The position numbers and the translations under genes are program-made. This document shows, piece after piece, positions 1 to 64,000 of a stretch of 64,000 nucleotides of DNA (positions are counted from its first letter, which is position 1; every line of letters begins with the position of its first letter). This DNA comes from Campylobacteraceae bacterium (GTDB lineage: Bacteria > Campylobacterota > Campylobacteria > Campylobacterales > Sulfurovaceae), in contig JAMOOQ010000038.1 of NCBI GenBank assembly GCA_027100635.1, positions 1 through 64,000 on the forward strand. The letters are read 5' to 3'. The notes under the pieces are model-generated. The model saw only the letters and a list, made by a program, of their open reading frames with translations. It had not been told where the DNA came from and searched no databases.

Positions 1-2
1 GG

Positions 3-83
3 ACTCAATTGGATTATTTTAATGAAAATCATGAGATTATTTTGGAGTGCTTAGGGGATGATTATGAAGAGTTTTATGATTAG
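3..83 (+). CDS. C-terminal end of a CDS truncated by the window start (…TQLDYFNENHEIILECLGDDYEEFYD*)
   Basis: Open frame from base 3 to the TAG ending at 83; acidic tail; product not identifiable. Confidence 0.4.
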   Translation, partial: TQLDYFNENHEIILECLGDDYEEFYD

Positions 84-151
84 TTGTTTTATATTAGTTT
101 AAGTTTAGAGGGGTGATGAATGTCGGCAATAAGAATTAATCTTTTTTAAAT

Positions 152-337
152 TTAATCTCCACCACTATCTCCTCCTCCATCACTATTTCCACTATAAGAG
201 TCACCAAAAAAAGAGGAAGATGAATCTCCTGTGTTTCCATCATCATGATTACTATTATTATTTCTTCTTCTTGGTTTAAAGACCCAACTAATAAATAACC
301 AAATAAATATTATTCCTATAACAATTTTCCAATCCAT
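152..337 (-). CDS. Small single-TM protein with Ser/Gly/Asp-rich tail
   Basis: 61-aa ORF: hydrophobic N-terminus (IVIGIIFIWLFISWVF), then RRR and a low-complexity SG-rich tail. Confidence 0.5.
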   Translation of the reverse strand: MDWKIVIGIIFIWLFISWVFKPRRRNNNSNHDDGNTGDSSSSFFGDSYSGNSDGGGDSGGD

Positions 338-385
338 TTTTTATCCTTTTGTTAATTTAAAATCTCAAAGAAGCATCTTTATATA

Positions 386-1139
386 ACACTTTAGCCAAAA
401 AAGATTGACTAAAGCGAAGTTTAGATACTCTTTATCTACTATAACAAAAGAACTATATAAAATAATAATACAAATAAAAGAAGAAGTAACTAAAAGTTCT
501 CTAAAACAGATAGAATCAATAGCATCATCAATTTTAGTAATGACTGGAAGGGTCACAATGTTAGGAATCTCAAGATGGAATGATGCCATTAGCTATAAAA
601 CTATAAAGAGATTTTTTTGACAAGAAACTGAATTGGTTAAGTATAAATTATCAGATAATTAAACCAAAATTTGGCAAAAATGTAATTTTAGTGGCAGATG
701 AATGTACAATTAGTAAAACAGGGAAATCAACTCATAATATTGGATATTTTTACTCAGGATTGCAAAATAGGGCAATCTAAAAAGAAGACAGTAACTAAAA
801 CTAAGAATAAAAAAAGCTGGAAGACCCAAAGGAAGCAAGAATAAAAATAGTTCTGAAATTAGATTAACCAAACTCTTTAGAATTGTTTCTTGGTATTTAA
901 ATATTATTCTAAAGACGATAAAAATCCCTAATTTACGCTACTTTGTCTATGATGGAGCATTTGGAAATAATGTTGGTACTCCTCAAGTAGCTAAAAGGTC
1001 AAACTTGCATTTAATTAGCAAATTAAAGAAGAATTCAAAACTCTATTTAAAATTCACTGGAGAGCAAAAAAGTAGAGGAAGAAAAAGAATTTATGGAGAT
1101 GTGGCCTGATAATTTAGGGTATTTTTGTCTAAGATATTG
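386..1139 (+). mobile_element. Degenerate, internally deleted DDE-type IS element
   Basis: Imperfect terminal inverted repeats (AACACTTTAGCCAAAAAAGAT at left; GGTATTTTTGTCTAAGATATTG at right) enclose transposase fragments in several frames. Confidence 0.6.
405..1110 (+). pseudogene. Transposase pseudogene (DDE type, frameshifted)
   Basis: Fragments MTKAKFRYSL…, KPKFGKNVILVADECTISKTGKSTHNIGYFYSG and KAGRPKGSKNKNSSEIRLTKLFRIVSWYLN…LRYFVYDGAFGNN…SRGRKRIYGD lie in different frames, separated by stops. Confidence 0.65.
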
Positions 1140-1254
1140 AAAATATATAGAAAATATGCTATTTTTCTACAGGCTAGGAATGGCGGTTATTTATTATTCA
1201 CAAATTGTTATTTGTCATTCTGAATTTAATTCAGAATCTGGTTTTGAAAGAAGT

Positions 1255-1617
1255 CTATTTACTTTTTACAAAATCCATAGATACAGAATTAACGCAATGT
1301 CTAACACTTTTCTCTGTCATCCCTTCACCTATAAATACATGCCCTAAATGACCACCACAAGATGCACATACAATCTCTACTCGTCTTCCATCTTTATCAG
1401 GTATCTGCTTTACTGCTCCTTCAATAGCATCATCAAAACTTGGCCAACCAGAAAATGAGTTAAATTTATCTTTTGAGTTAAATAGAGAGCTATTACACTG
1501 TTTACAAACATAAACTCCATTCTCTTTGTTATCTGTATATTTACCAGTAAATGGTGCCTCTGTACCTTTATCTAAAATCACTCTTTTTTCAAAATCTGTT
1601 AATTCATTATATTTCAT
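1255..1617 (-). CDS. msrB: Peptide-methionine (R)-S-oxide reductase MsrB
   Basis: CxxC Zn motifs (CKQC, CASC), FSGWPSFDDAI, GHLGHVF, RHCVNSVSMDF. Confidence 0.93.
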   Translation of the reverse strand: MKYNELTDFEKRVILDKGTEAPFTGKYTDNKENGVYVCKQCNSSLFNSKDKFNSFSGWPSFDDAIEGAVKQIPDKDGRRVEIVCASCGGHLGHVFIGEGMTEKSVRHCVNSVSMDFVKSK

Positions 1618-1619
1618 AT

Positions 1620-2357
1620 TTATCCTTTATTTTTATTATAATTCCATTTATAATCACTCCAAGAACCAATATTACTTCCAGCTAATAAGCTATCTTCTAA
1701 TTCATCTAAAAAAATATTTCTCTCAAGAACTTCACCTCCCAAACTTATAAGATGGTCTGTTGGAAGTTGGCAATCTATAAAATAATAAGCCTCTTCAAAA
1801 AGTATATCAGCCAACCCTTTTAGTGCAATTTTTGAACCATTTGCTTTAAGAGAAAACATAGATTCTCCACAAAAAGCCTTACCAATAGAAATTCCATAAA
1901 GTCCACCAATTAACTCATCACCATCATAAGCCTCAACGCTATGAGCAAATCCCATATTATGAAGTTCTATATAAGCCTCTTTTATCTCATCCGTTATCCA
2001 AGTTCCATCTTGCCCTTCTCGTGGAACTTCACTACAATAATCAATCACTTTTGCAAAATTACAATCAAATTTAACGCTATAGTTTCCATTTCTAAGTATT
2101 CTTTTAAATGATTTACTCATCTTAAAGCTTTCAGGATATATCAAAAGTCGTGGATTAGGAGACCACCAAAGAATTGGGTCATCTTTGCTATACCATGGAA
2201 AAATTCCATTTTTATATGCAGATAATAACCTATTTGGATTTAAATCTCCACCATAAGCTAAAAGCCCCTCATCAGAAGCTTCTCGTGGATTTGGAAAGAT
2301 ATGAGAACTTCCTAATGGTGGAATAAGATAACCATCTTCATTAAACATTAATTCCAA
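1620..2357 (-). CDS. aat: Leucyl/phenylalanyl-tRNA--protein transferase
   Basis: FPNPREASDEGLLAYGGDLNPNRLLSAYKNGIFPWY, WWSPNPR, GGLYGISIGKAFCGESMFS. Confidence 0.95.
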   Translation of the reverse strand: MELMFNEDGYLIPPLGSSHIFPNPREASDEGLLAYGGDLNPNRLLSAYKNGIFPWYSKDDPILWWSPNPRLLIYPESFKMSKSFKRILRNGNYSVKFDCNFAKVIDYCSEVPREGQDGTWITDEIKEAYIELHNMGFAHSVEAYDGDELIGGLYGISIGKAFCGESMFSLKANGSKIALKGLADILFEEAYYFIDCQLPTDHLISLGGEVLERNIFLDELEDSLLAGSNIGSWSDYKWNYNKNKG

Positions 2358-2359
2358 AT

Positions 2360-4555
2360 CTAAGCTCGTTTATATTTAAACATTAACTCTTTAGAAAAAG
2401 ATACAGTTACCGTTCCACCATTAGTAAGTGATCCAAAAAGTATCTCATCTGTAAGTTGCTCTTTTATCTTTAGATTGATAACTCTTGCAATATTTCTAGC
2501 TCCATATCTATCATCATATCCCTCATTTGCAATATACTCTTTTGCTCTTTTATGCAGTTTTACAACTATTTTTTTATCTTTTAAAAGTATATTTAATTTT
2601 TCAATCTCTCTATCAACAATAAGCAATATATTCTCTAGGCTAAGATGGTTAAATTCAACTAACCCACTTAAACGATTTATAAACTCTGGTGTAAAGAAAT
2701 CTTTTAATGCTCTATCAATTTTGCCAGAACTATTTTTTTCAAAACCCATAACATTAGCTTCTTTTGTACCAATATTTGATGTCATAATCACTATTACATT
2801 TTTAAAATCACTAGCTACACCATTATTATCTGTAAGTTTTGCTCCATCCATAACCTGAAGCAGAATATTCATAATATCAGGATGAGCTTTTTCTATCTCA
2901 TCTAATAAAAGAAGAGTATGTGGATGTTTTTTAATAATCTCAGTAAGCAATCCACCTTGTTCAAATCCAACATATCCAGGGGGAGAACCAATCAATCTAC
3001 TAACTGTATGCTTTTCCATATATTCACTCATATCAAGTCTTTCAAAATGGATATTCATACTATTTGCGATCTCTTGAGATAAAGCAGTTTTTCCAACACC
3101 AGTTGGACCAACAAAAAGGAAGCTCCCAATTGGTGTATTGTCACCGTTTAAACCTGCATAAGAGCGTTTAATTGCAGAAACTACGCTTGAAATCGCTTTC
3201 TCTTGTCCAATAATTTTAGAAGAAAGAGTTTGAGTAAGATTTTTTAATTTACTTGTGCTATCCATACTAATTACAGAAGATGGAAGTTTAAGCATCTTAG
3301 CAACAATATTTTTAATATCATTTGAATCAATCTCTATATCTTTTTTACCTTGTAACATAAATGAAGCTCCAGCCTCATCAATAATATCCATAGCTTTATC
3401 AGGCAAAAATTTATCGTGCATATATTTAACAGATAAATCAACTGCCACAACAAGTGAATCATCACTAAAAGTTATTTGATGATGAGATTCATATTTATCT
3501 TTTATCCCATGAAGTATTTTTAGAGTATCTTCTTTGCTTGGTTCCTCCACATCAACTTTTGCAAATCTTCTTGAGAGTGCTTTATCTTTGTCAAAAAAGT
3601 TTCTATATTCTGTATAAGTTGTTGCACCAATACATTTTATCTCACCTCTTGCAAGCACAGGTTTTAACAGATTTGAAGCATCCATACTTCCCCCTCCTGT
3701 TGCTCCTGCACCAACAATTGTATGAATTTCATCAATAAATATTATAGAGTTTTCTATCTCCATAAGCTCTTTTAAAACAGATTTTAACCGTTTTTCAAAA
3801 TCACCTCTATATTTTGTTCCTGCAATTAATGCTCCAATATCAAGAGAAAAAACTTTTGAATTTAATAATACTTCTGGCACATCATCTTGAGATATTTTTA
3901 GAGCTAATCCCTCTGCAATTGCTGTTTTACCAACCCCTGGTTCACCAACTAAAAGGGGATTATTCTTTTTTCTTCTACAAAGAGTTTGCATAACTCTTGT
4001 AATCTCATCAACTCTTCCCACAATTGGATCAATCTTTCCATTATTGGCTAATTCAACTAAATCTATTGTATATTTTGAAAGAGCTGTTTCATCATCTATT
4101 TTTGATGAATCTTCAGAATCTTCAGAATATTCACTATCATCTATATGAGATATTAATTGCAAAATATCAAGTCTTTCAAGTCCTTCCCTTTTCATAAGTT
4201 GTAAAGCATAAGATTCTTTTTGAGTAAAAATTGATACCAACATATCTCCAACAGTTGCTTGTTTAGTTCCTGATGAACGGATATGGCTCATCATTGAACT
4301 TATTGCATCATTTAATGCCACTGTTTGAAAAGGGTCAATCTCTTCATCTAATGATGGAATATTTTCTATAATATGTTCTGCTATCTCTTCTCTAAAAAGA
4401 TCTCTATCAACTTCTAAAGCTTCAAAGATATCTCGTCCATCTTCAGAATTTAGAATTGCTAAAAATATATGCTCTATTGTTAAATATTCATGCTTATGCT
4501 CTTTTGCAAAAGCGACGGAGTTTTGAAAAACCTTATTTAATTCTATACTTATCAT
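2360..4555 (-). CDS. clpA: ATP-dependent Clp protease ATP-binding subunit ClpA
   Basis: Clp N-domain, two AAA+ modules (GEPGVGKTAIAEG; GPTGVGKTALSQE), located directly after clpS. Confidence 0.95.
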   Translation of the reverse strand: MISIELNKVFQNSVAFAKEHKHEYLTIEHIFLAILNSEDGRDIFEALEVDRDLFREEIAEHIIENIPSLDEEIDPFQTVALNDAISSMMSHIRSSGTKQATVGDMLVSIFTQKESYALQLMKREGLERLDILQLISHIDDSEYSEDSEDSSKIDDETALSKYTIDLVELANNGKIDPIVGRVDEITRVMQTLCRRKKNNPLLVGEPGVGKTAIAEGLALKISQDDVPEVLLNSKVFSLDIGALIAGTKYRGDFEKRLKSVLKELMEIENSIIFIDEIHTIVGAGATGGGSMDASNLLKPVLARGEIKCIGATTYTEYRNFFDKDKALSRRFAKVDVEEPSKEDTLKILHGIKDKYESHHQITFSDDSLVVAVDLSVKYMHDKFLPDKAMDIIDEAGASFMLQGKKDIEIDSNDIKNIVAKMLKLPSSVISMDSTSKLKNLTQTLSSKIIGQEKAISSVVSAIKRSYAGLNGDNTPIGSFLFVGPTGVGKTALSQEIANSMNIHFERLDMSEYMEKHTVSRLIGSPPGYVGFEQGGLLTEIIKKHPHTLLLLDEIEKAHPDIMNILLQVMDGAKLTDNNGVASDFKNVIVIMTSNIGTKEANVMGFEKNSSGKIDRALKDFFTPEFINRLSGLVEFNHLSLENILLIVDREIEKLNILLKDKKIVVKLHKRAKEYIANEGYDDRYGARNIARVINLKIKEQLTDEILFGSLTNGGTVTVSFSKELMFKYKRA

Positions 4556-4854
4556 TATTCATCTACCTCCATTGTTGCTAAAAGTGGAAATCCCTCTTCT
4601 CTTGCTAATTGTGTAACTTGTTGTATTTTTGTTTGAGCAATCTCGTGAGTATAAACTCCACAAAGACCTTTGCCTTTTTCATGAACTTCTAACATTATAT
4701 TCTCACTCTCTTGTGAACTTTTTCTAAATATTTGTGAAAGTATCATTACAACAAATTCCATAGTGGTATAATCATCATTATGAAGTAGAACTTTGTACAT
4801 AGATGGTTTATCAAGAGCCAGTTCAAAGTCTAACTCTTCATCAATTTTTGGCAT
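4555..4854 (-). CDS. clpS: ATP-dependent Clp protease adaptor ClpS
   Basis: YKVLLHNDDYTTMEFVVMIL, VHEKGKGLCGVYTHEIAQTK; TAATG overlap with clpA. Confidence 0.95.
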   Translation of the reverse strand: MPKIDEELDFELALDKPSMYKVLLHNDDYTTMEFVVMILSQIFRKSSQESENIMLEVHEKGKGLCGVYTHEIAQTKIQQVTQLAREEGFPLLATMEVDE

Positions 4855-4917
4855 TTAAATATCCTTTTAACATTACTATTAAATTTTATATCTATTATAC
4901 TAAAATTTTCTAAATAA

Positions 4918-5136
4918 TCAATTAGACTTTTTCTCAAAATATTCTAAAATCTTAAAAATACCAGTAAGTGATGCAAATATCATCATTGTACTAAACATAC
5001 AATATCCAGCTTGTTGTTCAAAAGGTACTTCAATTTGTGATATTTTAGCAATTGCAAAAATCCATATTACAATAGTGATAGTTCCTGCTACTCTTTTACT
5101 CCATAGTATAATTATCTCTTTTGTTCTCTGTTTCAT
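4918..5136 (-). CDS. Small hypothetical membrane protein
   Basis: 72-aa ORF with two predicted hydrophobic segments. Confidence 0.5.
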   Translation of the reverse strand: MKQRTKEIIILWSKRVAGTITIVIWIFAIAKISQIEVPFEQQAGYCMFSTMMIFASLTGIFKILEYFEKKSN

Positions 5137-5196
5137 AGTTTCTCTTTTATTATAATTTGGTATAATATTTGTAATTTACCATAGAAGAGCTTTATA

Positions 5197-6045
5197 ATGC
5201 AAAGATTTGAACAATATTTACAAGAAAATTTACCAAAAGTAACAACGATTCATCCAATATATGAGGATGCTTTAGGAGATATGCTTTTAGCAGGGGGAAA
5301 AAGATTTCGCCCTGCTTTAATGCTTAATATAGTAGAAGCTTATGAGCCACTATTATATAATTCAGCGTTGCCAATTGCCATGGCTATGGAGATGTTTCAC
5401 ACATATTCATTGATTCATGATGACCTTCCTGCAATGGATAATTCACCTCTACGTCGTGGACACCCAACGCTACATATAACTTATGATGAGGTAACCGCTA
5501 TTTTAGTTGGAGATGCATTAAATACGGATGCTTTTTATATTATTGCAACATCACCACTTAGAGATGATATTAAAATTAAACTTGTAGAGATTTTATCTCG
5601 TGATGGTGGAAGCCGAGGTATGGTTTTAGGTCAAGCAATGGATTGTTATTTTGAAAATACCCCTTTAAAGATAGAAGATATAAAAGAGCTTCATACCAAT
5701 AAAACTGCAAAACTAATAGCTTCTAGTATATTAATAGGTGCAATTATAGTTGGATTAGATAAAAAATTACAAGATGAATTATATGATTTTGGTATTGATA
5801 TGGGTCTGCTATTTCAAATTCAAGATGATATTATAGATGAAACTCAAACTGAAGAAGAGGCAGGAAAAACAACAGGAAATGATGGAGATAAAAATAGCTT
5901 TATCAATATTTTAGGTTTAGAAGAATCATTAAAAGAGGCTGATATTTTGGCTAATAGTATTCAGAATAGATTTGATAAGTTTGAGAGACCTCTTTATAAT
6001 GCTTTAAAACCAACTGTATTAAAATATTTGTATAGACATCAGTAA
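5197..6045 (+). CDS. ispA: Polyprenyl synthetase (geranyl/farnesyl diphosphate synthase)
   Basis: GGKRFRPAL, DDLPAMDNSPLRRGHPTLH, second Asp-rich motif QIQDDIIDE. Confidence 0.92.
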   Translation: MQRFEQYLQENLPKVTTIHPIYEDALGDMLLAGGKRFRPALMLNIVEAYEPLLYNSALPIAMAMEMFHTYSLIHDDLPAMDNSPLRRGHPTLHITYDEVTAILVGDALNTDAFYIIATSPLRDDIKIKLVEILSRDGGSRGMVLGQAMDCYFENTPLKIEDIKELHTNKTAKLIASSILIGAIIVGLDKKLQDELYDFGIDMGLLFQIQDDIIDETQTEEEAGKTTGNDGDKNSFINILGLEESLKEADILANSIQNRFDKFERPLYNALKPTVLKYLYRHQ

Positions 6046-6062
6046 AATTCTTGCAAAATTTA

Positions 6063-6226
6063 TTTTAGATTCTGAATCAAGTTCAGAATGACGAACAACC
6101 ATTTCAGGACAAACAACCATTTTAGATTCTGAATCAAGTTCAGAATGACGAACAACCATTTCAGGACAAACAACCATTTTAGAATGACGAACAACTGTCA
6201 TTCCGTGCTTGACACGGAATCTAAAA
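6063..6226. repeat. Palindromic intergenic repeat cluster (family 1), including about 2.3 tandem copies of a 57-bp unit
   Basis: TTTTAGATTCTGAATCAAGTTCAGAATGACGAACAACCATTTCAGGACAAACAACCA repeated from 6063 and 6120; then GTCATTCCGTGCTTGACACGGAATCTAAAA. Confidence 0.85.
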
Positions 6227-6238
6227 ATAGGTATTATT

Positions 6239-7228
6239 CTATCTTTCTGTTGGTTCTTCAAGAGATAAAGATGTAATATTTCTACCTATTCTACCCCATC
6301 TTATAGTAAATCTTTCTTTATTCCACAGAGATTCACACTCTTTAGTATCTAATGGTAAATCTCCACAAATGGCGTTAAGTCTTGCATTATCTTTTCCACT
6401 ACCTTCTATTCCACTAAGAACTCTTTCATAACTTCTATGTTCTAAACTAAAATAGATAAACCATGGTTGTCCAACAATTAAACGATATGGTACAGAACCC
6501 CAAAAACGACTATCGCTAGAGTTATCTCGATTATCACCCATCATATAAAAATTATCAGTTTCAACCTTTTTATAAAGAGCATTTACCTCTTCTCCATCAA
6601 TTTCATATATCCGTTCATCTAAGTTTTTTATATATATGGGAGACATATCAATCTCTTTATTATAAGCATAAGAGTTTAAAAGAGCTTCAAATATATTCAT
6701 ATTCATCTCTGGTTTATATTGTATCCCTCTATATTTATCTTTATATGGATTTACTACCCATAATTTATCTCGTAGAGTCACAATTTTATCTTTAGGATAA
6801 TTATCTATTATATATTTATCACCCTCATTAAAGTGAATTAAAAGTTTTGTAGGGAGATAAATTATCTCATCTCCACCAATAGCTACACATCTTTTCACAA
6901 AGTGAATTTTATTATTTTTAGGGTATCTAAAAATTACAATATCTTCTCTTTTTGGGCGTTCCCCTTCAAAAAGGTGTCCATCTCCATCTAAATCTGGAAA
7001 TAGTGGAACTTCTGCCCAAGGTAAGTGAGGAATTGGCGTTCCATAGCTAAACTTTTTTGCAAACAAAAAATCACCAATAAGCAGTGTTCTTTTCATTGAA
7101 CCACTTGGAATTACAAATGATTGAGCAACAAAAAATATTAAAAATAGTACTATAAAAATAGTACCAGTCCAAGTTCCAGAGAATTTATATAATTTATGTA
7201 AAACGTCTTTAATTTTTTCTATATTCAA
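6239..7228 (-). CDS. lepB: Signal peptidase I
   Basis: VIPSGSMKRTLLIGDFLFAKKFSYG (catalytic Ser), KRCVAIGGDEI (catalytic Lys), MGDNRDNSSDSRFWG. Confidence 0.95.
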   Translation of the reverse strand: MNIEKIKDVLHKLYKFSGTWTGTIFIVLFLIFFVAQSFVIPSGSMKRTLLIGDFLFAKKFSYGTPIPHLPWAEVPLFPDLDGDGHLFEGERPKREDIVIFRYPKNNKIHFVKRCVAIGGDEIIYLPTKLLIHFNEGDKYIIDNYPKDKIVTLRDKLWVVNPYKDKYRGIQYKPEMNMNIFEALLNSYAYNKEIDMSPIYIKNLDERIYEIDGEEVNALYKKVETDNFYMMGDNRDNSSDSRFWGSVPYRLIVGQPWFIYFSLEHRSYERVLSGIEGSGKDNARLNAICGDLPLDTKECESLWNKERFTIRWGRIGRNITSLSLEEPTER

Positions 7229-7238
7229 TATTTATCCT

Positions 7239-8084
7239 TTAATCTCTAGCTATTGCTGATTTTAGTGTATTTTTAAGTAGCATTGCAATTGTCATAGGAC
7301 CTACTCCCCCTGGAACAGGTGTGATAAATGAGCATTTTTTACTCACATTTTCAAAATCTACATCACCAACCAAAGAGCCATCTTCTATCCTATTTATCCC
7401 TATATCAATCACAATAGCACCATCTTTAACCATATCTTCTTTAATCAATTTTGGCACACCAACACCTACCACTATAATATCAGCTTTGCTTGTATGAGCT
7501 TTTAAATCTTTTGTAAAAATATGAGTTATAGTTACAGTTGCATTTGCATTAAGTAACAAACTTGCCATTGGTTTACCAACAATATTACTAGCTCCAACTA
7601 CGCAAACATCTTTACCCTCTAAAGATATATTATACTCTTTAAACATCTCCATTACACCCAATGGCGTACATGCTACAAAACTATCTAAACCAGTAACTAA
7701 TTTTCCAACGTTATATGCATGAAACCCATCTACATCTTTAGTTGGGTCAATTATACCCAAGATTTTATCCGTATCAATATGTTTTGGTAAAGGAAGTTGA
7801 ACAAGTATCCCATCTATTCTAGGGTTTGTATTCATCATTTTGATAGTTTCAAGAATTTCATCTTGAGTAATTGTTTCTGGCATCTCATGAACAATAGAAT
7901 AAAAACCAACCTCTTTACAAGATTTAGCTTTCATCCCTACATAAGTACGACTAGCAGGGTCATCACCCACAATAATTACAGCCAAACCAGGAACAATATT
8001 ACTTGTCTCTTTTAAATTTTGTGTCTCTTTTGCAATATCTCTTTTAATCTTTTGTGATAGTGATTTTCCATCTATTATCTGCAT
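7239..8084 (-). CDS. folD: Bifunctional methylene-THF dehydrogenase/cyclohydrolase FolD
   Basis: GDDPASRTYVGMKAKSC, DGILVQLPLPKHID, PTKDVDGFH, VVGASNIVGKPM, ITPVPGGVGPMT. Confidence 0.95.
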   Translation of the reverse strand: MQIIDGKSLSQKIKRDIAKETQNLKETSNIVPGLAVIIVGDDPASRTYVGMKAKSCKEVGFYSIVHEMPETITQDEILETIKMMNTNPRIDGILVQLPLPKHIDTDKILGIIDPTKDVDGFHAYNVGKLVTGLDSFVACTPLGVMEMFKEYNISLEGKDVCVVGASNIVGKPMASLLLNANATVTITHIFTKDLKAHTSKADIIVVGVGVPKLIKEDMVKDGAIVIDIGINRIEDGSLVGDVDFENVSKKCSFITPVPGGVGPMTIAMLLKNTLKSAIARD

Positions 8085-8163
8085 ATACTACTCTTTATTT
8101 TTTTGTGTTATTATATCTAATAAAACCTATCCATAAATTGAATAGTATAACAAATAAAACTAA

Positions 8164-8234
8164 AAGGGCAACCATAAAGGATTTTGCCCTTACAGTATGT
8201 TCTTTCGTAGGGGTACCTCTTGTAGGTACCCTAA
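8164..8234. repeat. GTAG-headed palindromic repeat pair (family 2)
   Basis: AGGGCAACCATAAAGGATTTTGCCCTTAC followed by CGTAGGGGTACCTCTTGTAGGTACCCTA. Confidence 0.75.
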
Positions 8235-8292
8235 AATATTTATAAGTAAAGTTTTAAAGACAAGGCGAGATGCCTTCTTATCTTAATGGTGA

Positions 8293-9123
8293 TTATTCTG
8301 TTATATTAGTATCTGTAGAATTATTTTCTGTAGTTATAACCACTTCTTCTTTGGATTCTATATTATTTAATAATTGAATCTCTTTTTGAAGAGTTGCAAC
8401 CATAGCTTCAGCTTTTGACTGTGCATCTTTTGTAGCATCAAGTTCACTTGTAGTAGTTTTTAAAGATGTTTCTACTTGTTCAATCTTAGAATTAGCTTCA
8501 TCTAATACTTTACTATTACTAATAGTATTTTTTAAAGATGTAATATTAGCTTCTAATAATTTTATAGTTTTTTCTGATTTACTCTTTAAATCATCCATAT
8601 CATCTTGTAAATCAAATAATTCTTCATCTAAAGATGTAATTGCTTGAACATTTGTACCATGTTCATAAACAAGCTCTCCACCTTCTTTTCCTTGATATAA
8701 AGAACCTGCTGTAAATCCTAATAATAGCAATACAAATAATATTCTTAAAAATATAGTTTTTGTTGCCATTGATAATATTTTAAATACCAATAGTATAGCT
8801 GAACCATATACTAGATATATACCAATTTGCTTATGTTCTGATAATTCTATTTTTGCCTCAGATGATAATGTATCAAAAGCACTTTTCCCATCAATTCCAC
8901 CTGTAACATATGCTCCAAAAGAGATTAGAACAAGAAGAACTATTAACAATAAAGATGTAACACTTAATGCTTTTTTTCTAAAAATAGAATTGAACAACTC
9001 TATTAATACGAGTAATACAGGTATAGCAATTGCAAAGTGCACAATGGCAGGATGTATCATATTTGGTATTAACTCAATTGCCAATGGTAGTTCTGGTATG
9101 GTTAATGCTGGTAACTCATTCAT
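8293..9123 (-). CDS. DUF2231-like membrane protein with C-terminal coiled coil
   Basis: MIHPAIVHFAIAIPVLLVLIELF, several TM segments, then a Ser/Lys/Glu-rich coiled coil. Confidence 0.65.
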   Translation of the reverse strand: MNELPALTIPELPLAIELIPNMIHPAIVHFAIAIPVLLVLIELFNSIFRKKALSVTSLLLIVLLVLISFGAYVTGGIDGKSAFDTLSSEAKIELSEHKQIGIYLVYGSAILLVFKILSMATKTIFLRILFVLLLLGFTAGSLYQGKEGGELVYEHGTNVQAITSLDEELFDLQDDMDDLKSKSEKTIKLLEANITSLKNTISNSKVLDEANSKIEQVETSLKTTTSELDATKDAQSKAEAMVATLQKEIQLLNNIESKEEVVITTENNSTDTNITE

Positions 9124-9200
9124 ATTTGACCCCTTAGTCTGTTATTATATATAAACTTTAGCAAATATTATATCGTAATTTAATTTAACATTAACTAGTT

Positions 9201-11669
9201 TTAGTTACGAACACAACGAATAAAAGCTGTTTCGTCCTTATTATACCATCCATCAGAAGCTTTATAAAAATCAACAATCCAAGCTGTGGTATCTGAAATA
9301 GCTACAGTTGTAGAACTCCAATATATTTCAGAATAAGCATTTTGAAATGTATCACTTAAGGCTGGTGAATCTATTGATCTATCTGCAATTGTGTATAGTT
9401 CATTCAAGTTTGGTACTCTCCAATCATCATACCCATCAAGTTCTAAAATATCACAATAACTAATAGCATCTTCAAAGTTACCCTCTTGAGTTTCCTCGTT
9501 ATCTTCCCACTGTAAAGCTGTAATATTATCTGTTACAATATGAGCGTCTTTTGGTCTATAGAATGAACTATTAACTTCACTATTTCTGATACATTTTATA
9601 TTTTTACTAATATTTTTATTTGACCAATCATCAGTACCTGTAGAAAAATCAACTATCCAAGCTTTTTCTGAATTATTTGCAATAGATGATGAAGACCAAT
9701 AACCATCTTTTTCAATATTTTCAAAAACATCATCAAAAGTAAGCTCAGTTTTACTCTTATCTGTAAGCATTATAAGCTCTTCAATAGTTGGTAGTCTCCA
9801 ATCATCAAATTCTCCAAGTTCTAAGTTTTCACAATATGAAACTGCCGTATCACCACTAGTATCAAAATGTCTATATCCATCATAATTAATATCACTTAGC
9901 CAAGGTTTTTTAATTTTAATATTATCTTGCCACATAACACCAGAAGCGTTATGATATACTATTCCTGATTCTACATCCCTATTAAATGCTCTATCTTGAC
10001 CCTCTTTATAAAATCCATCATCAAGAGTAATATAGCTAGTTTGTTGTCCTGTTTGAAATGGTTTATTTGACTCAATAATAGTAATAGTAAATGGAGTTAA
10101 GCTTATGGTTTCTATCCCATCAGTTACACTAATGTTAATATCTGCATAAACTCCTACATCTGTACTTTCAGGAATACCTGAAAGTTCACCTGTAATACTA
10201 TTAATAGTAAGCCAAGATGGTAAATTTGTTGCACTAAAACTAAGAGTTGTGTTAATATCTTCATCTGTAGCAGTTGGAGTAAAGCTATATTTTATGCTTA
10301 TCGGTGATAAAGTTGATGGAGAACCAGAAATAATAGGGGCATCATTTGTATTAATTACCTCTATTTTAAACAAAGGATAATATACTCTTGCACCATTATT
10401 ATCCACTATAGATATATTAATATCTCCACTCAATCCAACATCTTCATTTTGAGGGATTCCTACTATCTCTCCTGTTGCAGGTTTTATAATTGCCCACTGT
10501 GGAAGATTTATAGCAGAAAATGTTAAAAAATCATACTCATCAATCTCTATTACATCAGGTATAAATCTATAGATAGCATCTTCTATCGCTTCTGTTAAAG
10601 GTTCACCTCTTACTATTGGAGCATCATTAACATTAATAACTGTAATATTAAAATCTCTAAATACAGAAGCTTTATTTCCATCTGTTACAACAATAGATAT
10701 TGGTCCATTGATACCTACATCATCATTTGTTGGCACTCCACTTAGTCTACCCATATTATCTATAGATAACCAATGAGGCAAATATCTTCCACCAAATTCT
10801 AATATATCATTCTCCTCGTTAATAATATCAAAAGTAAATTCATATAAAGAATCTTCATTAATAGTTAAAAGTGGATCTCCTGATAAAAGAGGTACATCAT
10901 TAATCTCCATAATCTCTAATGAAAAAATCAAAGATGAACTTATTGTTCCATCTGATACTAAAATAGTTATATCTTTATCTATTCCAATATCTTCCACCTT
11001 TGGAATACCACTCACCTCTCCTGTACTACTATTTATATCTAGCCAATCAGGAAAATTCATTCCCTTAAAAGTAAGAGTCTCATTTGCATCAATATCATTT
11101 GCAATAGGTTGAAACCTATATTCTATATCTTCATAAGCTTGTGGATGAGGAGTTCCTGTAATTGTGGGTGCATCATTTACATTTTGCACATCTATTCTAA
11201 ATGGAGCTAGTGATGATCTTTCATCACCGTCTGTAACACTAATAATAATCTTATTTGTTAAACCAATATCACCATTTGTTGGGATTCCACTAATTTGACC
11301 AGTTGCACCATTAAATTTAAGCCAAGTTGGTAAACCATTTACTGAATATCTTAAAATTATACTAGTTTGATGATTCACAGTTGGTGTAAATATATATTGT
11401 TCATTTTGTAGTATAACTTTGATAGGTTCACCTAATATTGTAAATCTATCTATAGCAACAACTTCTCTGCTATTAATATCTGTAATAATACTACTATTTA
11501 TTAAATCTGAACTATTTACATCTGAGATATTTGTATCCTCTGATGGTATATCTGTCGTTATCTCATCTGCTTTTTGTGACTGGGCTACTTCTTTATCTGC
11601 TGCTACACTACCACATGCTGATAATATAAAGAGTGATATTGAAATAGTCAAAAAGAATTTTAAATTCAT
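9201..11669 (-). CDS. Lipoprotein with putative-Ig/cadherin-like repeats and C-terminal DUF1566 (Lcl-type) domains
   Basis: Repeated LPxWLxINSxTGEISGIPxxxDVG units; C-terminus VMWQDN…GFDDWRLPTIEEL and ALQWEDN…GYDDWRVPNLNEL. Start placed at MNLKFFLTISISLFILSACGS (lipobox) behind AGGAG, not at the upstream ORF start 11720. Confidence 0.8.
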   Translation of the reverse strand: MNLKFFLTISISLFILSACGSVAADKEVAQSQKADEITTDIPSEDTNISDVNSSDLINSSIITDINSREVVAIDRFTILGEPIKVILQNEQYIFTPTVNHQTSIILRYSVNGLPTWLKFNGATGQISGIPTNGDIGLTNKIIISVTDGDERSSLAPFRIDVQNVNDAPTITGTPHPQAYEDIEYRFQPIANDIDANETLTFKGMNFPDWLDINSSTGEVSGIPKVEDIGIDKDITILVSDGTISSSLIFSLEIMEINDVPLLSGDPLLTINEDSLYEFTFDIINEENDILEFGGRYLPHWLSIDNMGRLSGVPTNDDVGINGPISIVVTDGNKASVFRDFNITVINVNDAPIVRGEPLTEAIEDAIYRFIPDVIEIDEYDFLTFSAINLPQWAIIKPATGEIVGIPQNEDVGLSGDINISIVDNNGARVYYPLFKIEVINTNDAPIISGSPSTLSPISIKYSFTPTATDEDINTTLSFSATNLPSWLTINSITGELSGIPESTDVGVYADINISVTDGIETISLTPFTITIIESNKPFQTGQQTSYITLDDGFYKEGQDRAFNRDVESGIVYHNASGVMWQDNIKIKKPWLSDINYDGYRHFDTSGDTAVSYCENLELGEFDDWRLPTIEELIMLTDKSKTELTFDDVFENIEKDGYWSSSSIANNSEKAWIVDFSTGTDDWSNKNISKNIKCIRNSEVNSSFYRPKDAHIVTDNITALQWEDNEETQEGNFEDAISYCDILELDGYDDWRVPNLNELYTIADRSIDSPALSDTFQNAYSEIYWSSTTVAISDTTAWIVDFYKASDGWYNKDETAFIRCVRN

Positions 11670-11898
11670 TATAATTTCTCCTGATTTTTGTGTTAATTTG
11701 TGTAAAATTGATTGTAACATTAATAGACTTTAGTTTTTATAATTCTATTAACTGTTGATTAATCAATGTTATATATAATTTTTGTCTAGGAAGTATCTTA
11801 TAGACTTGCCTAAGGAAAATAAATATTAAACTGTTACAAATATAGGACACACAACTCATCCCACTCCTTGTTTCTATACTCTATATTTGGCAGTTTTA

Positions 11899-11924
11899 CT
11901 ATAAGAGTATTTTTACTCTTATAG
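11899..11924 (-). terminator. Hairpin downstream of ftsY
   Basis: Perfect inverted repeat CTATAAGAGTA-TTTT-TACTCTTATAG immediately 3' of the ftsY stop. Confidence 0.65.
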
Positions 11925-11926
11925 AT

Positions 11927-12796
11927 TTATATAAAGATTTCATCTAAAATAGTATTCACATAAGCATTTGCTTTAAATTCAATTAAATCATCAGGTTGTT
12001 CACCTACTCCAATATATAATATTGGCATTTTTAATTCATATGCAATAGTCAAGATAGAACCACCTTTTGCTGTTCCATCAAGCTTAGTAATAATAATACC
12101 GTCAATTCCAACCATATCATCAAAAGCTTTTGCTTGATTTATAGAGGAGCTACCTTGTGTTCCATCTAAGATAAGAAGTTTACGATTTGGAGCAGTAGGA
12201 AGTGCTTTTGTAGCTATTCTTATCATCTTTTCTAATTCACCTGATAGATTAGTTTGAGTATGAAGTCTTCCTGCTGTATCAATAATAACATTATCAATAC
12301 CTTTTGCAACTGCTGATGATATTGTGTCATAAACAACTGCTGATGGATCATGTCCTTGTTGAGTTGATACAATAGGGATATTTAATATATTCGCCCAACG
12401 AGTTAGTTGCTCTATTGCAGCGGCTCTAAATGTATCACCTGCACCTAAAATAACTTTTTTATCTTGCTTTAAATATCTATTTGCTAATTTAGATATAGTA
12501 GTTGTTTTTCCAGCTCCATTAACACCAATAATCATCTCTACAAATGGTTTTATATTTGAATTCTTAGAATCTACATCATATTGAAATATAGATATTAGTG
12601 AGTTAAATGCCTGAACCCTATTTATCTTTTTGCTAGGTAAAGAATCAATTAATTTTTCAACTAATTCATAATTTACATCTGATTCAAGAAGAATATCTTC
12701 AAATTCATCTTTTGTAATCTCTTTTTTCTTTCTAGGAACTACCTCTTTGATAGCTTCTGTTGTTTTAAATAGTGCTTTTTTTATAAAATAAAACAT
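11927..12796 (-). CDS. ftsY: Signal recognition particle receptor FtsY
   Basis: [45 protein letters not shown]. Confidence 0.95.
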
Positions 12797-12807
12797 CTTA
12801 CCTCTTT

Positions 12808-13455
12808 TTAATTATTTTTTGACTCAAGTATTTGTAAAATATCACTCTCCATCATCTCTATTGGAACAGCTCCCTCATAGTGTATATAATATTTATCATT
12901 TTGATACATTATAGCGAGAGGTAGTCTTAATTTATCTATCTTTAGTTTCTCTTTTAAAATTAATATTATTTGATTATTATTCTCTTGATCATTTGATAAA
13001 AAAAAATTAACATTATTTTTCTTTTTAAACTCTTTAAGATCATTATTACTTATATCCTCATTTACCACTAATCCTATTATAGAGATATATTTTTTATACT
13101 TATTTTGCAAATCAGAAAGATATGGGGTTTGCCCAACACAAGGGGAACACCAACTAGCAAAAAAGTTTAAGATAACTATAGGTTTATCTATATTTTCAAA
13201 ATCTATTTTTTTATCTTCTATCTTAATTGATTGCTTTATATTATTTGTAGAATCAGAAAGTATAAAATCTTTTTTTATCTCTTTAATAATAGGTTTAGCA
13301 ACAAGATTACGATCCTCTTCTTTTATAGGTTCTACTGGTAAAAGTTCTGTATCTATAATCTCTTTTGTAATATCTTTATTTTCTGAATCATTGTCATCAC
13401 TACAAGACGTAATAAATAATATAATAAATAAAGGTACAAGCAAATATATCCTCAT
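12808..13455 (-). CDS. TlpA/ResA-like thioredoxin-fold lipoprotein
   Basis: Lipobox-like N-terminus ([12 protein letters not shown]); [23 protein letters not shown]. Confidence 0.85.
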
Positions 13456-13513
13456 TAAATTCCTTTTTAAGTAAATTTATGAGATTATATCTAAAGTATC
13501 TTTAGGAGAGAAA

Positions 13514-14089
13514 ATGAAAGAGAAAAATAATTTTAGAAAATCTTCAATTAAACGATTAAAAAAAATATCTAATACTAAAATGAAATACAAAATAGACAAA
13601 GATATTACTAAAAAATTAAAAGATGAAATCAAGCGTAATAATGCTAAAAATATTATGTTATATATACCTCTTGATATAGAAGTTAATATAATGTTACTGA
13701 TAAAAGAGTTAAGAGCTAAAAAAAAAATAATTTTTGTCCCATTTATGGAAAGTAAAAGTTTTAGGTTGGTAAAATATAGATTACCATTAAAAAATAAACA
13801 ATTTGGTGTAAGAGAACCTAAAAGTTCAAGAGTATATAAAAAAATAAAGATAGATTTATCTATTGTTCCTATTGTTGCCACTGATTCTACTTTAAGAAGA
13901 GTTGGTTTTGGTAAAGGGATGTATGATAGATTTTTTGCTATATATAAAAAAGATATAAAAAGAACAATCTTTGTTATGAGAAGTTTATGCTTTTCTAAAA
14001 ATATTATTACAAATAGTTATGATATAAAATGTGATATTCTGATAACAAAAGAGGGAATTAAAAAAAGAAGATATAATAGAGTTCTTTAA
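13514..14089 (+). CDS. 5-formyltetrahydrofolate cyclo-ligase family protein
   Basis: IVPIVATDSTLRRVGFGKGMYDRFF motif; located upstream of rny. Confidence 0.8.
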   Translation: MKEKNNFRKSSIKRLKKISNTKMKYKIDKDITKKLKDEIKRNNAKNIMLYIPLDIEVNIMLLIKELRAKKKIIFVPFMESKSFRLVKYRLPLKNKQFGVREPKSSRVYKKIKIDLSIVPIVATDSTLRRVGFGKGMYDRFFAIYKKDIKRTIFVMRSLCFSKNIITNSYDIKCDILITKEGIKKRRYNRVL

Positions 14090-14092
14090 AAA

Positions 14093-14186
14093 TTAGATTC
14101 TGAATTAAATTCAGAATGACAAATAACCGTCATATCAAATTTAGAATGACAAACAACCGTCATACTCAGCTTGACTGGGTATCTAG
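14093..14186. repeat. Palindromic intergenic repeat cluster (family 1)
   Basis: TTAGATTCTGAATTAAATTCAGAATGACAAATAACCGTCAT…CAACCGTCATACTCAGCTTGACTGGGTATCTA. Confidence 0.8.
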
Positions 14187-14235
14187 ACTAGAAATGAATT
14201 TTAAAAGAAAATATAATAAAAAATTAAGGGCATAG

Positions 14236-15759
14236 ATGTTGAGTATAATAGGTGTTGGTGCAATATCTGCACTATTTGGAGTAGGGGTATCTTATCTGTT
14301 GATAAAAAAAGAAAATAATAAACAGATAGATTTTTTTATACTAGAAGGAAAAGCAAAAGCAAGCGCAATAGAGTTTGAGGCAAAAAAAATGCTTCAAAAT
14401 GCAGAGGTAAAGATAAGAGAGGATAAGTTAAAATTAGAGAAAAATTTTCAAAGAAGAATTAATTCTGTAGAAACCAAGAAACTAGAATTTTTAAAGCAAA
14501 AGAAGATATTTAAAATAGAGAAGAGTGCATTAGAGAATGATAGAAAAAGGGTATTAGAAAAAGAGAATAATCTATCTAATTTAACTTTAAAAGCTGAAGA
14601 ATATATTGATGAAATAATTGAAAAATTGTCTGATGTTGCTTCTATGACAAAAGAGGAAGCAAAACGATATATTTTAGAAAAAGTTGAGATACAAAGTAAA
14701 GCTGATATTGCATCTATTGTAAGAAAATATGAAAAACTTGCAAGAGAGGAGTCTGAAAAAAAGGCAAATTATATTTTAGCACAAGCTACAACAAGATTTG
14801 CAGGTGATTTTGCAGGTGAAAGACTTATTAATATTGTAACTCTTCCAAGTGATGAACATAAAGGGAGAATTATAGGTAAAGAGGGACGAAATATCCGTTC
14901 TTTAGAAACTATTCTTGGGGTTGATATTATTATTGATGAAGCACCTGGAGTTATTATTGTTAGTAGTTTTAATTTATATAGACGTGCCATTGCAACAAGA
15001 GTAATTGAGCTTTTAATTAATGATGGCAGGATTCATCCAGCAAGAATAGAAGAGATTTATGCCAAAGTATCTAATGAATTTGAAGATAAGATATATGAAG
15101 AGGGTGAGAATATTCTAATTGATTTAGGACTTTTCCCTATGGCAGAAGAGTTGGTAAAACTTTTAGGAAAACTAAAATATAGAGCTAGTTATGGGCAAAA
15201 TGCTTTGGCTCATACCCTTGAAGTTGCTAAACTTGCTAGTATTATGACAGCAGAGATGGGTGGAGATGAAAAATTGGCTCTTCGTGCAGGATTACTTCAT
15301 GATATTGGAAAAGCATTAACTCAAGAGAGTGGTGGTTCTCATGTGGAAATTGGTGCAAGATTATGTAAAAAATATAAAGAACACCCAACAGTAATTAATG
15401 CTATTTATGCTCATCATGGTCATGAAGAACCTGATAGTGTGGAGTCTGCTTCTGTTTGTGCTGCTGATGCTCTAAGTGCCGCAAGACCTGGGGCAAGACG
15501 AGAAGTACTGGAAAACTTTACAAAAAGAATAACAGAGATAGAGAATATCGCATTAAATAAATCAGGTGTGATTAGTGCTTATGCAATAAATGCAGGAAGA
15601 GAGATTCGTGTAATTGTAAATTCTTATAAAATAAGTGATAATGAATCTGTAATGATAAGCAAAGAGATAGCAAAAGAGATAGAAGAAAAAATAAGTTATC
15701 CTGGTGAGATAAAAGTAAATGTTATTAGAGAACTGAGAACTACAAGTTTTGCAAAATAG
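14236..15759 (+). CDS. rny: Ribonuclease Y
   Basis: N-terminal TM, coiled coil, KH domain (GRIIGKEGRNIRSLETILGVDIIIDEAPG), HD domain (RAGLLHDIGKAL). Confidence 0.95.
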   Translation: MLSIIGVGAISALFGVGVSYLLIKKENNKQIDFFILEGKAKASAIEFEAKKMLQNAEVKIREDKLKLEKNFQRRINSVETKKLEFLKQKKIFKIEKSALENDRKRVLEKENNLSNLTLKAEEYIDEIIEKLSDVASMTKEEAKRYILEKVEIQSKADIASIVRKYEKLAREESEKKANYILAQATTRFAGDFAGERLINIVTLPSDEHKGRIIGKEGRNIRSLETILGVDIIIDEAPGVIIVSSFNLYRRAIATRVIELLINDGRIHPARIEEIYAKVSNEFEDKIYEEGENILIDLGLFPMAEELVKLLGKLKYRASYGQNALAHTLEVAKLASIMTAEMGGDEKLALRAGLLHDIGKALTQESGGSHVEIGARLCKKYKEHPTVINAIYAHHGHEEPDSVESASVCAADALSAARPGARREVLENFTKRITEIENIALNKSGVISAYAINAGREIRVIVNSYKISDNESVMISKEIAKEIEEKISYPGEIKVNVIRELRTTSFAK

Positions 15760-15790
15760 ATGTAAATCAAATTTAAAAGGAGTTTAATAT

Positions 15791-16090
15791 ATGGAAAAAG
15801 AGTTTATTGGTATGAAAGCCTATGTAAGAATGGAAGAGCGATATGAGGGGCTTAATATCCTTTTTGAAAGTAATGACGAAGAGAAAAATAAGGTATGTAA
15901 AGCTATTGATGAAGTGAAAAAAGAGACTGGATTAACACCATTTATTTTTGATAAAATATCTAATGATAGAACTGATATTCAAGCGATTTATATTGAATTT
16001 CATGATGATGTGCATAGAACAGGTGGTGATTTTTTTGAAAAAGTGCTTTGTAAATTAGGGATAGAAAAATGTGAGGATGAATTATCATGA
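15791..16090 (+). CDS. Conserved hypothetical protein
   Basis: 99-aa ORF with good context; 3' end overlaps the start of the next CDS by 4 nt. Confidence 0.65.
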   Translation: MEKEFIGMKAYVRMEERYEGLNILFESNDEEKNKVCKAIDEVKKETGLTPFIFDKISNDRTDIQAIYIEFHDDVHRTGGDFFEKVLCKLGIEKCEDELS

Positions 16091-16626
16091 AAAAAGTATT
16101 AGCAGTTACAGTAGTTTTAATGGCTTTAATGTCGTCTTTGTTTGCAAATGACAAAGATGTTACAGTTGTATTTGAAACAAATTTAGGTAAAGTTGAGTTA
16201 AAGATGTTTCCAAAAATTGCACCAAAAACAGTAGAAAATTTTACAACTCATGTAAAAAATGGTTACTATAATGGTTTAATATTTCACAGAATTATTGCTG
16301 GATTTATGATTCAAGGTGGAGACCCAACAGGAACAGGACGAGGTGGAGAGTCTATTTGGAAAAAGAAATTTGAAGATGAATTTGCTCCGAATGTAGTATT
16401 TGATAGACCATATATTTTAGCAATGGCAAACTCAGGAAGAAATACAAATGGTAGTCAATTTTTTATCACTCTTGCACCAACTCCACATTTAAACGGTATG
16501 CATACAATTTTTGGTGAAGTAAGTGCTGGTAAAGATATAATTAGAAAATTAGGTGCTGTTACAACAGGAGCTATGGATAGACCTATGTTTGAACAAAAAA
16601 TTATCAAAGCTTATATTAAAAAGTAG
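16087..16626 (+). CDS. Peptidyl-prolyl cis-trans isomerase, cyclophilin type, with signal peptide
   Basis: FHRIIAGFMIQGGDPTGTGRGG, ANSGRNTNGSQFFITL, HTIFGEV; N-terminal MKKVLAVTVVLMALMSSLFA. Confidence 0.93.
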   Translation: MKKVLAVTVVLMALMSSLFANDKDVTVVFETNLGKVELKMFPKIAPKTVENFTTHVKNGYYNGLIFHRIIAGFMIQGGDPTGTGRGGESIWKKKFEDEFAPNVVFDRPYILAMANSGRNTNGSQFFITLAPTPHLNGMHTIFGEVSAGKDIIRKLGAVTTGAMDRPMFEQKIIKAYIKK

Positions 16627-16635
16627 AAACTCAAA

Positions 16636-17544
16636 TTGGATTTAAATAAAATAAGAGCCGAGCGACAAGAGTGGCTCGGCTGGAAGAATATAATACAGAG
16701 ACAAAATGCAATTTCAAATTTATCCCACTTTGATAATATAGATATTAATTTTAATGATACAATAGAGATTAATATCCCATCTGCAACTTCAAAAGAGATA
16801 AATAATATTGAAGAGTTAGCTAAAGAACATATCCCTTGGAGAAAAGGACCATTTAAAATAAATTCACTTTTAATTGATACAGAGTGGAAAAGCTATATTA
16901 AATATAATCTTTTAGAGCCTTATTTTAATATAAATAATAAGATTGTTGGTGATATTGGATGTAATAATGGATATTATTTGTTTAGAATGCTTAAAAATAA
17001 CCCTAAAAGATTAGTTGGATTTGACCCCTCTGCAATCTTTTATTCTCAATTTCAGTTTATTAATCATTTTGTTAAAAGTGATATTATTTATGAGATGCTT
17101 GGAGTTGAACATATTGAATATTACGAGCATAAATTTGATATTCTATTTTGTTTGGGAGTTTTATATCATAGAAGTGACCCAATTGCAATGTTAAAATCTT
17201 TATATAACGCTCTTAATAAAAATGGTGAACTTATTTTAGATACATTTATGATTGATGGAGATGAAGAGATTGCATTAACTCCAAATAAAAGATATTCTAA
17301 AATTCCGAATATATATTTTATCCCAACAATCCCTGCACTTATTAATTGGTGTAAAAGAGCAGGTTTTAGCTCTGTTGAAGTGCTTGAAACAATGGTAACA
17401 GATAGCTCAGAACAAAGATCCACAAAATGGGTTTATGAACAAAGCTTAGAAGATTTTCTTGACCCTAACGACAGAACTAAAACAATTGAGGGTTATCCTG
17501 CTCCCAAACGAGTATATATTAAGGCATTCAAAGGTGTAAAATAA
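16636..17544 (+). CDS. cmoB: tRNA U34 carboxymethyltransferase CmoB (TTG start)
   Basis: RxEWLGWKNIIQRQNAI, HIPWRKGPF, VGDIGCNNGYYLFRML, SSEQRSTKWVYEQSLEDFLDPND. Confidence 0.9.
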   Translation: MDLNKIRAERQEWLGWKNIIQRQNAISNLSHFDNIDINFNDTIEINIPSATSKEINNIEELAKEHIPWRKGPFKINSLLIDTEWKSYIKYNLLEPYFNINNKIVGDIGCNNGYYLFRMLKNNPKRLVGFDPSAIFYSQFQFINHFVKSDIIYEMLGVEHIEYYEHKFDILFCLGVLYHRSDPIAMLKSLYNALNKNGELILDTFMIDGDEEIALTPNKRYSKIPNIYFIPTIPALINWCKRAGFSSVEVLETMVTDSSEQRSTKWVYEQSLEDFLDPNDRTKTIEGYPAPKRVYIKAFKGVK

Positions 17545-17570
17545 CAATAGACTTTTTTCAAAACTTATTT

Positions 17571-17698
17571 TTAGATTCCGTGTCAAGCACGGAATGACAA
17601 ACATTAGGCACGGAATGACAAACATCAAGCACGGAATGACAAACATTAGGCACGGAATGACACAAACAATCGTCATACTCAGCTTGACTGGGTATCTA
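17571..17698. repeat. Palindromic intergenic repeat cluster (family 1) with a tandem 21-bp array
   Basis: Four tandem 21-bp units from 17584 to ~17665 alternating CAAGCACGGAATGACAAACAT / TAGGCACGGAATGACAAACAT, ending in GTCATACTCAGCTTGACTGGGTATCTA. Confidence 0.88.
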
Positions 17699-17707
17699 CT
17701 CTAATAG

Positions 17708-18583
17708 TTAAGGCTTTTGTCTTTTGGGTACATTTGATTTAAAAATTACATCTCTAGGATTTCTTGATATATTATCAATATTATATATCAACTCTTGAAA
17801 AGAAAATGAGAGTTCATTTATATCAATTTTGATTGGTTCAATTATATCTTTAAAATTATAATCACCTCTTCTTACTGTTTTTTTAACCTCTCTTAATAAT
17901 GAATATAACTCTTTAATTGTTGGTTTAAAGCTTTTCACCAATTCTTGTGAAGATGAGTCAAAATTTGTAAGAGTTTTATTTATATCTAAAATGGTTTCAA
18001 TTAGCGTATCTTCTAAAAGTATAGTTTTTTGTGCAATGATTTTGCTATCAAGAAGTATATTCTCAATTGAATCTAAATTTGTAGAGGATAATAATTTATT
18101 ACTTTTATCTAGAAATTGCAAAACTTCACTGTGTAGAATATTAATATTATCTTCAAATGATAACATCATTGATGGAATATTCTTAATTACAGAGATATTA
18201 TTATCAGATGTTGTCAGATTTAATGCACTATTACTACCGCCTGTAATTTCAATATAAGATAATCCTGTAATCCCAAGAGGTTTGATGATTGTTATCATAT
18301 CTTCTTTTATTGGTGTATTTTGCTTTATTTTAAGAGTTAATATCACCTTTTCTATATCTTTTGAATCTATATAAATATCACTAATAGAACCAACATTTAT
18401 ACCTTTTAATTTTACATTAGAATCAATAGAAAGCCCACCTACTGATTCATTTATATATGTTTTATAATATTTAAACTCATCTTTCAAACCTTTTTTAGTA
18501 AGCCAAAATATAAAAAATAAAGATGCAATAATAAAACTTAATACAAATATACCAACTATCGTATAATTTACTTTACTATACAT
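17708..18583 (-). CDS. MlaD/MCE-family protein (phospholipid transport substrate-binding component)
   Basis: N-terminal TM, then GLSIDSNVKLKGINVGSISDIYID and PLGITGLSYIEITGG (MCE core). Confidence 0.85.
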   Translation of the reverse strand: MYSKVNYTIVGIFVLSFIIASLFFIFWLTKKGLKDEFKYYKTYINESVGGLSIDSNVKLKGINVGSISDIYIDSKDIEKVILTLKIKQNTPIKEDMITIIKPLGITGLSYIEITGGSNSALNLTTSDNNISVIKNIPSMMLSFEDNINILHSEVLQFLDKSNKLLSSTNLDSIENILLDSKIIAQKTILLEDTLIETILDINKTLTNFDSSSQELVKSFKPTIKELYSLLREVKKTVRRGDYNFKDIIEPIKIDINELSFSFQELIYNIDNISRNPRDVIFKSNVPKRQKP

Positions 18584-18616
18584 CCTCTTCCTTTTGCAAT
18601 CAAATTAAGTACCAAA

Positions 18617-19414
18617 TTAAGTACCGTGTATTGAATTTCCACTTTTGTAACTTTCTAAAATAATTTTAGAAATAGCAGAATTACTTAATTCTAAATATTT
18701 TGCTATTTCAGTCTGTTTATAACCATCTTCAACAGCATTGATTATAGCATTATTACGTTGTTGTTTGGTTTTAGATTTATTAAAATACTCTTGTAAAGTC
18801 TTAGTTTTTTCATATTTATAACCATACTCTGTCTGAATTGGTTTTTTATTTTGTCTTATTTCTAGTTCTTTGAGTTCTTTTTTACTTAATCTCATCTCTA
18901 AATGCTCTTGTATTCCTTCATACTCTATTTCACTTTTTAGTTTTGAATGTTTAGCACACTCTATTATTTCTTGATTGGTAGTAAGGATGGTTGCTAATAG
19001 TGTAAATGGATACTCTCCCACTCTTTTACTCTTTTTTGCTTTAATGGGATTTTGTTCAATATATCTAAAGAGGTCATAAAGGTATTCTTCATCATTAATA
19101 TACCAAGAACTATATCTTCCTTGCCACAAATAGCCAGAGCATTTATATTTTTTATTGAAATATTTAGCGTAATTGCCATTGATTTGTCTCATAAATAGCG
19201 AAAGATTTTCACTTATTGTTTCAATTAATAGATGATAATGATTATCCATCAAGCAGTAATCATGGATATTAACTTTATATATTTTACATGCTTTACACAC
19301 TATCTCTAAAAACTTCTTTTTATCTTCATCTGATTTATAGACATTATTTCTTTTTATTCCTCTATTAATAATATGATGAAACCCTGCCAAGTCTATTCGT
19401 GGTCTTCTTCCCAT
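18617..19414 (-). CDS. REP-associated tyrosine transposase (RAYT, Y1/HUH family)
   Basis: RPRIDLAGFHHIINRGI, YCLMDNHYHLLIET (HUH), NGNYAKYFNKKYKCSGYLWQGRYSSW, YLYDLFRYIEQNPIKA. Confidence 0.9.
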   Translation of the reverse strand: MGRRPRIDLAGFHHIINRGIKRNNVYKSDEDKKKFLEIVCKACKIYKVNIHDYCLMDNHYHLLIETISENLSLFMRQINGNYAKYFNKKYKCSGYLWQGRYSSWYINDEEYLYDLFRYIEQNPIKAKKSKRVGEYPFTLLATILTTNQEIIECAKHSKLKSEIEYEGIQEHLEMRLSKKELKELEIRQNKKPIQTEYGYKYEKTKTLQEYFNKSKTKQQRNNAIINAVEDGYKQTEIAKYLELSNSAISKIILESYKSGNSIHGT

Positions 19415-19485
19415 TTTTTATCCTAGATTATGATTATCTTTGTAGTATTATATCATAAAAAATGGAAATTCAATACACGGTACTT
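18619..19485. mobile_element. RAYT-containing element bounded by a perfect 23-bp inverted repeat
   Basis: AAGTACCGTGTATTGAATTTCCA at 18619-18641 and its exact reverse complement TGGAAATTCAATACACGGTACTT at 19463-19485. Confidence 0.75.
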
Positions 19486-19658
19486 AAAAGTTTTGTTCAA
19501 TTATAGGTGCTATACAGTTTACTAATGTTATGATTTCTTTCATGGGATAACTTTTTGTTTTATTAATTTAAAATTATACTGTTATTCCATGCTTTTTGCC
19601 AAATTTTTTGGCTAAGGTATTGAAGTAAGTACCTAATTAATATTAATGGAGTTAACAG

Positions 19659-22298
19659 ATGGTAAAAAACAGTTCAATAAATTCAACTATTGGTTTAAAT
19701 CTACAAGAGGTAACAGAGTCCAAATTACGATGGGGTGATAATCGTTTAATGGCGATTAAGATTGTAACATTTTGGGATAGGTTTAAGAAAAATCTTCAAG
19801 ATCCTATGATTATTATCTTATTAGTAGCACTAACGATTACTATCTTTTTTGCATATTTTGGTTATACCTCTATTTATGAGGGGATGGGAATATTTTTTGC
19901 TATTGCAATTGCAACTCTTGTTTCAACTTTTACAGAACACAAAAGTGAAGATTCATTTAGAAAACTCCAAGAGGAAGCTAGTAAAATTATTTGTAAAGTT
20001 TTTAGGGATGGTAAAGTCACTAATATTTTTATTACAGATATTGTAAGAAAAGATTCTATTTTACTTCAAGCGGGAGATGTAATTCCTGCTGATGGTATTG
20101 TGATAAAAGGCAAAGCAAAAGTAAATCAAGCTCCACTTAATGGAGAATCAAAATTAGCCAAAAAAGAGATTAAAAATTTTGGGACAGGATATTTAGCATT
20201 AAATAAAGTTTTTAGAGGCTCAATCTTGGTTGAGGGTGAATTGGTTATGGAGGTTCAAGCTGTAGGTGATAAAAGTGAATATGGTAAATTATCAAAAGAA
20301 CTTTCTCAAGATTCACGAATTGCTCCTCTAAAAGTTGCCCTTTCAAAATTAGCTGATTCTATTGCTCTTTTTGCCTATATTTCATCCGTTTTAATAGCTT
20401 TAGTATTTTTTGGTTTCTCTTTTGATTATTCATTTACCACTCTTTTAGAAAATTGGAATACTGATTATATGATAGTAGTTTTAAAGGCAATACAAGCTAT
20501 AACTTTAGCAATAATGATTATTATAATGGCAGTTCCTGAGGGGCTTCCAATGATGATAGCTATGGTTCTAAGCTTGAATATGCGAAAATTGATTCACGAT
20601 AATGTACTAGTGCGAAAACTTACAGGGATTGAAGCTGCTGGGTCTTTAAATATTTTATTTAGCGATAAAACAGGGACAATTACAAAAGGGGAATTAGAAG
20701 TTGTTAAATTTATTTCAGCTCAAAATGAGTATCAAAGATTTTCAAATATTCCTTCTCCTATTTCAACTTATCTATTAAAAACAATAATGGTTGGTTCAAC
20801 TTCCGAAATTGTTTATGATAAGGATAAAAATATTCAAATAATTGGAGGAAATCAAACAGATCAAGCTTTATCTACTTATATTTCAAAATCTATCAAAGAC
20901 TTTACTCCTCTTATAACAAAAACAAAAATTCCATTTGATAGTCGTTGGAAATTTAGTGCTAATTCAATTGAAGCAGAATCTAAAATAACTTTGATTAAAG
21001 GTGGAGCAGAGGTTATTTTGGCAAATTGTGATGAGTATATTGATGAGTTTGGTAAGCGAAAAAAGATTGATAAAGAGGCAATTGAGAAAAAAATGGATGA
21101 TTTGGCAAAGCAGAGTATGAGAGTTATTGCCTTTGCTATTTGGGATGAAGATGTAAGTGATTTAGAAGAAGATGAAACTCCTACTTTAGCTAAAAATTTG
21201 AAATTTGTGGGAATGGTAGCAATTAGAGATGATATTCGCCCTGAGGCAATTAAGGCAATAAAAGAGTGTCAAAAAGCTGGGATTTCTATAGTGATGGTAA
21301 CAGGTGATAATATTCAAACTGCCAAAGCGATAGCTAAAGATGTAGGAATTTTAAAATCCAAAGAAGAGGTTATTTTGACTTCAAATGATTTAAAACATCT
21401 AAGTGATAAGCAGTTAAAAGAGATTTTGCCAAATTTAAAAGTTATTGCTAGAGCAAAACCAACAGATAAAAGTCGTTTAGTAAAAATTGCCCAAGAATTG
21501 AATTTGGTTGTGGGGATGACGGGTGATGGAGTCAATGATGCTCCAGCTTTAAAAATGGCAGATGTTGGATTTGCGATGGGAAGTGGTACAGAATTAGCAA
21601 AGGAGGCTGCCGATATCGTAATTTTGGATAATAATTTTAATTCAATAGAAAAAGCAGTTCTTTATGGTAGAACTATTTTTAACTCTATCCAAAAATTTAT
21701 TACTTATCAATTAACTGTAAATTTAACTGCCATCATTATAGTCTTATTTGCTCCATTTATGGGCTACGAAATGCCTTTTAGTTTAATTCAAATTTTATGG
21801 ATTAATCTAATTATGGATACATTAGCAGCTCTTGCTCTAGGAGGTGAACCACCACTAAAAACTTATATGCAAGAGAAACCGAAAATTAGAGGAACACATC
21901 CAATTAGTAGATATATGATTTGGGAAATCCTGCTATCAACTCTTTTTATAATAGCTATTGCATTTACTTTTATGCTAAATCCTACGATAAAAGAGTGGTT
22001 TAGAGAAGAGATATTTTTAACTGCATTTTTTAGTTTTTTTATATTTATAAATACTTTTAATGCCTTCAATGTACGAAGTAAAGGAGTAAATATTTTTGAA
22101 TATATCTTTAAAAATGCTCTATTTTTACCAGTAATTACACTAATCCTTACATTTCAAATCCTAATAGTAACATTTGGTGGTGAATTTTTCAAAACTCAAC
22201 CACTTAATATAAATGAATGGCTAATAATAACTCTTTTAGCTCTTTTAATTATTCCATATAATATAGGTATAAAAATAGTTAAAAAATATGTAGATTAG
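19659..22298 (+). CDS. Calcium-translocating P-type ATPase
   Basis: SDKTGTITKGELEV (catalytic DKTGT), VPEGLPMMIAMVLSLN, MTGDGVNDAPALKMADVGFAMG, C-terminal TM domain. Confidence 0.93.
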   Translation: MVKNSSINSTIGLNLQEVTESKLRWGDNRLMAIKIVTFWDRFKKNLQDPMIIILLVALTITIFFAYFGYTSIYEGMGIFFAIAIATLVSTFTEHKSEDSFRKLQEEASKIICKVFRDGKVTNIFITDIVRKDSILLQAGDVIPADGIVIKGKAKVNQAPLNGESKLAKKEIKNFGTGYLALNKVFRGSILVEGELVMEVQAVGDKSEYGKLSKELSQDSRIAPLKVALSKLADSIALFAYISSVLIALVFFGFSFDYSFTTLLENWNTDYMIVVLKAIQAITLAIMIIIMAVPEGLPMMIAMVLSLNMRKLIHDNVLVRKLTGIEAAGSLNILFSDKTGTITKGELEVVKFISAQNEYQRFSNIPSPISTYLLKTIMVGSTSEIVYDKDKNIQIIGGNQTDQALSTYISKSIKDFTPLITKTKIPFDSRWKFSANSIEAESKITLIKGGAEVILANCDEYIDEFGKRKKIDKEAIEKKMDDLAKQSMRVIAFAIWDEDVSDLEEDETPTLAKNLKFVGMVAIRDDIRPEAIKAIKECQKAGISIVMVTGDNIQTAKAIAKDVGILKSKEEVILTSNDLKHLSDKQLKEILPNLKVIARAKPTDKSRLVKIAQELNLVVGMTGDGVNDAPALKMADVGFAMGSGTELAKEAADIVILDNNFNSIEKAVLYGRTIFNSIQKFITYQLTVNLTAIIIVLFAPFMGYEMPFSLIQILWINLIMDTLAALALGGEPPLKTYMQEKPKIRGTHPISRYMIWEILLSTLFIIAIAFTFMLNPTIKEWFREEIFLTAFFSFFIFINTFNAFNVRSKGVNIFEYIFKNALFLPVITLILTFQILIVTFGGEFFKTQPLNINEWLIITLLALLIIPYNIGIKIVKKYVD

Positions 22299-22442
22299 AA
22301 TTTTAATTTTAGGGAAAGGTGACAATTTATTACTTTTATTGTTAGAGTTCTTTCAAAAGTAGTAACTCTGGTGCTTAAGCTTTAACTTTACATTCCATCT
22401 GCAAAAGCACTCAAATCTATACCATATACTTTAAGATACAAA

Positions 22443-22478
22443 AAAAGGGGGAGGACAACGAATCCCCTTTTAATTATT
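22443..22478 (+). terminator. Rho-independent terminator-like hairpin
   Basis: AAAAGGGG…CCCCTTTTAATTATTAT. Confidence 0.55.
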
Positions 22479-22554
22479 ATATCTATTTTATACTTTTTAA
22501 TCTCTTTAAACAAAATATTAACTTTATATGATATAATTTCAGCCTACAATTTAA

Positions 22555-22639
22555 GCGACTGTGGTGGAACGGTAGACACGCTACCTTGAGGGGGTAGTGC
22601 CTTATGGGTGTGGGAGTTCAAATCTCCCCAGTCGCACCA
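22555..22639 (+). tRNA. tRNA-Leu (GAG), CCA encoded
   Basis: GCGACTG/CAGTCGC acceptor stem, CTACC-TTGAGGG-GGTAG anticodon arm, long variable arm, GTTCAAATC T-loop, ACCA end. Confidence 0.93.
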
Positions 22640-22689
22640 TTAATAAAATTAAAAACTTAATTCAAAATATATTATAAATAGGAAAATTA

Positions 22690-23160
22690 ATGAGCAGTAA
22701 GATAGAAGATGAAAATAGAGCTGTAATGATGTTAGAAAAATCTATTCTTAGAGCAAAAAGCATATTAGAAAAAGAGCAAAAACTAAAGCCATTTGCAATG
22801 ATACTTTATGATGATGGCTCAATAAAAACCATACATAATCAAGTAGAAGACCCTGAAGAGAGTTATGTTCTGCTTCAATCAGGTTTAAAAATTAGAGTAA
22901 AAGAGGGTGGTGTTGATGTTATAGTGCTTTTAATTGACACTATTATTCCTGAAAGATTTAGTAAAGTGGGTATTTTAGAGGGTATTAGAGTTCATATAGA
23001 AGAGAAAAGTAAAGATAGCGAGAGAGTAGGGGCAAGATTTTTATATGTACCTTATCAATTATGTAAAACTGCTAGTAATAATGAAATATTTGCTGATTTA
23101 TATCCACCAGTACCAATGAGCTTTCCTGCTGAGTTTATATTATTTAAAGAGAATAGTTAA
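22690..23160 (+). CDS. Conserved hypothetical protein (156 aa)
   Basis: Single uninterrupted ORF with RBS-like AGGAAAATTA upstream; no family recognised. Confidence 0.65.
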   Translation: MSSKIEDENRAVMMLEKSILRAKSILEKEQKLKPFAMILYDDGSIKTIHNQVEDPEESYVLLQSGLKIRVKEGGVDVIVLLIDTIIPERFSKVGILEGIRVHIEEKSKDSERVGARFLYVPYQLCKTASNNEIFADLYPPVPMSFPAEFILFKENS

Positions 23161-23173
23161 GAGATTCCATATT

Positions 23174-23255
23174 TTAGGGTACCCACAAGGGGATACCACC
23201 CCTACGGCTGATATTATATTTGTAGGGGCAATCTCTTGTGGTTGCCCTTATAAAC
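23174..23255. repeat. GTAG-headed palindromic repeat pair (family 2)
   Basis: TAGGGTACCCACAAGGGGATACCACCCCTAC then TTGTAGGGGCAATCTCTTGTGGTTGCCCTT. Confidence 0.8.
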
Positions 23256-23290
23256 TTCAAAAGCAATTTAAATACGCCTAATATTAGTTA

Positions 23291-25654
23291 TTAATCTTTA
23301 ATCAAAGCAATATCTAAAACATCTTTTATATTATCTACAGCGATAATTTCAATTGCATCTTTAACTTCATCAGGAATATCATCTAAATCCATTTGATAAT
23401 TTTTAGATGGAATAAGAGCTTTTGTTACACCTGCTTTATATGCAGCGATCAGTTTCTCTTTTAGTCCACCAATTGGCAATACTTTACCCAAAAGCGTCAC
23501 TTCACCTGTCATTGCAACTTTATTATCTACTTTTCTATCTGTTAAAATAGAGGCAATAACCAAAGACATTGCAATTCCTGCACTAGGACCATCTTTTGGA
23601 GTAGCACCTTCTGGAACATGTATATGAATATTATATTTTTTATAAATTTCATCTTCTGATTCTAAAAATTTCTCATCAATCAAAACTTTAACTACACTCA
23701 TAGCAATTCTTGCTGATTCTTTCATAACATCGCCTAAGCTACCTGTTAATTCTAATAACCCTTTACCCTTTATTTTAATAGCTTCAATTGTTAAAACATC
23801 ACCACCAACAGCAGTCCATGCCAATCCATTTACTATTCCAACTTTTGGTTTATAATCAACAGGTGATATTTCAAACACTTTTTTATCTGCATATTGAGGT
23901 AAATTTTTTAGTGTAATTGAGATTTTATCTTTTTCACTACTTGACATTATCTCTTTAACAGATTTTCTCATAAGTGAAGCAAGAGTTCTTCTTAAGTTTC
24001 TAACTCCAGCTTCTCTTGTATATTTATCTATTAACTCTTTTAATGCACTATCTGTAACGCGAAATTCACTTCTTTTTAGAGCATGTTGTTTTAGTTCTTG
24101 TGGGATAAGATATTTCTTTGCAATCTCAAATTTCTCATTTGGAGTATAACTATTTAACTGTATAAACTCCATCCTATCCCTAAGAGCAGATGGGATATTT
24201 CCCACATCATTAGCAGTTGCAATAAATATAGCTCCACTTAAATCTATATGAAAGTTTAAATAATAATCTCTATAATGAGAATTTTGTTCAGGGTCTAATA
24301 TCTCAAGAAGAGCAGAAGTGGGGTCTCCTCTAAGACTTCTCCCAACTTTATCTATCTCATCAAGAACTATTACAGGATCCATTTTTTTTGCTTCAACAAG
24401 ACCTTGAATCACTCGTCCTGGCATTGCTCCCACGTAAGTTCTTCTATGACCTCTTAACTCATTTACATCCTCTAATCCACCAAGAGCCAATCTTACTAAT
24501 GGTCTTTTTAATGCAGAAGCTATAGAGTTTGCTAATGAAGTTTTACCAACCCCAGGAGGTCCTGCAAAACATAAGATTACACCTTTTTTTTGATTATGCT
24601 TAAGACCTCTTAGATTTGAAAATTCTCGTACTGCAAAAAACTCAACAATTCTCTGTTTTGCTTTTTCAAGTGAATAGTGGTCAGTATTTAACTTTTTTTC
24701 TACTGCTTCAACACTTAGAGATTTACTACTCTCATTAGCATAAGGGATTTCAAATACCCATTCAAGATAACCATATAATACACCAGCATCACCACTATCA
24801 GGATGGATTCTTGCTAATTTATCAATTTGTTTTAAAATCTCTTTATAAGCATTTTCGTTAATATGAGGTTTTATCTTAGCTAATTTATCTCTAAAATGGG
24901 CTATCTCTTCCTCTTTATTTGTATTAATTCCAAGTTCAGTTTGTATCTGTTTTAGTTGCTCTTTTAAAAAATATTCTTTATTTGTTTTCTCTATTTTTAC
25001 ATGAACTTTTTGTCTTATCTCTTTTTCAAGTTTGGCTGATTCTATCTCTCCAATAACAATATCAATAATATCAAATATTCTATCTTCTATATCATTTTTA
25101 ATAAAAAGATTATAAGCTTTTTCATTTTCTAAATGTAACATTGATGAGATTAAATCGGCTATTCTATTTGGCTCATCATTATCAGAGATAGTTTTGAGTA
25201 ATTCAGAAGGGAAAGAGTTATTTATGGATGATAATATTTTTAATTTTTCTTGTAAAATCTCCATAACAGCATCTATTCTTGTTTCATTATATTCTTTATA
25301 TTGCACACTATCTATAATAGCCATTAAAAAAGGCTTTTTCTCTTTAATATCTTTTATGATTCCTTTTGTAAATCCCTGAAATAAAATTTTTACTCTTCCA
25401 TCAGGCATATTTACTTTTCTCATCACTGAACCAATAACACCCACACTATTTATAGAAGTTTGATTATCATCTTTATCATATGTTGGTGAAGCGATAAATA
25501 AAAGAGTATTATTCTCTATTGCATATCCAGCAGCATCAATATTTACCTGATCGCTCAAAAATATTGGACTTATCATAAATGGATATAAAAATAAACCATC
25601 TTCTACAACAATAGGGATAGTTGTTGGGAATTCATCGTAATCGCTTAATTGCAT
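23291..25654 (-). CDS. lon: ATP-dependent endopeptidase Lon
   Basis: CFAGPPGVGKTSLANSIA, DEIDKVGRS, catalytic PKDGPSAGIAMSL. Confidence 0.96.
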   Translation of the reverse strand: MQLSDYDEFPTTIPIVVEDGLFLYPFMISPIFLSDQVNIDAAGYAIENNTLLFIASPTYDKDDNQTSINSVGVIGSVMRKVNMPDGRVKILFQGFTKGIIKDIKEKKPFLMAIIDSVQYKEYNETRIDAVMEILQEKLKILSSINNSFPSELLKTISDNDEPNRIADLISSMLHLENEKAYNLFIKNDIEDRIFDIIDIVIGEIESAKLEKEIRQKVHVKIEKTNKEYFLKEQLKQIQTELGINTNKEEEIAHFRDKLAKIKPHINENAYKEILKQIDKLARIHPDSGDAGVLYGYLEWVFEIPYANESSKSLSVEAVEKKLNTDHYSLEKAKQRIVEFFAVREFSNLRGLKHNQKKGVILCFAGPPGVGKTSLANSIASALKRPLVRLALGGLEDVNELRGHRRTYVGAMPGRVIQGLVEAKKMDPVIVLDEIDKVGRSLRGDPTSALLEILDPEQNSHYRDYYLNFHIDLSGAIFIATANDVGNIPSALRDRMEFIQLNSYTPNEKFEIAKKYLIPQELKQHALKRSEFRVTDSALKELIDKYTREAGVRNLRRTLASLMRKSVKEIMSSSEKDKISITLKNLPQYADKKVFEISPVDYKPKVGIVNGLAWTAVGGDVLTIEAIKIKGKGLLELTGSLGDVMKESARIAMSVVKVLIDEKFLESEDEIYKKYNIHIHVPEGATPKDGPSAGIAMSLVIASILTDRKVDNKVAMTGEVTLLGKVLPIGGLKEKLIAAYKAGVTKALIPSKNYQMDLDDIPDEVKDAIEIIAVDNIKDVLDIALIKD

Positions 25655-25691
25655 TTATATTTCCTTATTATTTTGATAATATCATATATCA

Positions 25692-25719
25692 TTTAGATTC
25701 CGTGCGTAACACGGAATTT
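25692..25719. repeat. Single family-1 palindrome
   Basis: TTTAGATTCCGTGCGTAACACGGAATTT. Confidence 0.6.
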
Positions 25720-25731
25720 AGTTTGTAGATT

Positions 25732-26373
25732 TTATTTAAATACGCCTGTAATCATATTAGTTTTTGGAATACTAATATCATCTGACTTAATTGCAGAGTT
25801 AGTATTTTTTTCTCTATATACTTTTGCAGCATCTTCTTTTCCAATTCTATTGTATAATGAAGCTACATTTTCATTTAAAAGGTATTGACTCATTTTAAGT
25901 CTTACCACAATAGTCTTAACTAAAACTAAATAAGAAGATGATGGATATGTATATAAAAACTTATTTGCATTAGTAATAGTATCCATCATAAGTTTTTGAT
26001 CTTTAGTTACATCTTTAATTCCTAAGAATGCAGCTTTTATTTTCATAAATTCAGCATATTCTCTTCTGTCTCCTACTGCAAATCGTTTATTATACTGATC
26101 AAAGTAATAATTTGCCAATAGATATTCCTCTTTGTCCATATGTGCATGAGCCAACATCATAATTGTTGTAGAAAGCAATAAAGAACGAGGATGTTCACTT
26201 CTCATAGATAGATAATACTTATCTGCTTTATCAAGTTCTTTTGTACTAATAGAATTACTAATCTTATGATACCAAGATAATGCTGTTTTATTAAACTCTT
26301 TTTTACCAGAATCTACTGCACAACCTGTTAAAAATATTAACGCAAAAGTAATAAACACTATTTTTTTCATCAA
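25732..26373 (-). CDS. bamD: Outer membrane assembly lipoprotein BamD
   Basis: Lipobox ALIFLTGCAVDSGK; TPR-type helices; located beside lon. Confidence 0.82.
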   Translation of the reverse strand: MMKKIVFITFALIFLTGCAVDSGKKEFNKTALSWYHKISNSISTKELDKADKYYLSMRSEHPRSLLLSTTIMMLAHAHMDKEEYLLANYYFDQYNKRFAVGDRREYAEFMKIKAAFLGIKDVTKDQKLMMDTITNANKFLYTYPSSSYLVLVKTIVVRLKMSQYLLNENVASLYNRIGKEDAAKVYREKNTNSAIKSDDISIPKTNMITGVFK

Positions 26374-26433
26374 TCAACCTCTTTTATCTTTTAAAAGATA
26401 ATATCTTAAAATATATTATAACTAACTTTGATT

Positions 26434-26973
26434 TTAATATAGACCAAATTTACCATCAGCTCTTTTATACATAACTCTAAGAAGACCATCGTTATCATTA
26501 AATACTATAAATTGTCTTTTTTTCTCCTCTTTTAAAGCATAAACTGCCTCATCAAAATCTAAAGGTTTATGAAGTTCTAAATCCATAGGAACAATCTCTA
26601 TATCCTCTTCTGTATTATCAAATTCTGAAATAGCTATAGCATCTTCACCCATATCTTTAAAACTAGTTATTCTATGACCTTTGATTTTATCAGCATGTCG
26701 TCTTAGAGATTTTTTGACTCTCTCTATTGCTAAATCAATTGATGCATATACATCTTTATTTTTTTGTGTAATAACTATGCTATTTTTATCTTTTAGATTA
26801 ATGATAAACTCTACTGCAAAATCTTTTTTGCCATGTTTTTCGTTTGAAGAGATGATTGTTGTTGCTGAAATTATATCTAGGTTATATTTATTAAGAGTCT
26901 CCATCGCTGAGTTGATATACTCCTTAATTGAATCGGTAAGATCAAAATGTCTACCTACAATACTTCTATTCAT
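26434..26973 (-). CDS. hpf: Ribosome hibernation promoting factor, long form
   Basis: MNRSIVGRHFDLTDSIKEYINSAMETLNKY, Raiden-like N-domain; C-terminal domain DFDEAVYALKEEKKRQFIVFNDNDG…VMYKRADGKFGLY. Confidence 0.9.
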   Translation of the reverse strand: MNRSIVGRHFDLTDSIKEYINSAMETLNKYNLDIISATTIISSNEKHGKKDFAVEFIINLKDKNSIVITQKNKDVYASIDLAIERVKKSLRRHADKIKGHRITSFKDMGEDAIAISEFDNTEEDIEIVPMDLELHKPLDFDEAVYALKEEKKRQFIVFNDNDGLLRVMYKRADGKFGLY

Positions 26974-27115
26974 AATTTATCCTTTGTTATAATATAAGAG
27001 TTTTTTACTCTTAGGTAAATTATAACTAGTAAAGATAAATATTGGGTAAATAATATTAATTTAATCTTAAATTGATTGAAGTAAGGGGTAAAATTACCCC
27101 TATAAGTTAATTATA

Positions 27116-27218
27116 TTTAGATACCCAGTCAAGCTGAGTATGACGATTAGAGACTAACATACCCGTCGTCATCGTGTATGACAGTTGTTTGTCATTCTGA
27201 ATTTAATTCAGAATCTAA
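27116..27218. repeat. Palindromic intergenic repeat cluster (family 1)
   Basis: TTTAGATACCCAGTCAAGCTGAGTATGACGATTAG…GTCGTCATCGTGTATGACAGTTGTTTGTCATTCTGAATTTAATTCAGAATCTAAA. Confidence 0.85.
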
Positions 27219-27223
27219 ATCTA

Positions 27224-27733
27224 TTAAAGTTTTTGAATAGTTCTTTTATGGTATGTTATCCAGTGTGAAATACCTGTTGTTATATGTTGATTAATATCTC
27301 TATATCTTACATAAACATCAACAATAATATTGGGGCTAATATTAATACCACCTGTTCCTTTAGTAACAATAGGGGCTGTATTTAAAATTCTTGCAGGGGT
27401 GCAACTTAAATTATTTCCTATATAAGATATATTAACATTTACTCTATAGCCCATTCCACCATCTACTGAACCTTCATTATTCTCACCTATAATAACATTA
27501 CCTACATCACCATTAATATTTTCTACACAAGTTCCAGTGGTACTATCATTACCACTAACTGCCAAAATTGCAAGTTCTGTATAACTTTTTGCTAATAAAA
27601 TTGATTGTTCTTTTTGATATTGAGTGGCTGTTGATTTTACAATTTTAGCAGACATTGTAAAAACCAATGCACTAATAGCCGTCATTGTAACCATAACTGA
27701 TATTGCCATCAACATAGAAAATGCTTTTCTCAT
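27224..27733 (-). CDS. Prepilin-like protein lacking Glu5 (PilX/GspK-like position)
   Basis: KAFSMLMAISVMVTMTAISALVFTMSAKIV: hydrophobic class III-type N-terminus; position 5 is Met. Confidence 0.65.
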   Translation of the reverse strand: MRKAFSMLMAISVMVTMTAISALVFTMSAKIVKSTATQYQKEQSILLAKSYTELAILAVSGNDSTTGTCVENINGDVGNVIIGENNEGSVDGGMGYRVNVNISYIGNNLSCTPARILNTAPIVTKGTGGINISPNIIVDVYVRYRDINQHITTGISHWITYHKRTIQKL

Positions 27734-28680
27734 CTGATTACCGCCTTCTCTTTACATGTAGATATCTCTTCATCCAAACCAGTTCTTTCTTTTACACAAA
27801 TTTTAAATCTAACATTATCACCAGAACCAGAGAATCTAAATACACTAATATTTCTAACTAAAACTTTACTATTAGCATTTATATAGCTTTCTCCTTCCCA
27901 TGGTTGATAATCATATCGTAAGACTAAATCACATATATTATTTAGGTTACTCATTATATTAGTATCACATATTTCTGTTGTTCCTGATTTAACAGGTACA
28001 AGAGCATAAGCACTTCGTGTTAAAGAGTATTGTTCATGGACTCTTTTAGCTACATTATCACTTAATGTAATATTAGTATTATCTGCTATTGATCCAATGG
28101 TTGAGATGCATGATCTATCTCCTGTATAACCAATACAGTTTATATCATATCTCTGAGTAGAACTATATCTTAACCCAGAAAATATAAGTGCCATATCTGA
28201 AATATCACTCTTTGATACATTTTGTACTATACTTGATAATAATCCTAGATTTGACCCAGGAGTTGAGATATTTGATCTATTTGAATCAGCAATATCACAA
28301 AAACCACTCCATGATGGTCTTCCATTTGCATCATTTGTATTAAAACTATCAATTGCCAATCCATACCATTCAAGTATTGGATATGTTGAGGCATCTGGAA
28401 TTTGATTAATTAAAACCGTATCATTATCATCAGCTGGATTTCTACCAACAGTTGTTCTTGCAATTCTGTGAGAAAGCCTATTTTGTATAATAGAAGCAGC
28501 TAATTCTGTTTTTACACTACTTTTATGAAGCCCTCTTTGTGTTACATAATTAGAATAAACTTGTGCCATAATCTCTGCACCCATAGAAGCCACTATTCCC
28601 AAAACAACCATTACAAAAATAAGCTCTATCATAGTAAAAGCTTTTCGTTTTTTTGAACTATTTAAATTTATTTTTTTCAT
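27730..28680 (-). CDS. Type IV pilin-like prepilin (PilW/MshO-like)
   Basis: KKRKAFTMIELIFVMVVLGIVASMGAEI N-methylation motif. Confidence 0.8.
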   Translation of the reverse strand: MKKINLNSSKKRKAFTMIELIFVMVVLGIVASMGAEIMAQVYSNYVTQRGLHKSSVKTELAASIIQNRLSHRIARTTVGRNPADDNDTVLINQIPDASTYPILEWYGLAIDSFNTNDANGRPSWSGFCDIADSNRSNISTPGSNLGLLSSIVQNVSKSDISDMALIFSGLRYSSTQRYDINCIGYTGDRSCISTIGSIADNTNITLSDNVAKRVHEQYSLTRSAYALVPVKSGTTEICDTNIMSNLNNICDLVLRYDYQPWEGESYINANSKVLVRNISVFRFSGSGDNVRFKICVKERTGLDEEISTCKEKAVIR

Positions 28681-29420
28681 TAATAGTCCCTTGCTTGAGC
28701 AAATCTATAGTGACCAAGATTACACATAAAAGCACTAAGTCTAATATTCTTAGCTAATTCTTTTACATCACTTTTGGTTGTTAAATTTACACTAACTAAT
28801 TTTATATTTGTAGTTCCTGATGGTGTATTATTAAATGGATGATTAAATGTAAGTGTAGTGCCATTATAAGTACCACTACTTGGATTATCTGAACCAAAAG
28901 CAACAGTAGTTCTAAGATTAATATTTAAATCTATATAATTGTCTCCACCAGCATCTGAATCTCCTTTTAAAGTGGTATCTTTTCCATCATAATCATCAAT
29001 ATCATCTAATGGTTCTCCAACTTTCAAATCATCAGCATTACCCTCTCCAAATTGACCACTATCAACTGCATTAATAACTCCACCTTCACTAGATACAAAA
29101 GATCTAAAACTTGCTATAGGTGTTCCAATTCGTCTTGCTGTTGTCAAACTAACCATATCTAAATCATCATTACCATTATCAACAGTTAAAACCACTGGGT
29201 CAATTCTTTTATTGGTATTGCTAACATCCCACTCTTTTGTTAGCAATAGATTAACTTGAGAAGCCAAAACATTAATAGACTCTTGTTGAAGAGCCACATA
29301 ACCACTTCGTACAGATTGGTTTATAAGTGTAGGAGCACTTAACAATACAATTGCCATAATAACAATTGCAAAGATAAGCTCTATCATTGCAACCCCTTTA
29401 CGATGTAAAACTGTTATCAT
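28680..29420 (-). CDS. Type IV pilin-like prepilin (PilV/MshD-like)
   Basis: RKGVAMIELIFAIVIMAIVLLSAPTLI prepilin motif; shares base 28680 with the next CDS. Confidence 0.8.
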   Translation of the reverse strand: MITVLHRKGVAMIELIFAIVIMAIVLLSAPTLINQSVRSGYVALQQESINVLASQVNLLLTKEWDVSNTNKRIDPVVLTVDNGNDDLDMVSLTTARRIGTPIASFRSFVSSEGGVINAVDSGQFGEGNADDLKVGEPLDDIDDYDGKDTTLKGDSDAGGDNYIDLNINLRTTVAFGSDNPSSGTYNGTTLTFNHPFNNTPSGTTNIKLVSVNLTTKSDVKELAKNIRLSAFMCNLGHYRFAQARDY

Positions 29421-29437
29421 TTTATCCCCCTTTTCCC

Positions 29438-32400
29438 TTACCAGTTTACTCTCTGTCTTGTTTGAGAACTACTTCCATTTGTATCAATGATATGACCTCT
29501 CTCACCAACTCCTGACCAAGTTTCCGTAGGTGCTACAATAAATTCTACTTGATATGTATATCTTCCCATAGCATCTATTGGATCATATCGTAACCAAGGA
29601 GAAGGTTCAAGTCTAATATCAACCATCTGTTCACCTGCATCATTACGTACTGTTACATCTTCATCAGTACCATTAGCTCTAATATCAATAGCTTTAACCG
29701 TAGCTGAACCTACTATCACATTAGAATTTATCACACCATCTAGTTGATTAATAGAATCAAAACTTCTGTTTATAAACCAACTATTTTCATTAATTATATC
29801 ATCTGATAAATTTGTTACAAATGTATTACAATCAATAGATGGATTAAAATCACAGTATATATCTGAAAATATTGGTGTTTTCTCAGAAATTTCTGTAATC
29901 TCTGGATATAATTTTCTTGATGCACGAACCCTAGAATATACAAATGTAATATTTTGATTACTATATGTTCTATCTATATCATTAGTTGAAGCTTTTGTAG
30001 ATAGACCATCTGTAATAGTTTCTGTAGCAGTAATATCAGATACATTTAAATCAAATGGATTAGATGGTACATTTAAATCTTTTGTAAAGTTAAATGGAAT
30101 ACTAATGTTAGCAACACCACCTGTATAGTCCAGTTTATCTATATCATATTGTAAAAATATCTCTGGGTCTGTTGTCAGTTTTGCCATATCCCAAACTTGT
30201 CTATTTCCACCCGCTGGTGTAAATACATACTTTAAACTATTTACTGTAGTTGTATTTATTGCATCTGCTGTTGTATCAAAATCTAAATTTATTTCTGTAT
30301 TTTGAGCAGAACATACACCAGCATAGTTCGGAGCAACAGTGCCGTCAGCCCGTAGAGCAGTCACTCTAAATGCTAAACTAGCAGCCATTGTCTTATTTAA
30401 ATTAGTAATTTGGTCTAAACTTAAATCAGATAGATGAGTATAAGGATTATTATTAAAATTATTAAGAGATATACCATCTACTCTAAGATTACTTGGTCTT
30501 ACTGTGATTACTTTCGATGTATTAAATGGTGTGATATATCTATCACCATTTGCAGTATCCCCTGGTTTTGCATCTGTAAATGCAAACTCCTGCCCATTAA
30601 TTTCGCTAATACTTAGATTATAAGTTGATACATTTGGCAAGGTATAATCAGCAGTAACAGTTCCATCTGAAAAACTAACATTTGGAGTAAAGACAGGATC
30701 TAATACATCACAACTTCTAACTACATTTGTTAAGGCTACATTAAATGAGTTACCTTGACTTTCATTATATCTTAAAGTTGGATTACTATTACTATCAAAT
30801 GCATTAAATGTAATCGCAGATGGATTTTGAGCTATATAACTTGTACCTATAGTGGAATTAAATCTATCTGGTCTAATTGCAAAATCATCATCTGAATATA
30901 CTAATCTATAACCTAATCTATTTGGTTGATTTATTGTATAGTAAATTCCATTTTGACAAGATTCATAAGGGTATACAGTATATTGTTCTGTTTCATCACT
31001 ATAATCAGCACACATTGTAAATTGAACTCTTACATTTTTATATGCACCTGCAACCTTAAAGCTTTTTAACTCTCTATCATTTTTAGTTGCATTAAACATC
31101 TGTTTATCACCATTATCAATAAGAGTTGTAATAACCTCTGGTTTATCTGAACCTGATGAATCTACAAGTTGATAAAGCACCTTTATATCAAAAGATGCTA
31201 TATCTGCAGTATACCCTTTAGCAATTAAAGTAGCTAAAGCTTGTGCATAAAATGGAAAACCATTATGTATTTTCTCTTTTGCTTCAAATCTATCTCTTTC
31301 GTGATTTAAACTAGCTAACATAAGTTGAAACTTATTATTTACAATCTTTGTTCTAGTGATTTTAGCATCTATCGTACTATCTGTATTCCATGCACTAAAA
31401 GGTCCTTTATTATATAAATCAGCATTATAGACTCTACAAACACCTCTTACACTAAGTTCATCAATTTCGTGGTTATTACATCCTCCACCAGTACCAGAGG
31501 TAAAGGCTAATCTTACCTTTTCTGGTGCTTCTGCCTGATTATACATTGGGTCTTTTGCATCAAATTCATTAATTACAGTTTTATATCCATTACCACTATC
31601 TTGTTGTAAAGATATTAACAGTTTTGCAGGATCTCTTGCATCAATTCTAAACTTATATCTATCTCCTGGATAACTTGAATTTCTCATTTTTGTTGCCACA
31701 GTATGATTTAAATTTGTATTTGCACCCAAAAACTTATATCCATGATATCTATCACTTCCACTTAAATCACCACTAGAACCTCTTATTGTCACATTATTTG
31801 GCTTAAATCCAACTCCTCCATCTCGCCCCTCATTAGGGTTAGAGAAGTTTCCATATTCATCAATACCAAGACCAATCCATCCCCCTTCAAATCCTTTTTT
31901 TCTATGTCTTTGAGCATATCCCATTGAACCACCAAAAGAACCAACTTCAGGAGAGTGACCAACATCTGAATCAAATAGTACCATTACAATACCATCAGCT
32001 CCCCACTTACCTATACCACCACCTTTTGTAGCAGTAGAACCCTTTTCACATCCACCATAAGCATATTGAAGATACTCAACCTCAATTAAATTCCATTTTG
32101 CTAAAAAATAGTAATCTTTGGTTACGGCAGTTGCCAAACTATGGCCTCTATCTGTTAATCTAAGTCTTCCATCAACTATTGCTGGCTCAAATCCACCTTG
32201 AGAGAATAGTGTTCTCCATTTATCATCCAATGCACTACCAAAATTATCTTTAAAACATAAAGGGACATCATCTTCTGTTTGAACAGATATTGTAAGATTA
32301 GTCTCTTTAAGGCTTCCAAGCGTTACATCTTTACCAGTTGTTACAAGTTTAAGTTTTCCAAAAAATGTTTCATCATTTTCTATACGGTTATCTCTATTTA

Positions 32401-35400
32401 TTGTTGTACTTACTGTTGCAGACATATGCCCAGCTAAAATTGTCACTTGCTCTGGATTTGGATTATTCTCTGTATAATCATAAATCGCCTGAGCATGTAT
32501 TCTCTCATCGTAAGGGTCACCATCAAAAGTTTCATATTCAACAATTACATCATAATCTAAAACCTCATTTAGTGTAATATTTACATCTTTATATGTAATA
32601 TACTCTACACCACCATCAATAGCAGGTTCTTTAAATATATATTGATTTGAACTAAATTGTACAAAAGCACTACACTCTCCCATACCATTATTATTTAATC
32701 CTGTCGGATCATATCTAAACTTTGCATTGTTACTTAAGTATAAATCATCTTCTGCTGTAACTCCACCAATAAAACCTTCTCCTGAATTAGAGTTTGCAGA
32801 TAGTATAAAGTTTCCTTTTGTGTAAAAGAATGCTGTTACATCCCATTGAGCAGAACCATTATTTGGAAACTCAAAGTTACTTTGTCCAAATACAAAGAAA
32901 TTAGAAGCAGTTCCGCCTTTATTAACAGTTAGTTCATTTCCTTCCCATCTTAGAGTACCTCGTAAAAAGATTCTAACTTTTCCAGTAGCTTCAATCGTTA
33001 AATCATTTCCTTGATGTCTCCAAGAATTTATATAATAATCACCATCGGTAAATACATACTTTATTCCTGCTTTATTCCCACTATCAAGGTTTCCTATCAT
33101 CATATATTTTCTACCACTACTATACGCTTCTGTTGCATTAAATGTTATAGTAATATTTCTACTACTTGCAACATAACTTCCAACCTCTTTTTGAACTATT
33201 GTAGTACTTTCTGTAAGAGTTGTAGAAGATAAATCTGTTGTACTTTTAAATGGAACATTATAATCTATAATATTTGGAGGTTTAACCTCACAAGGAACAT
33301 TATTACATAGTGCATCATCTGTTGTAATAGTATCTCCGTTTTCATTAACAGCTGGAGATACTTTTTTATAAGGTGCGACAATATTTGCTACATCAAGAAT
33401 AATAACCTTATTACCTCCACCACCATCTAGTGTTAAGTTTTGATATGTTTGTAATGCACTTGGAAAAATCCCACACTGAGATAGTTCAGGTTCATCATCT
33501 TCTTCACCAGTAGCATTACAATCGCCATATCCACTATCAGCTAAATCGCTATCATAACATACTTTGGTATCGTTATCTAACTGGATTTTATTTTCTGCAG
33601 ATACTGCACCTTTAATATAACTAGCACTTCCTAATATCACATCTTTTTTAGAGTAGATAGCACCTACTATTCTTGAATCATTATGGACATTAAAATTACC
33701 ATAAGCAAAAATAAACAGATTTGAAGCACTATGAGTATCACTACAAAGATTAGATCCACCAGTAGTATCACTATTGATTCCAATTTGAGAAATAGTTTCA
33801 TAATCATCTTCTATAATTAAATTAACTTTTCCATGCATATTCCACTGATAACCACTTCCACTACCTTGAGTAGAGAGAGTTTTAATATAATATGTACCTG
33901 AATCAAACTCAATATGATTATTAGACCCAGTATCAAAAAGATTCATTTTAACAACAACTTTTTTACCTGAAGTATATGGAGTAATATTTACTCTTGTGGC
34001 ATCACCTATCTCAAATGTACCAATATCTATATAATCTGCAATAATATTAATTATATTTTCTTGCCCAACACCTGATACATCTTTTATGCTATTAATATTA
34101 ATATAAGGAGCTCTAAGAGTATAGTTACTTGTATGACCAATATATAATTTATCTATTTTAATTGTTTGAATAGCTTTAAAATCAACAAGAATTTTTGCAC
34201 TACCTTGAGTTGAAATATCATATTGACTAATTGTCCCTATTTTAATATTTTTTGCCAAACTATCAGTTGTTTTAAATTCACCATCCTCTTTCGTTTGAAG
34301 AGAACCTATACTAAATTGATACTCTTTAGAATCAGCACTTTTAAATGTAACTAAAGCTGCATCAGCACCATTTTTAATACTATTAACTGCAACACTTGTC
34401 GTAACTTCAAATGGAATATTTGTTGTTCCACTATTCCAATCAGAACTAACAGTATTATAATCACTATCTGTTAATTTTGTACCGCTTGTATTAGTAGTAT
34501 ACTTTACATTTGTAGTAGAAGTAGATACTGGTGATGCTATTGTAAATGTGGCTGGATATTTCATCCCATTAGTTGGGTCAGCAAATGCCTCAGCACCATG
34601 CATAGATGGTGTACAACCGGCATTATCCCCATCTGCTCCTGCCGTATCATTACAAGTTATCTCATTTCCAGGTCCTCCATTTACAGGAGTTGAATATGTA
34701 TTAAGATCTTTATCTGGATTATTATATAATTTTGCACTACCACTACTAAAATCTACACTAGAATCAATAGCTCTTGTCTGAAGACCATCTTCAAATACAC
34801 CACATCTTTCTGGCAATACATTTGGATTATCATTTGGTATTGTTTCATCATCTAAATCCACATTTGTACTAGAGTCACACGCAACAACTTGACCTCTATA
34901 ATTAACACCATCTTTAACATAAGTGGCATATAAACTACTAGTATTTAAACAACTCATACTCATTGCAGCAGTTGTTGATACTCTTGCATTTGTATCTTCT
35001 GGTGAAATTGAGTTTGTAAATGAAAATGCCGTTGTAGTACCAAGCATCCCCATAGGACCCATATCAATATTACTACTAGTATCACAATTTCCAGATGGTT
35101 CAACAGCACAATTAGCAGACATTGTTCCACCCATTCCAGACTCATCATAATAGACATTAACTTGTTCAAGTGTAGAATCTGCCACATTATCTAAAGGAAT
35201 ACCAGTAGTACAACCAATTCCACCTTTACACATTCCCATATCCATACACATCATTCCACTAAATGTAAAATCAGCATAACATATATCATCCGCATTTTCT
35301 ACATAAGTAGTAACTGGTTCATTTGGAAATAGATTTGTTGTTGGAACTATAGTTTTTACAAATATATCTTTATTATTTTGCCACTTAACATGTACATTGG

Positions 35401-37072
35401 CACCTCCACCTTTTTCTATAAACTTTATCTCAATAGGATAATATCCCATTGTAAAAGATTTTAATTTAGAATTTTTATATTTATTTTTACTCCATGTATC
35501 AAGATAATATAACTCTTCTCCATCAATAGTTAATCTTAAATCATCATCATGCTTTAACCAAAATTGATAATTCCCATCTTCTGGAATATATATCCATCCC
35601 GTCCATGTAACAGAAAAGTTATTATTACCTAATCCACCACCAGGATTACCATTACCCCAATCCCAATCAACAGTAGGATCAATTCTACTTATATTTGGTG
35701 TTCCACTCCAACTAGTATTATCATAATATTTGGCATTTAATCCATTTGTTGGAGTTGATGTAGCATCATCTTCTGAAACGACTATATTAAATGATTTAGA
35801 ATTAGAAACCCCATCGATATCTGTAGCAGTCAATGAAACAGGAAATGAACCAATATCAGCACTAGTTCCACTAAGTGTGCTACCATTAAATGATATTCCA
35901 GAAGGCAAAGTTCCATCTAATTCATAGTTTGTTATATCATCATTTTGAGTTTTATTAACAAATACAGATAAATCAGAGCTAAATGCTACATCTTTTTTTA
36001 TAGCTTGTTCTGATATAGTATCTATAACTGGAGGTGTTCCTGTTACTTTTATAACAAAACTTTGCTTATTTGATTCTCCATCTTTATCTGTTACACTAAC
36101 CTCTATCGGAAATTCACCAGTTTGTGTTGCAGTTCCACTAATTATACCTGTAGTAGTATCAAAACTAACTCCATCAGGCAATGCTCCTGTTTTATTATAA
36201 GATGTAATATTATCATTTTCTGTCTTATTGACAAATGTTGATAAATCTAAATTTATAGTATCATCTATCTTAATAATCTCATAAGGATTAGGTGTAATAG
36301 CATCAAGAGTTGGAGGTGTTCCCTCTTGTTGTGTTGATTCCACAATAGTTAAATAAAAATCTGTATCAGTTTGTAGAGAACCATCTTTTACTCTACCACC
36401 TATATTGTTACGCTCCAAAGTATACTCTGGAGTACCACTAATAATACCAGTTGCAGTATCTAAAGATAATCCACCAGGCACCCACCAAGTTTCATAAGTT
36501 AGAGTATCTCCATCAGGGTCAGTTCCATGCATTTGATAACTAAAAAATTCACCTTTAACTGCTGTTTGATCTGGTATGGGATCAATAGATGGTGCACTAT
36601 TGGAATCTGTAATTGGAGTAAAAGAGAATTTTAATGTATATCTCATATAATCTCTATCTGTTTTTATAACTTTTACATAATATGTACTACCTCCAATTAC
36701 ATCAAAGGAGGAGGAAGGGTGAGTATACGATTTAGAAGAGCCATTATATATATCTTTACTATCACAACCTCTACCTATAAAAAACTTGACTTTCATCTTA
36801 TTTCCCCATTGATGTGTACCTTCAGATAAAGATACTGTACCACTAGCCGATGGTGTAAATTTAAGATATATATTTTTCTTAGTACTCCATGAACCTTCAT
36901 AAGAATTTTCAACATTAGATATACTATTAGAAACACCATCTAATGTTGAAATATTATAAGATGAAGAACAAGTATTAGGTGCTGTTTTTACACCCCATAA
37001 AATATTTGGTAAAATAAATAATAAAGCAAAAAGATACTTTAGATATACTCTACTTCCGTTTAGCTTTCGCAT
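29438..37072 (-). CDS. Giant (2544 aa) multidomain MshQ-like surface protein: Ig/cadherin-like repeats, PA14, Calx-beta, lectin-like and DUF6701-like C-terminal regions
   Basis: Signal peptide VYLKYLFALLFILPNILWG; LPxGISFNGSTLSGT repeats; GLNAKYYDNTSWSGTP…GWIYIPEDGNYQFWLKHDDDLRLTIDGE (PA14); lectin-like GIGKWGADGIVMVLFDSD…GGWIGLGIDEYGNF; MSHA/DUF6701-like C-terminus. Confidence 0.82.
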   Translation of the reverse strand: MRKLNGSRVYLKYLFALLFILPNILWGVKTAPNTCSSSYNISTLDGVSNSISNVENSYEGSWSTKKNIYLKFTPSASGTVSLSEGTHQWGNKMKVKFFIGRGCDSKDIYNGSSKSYTHPSSSFDVIGGSTYYVKVIKTDRDYMRYTLKFSFTPITDSNSAPSIDPIPDQTAVKGEFFSYQMHGTDPDGDTLTYETWWVPGGLSLDTATGIISGTPEYTLERNNIGGRVKDGSLQTDTDFYLTIVESTQQEGTPPTLDAITPNPYEIIKIDDTINLDLSTFVNKTENDNITSYNKTGALPDGVSFDTTTGIISGTATQTGEFPIEVSVTDKDGESNKQSFVIKVTGTPPVIDTISEQAIKKDVAFSSDLSVFVNKTQNDDITNYELDGTLPSGISFNGSTLSGTSADIGSFPVSLTATDIDGVSNSKSFNIVVSEDDATSTPTNGLNAKYYDNTSWSGTPNISRIDPTVDWDWGNGNPGGGLGNNNFSVTWTGWIYIPEDGNYQFWLKHDDDLRLTIDGEELYYLDTWSKNKYKNSKLKSFTMGYYPIEIKFIEKGGGANVHVKWQNNKDIFVKTIVPTTNLFPNEPVTTYVENADDICYADFTFSGMMCMDMGMCKGGIGCTTGIPLDNVADSTLEQVNVYYDESGMGGTMSANCAVEPSGNCDTSSNIDMGPMGMLGTTTAFSFTNSISPEDTNARVSTTAAMSMSCLNTSSLYATYVKDGVNYRGQVVACDSSTNVDLDDETIPNDNPNVLPERCGVFEDGLQTRAIDSSVDFSSGSAKLYNNPDKDLNTYSTPVNGGPGNEITCNDTAGADGDNAGCTPSMHGAEAFADPTNGMKYPATFTIASPVSTSTTNVKYTTNTSGTKLTDSDYNTVSSDWNSGTTNIPFEVTTSVAVNSIKNGADAALVTFKSADSKEYQFSIGSLQTKEDGEFKTTDSLAKNIKIGTISQYDISTQGSAKILVDFKAIQTIKIDKLYIGHTSNYTLRAPYININSIKDVSGVGQENIINIIADYIDIGTFEIGDATRVNITPYTSGKKVVVKMNLFDTGSNNHIEFDSGTYYIKTLSTQGSGSGYQWNMHGKVNLIIEDDYETISQIGINSDTTGGSNLCSDTHSASNLFIFAYGNFNVHNDSRIVGAIYSKKDVILGSASYIKGAVSAENKIQLDNDTKVCYDSDLADSGYGDCNATGEEDDEPELSQCGIFPSALQTYQNLTLDGGGGNKVIILDVANIVAPYKKVSPAVNENGDTITTDDALCNNVPCEVKPPNIIDYNVPFKSTTDLSSTTLTESTTIVQKEVGSYVASSRNITITFNATEAYSSGRKYMMIGNLDSGNKAGIKYVFTDGDYYINSWRHQGNDLTIEATGKVRIFLRGTLRWEGNELTVNKGGTASNFFVFGQSNFEFPNNGSAQWDVTAFFYTKGNFILSANSNSGEGFIGGVTAEDDLYLSNNAKFRYDPTGLNNNGMGECSAFVQFSSNQYIFKEPAIDGGVEYITYKDVNITLNEVLDYDVIVEYETFDGDPYDERIHAQAIYDYTENNPNPEQVTILAGHMSATVSTTINRDNRIENDETFFGKLKLVTTGKDVTLGSLKETNLTISVQTEDDVPLCFKDNFGSALDDKWRTLFSQGGFEPAIVDGRLRLTDRGHSLATAVTKDYYFLAKWNLIEVEYLQYAYGGCEKGSTATKGGGIGKWGADGIVMVLFDSDVGHSPEVGSFGGSMGYAQRHRKKGFEGGWIGLGIDEYGNFSNPNEGRDGGVGFKPNNVTIRGSSGDLSGSDRYHGYKFLGANTNLNHTVATKMRNSSYPGDRYKFRIDARDPAKLLISLQQDSGNGYKTVINEFDAKDPMYNQAEAPEKVRLAFTSGTGGGCNNHEIDELSVRGVCRVYNADLYNKGPFSAWNTDSTIDAKITRTKIVNNKFQLMLASLNHERDRFEAKEKIHNGFPFYAQALATLIAKGYTADIASFDIKVLYQLVDSSGSDKPEVITTLIDNGDKQMFNATKNDRELKSFKVAGAYKNVRVQFTMCADYSDETEQYTVYPYESCQNGIYYTINQPNRLGYRLVYSDDDFAIRPDRFNSTIGTSYIAQNPSAITFNAFDSNSNPTLRYNESQGNSFNVALTNVVRSCDVLDPVFTPNVSFSDGTVTADYTLPNVSTYNLSISEINGQEFAFTDAKPGDTANGDRYITPFNTSKVITVRPSNLRVDGISLNNFNNNPYTHLSDLSLDQITNLNKTMAASLAFRVTALRADGTVAPNYAGVCSAQNTEINLDFDTTADAINTTTVNSLKYVFTPAGGNRQVWDMAKLTTDPEIFLQYDIDKLDYTGGVANISIPFNFTKDLNVPSNPFDLNVSDITATETITDGLSTKASTNDIDRTYSNQNITFVYSRVRASRKLYPEITEISEKTPIFSDIYCDFNPSIDCNTFVTNLSDDIINENSWFINRSFDSINQLDGVINSNVIVGSATVKAIDIRANGTDEDVTVRNDAGEQMVDIRLEPSPWLRYDPIDAMGRYTYQVEFIVAPTETWSGVGERGHIIDTNGSSSQTRQRVNW

Positions 37073-37229
37073 AATAAACTCCTTGTTATATAAAAGAGAT
37101 GTTTGAGAACATAAATTTGTGATTAAATTGACAGTTAAAAAACTCTCTTTTATTATGATATTAAGATTTTGGACAATTCCGTATCTTTAGTAATTATAGT
37201 CTTATATATTTTAATTAATACTTAAAGAC

Positions 37230-37395
37230 AACACCTTAGCCAAAAAAATCCAAAATCATTAAGCCACATCTCCATGAATCATCGAAAATGCCGAAACTCT
37301 CCAAATTGCCTCATTAATTAAAATATCATCCACTTTTTCCCCATATAATTTTAATACTTCTCTAGTATATTTCTCTGCTCTTATGATTAGAATTT
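37230..37395 (-). pseudogene. 3' remnant of an IS transposase with its terminal inverted repeat
   Basis: Reverse strand reads IRAEKYTREVLKLYGEKVDDILINEAIWRVSAFSMIHGDVA* followed by TTTTTTTGGCTAAGGTGTTG, the same terminal motif as the element at 386-1139. Confidence 0.6.
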
Positions 37396-37878
37396 ACCTT
37401 TACTTTTTAAAGTAGTTAATATACTATATAAAGAATTTAATCGTTCTTTCAGCTCAATACTTTGTTCATTTAAAGCATTATTAAAGTTTTGCTTTTTATT
37501 ATCATCAATTGATTCTTGAATTATCTGTATTCCTGATAATTGATTTTTAAAAGTATTTCTTTCAAATTCACAAGTATTATCTTGGCAATCCAATAAAACT
37601 TTTGCTATTAAAGTTGTAGAATCAATAATTCTGTGTAAAGGAACTTCTTCTGATTGACGTGACCATTTATCGCCAGTATGTCTCATAGTTTTTAATGAAA
37701 TATCTTCTTCATCCCATTGAGATATACCAATAGATAAATATTGACAATCTGTATTATTTGCAAAGTGACCATCAAATTGTGTATATGGTATTGCGTATAC
37801 TGGTTTATGTTCTAAATTATGAGATAAATTCTCATTTGCTTTATAACTTTTTTTATTTCCAAATTCATTTATTGGCAT
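37387..37878 (-). CDS. Hypothetical protein, possibly DUF6530-like
   Basis: HKPVYAIPYTQFDGHFANNTDCQYLSIGISQWDEEDISLKTMRHTGDKWSRQSEEVPLHRIID; family recalled, not verified. Confidence 0.55.
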   Translation of the reverse strand: MPINEFGNKKSYKANENLSHNLEHKPVYAIPYTQFDGHFANNTDCQYLSIGISQWDEEDISLKTMRHTGDKWSRQSEEVPLHRIIDSTTLIAKVLLDCQDNTCEFERNTFKNQLSGIQIIQESIDDNKKQNFNNALNEQSIELKERLNSLYSILTTLKSKGKF

Positions 37879-37901
37879 TGCTTATCCTTTATTTTATATA
37901 A

Positions 37902-40541
37902 TTATACCCCAAAGCCATTCAATTCAGCTTCAACTTTAGTAATTTTATTTTTAGCATCTTCTAAGCCTTTTCTGTTTGTTGCCAAAACCTCAGCAGGAGC
38001 ATTAGCCACAAATCTTTCATTATTCAACATCCCACTTAACTTATTTATCTCTTTTTCCAATTTCTCTTTTTGGCGAGTAAGTTTAGTAATAATTGGTTTC
38101 ATATCAATCTCACCAGTTGGCAGATATACTTCAAGATTATCAGATAAATCAGTTATAGAATTTTCAACTTTTGCATCTACAAACTCAATATCTTTTACTT
38201 TTGCCAATCTTTGTATAAATGGTTTTGCCATATCTTTATCTATATTTGTATTTAGTTTAATATAAGCTTTATCTATCTTGCTATTACCCATATCAATTAC
38301 CACTTTTGCTCTTCTAAGAGTCGTTATCGCCTCTTCTATAATCTTAAATGTATCTTCAACTTCTATATCTCTTTTGATATTTTTTGGAAACTGCATAATC
38401 ATCAAAGATTTACCCTCTTCAAGAGTAGTTCCACTAAGTTTATGATATAAATGGTCTGCGATAAATGGCATAATTGGGCTTATCATTTTTAGCGTCTCTT
38501 TGAAAATAGCACCAAGTTCTATAATACTATCTTTATCTGCTTTTGAGTACTCAATACCCCAATCACAAAACTCATTCCAAGTAAAGTTATATAGCACTTT
38601 TGCCATCTCATCAAATTTATAGCTATCAATCTTTTCTCTAATTGTATCAACTGCTTCACTCAAACGGCTTTGCATATATAATCCAAGTGGAGTTTTAATC
38701 TCTATCTCGTTTAAATCTTTAAAAGTACTATGGTTTAGTTGAAGATAATTAGTTGCATTATAAAGCTTATTTGTAAAGTTTCTAAACTGCTCTAAATTCT
38801 TCTCTCCTAGCTTAATATCTCTTCCTTGAACAGCAAGATAGGCTAATGTAAATCTAATTATATCAGCAGAGTGAGCTTCTACCATATCAAGAGGGTCAAT
38901 CACATTTCCTTTTGATTTACTCATTTTATGACCATATTCATCACGAACTAATGCGTGCATATAAATATCTTTAAATGGTAATTCACCAGTAAAATGCTCA
39001 CTCATCATCATCATTCTAGCTACCCAAAAGAACATAATATCAAATCCAGTAATTAAAAGAGAATTTGGATAAAAATCTTTCATATCGCTATCATTGTATA
39101 AATCTTTTAACTCACCATTATTCCCCCAACCAAGTGGAGACATTGCCCATAAAGCAGAACTAAACCAAGTATCTAACACATCAGGGTCTTGAGTTAAACT
39201 TTTAGAAGCACATTTTGGACACTCTTTAGGATTATCGTCTTTATCTGCCCATTGGTGATTACAACTATTACAATTAAATACAGGTATTCTATGACCCCAC
39301 CATAATTGACGACTTATACACCAAGGACGAAGCTCGTCCATCCATGCCGTATAAGAGTTTATCCAATGAGCTGGGTGGAAATTATTTTTTGCTTTAGTTT
39401 TATCAATAGAGTTTTGAGCCATCTCATTACTTAAAAACCATTGAGTAGATATAAAAGGCTCAACAATATTTTTACATCTATAACAGTGTCCAACTTGATG
39501 GATATGCTCCTCTATTTTTACAATATGTCCTGCATTTTCCAAAGCTTTTACAATTACTGGACGAGCCTCTAATCTCTCTAATCCTGCAAACTCTCCACAA
39601 TAATCATTTAAAATACCTTTTTCATCAAATACTTTGATAAACTCTAAATTATGTCTTTTACCAACAGCATAATCGTTTTGGTCATGAGCAGGAGTAACCT
39701 TTACAACACCTGTTCCAAACTCCATATCAACATGAGAATCTGTGATAACTTTGATTTTTCTATCGGTTAAAGGTAATAAAACCTCTTTGCCAACAATATT
39801 ACTATATCTACTATCATCAGGATGAACCATAATAGCAGTATCCCCAAAATAAGTTTCAGGTCTTGTAGTAGCTACTTCAAGCTCTCCACTACCATCAGCA
39901 AACTTATATATCATAGTATAAAACTTACCATTTACCTCTTCGTGTTCTACCTCTATATCACTTAATGCCCCATCTTTGGTACACCAATTTACCATATAGT
40001 TATTTTGAGTAATCTGCCCCTCATCATAAAGCTTTACAAATGCCTCTTTTACTGCTTCTTGAAGCCCACTATCAAGAGTAAATCTCTCTCTCTTCCACGC
40101 AGGAGTAACTCCAAGTTTTCTCATTTGATGGACGATATTACTCCCACTTGTCTCTTTTTGAAGCCAAGCTCTTTTTAGAAACTCATCTCTTCCTATTTTA
40201 TCTTTGGTTGTCCCCTCTGCTATAAGTTGCTTTTCAACTATATTTTGAGTAGCAATCCCTGCATGGTCAGTCCCTGGTTGCCAAAGAGTTTTATATCCAT
40301 CCATTCTTTTATAACGAGTGATAATATCTTGAAGTGTAAATGTAAGTGCGTGACCAATATGTAGGCTTCCTGTAACATTTGGAGGTGGCATCATAATAGA
40401 GAAGTTTTTACCCTCCTCTTGAATATCACTATTTCCATCTATCTCAAAATAGCCTCTATCTTCACATAATTTATAATATTTGTCTTCAACTTTTTTTGGG
40501 TTGTATTTATCTGCTGTTTTTTTTTCTACTGTTTGGCTCAT
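37902..40541 (-). CDS. valS: Valyl-tRNA synthetase
   Basis: PPPNVTGSLHIGHALT (HIGH), KMSKSKGNVIDPLDM (KMSKS), C-terminal coiled-coil arm. Confidence 0.97.
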   Translation of the reverse strand: MSQTVEKKTADKYNPKKVEDKYYKLCEDRGYFEIDGNSDIQEEGKNFSIMMPPPNVTGSLHIGHALTFTLQDIITRYKRMDGYKTLWQPGTDHAGIATQNIVEKQLIAEGTTKDKIGRDEFLKRAWLQKETSGSNIVHQMRKLGVTPAWKRERFTLDSGLQEAVKEAFVKLYDEGQITQNNYMVNWCTKDGALSDIEVEHEEVNGKFYTMIYKFADGSGELEVATTRPETYFGDTAIMVHPDDSRYSNIVGKEVLLPLTDRKIKVITDSHVDMEFGTGVVKVTPAHDQNDYAVGKRHNLEFIKVFDEKGILNDYCGEFAGLERLEARPVIVKALENAGHIVKIEEHIHQVGHCYRCKNIVEPFISTQWFLSNEMAQNSIDKTKAKNNFHPAHWINSYTAWMDELRPWCISRQLWWGHRIPVFNCNSCNHQWADKDDNPKECPKCASKSLTQDPDVLDTWFSSALWAMSPLGWGNNGELKDLYNDSDMKDFYPNSLLITGFDIMFFWVARMMMMSEHFTGELPFKDIYMHALVRDEYGHKMSKSKGNVIDPLDMVEAHSADIIRFTLAYLAVQGRDIKLGEKNLEQFRNFTNKLYNATNYLQLNHSTFKDLNEIEIKTPLGLYMQSRLSEAVDTIREKIDSYKFDEMAKVLYNFTWNEFCDWGIEYSKADKDSIIELGAIFKETLKMISPIMPFIADHLYHKLSGTTLEEGKSLMIMQFPKNIKRDIEVEDTFKIIEEAITTLRRAKVVIDMGNSKIDKAYIKLNTNIDKDMAKPFIQRLAKVKDIEFVDAKVENSITDLSDNLEVYLPTGEIDMKPIITKLTRQKEKLEKEINKLSGMLNNERFVANAPAEVLATNRKGLEDAKNKITKVEAELNGFGV

Positions 40542-40664
40542 AGTTTTTCCTAAGTATATAATATACGAGATTATATCTAAATCGTATTAAACTTATTTGT
40601 AAAGATTTTTTGCTTTGAATTTGATATAGAATTTATGTTATAATACTCTAAAGGATATTTAAAA

Positions 40665-40892
40665 ATGAATAATCAAAACAACCCTTTACATGGGATAAAA
40701 TTAGAAGCGATATTAAATAAATTAGTTGAACATTACGGATGGGAAGAGTTAGGGGAGAAGATAAATATTAATTGTTTTAATAACCAACAAAGTATCAAAT
40801 CTTGCCTTAAGTTCTTACGAAATGTTGAATATGAATGGGCTAGAATAAAGGTAGAGAAATTATATATTAAATTGATGAAAGAGCCTGTTTAA
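40665..40892 (+). CDS. VF530 family (DUF2132) DNA-binding protein
   Basis: [63 protein letters not shown]. Confidence 0.8.
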
Positions 40893-41097
40893 ATTAGATT
40901 AATAGTGAACTTATTAATGAAGAGCATTTTAGGATCGATTTGGTTTCTATATCAGAGATATACTACAAGATGCAATAAAGAAGGTAAATTTTACCCATAG
41001 AAACATATCTTAAAATATTATAGATATAAATACAAGTTATAATTAATATATAGGATAAAGAGTGTATAATTCTAAAATTAAATATTTGGAGTTTATT

Positions 41098-42210
41098 ATG
41101 AAACTATTTTTATCTTTTTTGCTTATTACCATATCTCTTTATGCAAAATATCTTGATTCTAAAACTTGTAAAGAGTGTCACGAGGATATATATTTTGAAC
41201 ATACTAAATCTATGCACTATAAATCATCTTTGTTTTCAGATGAGGTACATAGAAAAATAAAAGAGGCTGTAAATAAGGATAAGTACTCTTGTGCATTATG
41301 TCATATGCCATCAACAAAGAATCTTGCGGCTATGATTCGTGGAACAGAACAACCTAATGAAAAGGATGTAAGACAAACTGATGGGGTCTCATGTTCTTAT
41401 TGTCATCAAATTAGTAAAGTCTACCATAGTAAGAAGTATAATATAAATATCTCTAGTGCAAAAGCTAATGAAAAACCAACAATGTTTGGTAATCTTTTAA
41501 ATCCTGACGATAGTGATAAGCATAGTGCAAAGAATAATGAAATTTATAAAAATTCACAAGTATGTATGGGATGTCACTCTCACAAACAAAATGCAAAGGG
41601 ATTTGAGGTTTGTAACACTAAAAATCAATATGATAAAACGAGTGATTGTATAGGTTGTCATATGCCAAAATCACCTGGTGGAAATGAAAAGTTTAATAAA
41701 AAAGGTCGTGATGAGTATGCAACTCATAATTTTTTGGGAATTCATTCTTTGAATATGGTTAAAAAAGCGGTTAAATTGGAACTTTTATATAAAGATGAAG
41801 TGTTAGAACTTACAATTAATAATAAGATGGGACACTCTATCATTACCCATCCTATGAGATTAAAATTTGCTAAAACTAAGATTAAACGAGATTCAAAAGT
41901 GATTTGGAGTAATTTTAAAGAGAGTCCATTAGAGGACAAAGAAGCAACATTTATTATAGTATTTAAAGATGATGCTAATAAAACAACCTTACCACATAAA
42001 GCGATAGGATATAAATTAGATCAAAATCTAAAAGCTAGTAGTTCTAAAGTTATTAAATATAAAGTTCCAAAATTACAAACAGGTGATGAGGTCATTACGC
42101 AATGGATTAGTTATATTATAAACCCAAAGATTTCAAAAAAATTACAAATTACAAAAGATGATATTATTAAACCATATTTTGGAGCAAAAGAGTCTATTTT
42201 TATCTATTAA
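41098..42210 (+). CDS. Secreted pentaheme cytochrome c (cytochrome c554-like)
   Basis: Five CxxCH motifs (CKECH, CALCH, CSYCH, CMGCH, CIGCH); signal peptide MKLFLSFLLITISLYA; ATG at 41098 preceded by TTGGAG. Confidence 0.85.
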   Translation: MKLFLSFLLITISLYAKYLDSKTCKECHEDIYFEHTKSMHYKSSLFSDEVHRKIKEAVNKDKYSCALCHMPSTKNLAAMIRGTEQPNEKDVRQTDGVSCSYCHQISKVYHSKKYNINISSAKANEKPTMFGNLLNPDDSDKHSAKNNEIYKNSQVCMGCHSHKQNAKGFEVCNTKNQYDKTSDCIGCHMPKSPGGNEKFNKKGRDEYATHNFLGIHSLNMVKKAVKLELLYKDEVLELTINNKMGHSIITHPMRLKFAKTKIKRDSKVIWSNFKESPLEDKEATFIIVFKDDANKTTLPHKAIGYKLDQNLKASSSKVIKYKVPKLQTGDEVITQWISYIINPKISKKLQITKDDIIKPYFGAKESIFIY

Positions 42211-42289
42211 ACTTATTAGATAGATAATCAGTAGTTATTTTAAGAATTTTTATGATATAGTAAAATACATTTTAAGTAAAGGAATTTAT

Positions 42290-43120
42290 ATGATTAAAGA
42301 ATTATTAACAATTGCAGCTCTAAGTAGCTGTTTAACACTAGGTTTACAAGCAGAGGCTCCTGCTAATGCAAAAGCTCCATCAGCTCAAACTACAGCACAG
42401 AGTGCAACTGTAATTAACCTTGCAGGTAAGCAAAGAATGCTAACTCAAAAAATGAGTAAAGAGGTTCTTATGGTTGCAAAAGGTATTAATGCTGATGTAA
42501 ATAGTGCATCTCTTAAAAAAACTGTAGCACTCTTTGATAAGACTCTTAAAGGATTAATTGCTGGTGATGCTAGTTTAAATCTTCCTGCTACAACAGATAA
42601 AGATATTTTGGCTCAACTTCAAGTGGTTTCAGATTTATGGACACCATTTAAAGCAAGTATTGAAAAAGCTGATTTAGCTACTGTTGCATCAACAAATATC
42701 GCTTTACTTAAAAATATGAATAAAGCAGTTGGTATGTTTGCAAAAGCTGGTGGTTCTACACTTAGCCCTGAGATGGCAAAAACAATTAACCTTGCTGGTA
42801 AACAAAGAATGCTAACTCAAAAGATGACGAAAGAGTTACTTTTAATTGCTAATGGAATTGATGTTGATGCGAATACAGTAGCTATTAAAAAGACAGCAGC
42901 ACTTTTTGAATCAACACTTAATGATTTGATTGCTAAATGTAAAAAAGATGAGATTAAAGCACAACTTGGTGTGGTATCAAAACTTTGGGCAGATTATGCA
43001 CCAATCGTAACAAAAGCAGATGTTTCTGAAGCGTCTCTTAAGAGTGCAGATGCTATGAATATTCCTCTATTGAAAAATATGAATAAAGCAGTAAAAATGT
43101 ATGAAGCGTCAGCTAAGTAG
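42290..43120 (+). CDS. Secreted protein with two tandem PilJ-type (type IV pili MCP N-terminal-like) domains
   Basis: INLAGKQRMLTQKMSKEVLMVAKGI and INLAGKQRMLTQKMTKELLLIANGI, each ending NxxLLKNMNKAV; signal peptide; no TM/HAMP/MCP C-terminus. Confidence 0.85.
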   Translation: MIKELLTIAALSSCLTLGLQAEAPANAKAPSAQTTAQSATVINLAGKQRMLTQKMSKEVLMVAKGINADVNSASLKKTVALFDKTLKGLIAGDASLNLPATTDKDILAQLQVVSDLWTPFKASIEKADLATVASTNIALLKNMNKAVGMFAKAGGSTLSPEMAKTINLAGKQRMLTQKMTKELLLIANGIDVDANTVAIKKTAALFESTLNDLIAKCKKDEIKAQLGVVSKLWADYAPIVTKADVSEASLKSADAMNIPLLKNMNKAVKMYEASAK

Positions 43121-43155
43121 ATTTTATTAATGGTGGAAGAATTCCACCAAAATAT

Positions 43156-43189
43156 TGTAGGGGCAATCCTTTATGGTTGCCCTTTATAA
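43156..43189 (+). repeat. Single GTAG-headed palindromic repeat (family 2)
   Basis: TTGTAGGGGCAATCCTTTATGGTTGCCCTTTATA. Confidence 0.8.
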
Positions 43190-43190
43190 A

Positions 43191-44543
43191 CTATTTTTTA
43201 GTTTGAGTATTATGAATTGCATCTGCAATTATATCTTCACTATTTTGATTAATATGAATCTCTCCTGTTGTTACTCCTGAGTTTGGATTATTAAATATAG
43301 TTTTATCTAACTTTCCTTCACTATTAGCCACAATTGCCGATACTGTTGCATCTCCTGATACATTAACCACAGTTCTAAGCATATCCAAAAGTCTATCTAC
43401 ACCTAAAATTATTGCAATACCTTCAACTGGTAAACCAACTTGAACAAATACCATTGATAACATAATAAGTCCAACTCCAGGAACTCCTGCTGTTCCAATA
43501 GAAGCTAAGATTGACATCATAATTACAGTTAAATATCCTGTTAATCCAAGTTCAACTCCATACATATTAGCAATAAATACAGTTGCAACCCCTTGCATAA
43601 TCGCCGTTCCATCCATATTTATGGTCGCTCCAAAAGGTACAGTAAAAGAGGCAACAGAATTATCTACACCAACTTTTCCTGTTACAGTTTGTAAAGTTAC
43701 AGGGATTGTTGCATTTGAACTTGATGTTGAAAATGCGAAAACTTGAACTGCTCTAAGTTTTTTTAAAAAAAGTATAGGATTAAGATTTGTAAATAGTTTA
43801 AATAACACCATTTGAGTAACTAAAAGATGAATTGATAAAGCTAAAACAAGAGTAAAAACATACCCACTAAGTTCTATTAGCATACTAAATCCAAGCATTG
43901 CAACTGCTTTTGTTAATATTGCAAAAACTGCGTAAGGTCCAATTGCCATCACCATATTTACCATATTCATCATAACTTCATTAATAACTTCAATTCCAAC
44001 TGCAATTGGTTTTGCTTTTTCTCCTACCATTAATAATGCGATTCCAAAGAATATTGCAAAAAAGATAATCTGTAACATATTTCCAGTGGTTAATGCTTCA
44101 AAAATATTACTAGGAACAATATTTATTAAAACTTCACTTAAAGCAGGTGCTTCTTTTGCCGTAAATTCTGCTGTACTTGTTTGTTCAGCTCCAACCCCTG
44201 GGTTTATTATTAAAGCCACACCAATAGCAGTTGCAATTGCTAAAGCTGTTGTCATTATATATAAAGCAAATGATTTTAATCCAACTTTTCCTAATGTATT
44301 CACATTTCCTATACCTAAAACTCCAGATAATAATGAAAATAAAACTAATGGAGCAACAAGCATTTTTAACATAGTGATAAAAATATCAGCAATGATTGTA
44401 AAAAGACCCAATATTATATATTCATTGACAAATGAACCCTCATAATTAATCCCTGTGTAGTTGATAATTAAACCAACAATAATACCTAAAAGCATACTAA
44501 ATAAGAATTTAGCAGTTAAGCTCATATCTTTAAGTTTTTGCAT
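43191..44543 (-). CDS. Dicarboxylate/amino acid:cation symporter (DAACS family)
   Basis: AFSTSSSNATIPVTLQ, PFGATINMDGTAIMQGVATVFIA, GVPGVGLIMLSMVF. Confidence 0.92.
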   Translation of the reverse strand: MQKLKDMSLTAKFLFSMLLGIIVGLIINYTGINYEGSFVNEYIILGLFTIIADIFITMLKMLVAPLVLFSLLSGVLGIGNVNTLGKVGLKSFALYIMTTALAIATAIGVALIINPGVGAEQTSTAEFTAKEAPALSEVLINIVPSNIFEALTTGNMLQIIFFAIFFGIALLMVGEKAKPIAVGIEVINEVMMNMVNMVMAIGPYAVFAILTKAVAMLGFSMLIELSGYVFTLVLALSIHLLVTQMVLFKLFTNLNPILFLKKLRAVQVFAFSTSSSNATIPVTLQTVTGKVGVDNSVASFTVPFGATINMDGTAIMQGVATVFIANMYGVELGLTGYLTVIMMSILASIGTAGVPGVGLIMLSMVFVQVGLPVEGIAIILGVDRLLDMLRTVVNVSGDATVSAIVANSEGKLDKTIFNNPNSGVTTGEIHINQNSEDIIADAIHNTQTKK

Positions 44544-44662
44544 ATTTTTCTTCCTCTTATAAAATTATAATAGATTATAGGTATTTTGTCTTTAAAATCA
44601 TCTTGATATAAGGGAGTAGTTGAGATAATACGCTTAATTTAGATATAAAGGAGATAATATTT

Positions 44663-45448
44663 ATGGATTTTTTAGTATGGAATGTTGATCCAAATATTTT
44701 TAGTGTTGGAAGTATTACTATTAGATGGTATGGTTTGCTATTTGCTTTATCTTTTATAATGGCGATTAAAATAATGGAATGGGTATTTAAAAAAGAGGGT
44801 AAAAAGGTTGAAGATGTTGATACTCTTTTGATTTATATGATGATTGGAACAATTGCAGGAGCAAGACTAGGACATTGTTTATTTTATGACCCAATATATT
44901 ATTTTAGTAATCCTCTTAAATTTTTAGCAGTTTGGGAAGGTGGATTAGCTAGTCATGGTGGTGCAATTGGGATAATATTAGCTGGGTATATATTTGCAAA
45001 AAAATTAAACTATAATTTTATTTGGTTACTAGATAGAATTGTTATACCAGCAGTATTATCAGGATTTTTTATTAGATTAGGAAATCTTTTTAACTCAGAA
45101 ATTTTAGGTTCACAAAGTAATTTACCATGGGCTATAATCTTTCAAAGGATTGATAATATTCCTAGACATCCTGTGCAAGTTTATGAGTCAATTAGTTATT
45201 TAATAATATTTACTATTTTATTTTCAACTTATAAAAAATATGGCACAAAATTAAAAGAGGGATTTTTATTTGGTCTTTTTATGGTTACAGTATTTACAGC
45301 AAGGTTTATTTTAGAATTTATAAAAGTAAAACAATCAGCTTATGGAAATGATTTTGGTATTAGTACAGGACAATTTCTAAGTCTTCCATTTATTATATTA
45401 GGACTCTATATGATTTTTCTATATAAAAGTAAAGAAGATAATGGTTAA
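44663..45448 (+). CDS. lgt: Prolipoprotein diacylglyceryl transferase
   Basis: IRWYGLLFALSF, GARLGHCLFYDP, WEGGLASHGGAIG, RLGNLFNSEI, RHPVQVYES. Confidence 0.95.
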   Translation: MDFLVWNVDPNIFSVGSITIRWYGLLFALSFIMAIKIMEWVFKKEGKKVEDVDTLLIYMMIGTIAGARLGHCLFYDPIYYFSNPLKFLAVWEGGLASHGGAIGIILAGYIFAKKLNYNFIWLLDRIVIPAVLSGFFIRLGNLFNSEILGSQSNLPWAIIFQRIDNIPRHPVQVYESISYLIIFTILFSTYKKYGTKLKEGFLFGLFMVTVFTARFILEFIKVKQSAYGNDFGISTGQFLSLPFIILGLYMIFLYKSKEDNG

Positions 45449-46268
45449 ATTAAATGTAAATAAGATACTTGGTAGGACTTTAGTCTTTGGTATTATAGTT
45501 ATTTTTACAGTTGTTATTACAGCAGATAATAGATTTGAGAATGCTATTAAGGTTTACTATAAGCAAAAAAAATATAGACTTGCCGCATCTTTATTTAAAG
45601 AATCTATTAAAGATAATGAAATTCAAAAGGTTCAATCATATTATTACTTAGGTTATATGTATGCAAAAGGTTTGGGTGTTGAATCTAATATAGATAGAGC
45701 AATATATCTAACAAAACAAGCAGCTAAAAAAAATCATATTAGAGCAGAAGTAAATTTAGCATATTTATATATTAAAAGAGGTTTAAATAATGATTGGAAA
45801 GAGGCAATCAAGTGGCTTCAAAAAGCATCAAAATCTGGAGATTCTCAGGCTCAAAAGAGTTTGGGGATTTTATATTATAATGGAAAAGTTATTTCACAAG
45901 ATTATAAAAAAGCCTTTTTTTGGCTTCAAAAATCAGCATCTCAAAAAGATAACTATGCAATGATGTATCTTGCTTATTTATATATAGATGCAAAAGGTGT
46001 AAAACAAGATTATACAAAAGCTAAATATTGGTTTGATAAATCATCATCACTAAATGAATCTAAAAATGCTTTGGGTGTAATTTACTATAAAGGTCTTGGA
46101 GTTAAACAAGACTATAATGAAGCTCTAAAATATTTTAAAGAAAGTGCTAAAAATAAAAATCCTGATAGTTTAAAGTATATATCTCTAATTTATTATTATG
46201 GTTATGGGGTTAAAAAAGATAGGATAAAAGCTTATAAATATTGGTCAAAATATAATGTTAATAAATAA
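45441..46268 (+). CDS. Sel1-like repeat (TPR) protein
   Basis: Repeated LGYMYAKGLGVESNIDRAI…LGILYYNGKVISQDYKKAFFWLQKSA…GVIYYKGLGVKQDYNEALKYFK. Confidence 0.88.
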   Translation: MVKLNVNKILGRTLVFGIIVIFTVVITADNRFENAIKVYYKQKKYRLAASLFKESIKDNEIQKVQSYYYLGYMYAKGLGVESNIDRAIYLTKQAAKKNHIRAEVNLAYLYIKRGLNNDWKEAIKWLQKASKSGDSQAQKSLGILYYNGKVISQDYKKAFFWLQKSASQKDNYAMMYLAYLYIDAKGVKQDYTKAKYWFDKSSSLNESKNALGVIYYKGLGVKQDYNEALKYFKESAKNKNPDSLKYISLIYYYGYGVKKDRIKAYKYWSKYNVNK

Positions 46269-46452
46269 AATTTAGTAGCACCCGAAAGATAAATTATTAT
46301 TATTTGCGAATTATTTAAGGAGTCGTGAATTATATATAAATCTATGTAAGGTGCTAAACTTTAGAAAAAACATATATTGCCTTTTACTGATTGTATTATA
46401 CAAATAAAGGATTAATAGTTTGTAAATGAAGTTATATTTATGATAAATTAAC

Positions 46453-47244
46453 TTAAGATTTAGCTTTAGATTTTCTATTTTTTCTATTTGAAACAGTAAA
46501 TTGAACTAATTCATCTGTAGTTTTAACATAATCAGGAATTGTCTCTAAACTTTTTTGCATCACAATATAAGCAGAATAAGCATCACTATATGCTCGGTGA
46601 TGATTTGCTGACTCTATATTTAGCAATTCATTAAGATATGCCAAACCATATTTTGGACTCTCAAATGTTCTTCTTGCCAAATCAATTGTACATAATTTTG
46701 CATTACCAATAGAACCAAGTCCAAACCTTTCAAAAGAGTGATTTAAAAATGAAAAATCAAAACTTACATTATGAGCCACAAAAATGGAATCTTTCATAAA
46801 TAATTTCAACTTTTCTAATCCATCTTTAATTGGTGGTGCATCTATTAAATCTTCTATCTCAATATGTGTTATTTTCGTAATATATTCTGGAATATAGGTG
46901 CATTGAACAAATGTTTCAAATTTATCTATAATTTCTCCATCTTGAACAATCATTGCACCAATTTCAATCACTTGAGAATCAGTTGGCTTACTCCCATTTG
47001 TTTCAATATCAAGTATACAAAATTTTTGAACCTCATAATCTGTAAACATAGTTCTTAAGATAAACTCATTTGTATCTTCATCCTCTTCAATAGGATAACC
47101 CGAACTTTGCAGAATCAAAAAGATACTATAAGTATCTGTAAATAACATTGTATTTTTTTGCATCAATGCTTCAAATTGTTCAAAACTCAATCTTCCACTA
47201 TTTTTTCTAAATGATGCTGTTAGATTATTAAATATATTTTGCAT
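46453..47244 (-). CDS. 3'-5' exonuclease, DnaQ/PolC epsilon-like
   Basis: CILDIETNGSKPTDSQVIEIGA, FVAHNVSFDFSFL, HHRAYSDAYSAYIV. Start placed at ATGCAAAATATATTTAAT (47244); ORF-track start is 47259. Confidence 0.85.
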   Translation of the reverse strand: MQNIFNNLTASFRKNSGRLSFEQFEALMQKNTMLFTDTYSIFLILQSSGYPIEEDEDTNEFILRTMFTDYEVQKFCILDIETNGSKPTDSQVIEIGAMIVQDGEIIDKFETFVQCTYIPEYITKITHIEIEDLIDAPPIKDGLEKLKLFMKDSIFVAHNVSFDFSFLNHSFERFGLGSIGNAKLCTIDLARRTFESPKYGLAYLNELLNIESANHHRAYSDAYSAYIVMQKSLETIPDYVKTTDELVQFTVSNRKNRKSKAKS

Positions 47245-47821
47245 TTTGTATAAACTCAATTACCTTTTTTTTATCTTTTTTACCTTTATAGACCTCTGTA
47301 GATGAACTTACATCTACGCCATAAAACTTATAACTAATTGTATCAGATACATTTAAACCATCCAATCCACCAGCTAATATTATTTTAGAGCAATCAACAT
47401 CTCTAAACCACTCTAAATTTAACCTTTTTCCACTTCCACCATAAGCTTCACAATAAGCATCTACTAGTCTATATTCATCTTGATAGTTTAAAATATCTTT
47501 TGCCTCTTGAACTCTTATTACTTTTATATATGGAACAAAAAGTTGTTCATATAACTCACTAGGTGCTTCAAAATGAATTTGAGCTAAAGTACAACCTGAT
47601 TCTTGCATATATGAATTAATTATTTGAGCATCAACATTTACAAAAAGTCCAACTTTCTCAACAAATGGTGGTAATTTATCTATTATAACTTTAGCATCTT
47701 TTGGAGAGATATATCGTGGTGATTTTTCATAAAATACAAATCCTAAAGCATCTGCCCCAGCTTCTATTGAGATTATAGCATCTTCTAAGTTAGTAATACC
47801 ACAAATCTTAACTCTATTCAT
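47228..47821 (-). CDS. trpF: Phosphoribosylanthranilate isomerase
   Basis: RVKICGITNLEDAI, GADALGFVFYEKSPRYISP, ILAGGLDGLNV, GVDVSSSTE. Confidence 0.94.
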   Translation of the reverse strand: MNRVKICGITNLEDAIISIEAGADALGFVFYEKSPRYISPKDAKVIIDKLPPFVEKVGLFVNVDAQIINSYMQESGCTLAQIHFEAPSELYEQLFVPYIKVIRVQEAKDILNYQDEYRLVDAYCEAYGGSGKRLNLEWFRDVDCSKIILAGGLDGLNVSDTISYKFYGVDVSSSTEVYKGKKDKKKVIEFIQNAKYI

Positions 47822-48462
47822 TATTTAATAGACTCTATCGCTTTTTTATATCCATCTGGATGATTAAATACAAATGACCCTGCTACAACAACATCAACTC
47901 CAGCATCTTTTAACTCTTGAATATTTGAATCATTCACTCCACCATCAACTTGAATTAAACAGTTTGGATTTTTCTTTTCTATCAAAGCTTTTAATTTTTT
48001 GGCTTTTTCAACTACACTAGATATAAACTTTTGCCCACCAAATCCAGGATTAACACTCATTAGTAATACCATATCTAAATCTTCTATTAAATACTCTATC
48101 GCTTCTGGTGGAGTATGAGGATTTAAAACAACAGCAGGAGATATTTCTAAACCTCTAATTTTTTGAATTAATCTATGAGGATGCTTTTCCTCTTCTATAT
48201 GGAAAGATATATATTTAGGATTAAATGGGGTAAATAAGTCTACAAAAAAAGAGTTATTTTCTACCATTAAATGAATATCAAGAGGCTTTGTTGCCACTTT
48301 TGCCACAGCAGAAACCACAACTGGACCGATAGTAAGATTTGGCACAAAGTGACCATCCATAACATCAACATGAACTAAGTCACATCCTGCTTCACAAATT
48401 GCATTTACATCACGAGAAAGATTGCCAAAATCGGCAGATAATATACTTGGAGCTATTAACAT
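47821..48462 (-). CDS. rpe: Ribulose-phosphate 3-epimerase
   Basis: IAPSILSADFGNLSRDV, HVDVMDGHFVPNLTIGP, LMSVNPGFGGQKFI, VDGGVND. Confidence 0.96.
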   Translation of the reverse strand: MLIAPSILSADFGNLSRDVNAICEAGCDLVHVDVMDGHFVPNLTIGPVVVSAVAKVATKPLDIHLMVENNSFFVDLFTPFNPKYISFHIEEEKHPHRLIQKIRGLEISPAVVLNPHTPPEAIEYLIEDLDMVLLMSVNPGFGGQKFISSVVEKAKKLKALIEKKNPNCLIQVDGGVNDSNIQELKDAGVDVVVAGSFVFNHPDGYKKAIESIK

Positions 48463-48546
48463 TAATTATCCATTTATTTTTATTTAATATTTTATAGAGA
48501 TTATACCATATATTTATTTTTTAAGATAGAGTTTTATATTTTTAAG

Positions 48547-48631
48547 TGGTACCAGCACCCGGATTCGAACCGGGACGCCCGAAAGCGGGGGATTTTGAAT
48601 CCCCTAAGTCTACCAATTCCATCATGCTGGC
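48547..48631 (-). tRNA. tRNA-Leu (CAA), CCA encoded
   Basis: Reverse strand GCCAGCATGATGGAATTGGTAGACTTAGGGGATTCAAAATCCCCCGC…GGTTCGAATCCGGGTGCTGGTACCA. Confidence 0.94.
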
Positions 48632-48733
48632 TCTTTTGTAGACTGTAATTATATCCAAGATAATCTTAAATTTCATACTATTTATAATAAAAATTAGATA
48701 AAATGTCAAAAAATCAATAATAAGGAACATATA

Positions 48734-49990
48734 GTGGCAAATAGTAAAGAGAGCGTATTAGAATATCATAATGGTGGGAAGATTGGTATCACTACAACTA
48801 AACCTTGTGATACACAAGAGGATTTATCAAAAGCTTATACCCCAGGTGTGGCAATTCCATGTTTAGAAATTCAAAAAGATGAAAGCTTAGCATATAATTA
48901 CACAAACAAAGGAAATCTTGTAGCAGTTATTACAGATGGAACAGCAGTTTTAGGACTTGGTGATATTGGTGCATTGGCAGGTAAGCCTGTGATGGAGGGT
49001 AAGTCAGTTCTATTTAAAAAGTTTGCAAATGTGGATGCTTTTGATATAGAATTAGATGAGAAAGATGAAGATAAAATCATAGAAATTTGTCGGGCAATTT
49101 CTCCAACTTTTGGTGGAATAAACCTTGAAGATATAAAAGCTCCAAAATGTTTTGAGATAGAAACTAAACTTCAAGAGATGTTAGATATTCCAGTATTTCA
49201 CGATGACCAACATGGAACAGCTATTATTACAACAGCAGGACTTATTAACGCTTTAGAGGTTACAGGGAAAAATATAGAAGATATCAAAATTGTAGTAAAT
49301 GGAGCAGGTGCTGCAGGAATATCTTGTGCTAAAATGTATAAGAAATTAGGTGTAAAGCATATTGTAATGTGTGATAGTAAAGGTGTAATTTCAACTTCAA
49401 GAGAAGATTTAAACAAATATAAGCAAGAGTTTGCAATAGATACAGAAGCTAAAACTTTAGATGATGCAATTGATGGTGCTGATATGTTTTTGGGGCTAAG
49501 TAGTGCAGGTGCATTAAAAAAACCGATGGTAGCTAAGATGGCAAAAGACCCAATTATATTCGCACTTGCTAATCCAACACCAGAGATTTCACCTTATGAA
49601 GTAGTAGAAGTTAGAGATGATGTAATAATGGGAACAGGAAGAAGTGATTTCCCCAATCAAGTTAATAATGTTTTAGGTTTTCCATTTATATTTAGAGGTG
49701 CATTAGATGTACGAGCTAGAAAAGTAACAGAAAATATGAAAATGGCAGCGGCAAATGCTTTGGCTCAACTTGCAAAAGAGCCAATATCAGATGATGTAAA
49801 AAAAGCTTATAACAATCCTGATATGGAATTTGGCAAAAATCATATTATCCCAACACCATTTAATAGAGATGTGTTAGTATGGGTAGCATCAGCTGTGGCA
49901 AAATCAGCAGTTGAAGATGGCGTAGCAAGAGTTAAGAACTATAATCATAATGAATATAAAGCTAAACTTAGAGCGATGATTAATAACTAA
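48734..49990 (+). CDS. NAD(P)-dependent malic enzyme (GTG start)
   Basis: [68 protein letters not shown]. Confidence 0.94.
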
Positions 49991-50010
49991 ATAACTTTCA
50001 AATGATGTTA

Positions 50011-50073
50011 AAGAGCAACCATAAAGGATGCCCCTACGAAATAAAACTGTAAAGGTGCCTCTTGTGGCTACTC
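50011..50073. repeat. GTAG-headed palindromic repeat pair, partly decayed (family 2)
   Basis: AGAGCAACCATAAAGGATGCCCCTAC followed by TGTAAAGGTGCCTCTTGTGGCTACTCTA. Confidence 0.65.
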
Positions 50074-50156
50074 TAAAAAAATTATAGTTTCTCAAATTTT
50101 ATCATATTATAAAAGATATAAAGGTAAAATTCATAAAAAATTAGGTTACTTATTAA

Positions 50157-52835
50157 ATGAAAACAATTACTATTATAGATACATTTGGCTTTTTCTTTCG
50201 CTCATATTTTGCTCTTCCACCTTTGCGTAATTCAGAAGGATTTTCAACAGGACTTCTCACTGGATTTATTAAGCTTGTGGATTCTTTACATACCTATCAC
50301 TCCACAGATTATCTTGTATTTGCTCTTGATAGCAAAGGGAAAACATTTAGAAATGATCTTTTTGAAGATTATAAGGCCAACCGTTCAACTCCTCCTGAAG
50401 ATTTAACCAAACAGCTTCCAATTGCAATTAAATGGATAGAGAAGATGGGATTTGCAAATATTGCAATGAGTGGATATGAAGCAGATGATATAATTGCATC
50501 TCTAACAAAAAAAGCAGTAGAAAATGGTTTAAATGTAAATATCGTATCTCATGATAAAGACCTATATCAATTAATTGAAGATGGCAAAGTTACTATTTTT
50601 GATAGCGTAAAGAAAAAGTCTATAAATGAGGCTTTGTGTTATGAAAAGTTTAATGTTTACCCAAAAGATTTTACCAACTTTCAGTCAATATTAGGAGATA
50701 GTTCTGACAATATCCCTGGGGTTAAGGGGATTGGACAAAAAGGGGCATCAAAGCTTATTAATGAATTTTCTACACTAGAAAATATATATGAAAATATTAG
50801 TACTTGTGGAACTCCAAGGATAAAAAAGCTACTCGTGGAAAGTCGTGAAATGGCATTTTTATCAAGAGAACTTGTAACACTAAAAACAGACCTAATAGAT
50901 GATTTTGATTTAGAAAAATTTGTATTTGAAGATAAAAATTATTTGAGTTGTTTAGCTGATGAATTTGTAGATTATGAGATGAAACAAGCATTAAGTAGTG
51001 CGTTAAGAGGTCATAATAAAAAACAGTTAGAAGTTAAAAAAGAGGAAAAATTATCATTTCAATATGCTAAGCTTGATAATATTCAAGATTTAAATAGAGT
51101 TATAGATAATATACCTAAAAATAGTATTATTGCTTTTGATACAGAGACAACAGGTCTTGATACAAAAAAAGTAGATTTGGTTGGATTTTCTTTTTCAATA
51201 AGTGAAATAGGTGGATATTATGTCCCCATTGCCCATAGTTATTTGGGAGTTGGAAATCAAGTTTTATTAGAGGATGCACTTAAATCTATTAAGAAACTGC
51301 TGAAATTTAAGATAGTTGGTCAAAATTTGAAATTTGATTTTTCACTTTTATATAATAGATATGGATTTGATAAGATTGATATATTCGCAGATACTATGAT
51401 TATGGCATGGTTACTTGATAGTAGTTCTAAAGTTGGGCTAGATTCATTGGCAAAAAAATATTTCAAATATGAGATGAAACCATTTAAGGATATTGTAAAA
51501 AAAGGTGAAGATTTTAGTTTTGTGGATATTGATACAGCCTCTTTTTATGCAGTTGAAGATGCGTGGATGAGCCGAAAATTATATGTTAAACTTCTATCAG
51601 AACTAGAGCTTAATAGTGAATTTTATATAGATATTGCTTTAAAAATAGAATATCCTTTTATTAATGTTTTAGCTAAAATGGAAAGAGTAGGGATAAAAAT
51701 AGATATAAAAAAACTAAACTCTTTAGAGATAAGATTAGAGGATAATTTAAACTCTCTTACAAGTAAAATCTATGAAGAAGCTGGAAGTGAATTTAATATT
51801 CGCTCAACTCAACAACTTGGGGTTATTTTATTTGAATATTTAGGGCTTAAAGGTGGCAAAAAAACGAAAACTGGATTTAGCACAAATGAAGCAGTTTTAC
51901 AAAGTATTAAAGATAAACATCCAATTATTAAACTAATATTAGAATATCGTGAGTATCAAAAAATAATCTCAACTTATGTAAAACCTCTTTTAAAATTGGC
52001 AAAAGATGATAAAAATAGCAGAGTATATACATCATTTATTCAAACGGGAACAGCAACAGGACGATTAAGCTCTAAAAATCCAAACTTACAAAATATCCCT
52101 GTACGAAGTGCATTAGGACGAGAAGTACGAGAAGCATTTATTGCAAAAGATGGATATAAATTGGTAGGAATTGATTATTCTCAGATTGAACTTAGACTTT
52201 TAGCACATTTTAGCCAAGATAAAGCATTGATGGAAGCGTTTAGAGATGGATTAGATATTCATATGCAAACTGCAATTAAACTTTTTGGAGAAGATGAAGC
52301 AAAAGCTAAACGCTCATTTGCCAAATCTATTAACTTTGGACTTTTATATGGTATGGGAAGTAAAAAATTATCAGAAGAACTAAATATCACAACAACAGAA
52401 GCTAAAGAGATTATGAAAAATTATTTTGAGGCTTTTCCTACAATTAAATATTTTTTAGATGGTGTAGCAAATGATGTAAAGGAGATTGGATTTGTAGAGA
52501 CTATATCTAAAAGAAGACGATTATTTGATTATGAAAATGCCAATGGGATGCAAAAAGCATCTTTTCAAAGAGAATCTGTAAATACACTTTTTCAAGGTTC
52601 AGCTTCAGATTTAATTAAACTATCTATGCTAGAAATTGACACAATTATTGAAAATGAAAAACTAGATGCTAATATGCTTCTACAAATTCATGATGAACTT
52701 ATCTTTGAGATAAAAGATAATAAAGTTGATGAACTTAGCAAAAAATTTACGAATATTATGGAAAATATTATTAAGCTTAAAGTTCCTCTTGAATGTTCTG
52801 TGAGTATTGGAGATAGTTGGGGTGAATTGAAATAA
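50157..52835 (+). CDS. polA: DNA polymerase I
   Basis: 5'-exo domain, DTETTGLDTKK 3'-5' exo motif, polymerase motifs DYSQIELRLLAH, RSFAKSINFGLLYGMG, QIHDELIFE. Confidence 0.96.
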   Translation: MKTITIIDTFGFFFRSYFALPPLRNSEGFSTGLLTGFIKLVDSLHTYHSTDYLVFALDSKGKTFRNDLFEDYKANRSTPPEDLTKQLPIAIKWIEKMGFANIAMSGYEADDIIASLTKKAVENGLNVNIVSHDKDLYQLIEDGKVTIFDSVKKKSINEALCYEKFNVYPKDFTNFQSILGDSSDNIPGVKGIGQKGASKLINEFSTLENIYENISTCGTPRIKKLLVESREMAFLSRELVTLKTDLIDDFDLEKFVFEDKNYLSCLADEFVDYEMKQALSSALRGHNKKQLEVKKEEKLSFQYAKLDNIQDLNRVIDNIPKNSIIAFDTETTGLDTKKVDLVGFSFSISEIGGYYVPIAHSYLGVGNQVLLEDALKSIKKLLKFKIVGQNLKFDFSLLYNRYGFDKIDIFADTMIMAWLLDSSSKVGLDSLAKKYFKYEMKPFKDIVKKGEDFSFVDIDTASFYAVEDAWMSRKLYVKLLSELELNSEFYIDIALKIEYPFINVLAKMERVGIKIDIKKLNSLEIRLEDNLNSLTSKIYEEAGSEFNIRSTQQLGVILFEYLGLKGGKKTKTGFSTNEAVLQSIKDKHPIIKLILEYREYQKIISTYVKPLLKLAKDDKNSRVYTSFIQTGTATGRLSSKNPNLQNIPVRSALGREVREAFIAKDGYKLVGIDYSQIELRLLAHFSQDKALMEAFRDGLDIHMQTAIKLFGEDEAKAKRSFAKSINFGLLYGMGSKKLSEELNITTTEAKEIMKNYFEAFPTIKYFLDGVANDVKEIGFVETISKRRRLFDYENANGMQKASFQRESVNTLFQGSASDLIKLSMLEIDTIIENEKLDANMLLQIHDELIFEIKDNKVDELSKKFTNIMENIIKLKVPLECSVSIGDSWGELK

Positions 52836-52928
52836 GATTTAGTTGATTAGAGTTTGATTTTTTACTTTTAAAAGTAGTGAATTGTCATAAAACTCTAGGA
52901 TACGAGATATGATATTTAAAAAATATAC

Positions 52929-54968
52929 TCATTTACACTCAGCTTCTTTTAACATATTAGCTTCACATAAAAATATTGATGGTGTGAAATTTATTTTTTT
53001 AATTTTATCATATTTAGATAAAGATAAATATAGTTTATCTCTTGCTCTTGTAACTGCCACATAAAAAAGTCTTCGCTCCTCTTCCTCTCCACCAGCTTTA
53101 GATGCTAATTTTCTATTTGGGAATCTTCCATCCATTAAATCAATCACAAAAACCTCTTCAAATTCAAGACCTTTACTTGCATGAACAGTTAAAAGATTTA
53201 CCCCTTCACCTTCACTCAATTCTCCACCACCCAAAATCATAGCATTTATAAATTTTGTTAAATCTTTATATTGCCTAGATAAATTTAATAAAAGTTCAGC
53301 TTTACTTTTAATTCTATCTTTTGATTCATCTTTTCTTTTTACATCTATCTCACCTGTTTTTAATTTGGCTCTATTGGTGGATAATAGTTCTATTAAATAT
53401 CTATATAAATCTGAGGATATAGCATTTCTTAAAATATGGGAAGGGTGTTGAGTTTTATTTATATTACTTATAAATTTATAATAATAATCTAAATACTTCA
53501 CCCCATCACGCGTTAATCTTGGATGTTTTAAAATTGGATGTTTTTTAATATGAGTAGAGATATCCATACTACTAAATCTTGATAAAGAACCTATCTCCAA
53601 ATCATCATCAAAGAGTCCTAATTGTACATTTTTATTTGGATTTAATTTTGGTAAATCATTATATGCAGGAGATAGCAAACCTCTAGTTAAATTACCATGA
53701 CCAAAATGATTTAAACATACAAAAAGTTCTTTTGATAAAGCACTACCTACACCTTTCGCATACTCAAAAATATGGATAAATGCCATCATATCTTTTTGAT
53801 TAACTATTAAAGATAATAAATCTAATAAAAATTTTATCTCTTTTGAATCAAAAAAGCTTGTACCACCTTTTCTTTTACATGGGATATTTAGCTCTCGTAA
53901 AGTTGCCTCAATCCCATCTGCACTAGAGTTATTTCTAAAAATTACAGCAATATTTTCATAAGAGGTTGAATTATTTTTAATAGTAGTAGATATTGATTGA
54001 TACTGTTCAAAAAGCTCTTCGTATATCAAAAGTTTAGGTGCAATATTTTCCCCTGTTCTTCCAACTTCTAAGCTTTTTGGATATATTCTCTCATTTTTTT
54101 CTATAACCTTATTTGCAAGTGATAAAATTGATGCAGTTGAGCGATAATTTTTTTTAAGAGTAAATAGGTTTGCATTTTTATATCTTGTGGTAAAAGTTGA
54201 TATATTCTCTATATTCGCACCATTAAAAGCATAAATACTTTGATCATAATCTCCTACACAAAATAAAGATTTACTCTTTAATTCATCAATTAAAGCTCCT
54301 TGAAGAGTATTTGTATCTTGATACTCATCAACTAATATCTCATCTATCTCTATATGATTTTCTTTGATATATTCGCGTAATTTTAATAATAGGTCATTAA
54401 AAGAGACAAATCCATATTCTTTTTTAACATCCTCAAACTCATCAATTATATTCATATAAATATCTATTAAAACTTTATGTTCTGGGTACTTTTCTTCAAA
54501 CCATATATCAAAAGTATCAAGTGTTATATTTTGATAAAGATTGTATTGTTCATATAAAAATGTAGCACTAAATGGTTCAGTTTGATGACCTAATCTTTTA
54601 AATGCTCGTTTTTCATAGATACTTCTAAAAAGAGTTTTAAGTTCACTTGGCTGTTTTAGTGCAATATGAAAACCACTAGTCTTTAGCCATTTATAGCTAA
54701 TTGCATGAAATGTTCCTGATTGAATCTCTTTTATTATATTAGATGGAAAAAAATTACCCAACCTTGCAACCATCTCTCCTGCTGCTTTATTTGTAAATGT
54801 AAGCAACAAAATTTTAGAGGGTTTAATCCCCTGCTTAAGCAGATGAGCTATTCTCCCTACTATTGTTGAAGTTTTGCCTGTTCCTGCACTTGCAATTATT
54901 AAATTATGCCCCAAAGGTGCCATAGCAGCACTGAGTTGCTCTTGATTTAAATTTGATAGAGGCATCAA
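52929..54968 (-). CDS. UvrD/Rep-family ATP-dependent DNA helicase
   Basis: LIIASAGTGKTSTIVGRI, LTFTNKAAGEM, VDEYQDTNTLQ, VGDYDQSIYAFNGA, TVHASKGLEFEEVFV, YVAVTRARDKLYLS. Confidence 0.93.
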   Translation of the reverse strand: MMPLSNLNQEQLSAAMAPLGHNLIIASAGTGKTSTIVGRIAHLLKQGIKPSKILLLTFTNKAAGEMVARLGNFFPSNIIKEIQSGTFHAISYKWLKTSGFHIALKQPSELKTLFRSIYEKRAFKRLGHQTEPFSATFLYEQYNLYQNITLDTFDIWFEEKYPEHKVLIDIYMNIIDEFEDVKKEYGFVSFNDLLLKLREYIKENHIEIDEILVDEYQDTNTLQGALIDELKSKSLFCVGDYDQSIYAFNGANIENISTFTTRYKNANLFTLKKNYRSTASILSLANKVIEKNERIYPKSLEVGRTGENIAPKLLIYEELFEQYQSISTTIKNNSTSYENIAVIFRNNSSADGIEATLRELNIPCKRKGGTSFFDSKEIKFLLDLLSLIVNQKDMMAFIHIFEYAKGVGSALSKELFVCLNHFGHGNLTRGLLSPAYNDLPKLNPNKNVQLGLFDDDLEIGSLSRFSSMDISTHIKKHPILKHPRLTRDGVKYLDYYYKFISNINKTQHPSHILRNAISSDLYRYLIELLSTNRAKLKTGEIDVKRKDESKDRIKSKAELLLNLSRQYKDLTKFINAMILGGGELSEGEGVNLLTVHASKGLEFEEVFVIDLMDGRFPNRKLASKAGGEEEERRLFYVAVTRARDKLYLSLSKYDKIKKINFTPSIFLCEANMLKEAECK

Positions 54969-54969
54969 A

Positions 54970-55485
54970 CTATATCTCTATAGTAATTGGTTCATCTAAT
55001 CTAGTAATTAGAACCTCATAATATTCTAAATTCTGAAAAGATTTTTCATATCTCCATCTTAAAACAAATTCAATAATATCATTTTTTATTTCAGGTTCTA
55101 ATGATTGTGCTTTACCAAAGTATCCTAATGAAACATTTTTTGCTTTTTTCTTTCCATTTTTATCAGGTTCATAAGTGATTGCAATAATTTGAATATATTT
55201 ACCCTCTCTTACCTCTCCAAAATCATTCTCTTTCAATCCTATACCACTTAAATTCATAGCTTTATACAAAAATATATCACTAAAATCAGGAGATTTTTTA
55301 CAAATATCTAATTTCATATAAAGATCATTTACTTTACTGATATTAAATCTTCTAATATGCTTCATACTCTCTTTTGGAGACATTATACTATGGTTAATCT
55401 CTTCATTAGATATATTATTTTTTAGAGCTATTTTATCATCTAGTTTTTGAGTAAGTACTCTAATCCTATCAATATTATCAACCAT
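54970..55485 (-). CDS. Conserved hypothetical protein
   Basis: 171-aa ORF directly upstream (1-nt gap) of the helicase gene; no family recognised. Confidence 0.6.
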   Translation of the reverse strand: MVDNIDRIRVLTQKLDDKIALKNNISNEEINHSIMSPKESMKHIRRFNISKVNDLYMKLDICKKSPDFSDIFLYKAMNLSGIGLKENDFGEVREGKYIQIIAITYEPDKNGKKKAKNVSLGYFGKAQSLEPEIKNDIIEFVLRWRYEKSFQNLEYYEVLITRLDEPITIEI

Positions 55486-55648
55486 AAATTACCTTAATAC
55501 TAAAATACTATAACTTCTTCATTCAAGATATTATATAATATTATAACATATCAAACGCTTAATATATAAAAATATAAGATATAAAATACTCCTTATTAGT
55601 ATAATTTTGATAAAATTACACAAAACAATTATATATCTAGGAAAACTT

Positions 55649-56911
55649 ATGGATTATTTAAAAATAGAGGGTGGAGAGACTCTTAAAGGTAGTATCACAA
55701 TCAGTGGTGCAAAAAATGCAGCGTTACCAATTATTGCAGCAACCATTTTAAGTGATAAAGGTGTCACTCTTACAAATTTACCAAATGTTATTGATATCAA
55801 AACTTTAATCAAACTATTAGATATACTAGGAGCTAAAGTAAAATATGGTGAAAAAAGCTGTATTATAAATAACGGCACAATCAATTCAACAAAAGCAGTA
55901 TATGAAATAGTATCACAAATGAGAGCATCTATCTTAGTTTTAGGTCCTCTTTTGGCAAGATTTAAAGAGTGTGAGGTTAGCCTTCCTGGTGGATGTGCCA
56001 TAGGTCAAAGACCAATAGACTTACATCTTAAAGCTCTTGAGGCAATGGGTGCTAAAATAGAGATAAAAGGTGGATATGTAAAAGCAGAAGCACCAAATGG
56101 TCTTGTTGGTACAAAAATTATATTTGATAAAATTACAGTTGGTGGAACAGAAAATATTATTATGGCTGCCTCATTGGCAAAAGGGACTACAACTATTATA
56201 AATGCTGCCAAAGAGCCTGAGATTATTCAGCTATGTGAAATTATAAGAGATGCAGGGGTAAAAATTGATGGTATTGGAACTAGTGAGCTTACCATTGAAG
56301 GGACAGATGGGAAACCTCTTAAATTTAATGAAATAGAGATAATCCCTGATAGAATTGAAGCTGGGACTTACTTATGTGCAGGAGCAATAACAAATTCAAC
56401 TATTACACTACATAAAGTAAATGCAGAACATCTAAGAGCATCAATGAATAAACTAGAAGAGATGGGATGTAGTTTTGATATAGATGGAGATAGCATCACT
56501 ATTAAACCTGTTAAAAATTTAAACTCTGTAAATATAGTAACCACTGAATACCCAGGATTTCCTACAGATATGCAAGCACAATTTATGGCTTTATCTATAA
56601 TTACAGAGGGTGAAAGCTTAATAGAAGAGAGACTTTTTGAAAATAGATTTATGCATGTTAGTGAATTAAATAGATTAGGAGCTAATATATGGCTAAAGGG
56701 TAATATAGCAGCTGTTCATAAAGTAGAAGAACTTTATGGAGCTGATGTTATGGCAACTGATTTAAGAGCGAGTTCTGCATTAATTTTGGCAGCTCTTGTG
56801 GCTAACGGAACAACTAATGTACACAGAATATATCACCTTGATAGAGGATATGAAGATTTAGAGGGTAAACTTTTATCTTTAGGAGCAAAAATTCAAAGAT
56901 GTAAAGCTTAG
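55649..56911 (+). CDS. murA: UDP-N-acetylglucosamine 1-carboxyvinyltransferase
   Basis: [70 protein letters not shown]. Start moved to MDYLKIEGG behind AGGAAAAC. Confidence 0.96.
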
Positions 56912-56920
56912 AATAAATTT

Positions 56921-58245
56921 CTAAACCTTTATCTTTTGCCAATCTCCTTGATTAAAGGCTCTCCAAAGTAGTATCGCTTTAACAGTTGTATCACTTATCA
57001 TTGCAAGATATACAAATAAAATAGATTCAAAATAGTAGCTTAGTATAAAAGCAGGAAGAATACGAATAAACCACAAAGAGATAAAAGATTTATCTTAAGT
57101 GTTTTTTTGCTATCTCCTGCTCCTCTTAATGCTCCACTAAGTACAAAATTAAAAGCTAATGGAATTTGAGAAAGACCAACTATCATCAAATAAAAACTTG
57201 CCTCTTGAATCGTTTTTGCATCATCTGTAAAAAGGCGTACAATTGGCTCAGGTGTAAAAATCATAAAAACTCCCAAAGTAAACATAAAAGAGGTTGTATA
57301 TTTAAGTACTAATATTACATCTTCTTTTGCTTGAAGAGGATTTTTTGCACCTAAACCTTGCCCCATTAGTGTCATTGCAGCGATGGTAAATCCAATTCCT
57401 GGCATAAATGCTAACCCTTCAATTCTAAGTCCTAATTGATAACCAGCTAATGTTTCTGTACCATAATGAGCAATAATAACGGTAAAAAGCATAAATGATC
57501 CAAATGTTAAAGAGCGTTCAATAGAGGCAGGAAGACCAATTTTTAAGGCTCTTTTAATAAGTGATTTAGAGTAGTACCACAATGGTGTAAATGGGGTTTT
57601 TTTGTTGATATATAAATATGTATAGATTGAAAATTCCAAAATATTAACAATTACTGTAGCAATTCCGGCACCTAATACTCCAAAAGCTGGAACTCCAAAA
57701 TGTCCAAAAATTAATACATAATTTAATCCAATATTTAAAATTATAGAGAATATTTTGATGTAAAGTGGTGTAATTGTATCTCCATAAGAGTTAAAGGCAG
57801 AGACAAAAACTAGTTTTATAAATATAAAAGGCAACATTATTGTAAGGACTGTTACATACTCTGTTCCTAAAATTATAACTTCATTAACTGTTCCAAACCA
57901 AATAAATAATTTAGGAGCTAAAATATACCAAAGAATTGATATTGGAATAGATAGTAAAAATGCAAATTGTAATAAAGAAGCCAAACTCATTGATGCTCTT
58001 TGCAATTGTGAAGCACCTATAAAACGAGATATTAAAGCTGTTGTACCAATATGTAAAAGTGTAAGAACAGCAAAAACAAACATTAATGACTGAAGCCCAA
58101 GCCCAACAGCAGCAATAGCAAAAGCTGAAATCGTCCCAACCATTAAAAGATCGGTTATAACTTGAAGCATATCTAATAATGAATTAGTAGCTGATGGTAA
58201 CGCAATTGATAAAATCTTTTTATGTTTTTTTGTATTTATATTCAT
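56921..58245 (-). pseudogene. MATE-family efflux transporter, apparently frameshifted near the C-terminus (main ORF 57040-58245)
   Basis: MATE-type ORF ends …INLLSLCGLFVFFLLLY*; another frame continues KSFISLWFIRILPAFILSYYFESILFVYLAMISDTTVKAILLWRAFNQGDWQKIKV* to 56921. Confidence 0.75.
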
Positions 58246-58394
58246 AAATTATATTCTTTTTTTGTATTATACCTATTATTATTTAATATAAATTCTTTCA
58301 ATACACTAATAAGTTGGTTAATCTCTTTTAGTTTCAAGAATATTTCATTCTTATTTATCATTTTCAAATCTTTCATATACTAAAAAACAATTAT

Positions 58395-58660
58395 TCACGA
58401 TAAATCTAAACTTCCTGAACCAAATAAAAATTCTCCTAACATATATAAAGAAAGCGTTATTAATGGAGATAGATACAGATGTGTATAGTATTTATCTCTA
58501 AAGATATACCATAAAATTGAATTCCATGATATAATTAAGAATATAATATGAAGTATAAATATATATATTACAGGTCGTGTCATCATTCCAAATGTAGCCA
58601 TAATAGAGAGAAATGTAAAAAGTCCAAATACAAAGAGTGTTTTTTTAATATTTTTATCAC
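58395..58660 (-). CDS. Small membrane protein (GTG start proposed)
   Basis: Frame open upstream of the ORF-track start: VIKILKKTLFVFGLFTFLSIMATFGMMTRPVIYIFILHIIFLIIS…. Confidence 0.5.
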
Positions 58661-58664
58661 AAAT

Positions 58665-59192
58665 TTATTTAGATTTTGCATTAAATAGATATTTAGCCAC
58701 TTTATAAAACTTTATTCTCTTTATTCCATAATCTTTATGAGATAATACAAAGTTAAATCTTTTTTTTGATTTATGAGCAAAAGTTACAAGATAATATTTA
58801 CTCCAATTATTTACCATTGGGATATTTTTTAAAATATCATCATTAATCGATAACTCTTTAATATCTTTTGGATATTTTCTTCCTAATCTTATTGAATAAG
58901 AATTATTTAAATCCATAGAGAGACTACTATTAGTATCTTCAAAAAATATTCCAACAATGAATCTTTCACCTTTTTCTTTTTGTTTTTTTGAACTTTTATA
59001 CTTTAAATATTCTTTAGAATGAAGATATGTAATAGATAACATAGCTTTTGTTTCATTATTATCAGATAAAATTATTTTTTGTGTTTGCTGAAGATTTGCA
59101 TAAAAATCTTGTTTATTATGTAATTGATTAAGCATCTTATTTTCGCAACTAGTTAAAAATAAAACTAATAAAGTAACTATCACTATTTTCAA
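58665..59192 (-). CDS. Putative lipoprotein, unknown function
   Basis: MKIVIVTLLVLFLTSCENK lipobox; 175 aa. Confidence 0.7.
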   Translation of the reverse strand: MKIVIVTLLVLFLTSCENKMLNQLHNKQDFYANLQQTQKIILSDNNETKAMLSITYLHSKEYLKYKSSKKQKEKGERFIVGIFFEDTNSSLSMDLNNSYSIRLGRKYPKDIKELSINDDILKNIPMVNNWSKYYLVTFAHKSKKRFNFVLSHKDYGIKRIKFYKVAKYLFNAKSK

Positions 59193-59287
59193 TTAACACT
59201 CCATTTATTGGGATAAAAATTGATTTTATCATAATTTGAGTTAAATGATGGGAAAATTTGGTAAAATACGCTAAAGGAATATAGTTT

Positions 59288-60706
59288 ATGAAAAAAGTAG
59301 CAATATTGGGTCGTCCAAATGTGGGCAAAAGTTCCCTATTTAATAGATTAGCAAGAGAAAGAGATGCAATAACATCTGATGTAAGTGGTACAACAAGAGA
59401 TATAAAAAAGAGAATTGTTACTATATCAGGTAATAGAGATTTTGAAGTGATTGATACTGGTGGAATTGATGATAGTTCTGAGCTGTTTTCAAAAGTTAAA
59501 GAGTTAGCTCTTAGAACTGCAACAGAAGCTGATGTAATTTTGTATGTCGTTGATGGTAAAGTTATCCCGGACGAAGAGGATAAAGAGCTGTTTTATTATC
59601 TTCAAGAGTTAAAAAAACCGATAGCTTTAGTGGTAAATAAGATAGATAATGATAAAGAGGAAAATACTAAGTTTTGGGACTTTTTGGAGTTTGGTGCAGA
59701 TATGACACTGCCTATTTCTGTAAGCCATAACCGAAGAATGAATGCATTTTATGAATGGCTAGAGCTGTATATCCCAGAAAAAGAGGAGCCTGTTTTAATA
59801 GAAGAGGATGAACCAACTCTTGAAGATGTTTTATTAAATGATGATGAAGCTGGTGAAGATGATATGACTCTTGAAGATATTAGCGATGAAGACAATGATA
59901 CTGATATAAGAGTGGCGATTATAGGAAGAGTAAATACAGGTAAAAGTTCATTGCTTAATGCAATTCTACAAGAGGAAAGAGTAGTCGTTAGCCCAGTAGC
60001 AGGAACAACCATTGACCCTATTGATGAAGCTATTGAGTATGATAATCACAAAATTACATTTATTGATACTGCTGGTATTAGACGAAGAGGTAAGATTCTT
60101 GGGATTGAAAAATATGCACTAGGGCGAACAACAGAGATGTTGGAAAATGCTAATATGGTTCTTTTGATAATTGATGCAACTGTGGGGGTAACCGAACTTG
60201 ATGAAAGGGTAGCTGGACTTATTGAAAAATATAGATTATCTTGTTTGATAGTTATTAATAAATGGGATATTAAAGGTGAAAAAAGTTATGAAAAAGCTGT
60301 AGATGAGATTAGAGATGAACTAAAATTTTTACACTATGCACCACTTATTACAATATCGGCAAAAACAGGTTTAAGAGTTCACAAGATTTTGGATGAAACA
60401 ATTAAAATATATAAAAGATATAAACAAAGAATCCCAACAGCAGAGTTAAATAATATTTTAAGAAGAGCAATAAATAGACATCATGTTCCATCATACAATG
60501 GAGCAACTGTTAGAATTAAATTTGCAACACAATATGAGACTAAACCACCAAAGATTGCAATTATTACAAATAGACCAGATGGATTACATTTTTCTTATAA
60601 AAGATATTTATCAAATGCATTTAGAGAATCTTTTGATTTTGAAGGTGTTCCATTGGATATTGTGGCAAGAAAAAGAGGCGAACGAGTGGAGAATAACGAG
60701 GGTTAA
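59288..60706 (+). CDS. der: Ribosome-associated GTPase Der (EngA)
   Basis: Two G domains: GRPNVGKSSLFNRL / DTGG / NKID and GRVNTGKSSLLNAI / DTAGIRRRG / NKWD; C-terminal KH-like domain. Confidence 0.96.
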   Translation: MKKVAILGRPNVGKSSLFNRLARERDAITSDVSGTTRDIKKRIVTISGNRDFEVIDTGGIDDSSELFSKVKELALRTATEADVILYVVDGKVIPDEEDKELFYYLQELKKPIALVVNKIDNDKEENTKFWDFLEFGADMTLPISVSHNRRMNAFYEWLELYIPEKEEPVLIEEDEPTLEDVLLNDDEAGEDDMTLEDISDEDNDTDIRVAIIGRVNTGKSSLLNAILQEERVVVSPVAGTTIDPIDEAIEYDNHKITFIDTAGIRRRGKILGIEKYALGRTTEMLENANMVLLIIDATVGVTELDERVAGLIEKYRLSCLIVINKWDIKGEKSYEKAVDEIRDELKFLHYAPLITISAKTGLRVHKILDETIKIYKRYKQRIPTAELNNILRRAINRHHVPSYNGATVRIKFATQYETKPPKIAIITNRPDGLHFSYKRYLSNAFRESFDFEGVPLDIVARKRGERVENNEG

Positions 60707-60707
60707 T

Positions 60708-61448
60708 ATGGAGTTTAAAGAACTTGATGAGCTAAAAATAAAATTAGATTCTTCTAGACCATTAGCAAAAGATGTATTGGAAAATTTAAAAGAGGATTTG
60801 ATTCTTAGATGGACATACAATTCAAATGCAATTGAGGGTAATACTCTGACTTTAAAAGAGACAAAAGTTGCTCTTGAGGGTATTACTGTTGGTGGTAAAA
60901 CACTAAGAGAGCATTTTGAGATAATAAATCATAAAGATGCTATCTTATTTATAGAGGATTTGGTTAAAGAATCTAATTTGTTAAATGAATATGATATTAA
61001 ACTTATTCACTCTTTGATACTTAAAAATATTGATAAACAAAATGCTGGTAGATACAGACAAGCAAATGTTATTATTAGTGGGGCTATTCATAAACCACCA
61101 AATTTTTTTAATATTCAGGAGTCTATGGAGAATTTTATATCTTGGTATAAACTAAATTATAAAAATCTTCATCTAATAGAATTATCTGCTATGGTTCATA
61201 TTAAATTTGTTGGAATTCACCCATTTATAGATGGAAATGGTAGAACGGCAAGACTACTTATGAATTTAGAACTTATGAAATCTGGTTTTCCACCTCTTAT
61301 TATTAAGGTAGAAGATAGATTAGGGTATTATAATGCCCTAGATATGGCTCATACAACAGATAATTATAAACCATTTATTAAACTGGTTAAAAAAGCTGTT
61401 AAAGAGAGTTTTGAACCATATTTTTATGTTTTAGGTCTAAAACTATAA
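60708..61448 (+). CDS. Fic-domain protein (putative AMPylase) with N-terminal inhibitory motif
   Basis: HIKFVGIHPFIDGNGRTARLLMN (HPFxxGNGR) and NSNAIEGNTLTL ([S/T]xxxE[G/N] inhibitory motif). Start at ATG 60708, one base after the der stop. Confidence 0.93.
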   Translation: MEFKELDELKIKLDSSRPLAKDVLENLKEDLILRWTYNSNAIEGNTLTLKETKVALEGITVGGKTLREHFEIINHKDAILFIEDLVKESNLLNEYDIKLIHSLILKNIDKQNAGRYRQANVIISGAIHKPPNFFNIQESMENFISWYKLNYKNLHLIELSAMVHIKFVGIHPFIDGNGRTARLLMNLELMKSGFPPLIIKVEDRLGYYNALDMAHTTDNYKPFIKLVKKAVKESFEPYFYVLGLKL

Positions 61449-61467
61449 TTAAGAGGGGAGTTAATAT

Positions 61468-62382
61468 ATGATATTTAATAAAATTAAAGAGATAGAAAAG
61501 CTATCTTTAGAAGAAAAATTACAGCAGTTTGGGGATAAGAAAAAAGCATCATATAATAAAAAACTATTTCGTTCAAATATGATGTTAAATCCATTAAGAC
61601 TAAATCATCTTAATAAAATTGATAATCTTGATGCTGATATGATTACTCTAAATCTTGAAGATGCCATTGCTCCTAGTCGCAAAAAAGAGGCTTTGTATAA
61701 TATAGGATTGGCTTTATCTAATCTAAAAGAGTCAAAAAGTTTTATTATTGTGAGAACAAATCCAATTAATGAGGGGGGAGATTCAGAGATTGAATTTTTA
61801 AATCAGTTCTCTTTTGATGCAATAAGGGTCTCTAAAATTAGAGATGTAGATGATATTAAAAAGTCTTTAAATCTGCTCTCAAAAGATAAAGAGTTACATA
61901 TCTCAATGGAGACAAACGAGGCTTTTATGAATCTATCTAAACTTAGAATTGATGAGAGATTTACAACTGCAAATATTGGGATTTTAGATTTGTTAAACTC
62001 TTTGGGGCTTCCTCAATCTCTTTTACAACAGAATAATCCAACCATAGATTATATTTTATCTAAGTTTTTAGTTGATAGCAAAAGCTGTGGATTACGACCA
62101 ATCTCATTTATGTTTCAAGATTATAAAAACAGTAATGAGTTTAAGTATTGGTGCCAAAAAGAGAAACTTATGGGGTTTGAGAGTAAAGCCTGTATGGGTC
62201 CATTGCAAGTTGATATTGCTAATAATATATTTGGTGTTGATGAGAAAGAGATAATAAGAGCTAAACATATAAAAAAGAGGTTTGAAGATAATATTCAAAA
62301 AGCAGAACATGGGTTTATGGATGAAACATATGGTTTTATTGATGAGCCGATATATAAAGATGCACTTCTTGTGCTAGAGTAG
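61468..62382 (+). CDS. HpcH/HpaI aldolase / citrate lyase beta subunit-like (CitE) protein
   Basis: RSNMMLNPLRLNHLNKIDNLDADMITLNLEDAIAPSRKKEA; METNEAFMNL; KACMGPLQVDIANNIFG. Confidence 0.8.
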   Translation: MIFNKIKEIEKLSLEEKLQQFGDKKKASYNKKLFRSNMMLNPLRLNHLNKIDNLDADMITLNLEDAIAPSRKKEALYNIGLALSNLKESKSFIIVRTNPINEGGDSEIEFLNQFSFDAIRVSKIRDVDDIKKSLNLLSKDKELHISMETNEAFMNLSKLRIDERFTTANIGILDLLNSLGLPQSLLQQNNPTIDYILSKFLVDSKSCGLRPISFMFQDYKNSNEFKYWCQKEKLMGFESKACMGPLQVDIANNIFGVDEKEIIRAKHIKKRFEDNIQKAEHGFMDETYGFIDEPIYKDALLVLE

Positions 62383-62393
62383 AGAGATAAAAA

Positions 62394-62948
62394 ATGGCAA
62401 TAAAAGATAAAGATAAATGGAATAAAAAATATTCTGCAAAAAAGAATATAGATAATACACCTATAGATTTGGTAAAATATTATTATACATTGGCTCATAG
62501 AGGTTTGGCACTTGATATAGCTTGTGGCATAGGAAGACACTCAACTTTTTTAGCTCAAGAAGAGTTTGAAGTTGATGCTTTGGATATTAGCTCTAAGGCA
62601 CTAGAAAATATACAAAATATAGCTAATATCTATCCACGAGAAGTTGATTTTGATAAGTTTAAAATTATAAAAAATACTTATGATTTGGTAATTTGTACAT
62701 ATTTTTTAAATAGAGATATTTTGGATGATATTCAAAAATCTCTGGCAAGTGGTGGAATCTTAATATATGAAACATTTATAGAACATCAAGAGAGTAATAT
62801 AAAATTTAAGAATTCTGATTTTATGCTTCAAGAGGATGAGTTAAAAAATAGTTTTGATGATTTAGAAATTATATTTTATGAAGAGTGGTGGGATGAAAAA
62901 GATGGAGATAAAACTCTTAAAGCATCTTTAGTTGCAAGAAAAAGTTAA
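62394..62948 (+). CDS. Class I SAM-dependent methyltransferase (TehB-like)
   Basis: RGLALDIACGIGRHSTFLAQEEFEVDALDISSKAL. Confidence 0.85.
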   Translation: MAIKDKDKWNKKYSAKKNIDNTPIDLVKYYYTLAHRGLALDIACGIGRHSTFLAQEEFEVDALDISSKALENIQNIANIYPREVDFDKFKIIKNTYDLVICTYFLNRDILDDIQKSLASGGILIYETFIEHQESNIKFKNSDFMLQEDELKNSFDDLEIIFYEEWWDEKDGDKTLKASLVARKS

Positions 62949-62961
62949 AGGATTATTTTAA

Positions 62962-63480
62962 ATGAACATCAAAAAACTAAATATTAAAAAAATATCTTAT
63001 GAGATAATAACCACTCTTTTATTAATTTTAATAGTCCCTAATATTATAAGTTGCATTAGACAACCAAAGTTAGATTCTAATATTTTACCTAGAATTCAAG
63101 CAGAATTTATAGACAAAAATAAGTTTGATTCAAGCAATATAAAAGATGCAACAATAATCCATTTTTGGGCATTATGGTGTCCTACATGCAAACTAGAAAC
63201 TTCAAATATAGAATCAGTATCTAAAGATGTAAATGTAATTACTATTGCTGTTAATTCAGGTAGCGATAGTGATATTCAAGAGTTTATGACAAAAAATAAG
63301 CTCACATTTAAAGTAATAAATGATAGTCAATCTAAACTAGCTAATAAATTTAATGTAGAGATGTTTCCAACAACATTTATTTATGATAAAAATCAAGAGT
63401 TGAAGTTTAGTGAGGTTGGATATACCTCAACTGCTGGACTAAAAGCTAGAATGCTATGGATTGAAAAAAGTGGAAAATAA
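62962..63480 (+). CDS. Membrane-anchored thioredoxin-like disulfide oxidoreductase (ScsD/DsbE-like)
   Basis: N-terminal TM; IHFWALWCPTCKLETSNIE; MFPTTFIYD. Confidence 0.83.
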   Translation: MNIKKLNIKKISYEIITTLLLILIVPNIISCIRQPKLDSNILPRIQAEFIDKNKFDSSNIKDATIIHFWALWCPTCKLETSNIESVSKDVNVITIAVNSGSDSDIQEFMTKNKLTFKVINDSQSKLANKFNVEMFPTTFIYDKNQELKFSEVGYTSTAGLKARMLWIEKSGK

Positions 63481-63482
63481 TA

Positions 63483-64000
63483 TTAAACCATTTTAGGATT
63501 TGTAACTATAACTCCATCTAAAAGTTCATTCCATAAGTTTGGATTACTCCATTCACTTATGGTTTGATTTGAAAATTTAATATCTTGAAGATTTATAATA
63601 CCCATCTTTTTACTATAGGCATCTTTTTTAAAACATTGAGCATATCCAGTATCTGTTTCATGTACTATAATACTATTTACACTAACTTCCATCTCTCCAT
63701 TTATCATCATTGTATTATCAATAATCTTTTGCACTATCAAAAATATAACTCTGCTAAACTGTTCTGCAGATGGGCTAACTGGTAGTTCTATCCATCTTTT
63801 ACTATGTTTTTTCATATCAGTTTTGTACTCATTAGAATCTTTGTTATATAGCGTAATTGAATGGTCAAAAGAGTCAATCAAATCTTTTATTCTAATTTTT
63901 ATTAGTCCAAAATCATAAACCATATCACCATTATCAAGGTAATCAGACTCCAATAAAACCTCAACTTTATAGGAGTGACCATGAATATTAAAGCTACATC
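63483..64000 (-). CDS. queD: 6-carboxytetrahydropterin synthase-like (QueD), N-terminus beyond the window
   Basis: Frame stays open to the window edge: …SFNIHGHSYKVEVLLESDYLDNGDMVYDFGLIK…LDSFDHSITLY; ORF-track start at 63953 is internal. Confidence 0.85.
   Translation of the reverse strand, partial: CSFNIHGHSYKVEVLLESDYLDNGDMVYDFGLIKIRIKDLIDSFDHSITLYNKDSNEYKTDMKKHSKRWIELPVSPSAEQFSRVIFLIVQKIIDNTMMINGEMEVSVNSIIVHETDTGYAQCFKKDAYSKKMGIINLQDIKFSNQTISEWSNPNLWNELLDGVIVTNPKMV

Follow-up and report, generated by a model that had tools for sequence, protein, structure and literature searches.

The MSHA pilus is the least characterised class of type IV pilus, and a 2023 review judged it too poorly characterised to enter in its table of components (PMC10191384). 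The gammaproteobacterial genes run mshI...G and mshB-A-C-D-O-P-Q. MSHA loci are almost always single, though the model of Denise et al. allows several, and MshA may be a loner (PMC6668835); its occurrence in Epsilonproteobacteria was described in 2019. In Vibrio cholerae, loss of the putative adhesin MshQ results in less surface MSHA (PMC7096442), and in 2022 MshQ was listed among components of unknown function (PMC9815625). At the tip of type IVa pili (T4aP), the minor pilins PilHIJK are capped by PilC/PilY1 (PMC10191384). In the type IVb pairs TcpF/TcpB and CofJ/CofB, the secreted protein is caught on the tip minor pilin by a flexible peptide at its terminus, in which an aromatic residue is crucial (PMC9565799).

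Our window, a 64-kb stretch of contig C38, comes from a sulfur bacterium of the Sulfurovum family, and the original prediction was correct in presuming a campylobacterotal genome. It carries a gene for a giant protein followed by three prepilin-like genes, Pil1 to Pil3 (Table 1), and the coordinates and tight spacing on the minus strand agreed with those claimed earlier (17 nt, then a 1-nt overlap, then a 4-nt overlap). These junctions only are what suggest a single transcript for the four genes; promoter-like sites showed no excess over shuffled sequence (79 versus 69.8 ± 10.8). No lipobox was seen at the N-terminus of the giant. As had been stated, no pilus machinery is encoded within the window, and a pilus ATPase is absent from the whole contig. 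The grouping of an MshQ-like giant with minor pilins is upheld, and the four genes probably constitute the tip or priming block (the equivalents of MshQ-D-O-P) of a type IV pilus of the MSHA kind, the rest of which is encoded elsewhere in the genome.

Table 1. The four-gene block in the window and the regions distinguished within the giant protein
Feature	Position	Strand	Details
MshQ-like giant secreted protein	29438..37072	minus	2544 aa; N-terminal Sec signal peptide
Ig/cadherin-like repeats of giant	35777..36277	minus	He_PIG E 3e-31, over cut-off
PA14 domain of giant, aa 443-568	35369..35746	minus	E 7e-19, over cut-off
DUF7305 domain of giant, aa 1283-1457	32702..33226	minus	E 1e-9, over cut-off
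Calx-beta-like region of giant, aa 1489-1595	32288..32608	minus	under Pfam cut-off, 18.6 of 27 bits
L-type lectin-like domain of giant, aa 1605-1882	31427..32260	minus	PF18483 weak, E 0.0026
Conserved C-terminal region of giant, aa 1883-2544	29441..31426	minus	divergent DUF6701 (MshQ), Ig-like beta-domain chain
C-terminal tail of giant, aa 2518-2544	29441..29521	minus	W-x-G-x-G-...-W-COOH; candidate docking peptide
Pil1, MshD/PilV/GspI-like minor prepilin	28680..29420	minus	246 aa; G|VAMIEL
Pil2, MshO/PilW/GspJ-like minor prepilin	27730..28680	minus	316 aa; A|FTMIEL
Pil3, MshP/PilX/GspK-like minor prepilin without Glu5	27224..27733	minus	169 aa; A|FSMLMA

The use of machinery from elsewhere had been proposed, and type IV pilus machinery was found in the same genome, so that the prediction withstood its refuting condition of a genome devoid of such machinery. 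Contig C12 holds an MSHA-type assembly operon, MshI-J-K-L-M-N-E-G, in which MshL scored 258 bits on TIGR02519, over the NCBIfam cut-off (250.2), and 155 and 140 bits on the GspD and PilQ models, each below its own cut-off. MshE matched T2SSE (E 7e-132) and the MshEN domain (E 2e-18), did not reach the NCBIfam GspE/PilB equivalog cut-offs, and adjoins MshG (T2SSF, E 4e-48). Between MshL and MshE, MshM (AAA_22, E 2e-14) and MshN (weak TPR-like matches) occupy the expected positions. Contig C19 encodes four tandem type IV pilins of 130-147 aa, candidate major pilins with counterparts adjoining two contiguous operons of relatives (L171 and L183), and C50 encodes two FimT/MshC-like pilins, the fourth-subunit type missing from the window block. 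Contig C8 carries PilT and PilD, thus placing the prepilin peptidase outside the MSHA locus, as in the 2019 MSHA model. Judged by that model, from which our MSHA criteria were taken (Denise et al. 2019; PMC6668835), the MSHA parts are spread over C12, C19, C38 and C50 rather than gathered in a single locus.

At five loci, drawn from five further genera in four families, the tip block runs into MshI-J-K-L-M-N-E-G, which argues that it is the tip and minor-pilin part of an MSHA-type operon. Four of them, L170 (from the same family), L171, L182 and L183, have the order giant, Pil1, Pil2, Pil3, Pil4, MshI-J-K-L-M-N-E-G, and L178 shares it except that two further genes separate the giant from Pil1. 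The order giant-Pil1-Pil2-Pil3 is retained wherever the genes are present, and in almost all of the relatives read the giant comes before Pil1. A stand-alone novel system is ruled out by these contiguous giant-pilin-Msh operons; what the original prediction put forward as a candidate stand-alone module is instead probably the tip block of an MSHA-type pilus that this genome itself encodes, and the block, far from being special to one genome, is conserved across much of the phylum. Within Sulfurovaceae the block lies apart from the machine, near hpf/bamD/lon, and the split is real, because closed genomes hold Pil3 and MshL about 190 (G033), 242 (G042), 223 (G121) and 301 kb (G020) apart. We found no description of a split tip block in the literature. 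Among 88 good family genomes, 77 had both Pil3 and a strong MshL and 4 had neither (Fisher p 0.0009, uncorrected for kinship), and the giant's C-terminus and the pilins diverge together to a degree that the adjacent hpf gene does not account for (partial r 0.55-0.62). A point against the tip-block reading comes from some Helicobacteraceae-like loci (L172, L173), which show pilins and machine with no giant nearby, so the giant appears dispensable for some such pili.

The three pilins differed in how readily profiles recognised them. N_methyl (PF07963) matched Pil2 over the cut-off (E 2e-6), matched Pil1 just below it in hmmscan (E 5e-4) and above it in the genome scan (23.3 bits), and did not match Pil3; Pil1 also reached E 3e-4 on TIGR02523 (PilV), below the cut-off. 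Glu5 was present in 75/75 homologues of Pil1 and 78/78 of Pil2 and in 0/81 of Pil3, so its absence from Pil3 is not due to chance, and the earlier description of a GspK/PilX-like third pilin holds. A. caviae MshP likewise lacks Glu5. This species supplied the single usable gammaproteobacterial MSHA reference, in a record filed as a plasmid with the mshQ region broken into several ORFs with intervening transposase genes; the Vibrio taketomensis MSHA locus was left out because its annotation is fragmented. With the N-terminal helix removed, Pil1-4 gave almost no signal against the single A. caviae MshD/O/P/C sequences, and their putative orthology therefore rests on synteny, the DUF6701 profile and shared motifs, namely DDIDDF/NDVDDF in Pil1 and MshD and FD-x-x-GRP in Pil4 and MshC.

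This weak similarity beyond the helix, measured against one reference, counts against the MSHA assignment, as does the gene order, which is Q-D-O-P(-C), upstream of MshI when contiguous, whereas the gammaproteobacterial order is C-D-O-P-Q. The candidate major pilins in a separate tandem array and the Sulfurovaceae block split from its machine are further differences. Shared with gammaproteobacterial MSHA are the MshL-type secretin, MshE with MshEN, MshG, an MshM-like ATPase, an MshN-like TPR protein, a DUF6701 giant adjoining D/O/P-type pilins, and a Glu5-less MshP-like pilin. An MSHA-type locus of Legionella contains no giant. The T4aP tip (FimU-PilV-PilW-PilX-PilY1 or PilHIJK-PilC) resembles ours in its four H, I, J and K type minor pilins, the K type without Glu5, and in its large modular Sec-secreted non-pilin protein; unlike it, the non-pilin partner here ends in a DUF6701/Ig-chain region, and a PilC beta-propeller domain was absent from the Pfam families listed for 20 homologues of the giant.

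The DUF6701-like C-terminus claimed for the giant gave no match with the window protein by itself and gained support through relatives: DUF6701 (PF20419) was matched by 7/58 C-terminal homologues (best E 1.6e-13), and the family profile aligned with the DUF6701 region of Aeromonas MshQ at 92% probability. The structural model of this region is an Ig-like chain, for which a fold search returned only generic Ig-chain matches with low TM-scores. Its tail carries the motif W-x-G-x-G-x-x-G, ends in a nearly invariant Trp (80/84 homologues) and is unfolded in the isolated C-terminal model (pLDDT <50); A. caviae MshQ lacks this Trp tail. Whereas this tail is constant, the head differs among relatives in its PA14, Ig, cadherin, Calx-beta and lectin domains. 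Of the domains originally claimed, Ig and PA14 were borne out by profile search and Calx-beta fell below its cut-off, with relatives reaching E 4e-35 for it. Residues 266-432 resemble SraP cadherin-like modules, and the closest solved relatives of the PA14 domain are the PA14 domains 6qdi and RsgI3 6qe7. A second DUF7305 copy occurs within the same protein. The lectin-like region, weak by sequence, was supported by its predicted fold (Foldseek E 2.9e-9 against legume lectins, peanut lectin); the model has modest confidence (mean pLDDT 61) and was kept because this match is strong and consistent.

Pil1-4 most likely prime the pilus and the giant, like PilY1 in T4aP, most likely serves as tip adhesin; we infer its tip location, docking and ligand. 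Pil1, Pil2 and Pil3 would form a four-subunit (H-I-J-K type) complex with the C50 MshC/FimT-like pilins and prime filament assembly on MshE/MshG, Glu5-less Pil3 lying at the apex. The giant would enter the periplasm by Sec, attach to the pilin complex through its DUF6701-like C-terminal region and exit with the growing pilus through MshL. Its exchangeable PA14/Ig/lectin head may then bind carbohydrate on surfaces or cells as tip adhesin, and PilT would retract the pilus. The Trp tail could dock like the TcpF/CofJ peptide, although that peptide is N-terminal and its proteins are unrelated to the giant. We tentatively propose that the giant's last ~26 residues might act as a portable pilus-docking and secretion signal, an MSHA counterpart of the N-terminal type IVb signal of TcpF/CofJ, possibly letting Campylobacterota swap adhesive heads while the pilus tip stays constant.

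A pilus devoted mainly to DNA uptake, whose tip proteins serve to catch DNA or a matrix rich in DNA and not to adhere, is unlikely. The genome encodes a ComEC-like protein, MshL-type secretins occur across the phylum, and Campylobacter jejuni transforms via the T2SS/T4P-like Cts system with its secretin CtsD (PMC10046745). However, most genomes of genus g20 within the phylum sample keep an MshL-type secretin with an absent or weak Pil3 match, which suggests that the core machine can do without the tip block, and the recognised domains of the giant are of carbohydrate or adhesion type, none of them DNA-binding. It is also rather improbable that the giant works at the surface on its own, after export by a T2SS for example, and merely shares an operon with pilus-priming minor pilins. 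The genome does have a separate T2SS locus adjoined by another giant protein gene, and the giant-pilin contact is itself one that we infer; against this stand the position of the giant before Pil1 in the loci read (with the exception of L178), the co-divergence of its C-terminal region with the pilins, and the case of MshQ, a DUF6701 homologue encoded in the MSHA operon, without which V. cholerae is less piliated (PMC7096442). That Pil1-3 are alternative pseudopilins of the contig C26 T2SS is very improbable: minor pilins of the H-I-J-K type are common to T4P and T2SS and can interchange for piliation (PMC10191384), but C26 and C10 already encode GspJ/K-like proteins together with pseudopilins, GspG-type among them, and in relatives the synteny is with Msh rather than Gsp genes.

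For the MSHA-type tip block that we favour, the loci found across the phylum tie MshQ to a four-pilin set and show it with a C-terminus that stays constant and adhesive heads that can be exchanged. They yield a testable model in which MSHA has its counterpart of PilY1 in MshQ, and the Trp tail stands out as a discrete element for testing. The finding further suggests a means of surface attachment for Sulfurovum-type bacteria living in sulfidic habitats.

Re-reading the open reading frames reproduced exactly the positions, sizes and junctions of the four minus-strand genes in the original prediction, in which a giant MshQ-like secreted protein is followed by three minor-pilin-like proteins, Pil1, Pil2 and Pil3. 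Going from the giant to Pil3, the first two genes are 17 nt apart and the next two pairs overlap by 1 and 4 nt. On the same strand, the block is followed by hpf, for the ribosome hibernation factor, by a gene for a BamD-like lipoprotein and by lon; a DUF6530 gene and a valyl-tRNA synthetase gene (valS) lie 5' of it. The giant-Pil1-Pil2-Pil3 order was kept wherever the genes were present across the window and 80 named loci (Sulfurovum, Nitratifractor and other Campylobacterota), with hpf, bamD or lon close by in 66 of these 81 loci; none of the 81 contained MSHA-type assembly genes (MshI-J-K-L-M-N-E-G) within the stretch read around the block.

Coordinates of the block genes and related features (window positions unless a locus is named)
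Feature	Position	Strand or context
Giant gene, 2544 aa	29438-37072	minus
Glycine-rich Trp tail of giant	29441-29521	low confidence in isolated model
Pil1 gene, 246 aa, prepilin-like	28680-29420	minus
Pil2 gene, 316 aa, prepilin-like	27730-28680	minus
Pil3 gene, 169 aa, prepilin-like	27224-27733	minus
DUF6530 gene	37387-37878	between giant and valS
Second giant, secreted, 2596 aa or more	L006:12112-19901	contig C26, same genome as window
Tandem MshC/FimT-like pilin pair	L022:3876-5193	contig C50, same genome as window; after folE
Last pilin of MSHA-type locus, 563 aa, without Glu5	L076:10927-12618	Legionella adelaidensis plasmid

The machinery expected outside the window is encoded in the same genome, where T2SSE-family ATPases were confined to three contigs: C26, a T2SS locus; C12, an MSHA-type operon with MshI-, J- and K-like genes (assigned by position), MshL (TIGR02519 score 258 bits, over the cut-off of 250), MshM, MshN, MshE including an MshEN domain, and MshG; and C8, which carries PilT and PilD. 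Four small pilins stand in tandem on contig C19. The original prediction thus survives its own refuting condition of a genome lacking such machinery outside the window. The second giant, directly 3' of gspD, gspE and a gspJ-like gene on C26, gave no match to the window giant in a search of this genome, and is possibly T2SS cargo. Pil3 occurred in 121 of 150 Sulfurovaceae genomes and in 136 of 249 sampled across the phylum. In counts read by hand from 88 good Sulfurovaceae genomes, Pil3 and a strong MshL were both present in 77, both absent in 4 and found singly in 4 and 3 (Fisher p 0.0009, ignoring relatedness).

Closed genomes place Pil3 and MshL ~190 (G033), ~242 (G042), ~223 (G121) and ~301 kb (G020) apart, which excludes an assembly artefact as the cause of the split. 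In five other genera from four families, one being Sulfurovaceae, block genes are joined to the machinery: L170, L171, L182 and L183 read giant>Pil1>Pil2>Pil3>Pil4>MshI>J>K>L>M>N>E>G, Pil4 being a fourth, MshC/FimT-like minor pilin, and L178 keeps this order but has two other genes between giant and Pil1. The Helicobacteraceae-like L172 and L173 have pilins divergent from MshI...G, with no giant nearby. The Aeromonas locus differs in placing C-D-O-P-Q after the machine genes. At L174-L177 and L179-L181 the block stands apart, and its neighbours there, as in the window, are mostly hpf, bamD or lon. The valS gene also borders the contiguous operons L171 and L183, hinting at an ancestral location. 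Separately, L170 (contig C17 of G007) is a complete contiguous operon in a same-family genome with a split block, giving two MSHA-type systems.

The giant begins with a Sec-type signal peptide, as read from its sequence. Among its predicted domains, the Ig/cadherin-like repeats and PA14 passed Pfam cut-offs, as did DUF7305 domains, whereas Calx-beta remained sub-threshold. The repeats resemble the SraP adhesin structure, and PA14 resembles the solved PA14 domains 6qdi and RsgI3. Residues 1605-1882 match an L-type lectin weakly by sequence, and their predicted fold matches legume lectins and ERGIC-53 (fold search, E 2.9e-9; modest model pLDDT of 61). For the proposed DUF6701-like C-terminus, Pfam detected no DUF6701 in the window giant alone, but this domain was matched in 7 of 58 homologues (best E 1.6e-13), and the giant-family profile could be aligned, at 92% probability over 185 columns, with the DUF6701 part of MshQ from Aeromonas. 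Relatives vary in their heads (Calx-beta, He_PIG, Big_9, cadherin, PA14, F5/8C, CUB) and share a constant tail, the conserved portion being the final 660 residues; modelling of the C-terminal part gave Ig-like domains arranged in a chain, at a mean pLDDT of 82.5.

The C-terminal residue is Trp in 80 of 84 homologues, within a pattern W-x-G-x-G-x-x-G ... R-x-x-W that holds several of the most conserved alignment columns. This tail is also the sole large model segment with pLDDT <50, and such conservation in a segment unfolded alone suggests that it folds upon binding a partner. TcpF and CofJ are attached to the tip minor pilin of type IVb pili by a flexible peptide at one terminus, in which an aromatic residue is key (PMC9565799); by this likeness, we infer that the Trp tail may hook onto a tip minor pilin.

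Each of the three pilin families of the block is conserved over its full length, and Glu5 was present in all 75 Pil1 and 78 Pil2 sequences having letters at that position. Its predicted absence from Pil3 extended to all 81 sequences, which carry Thr, Met, Val or Ile instead; this absence marks GspK/PilX-type apex subunits. Aeromonas MshP likewise lacks Glu5, MshD shares a DDIDDF/NDVDDF motif with Pil1, and MshC shares FD-x-x-GRP with Pil4. The last adjoins the block in most relatives and lies on a separate contig here and in same-genus genomes; relatives have a single copy beside the block, in contrast to the tandem pair here. The residue preceding the prepilin cleavage site, usually Gly, was more often Ala (Ala/Gly: Pil1 59/16, Pil2 68/10, Pil3 63/18), so the prepilin peptidase probably accepts Ala. 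Beyond what the adjacent hpf gene shows, divergence of the giant tail parallels that of the pilins (partial r 0.55-0.62, p 0.001), which fits co-evolution and also transfer of the linked genes as a unit.

A 2019 study reported MSHA systems in Epsilonproteobacteria, nearly always at a single locus (PMC6668835), and a 2022 listing placed MshQ among components of unknown function (PMC9815625). Neither a separated Q-D-O-P block nor a Trp-tailed MshQ branch was described in the literature searched, which included only a minority of subscription papers. The L. adelaidensis locus had no giant gene nearby, and its 563-aa pilin perhaps carries its own adhesive domain. The plasmid-labelled NZ_AP026896.1 of Aeromonas caviae (4.94 Mb), which has an MSHA locus, looks chromosomal.

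The main rival reading, a DNA-uptake pilus, draws on a ComEC-like protein encoded in this genome and on Campylobacter jejuni transformation, which runs on a related T4P/T2SS-like system (PMC10046745); it is compatible with adhesion rather than exclusive of it. The parts, order, conservation and synteny of the block are observed directly, and its most likely working mode, as an adhesive tip, is inferred from T4aP, whose tip carries the minor pilins PilHIJK with PilC/PilY1 as their cap (PMC10191384). By this analogy, Pil1-4 would form a priming complex with Pil3 at the apex, the giant would bind it through its C-terminal region and pass MshL on the growing pilus to become the tip adhesin, and PilT would retract the pilus. 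In Vibrio cholerae, surface MSHA is reduced without MshQ, a putative adhesin (PMC7096442), an effect that a component with a priming or capping role should have.
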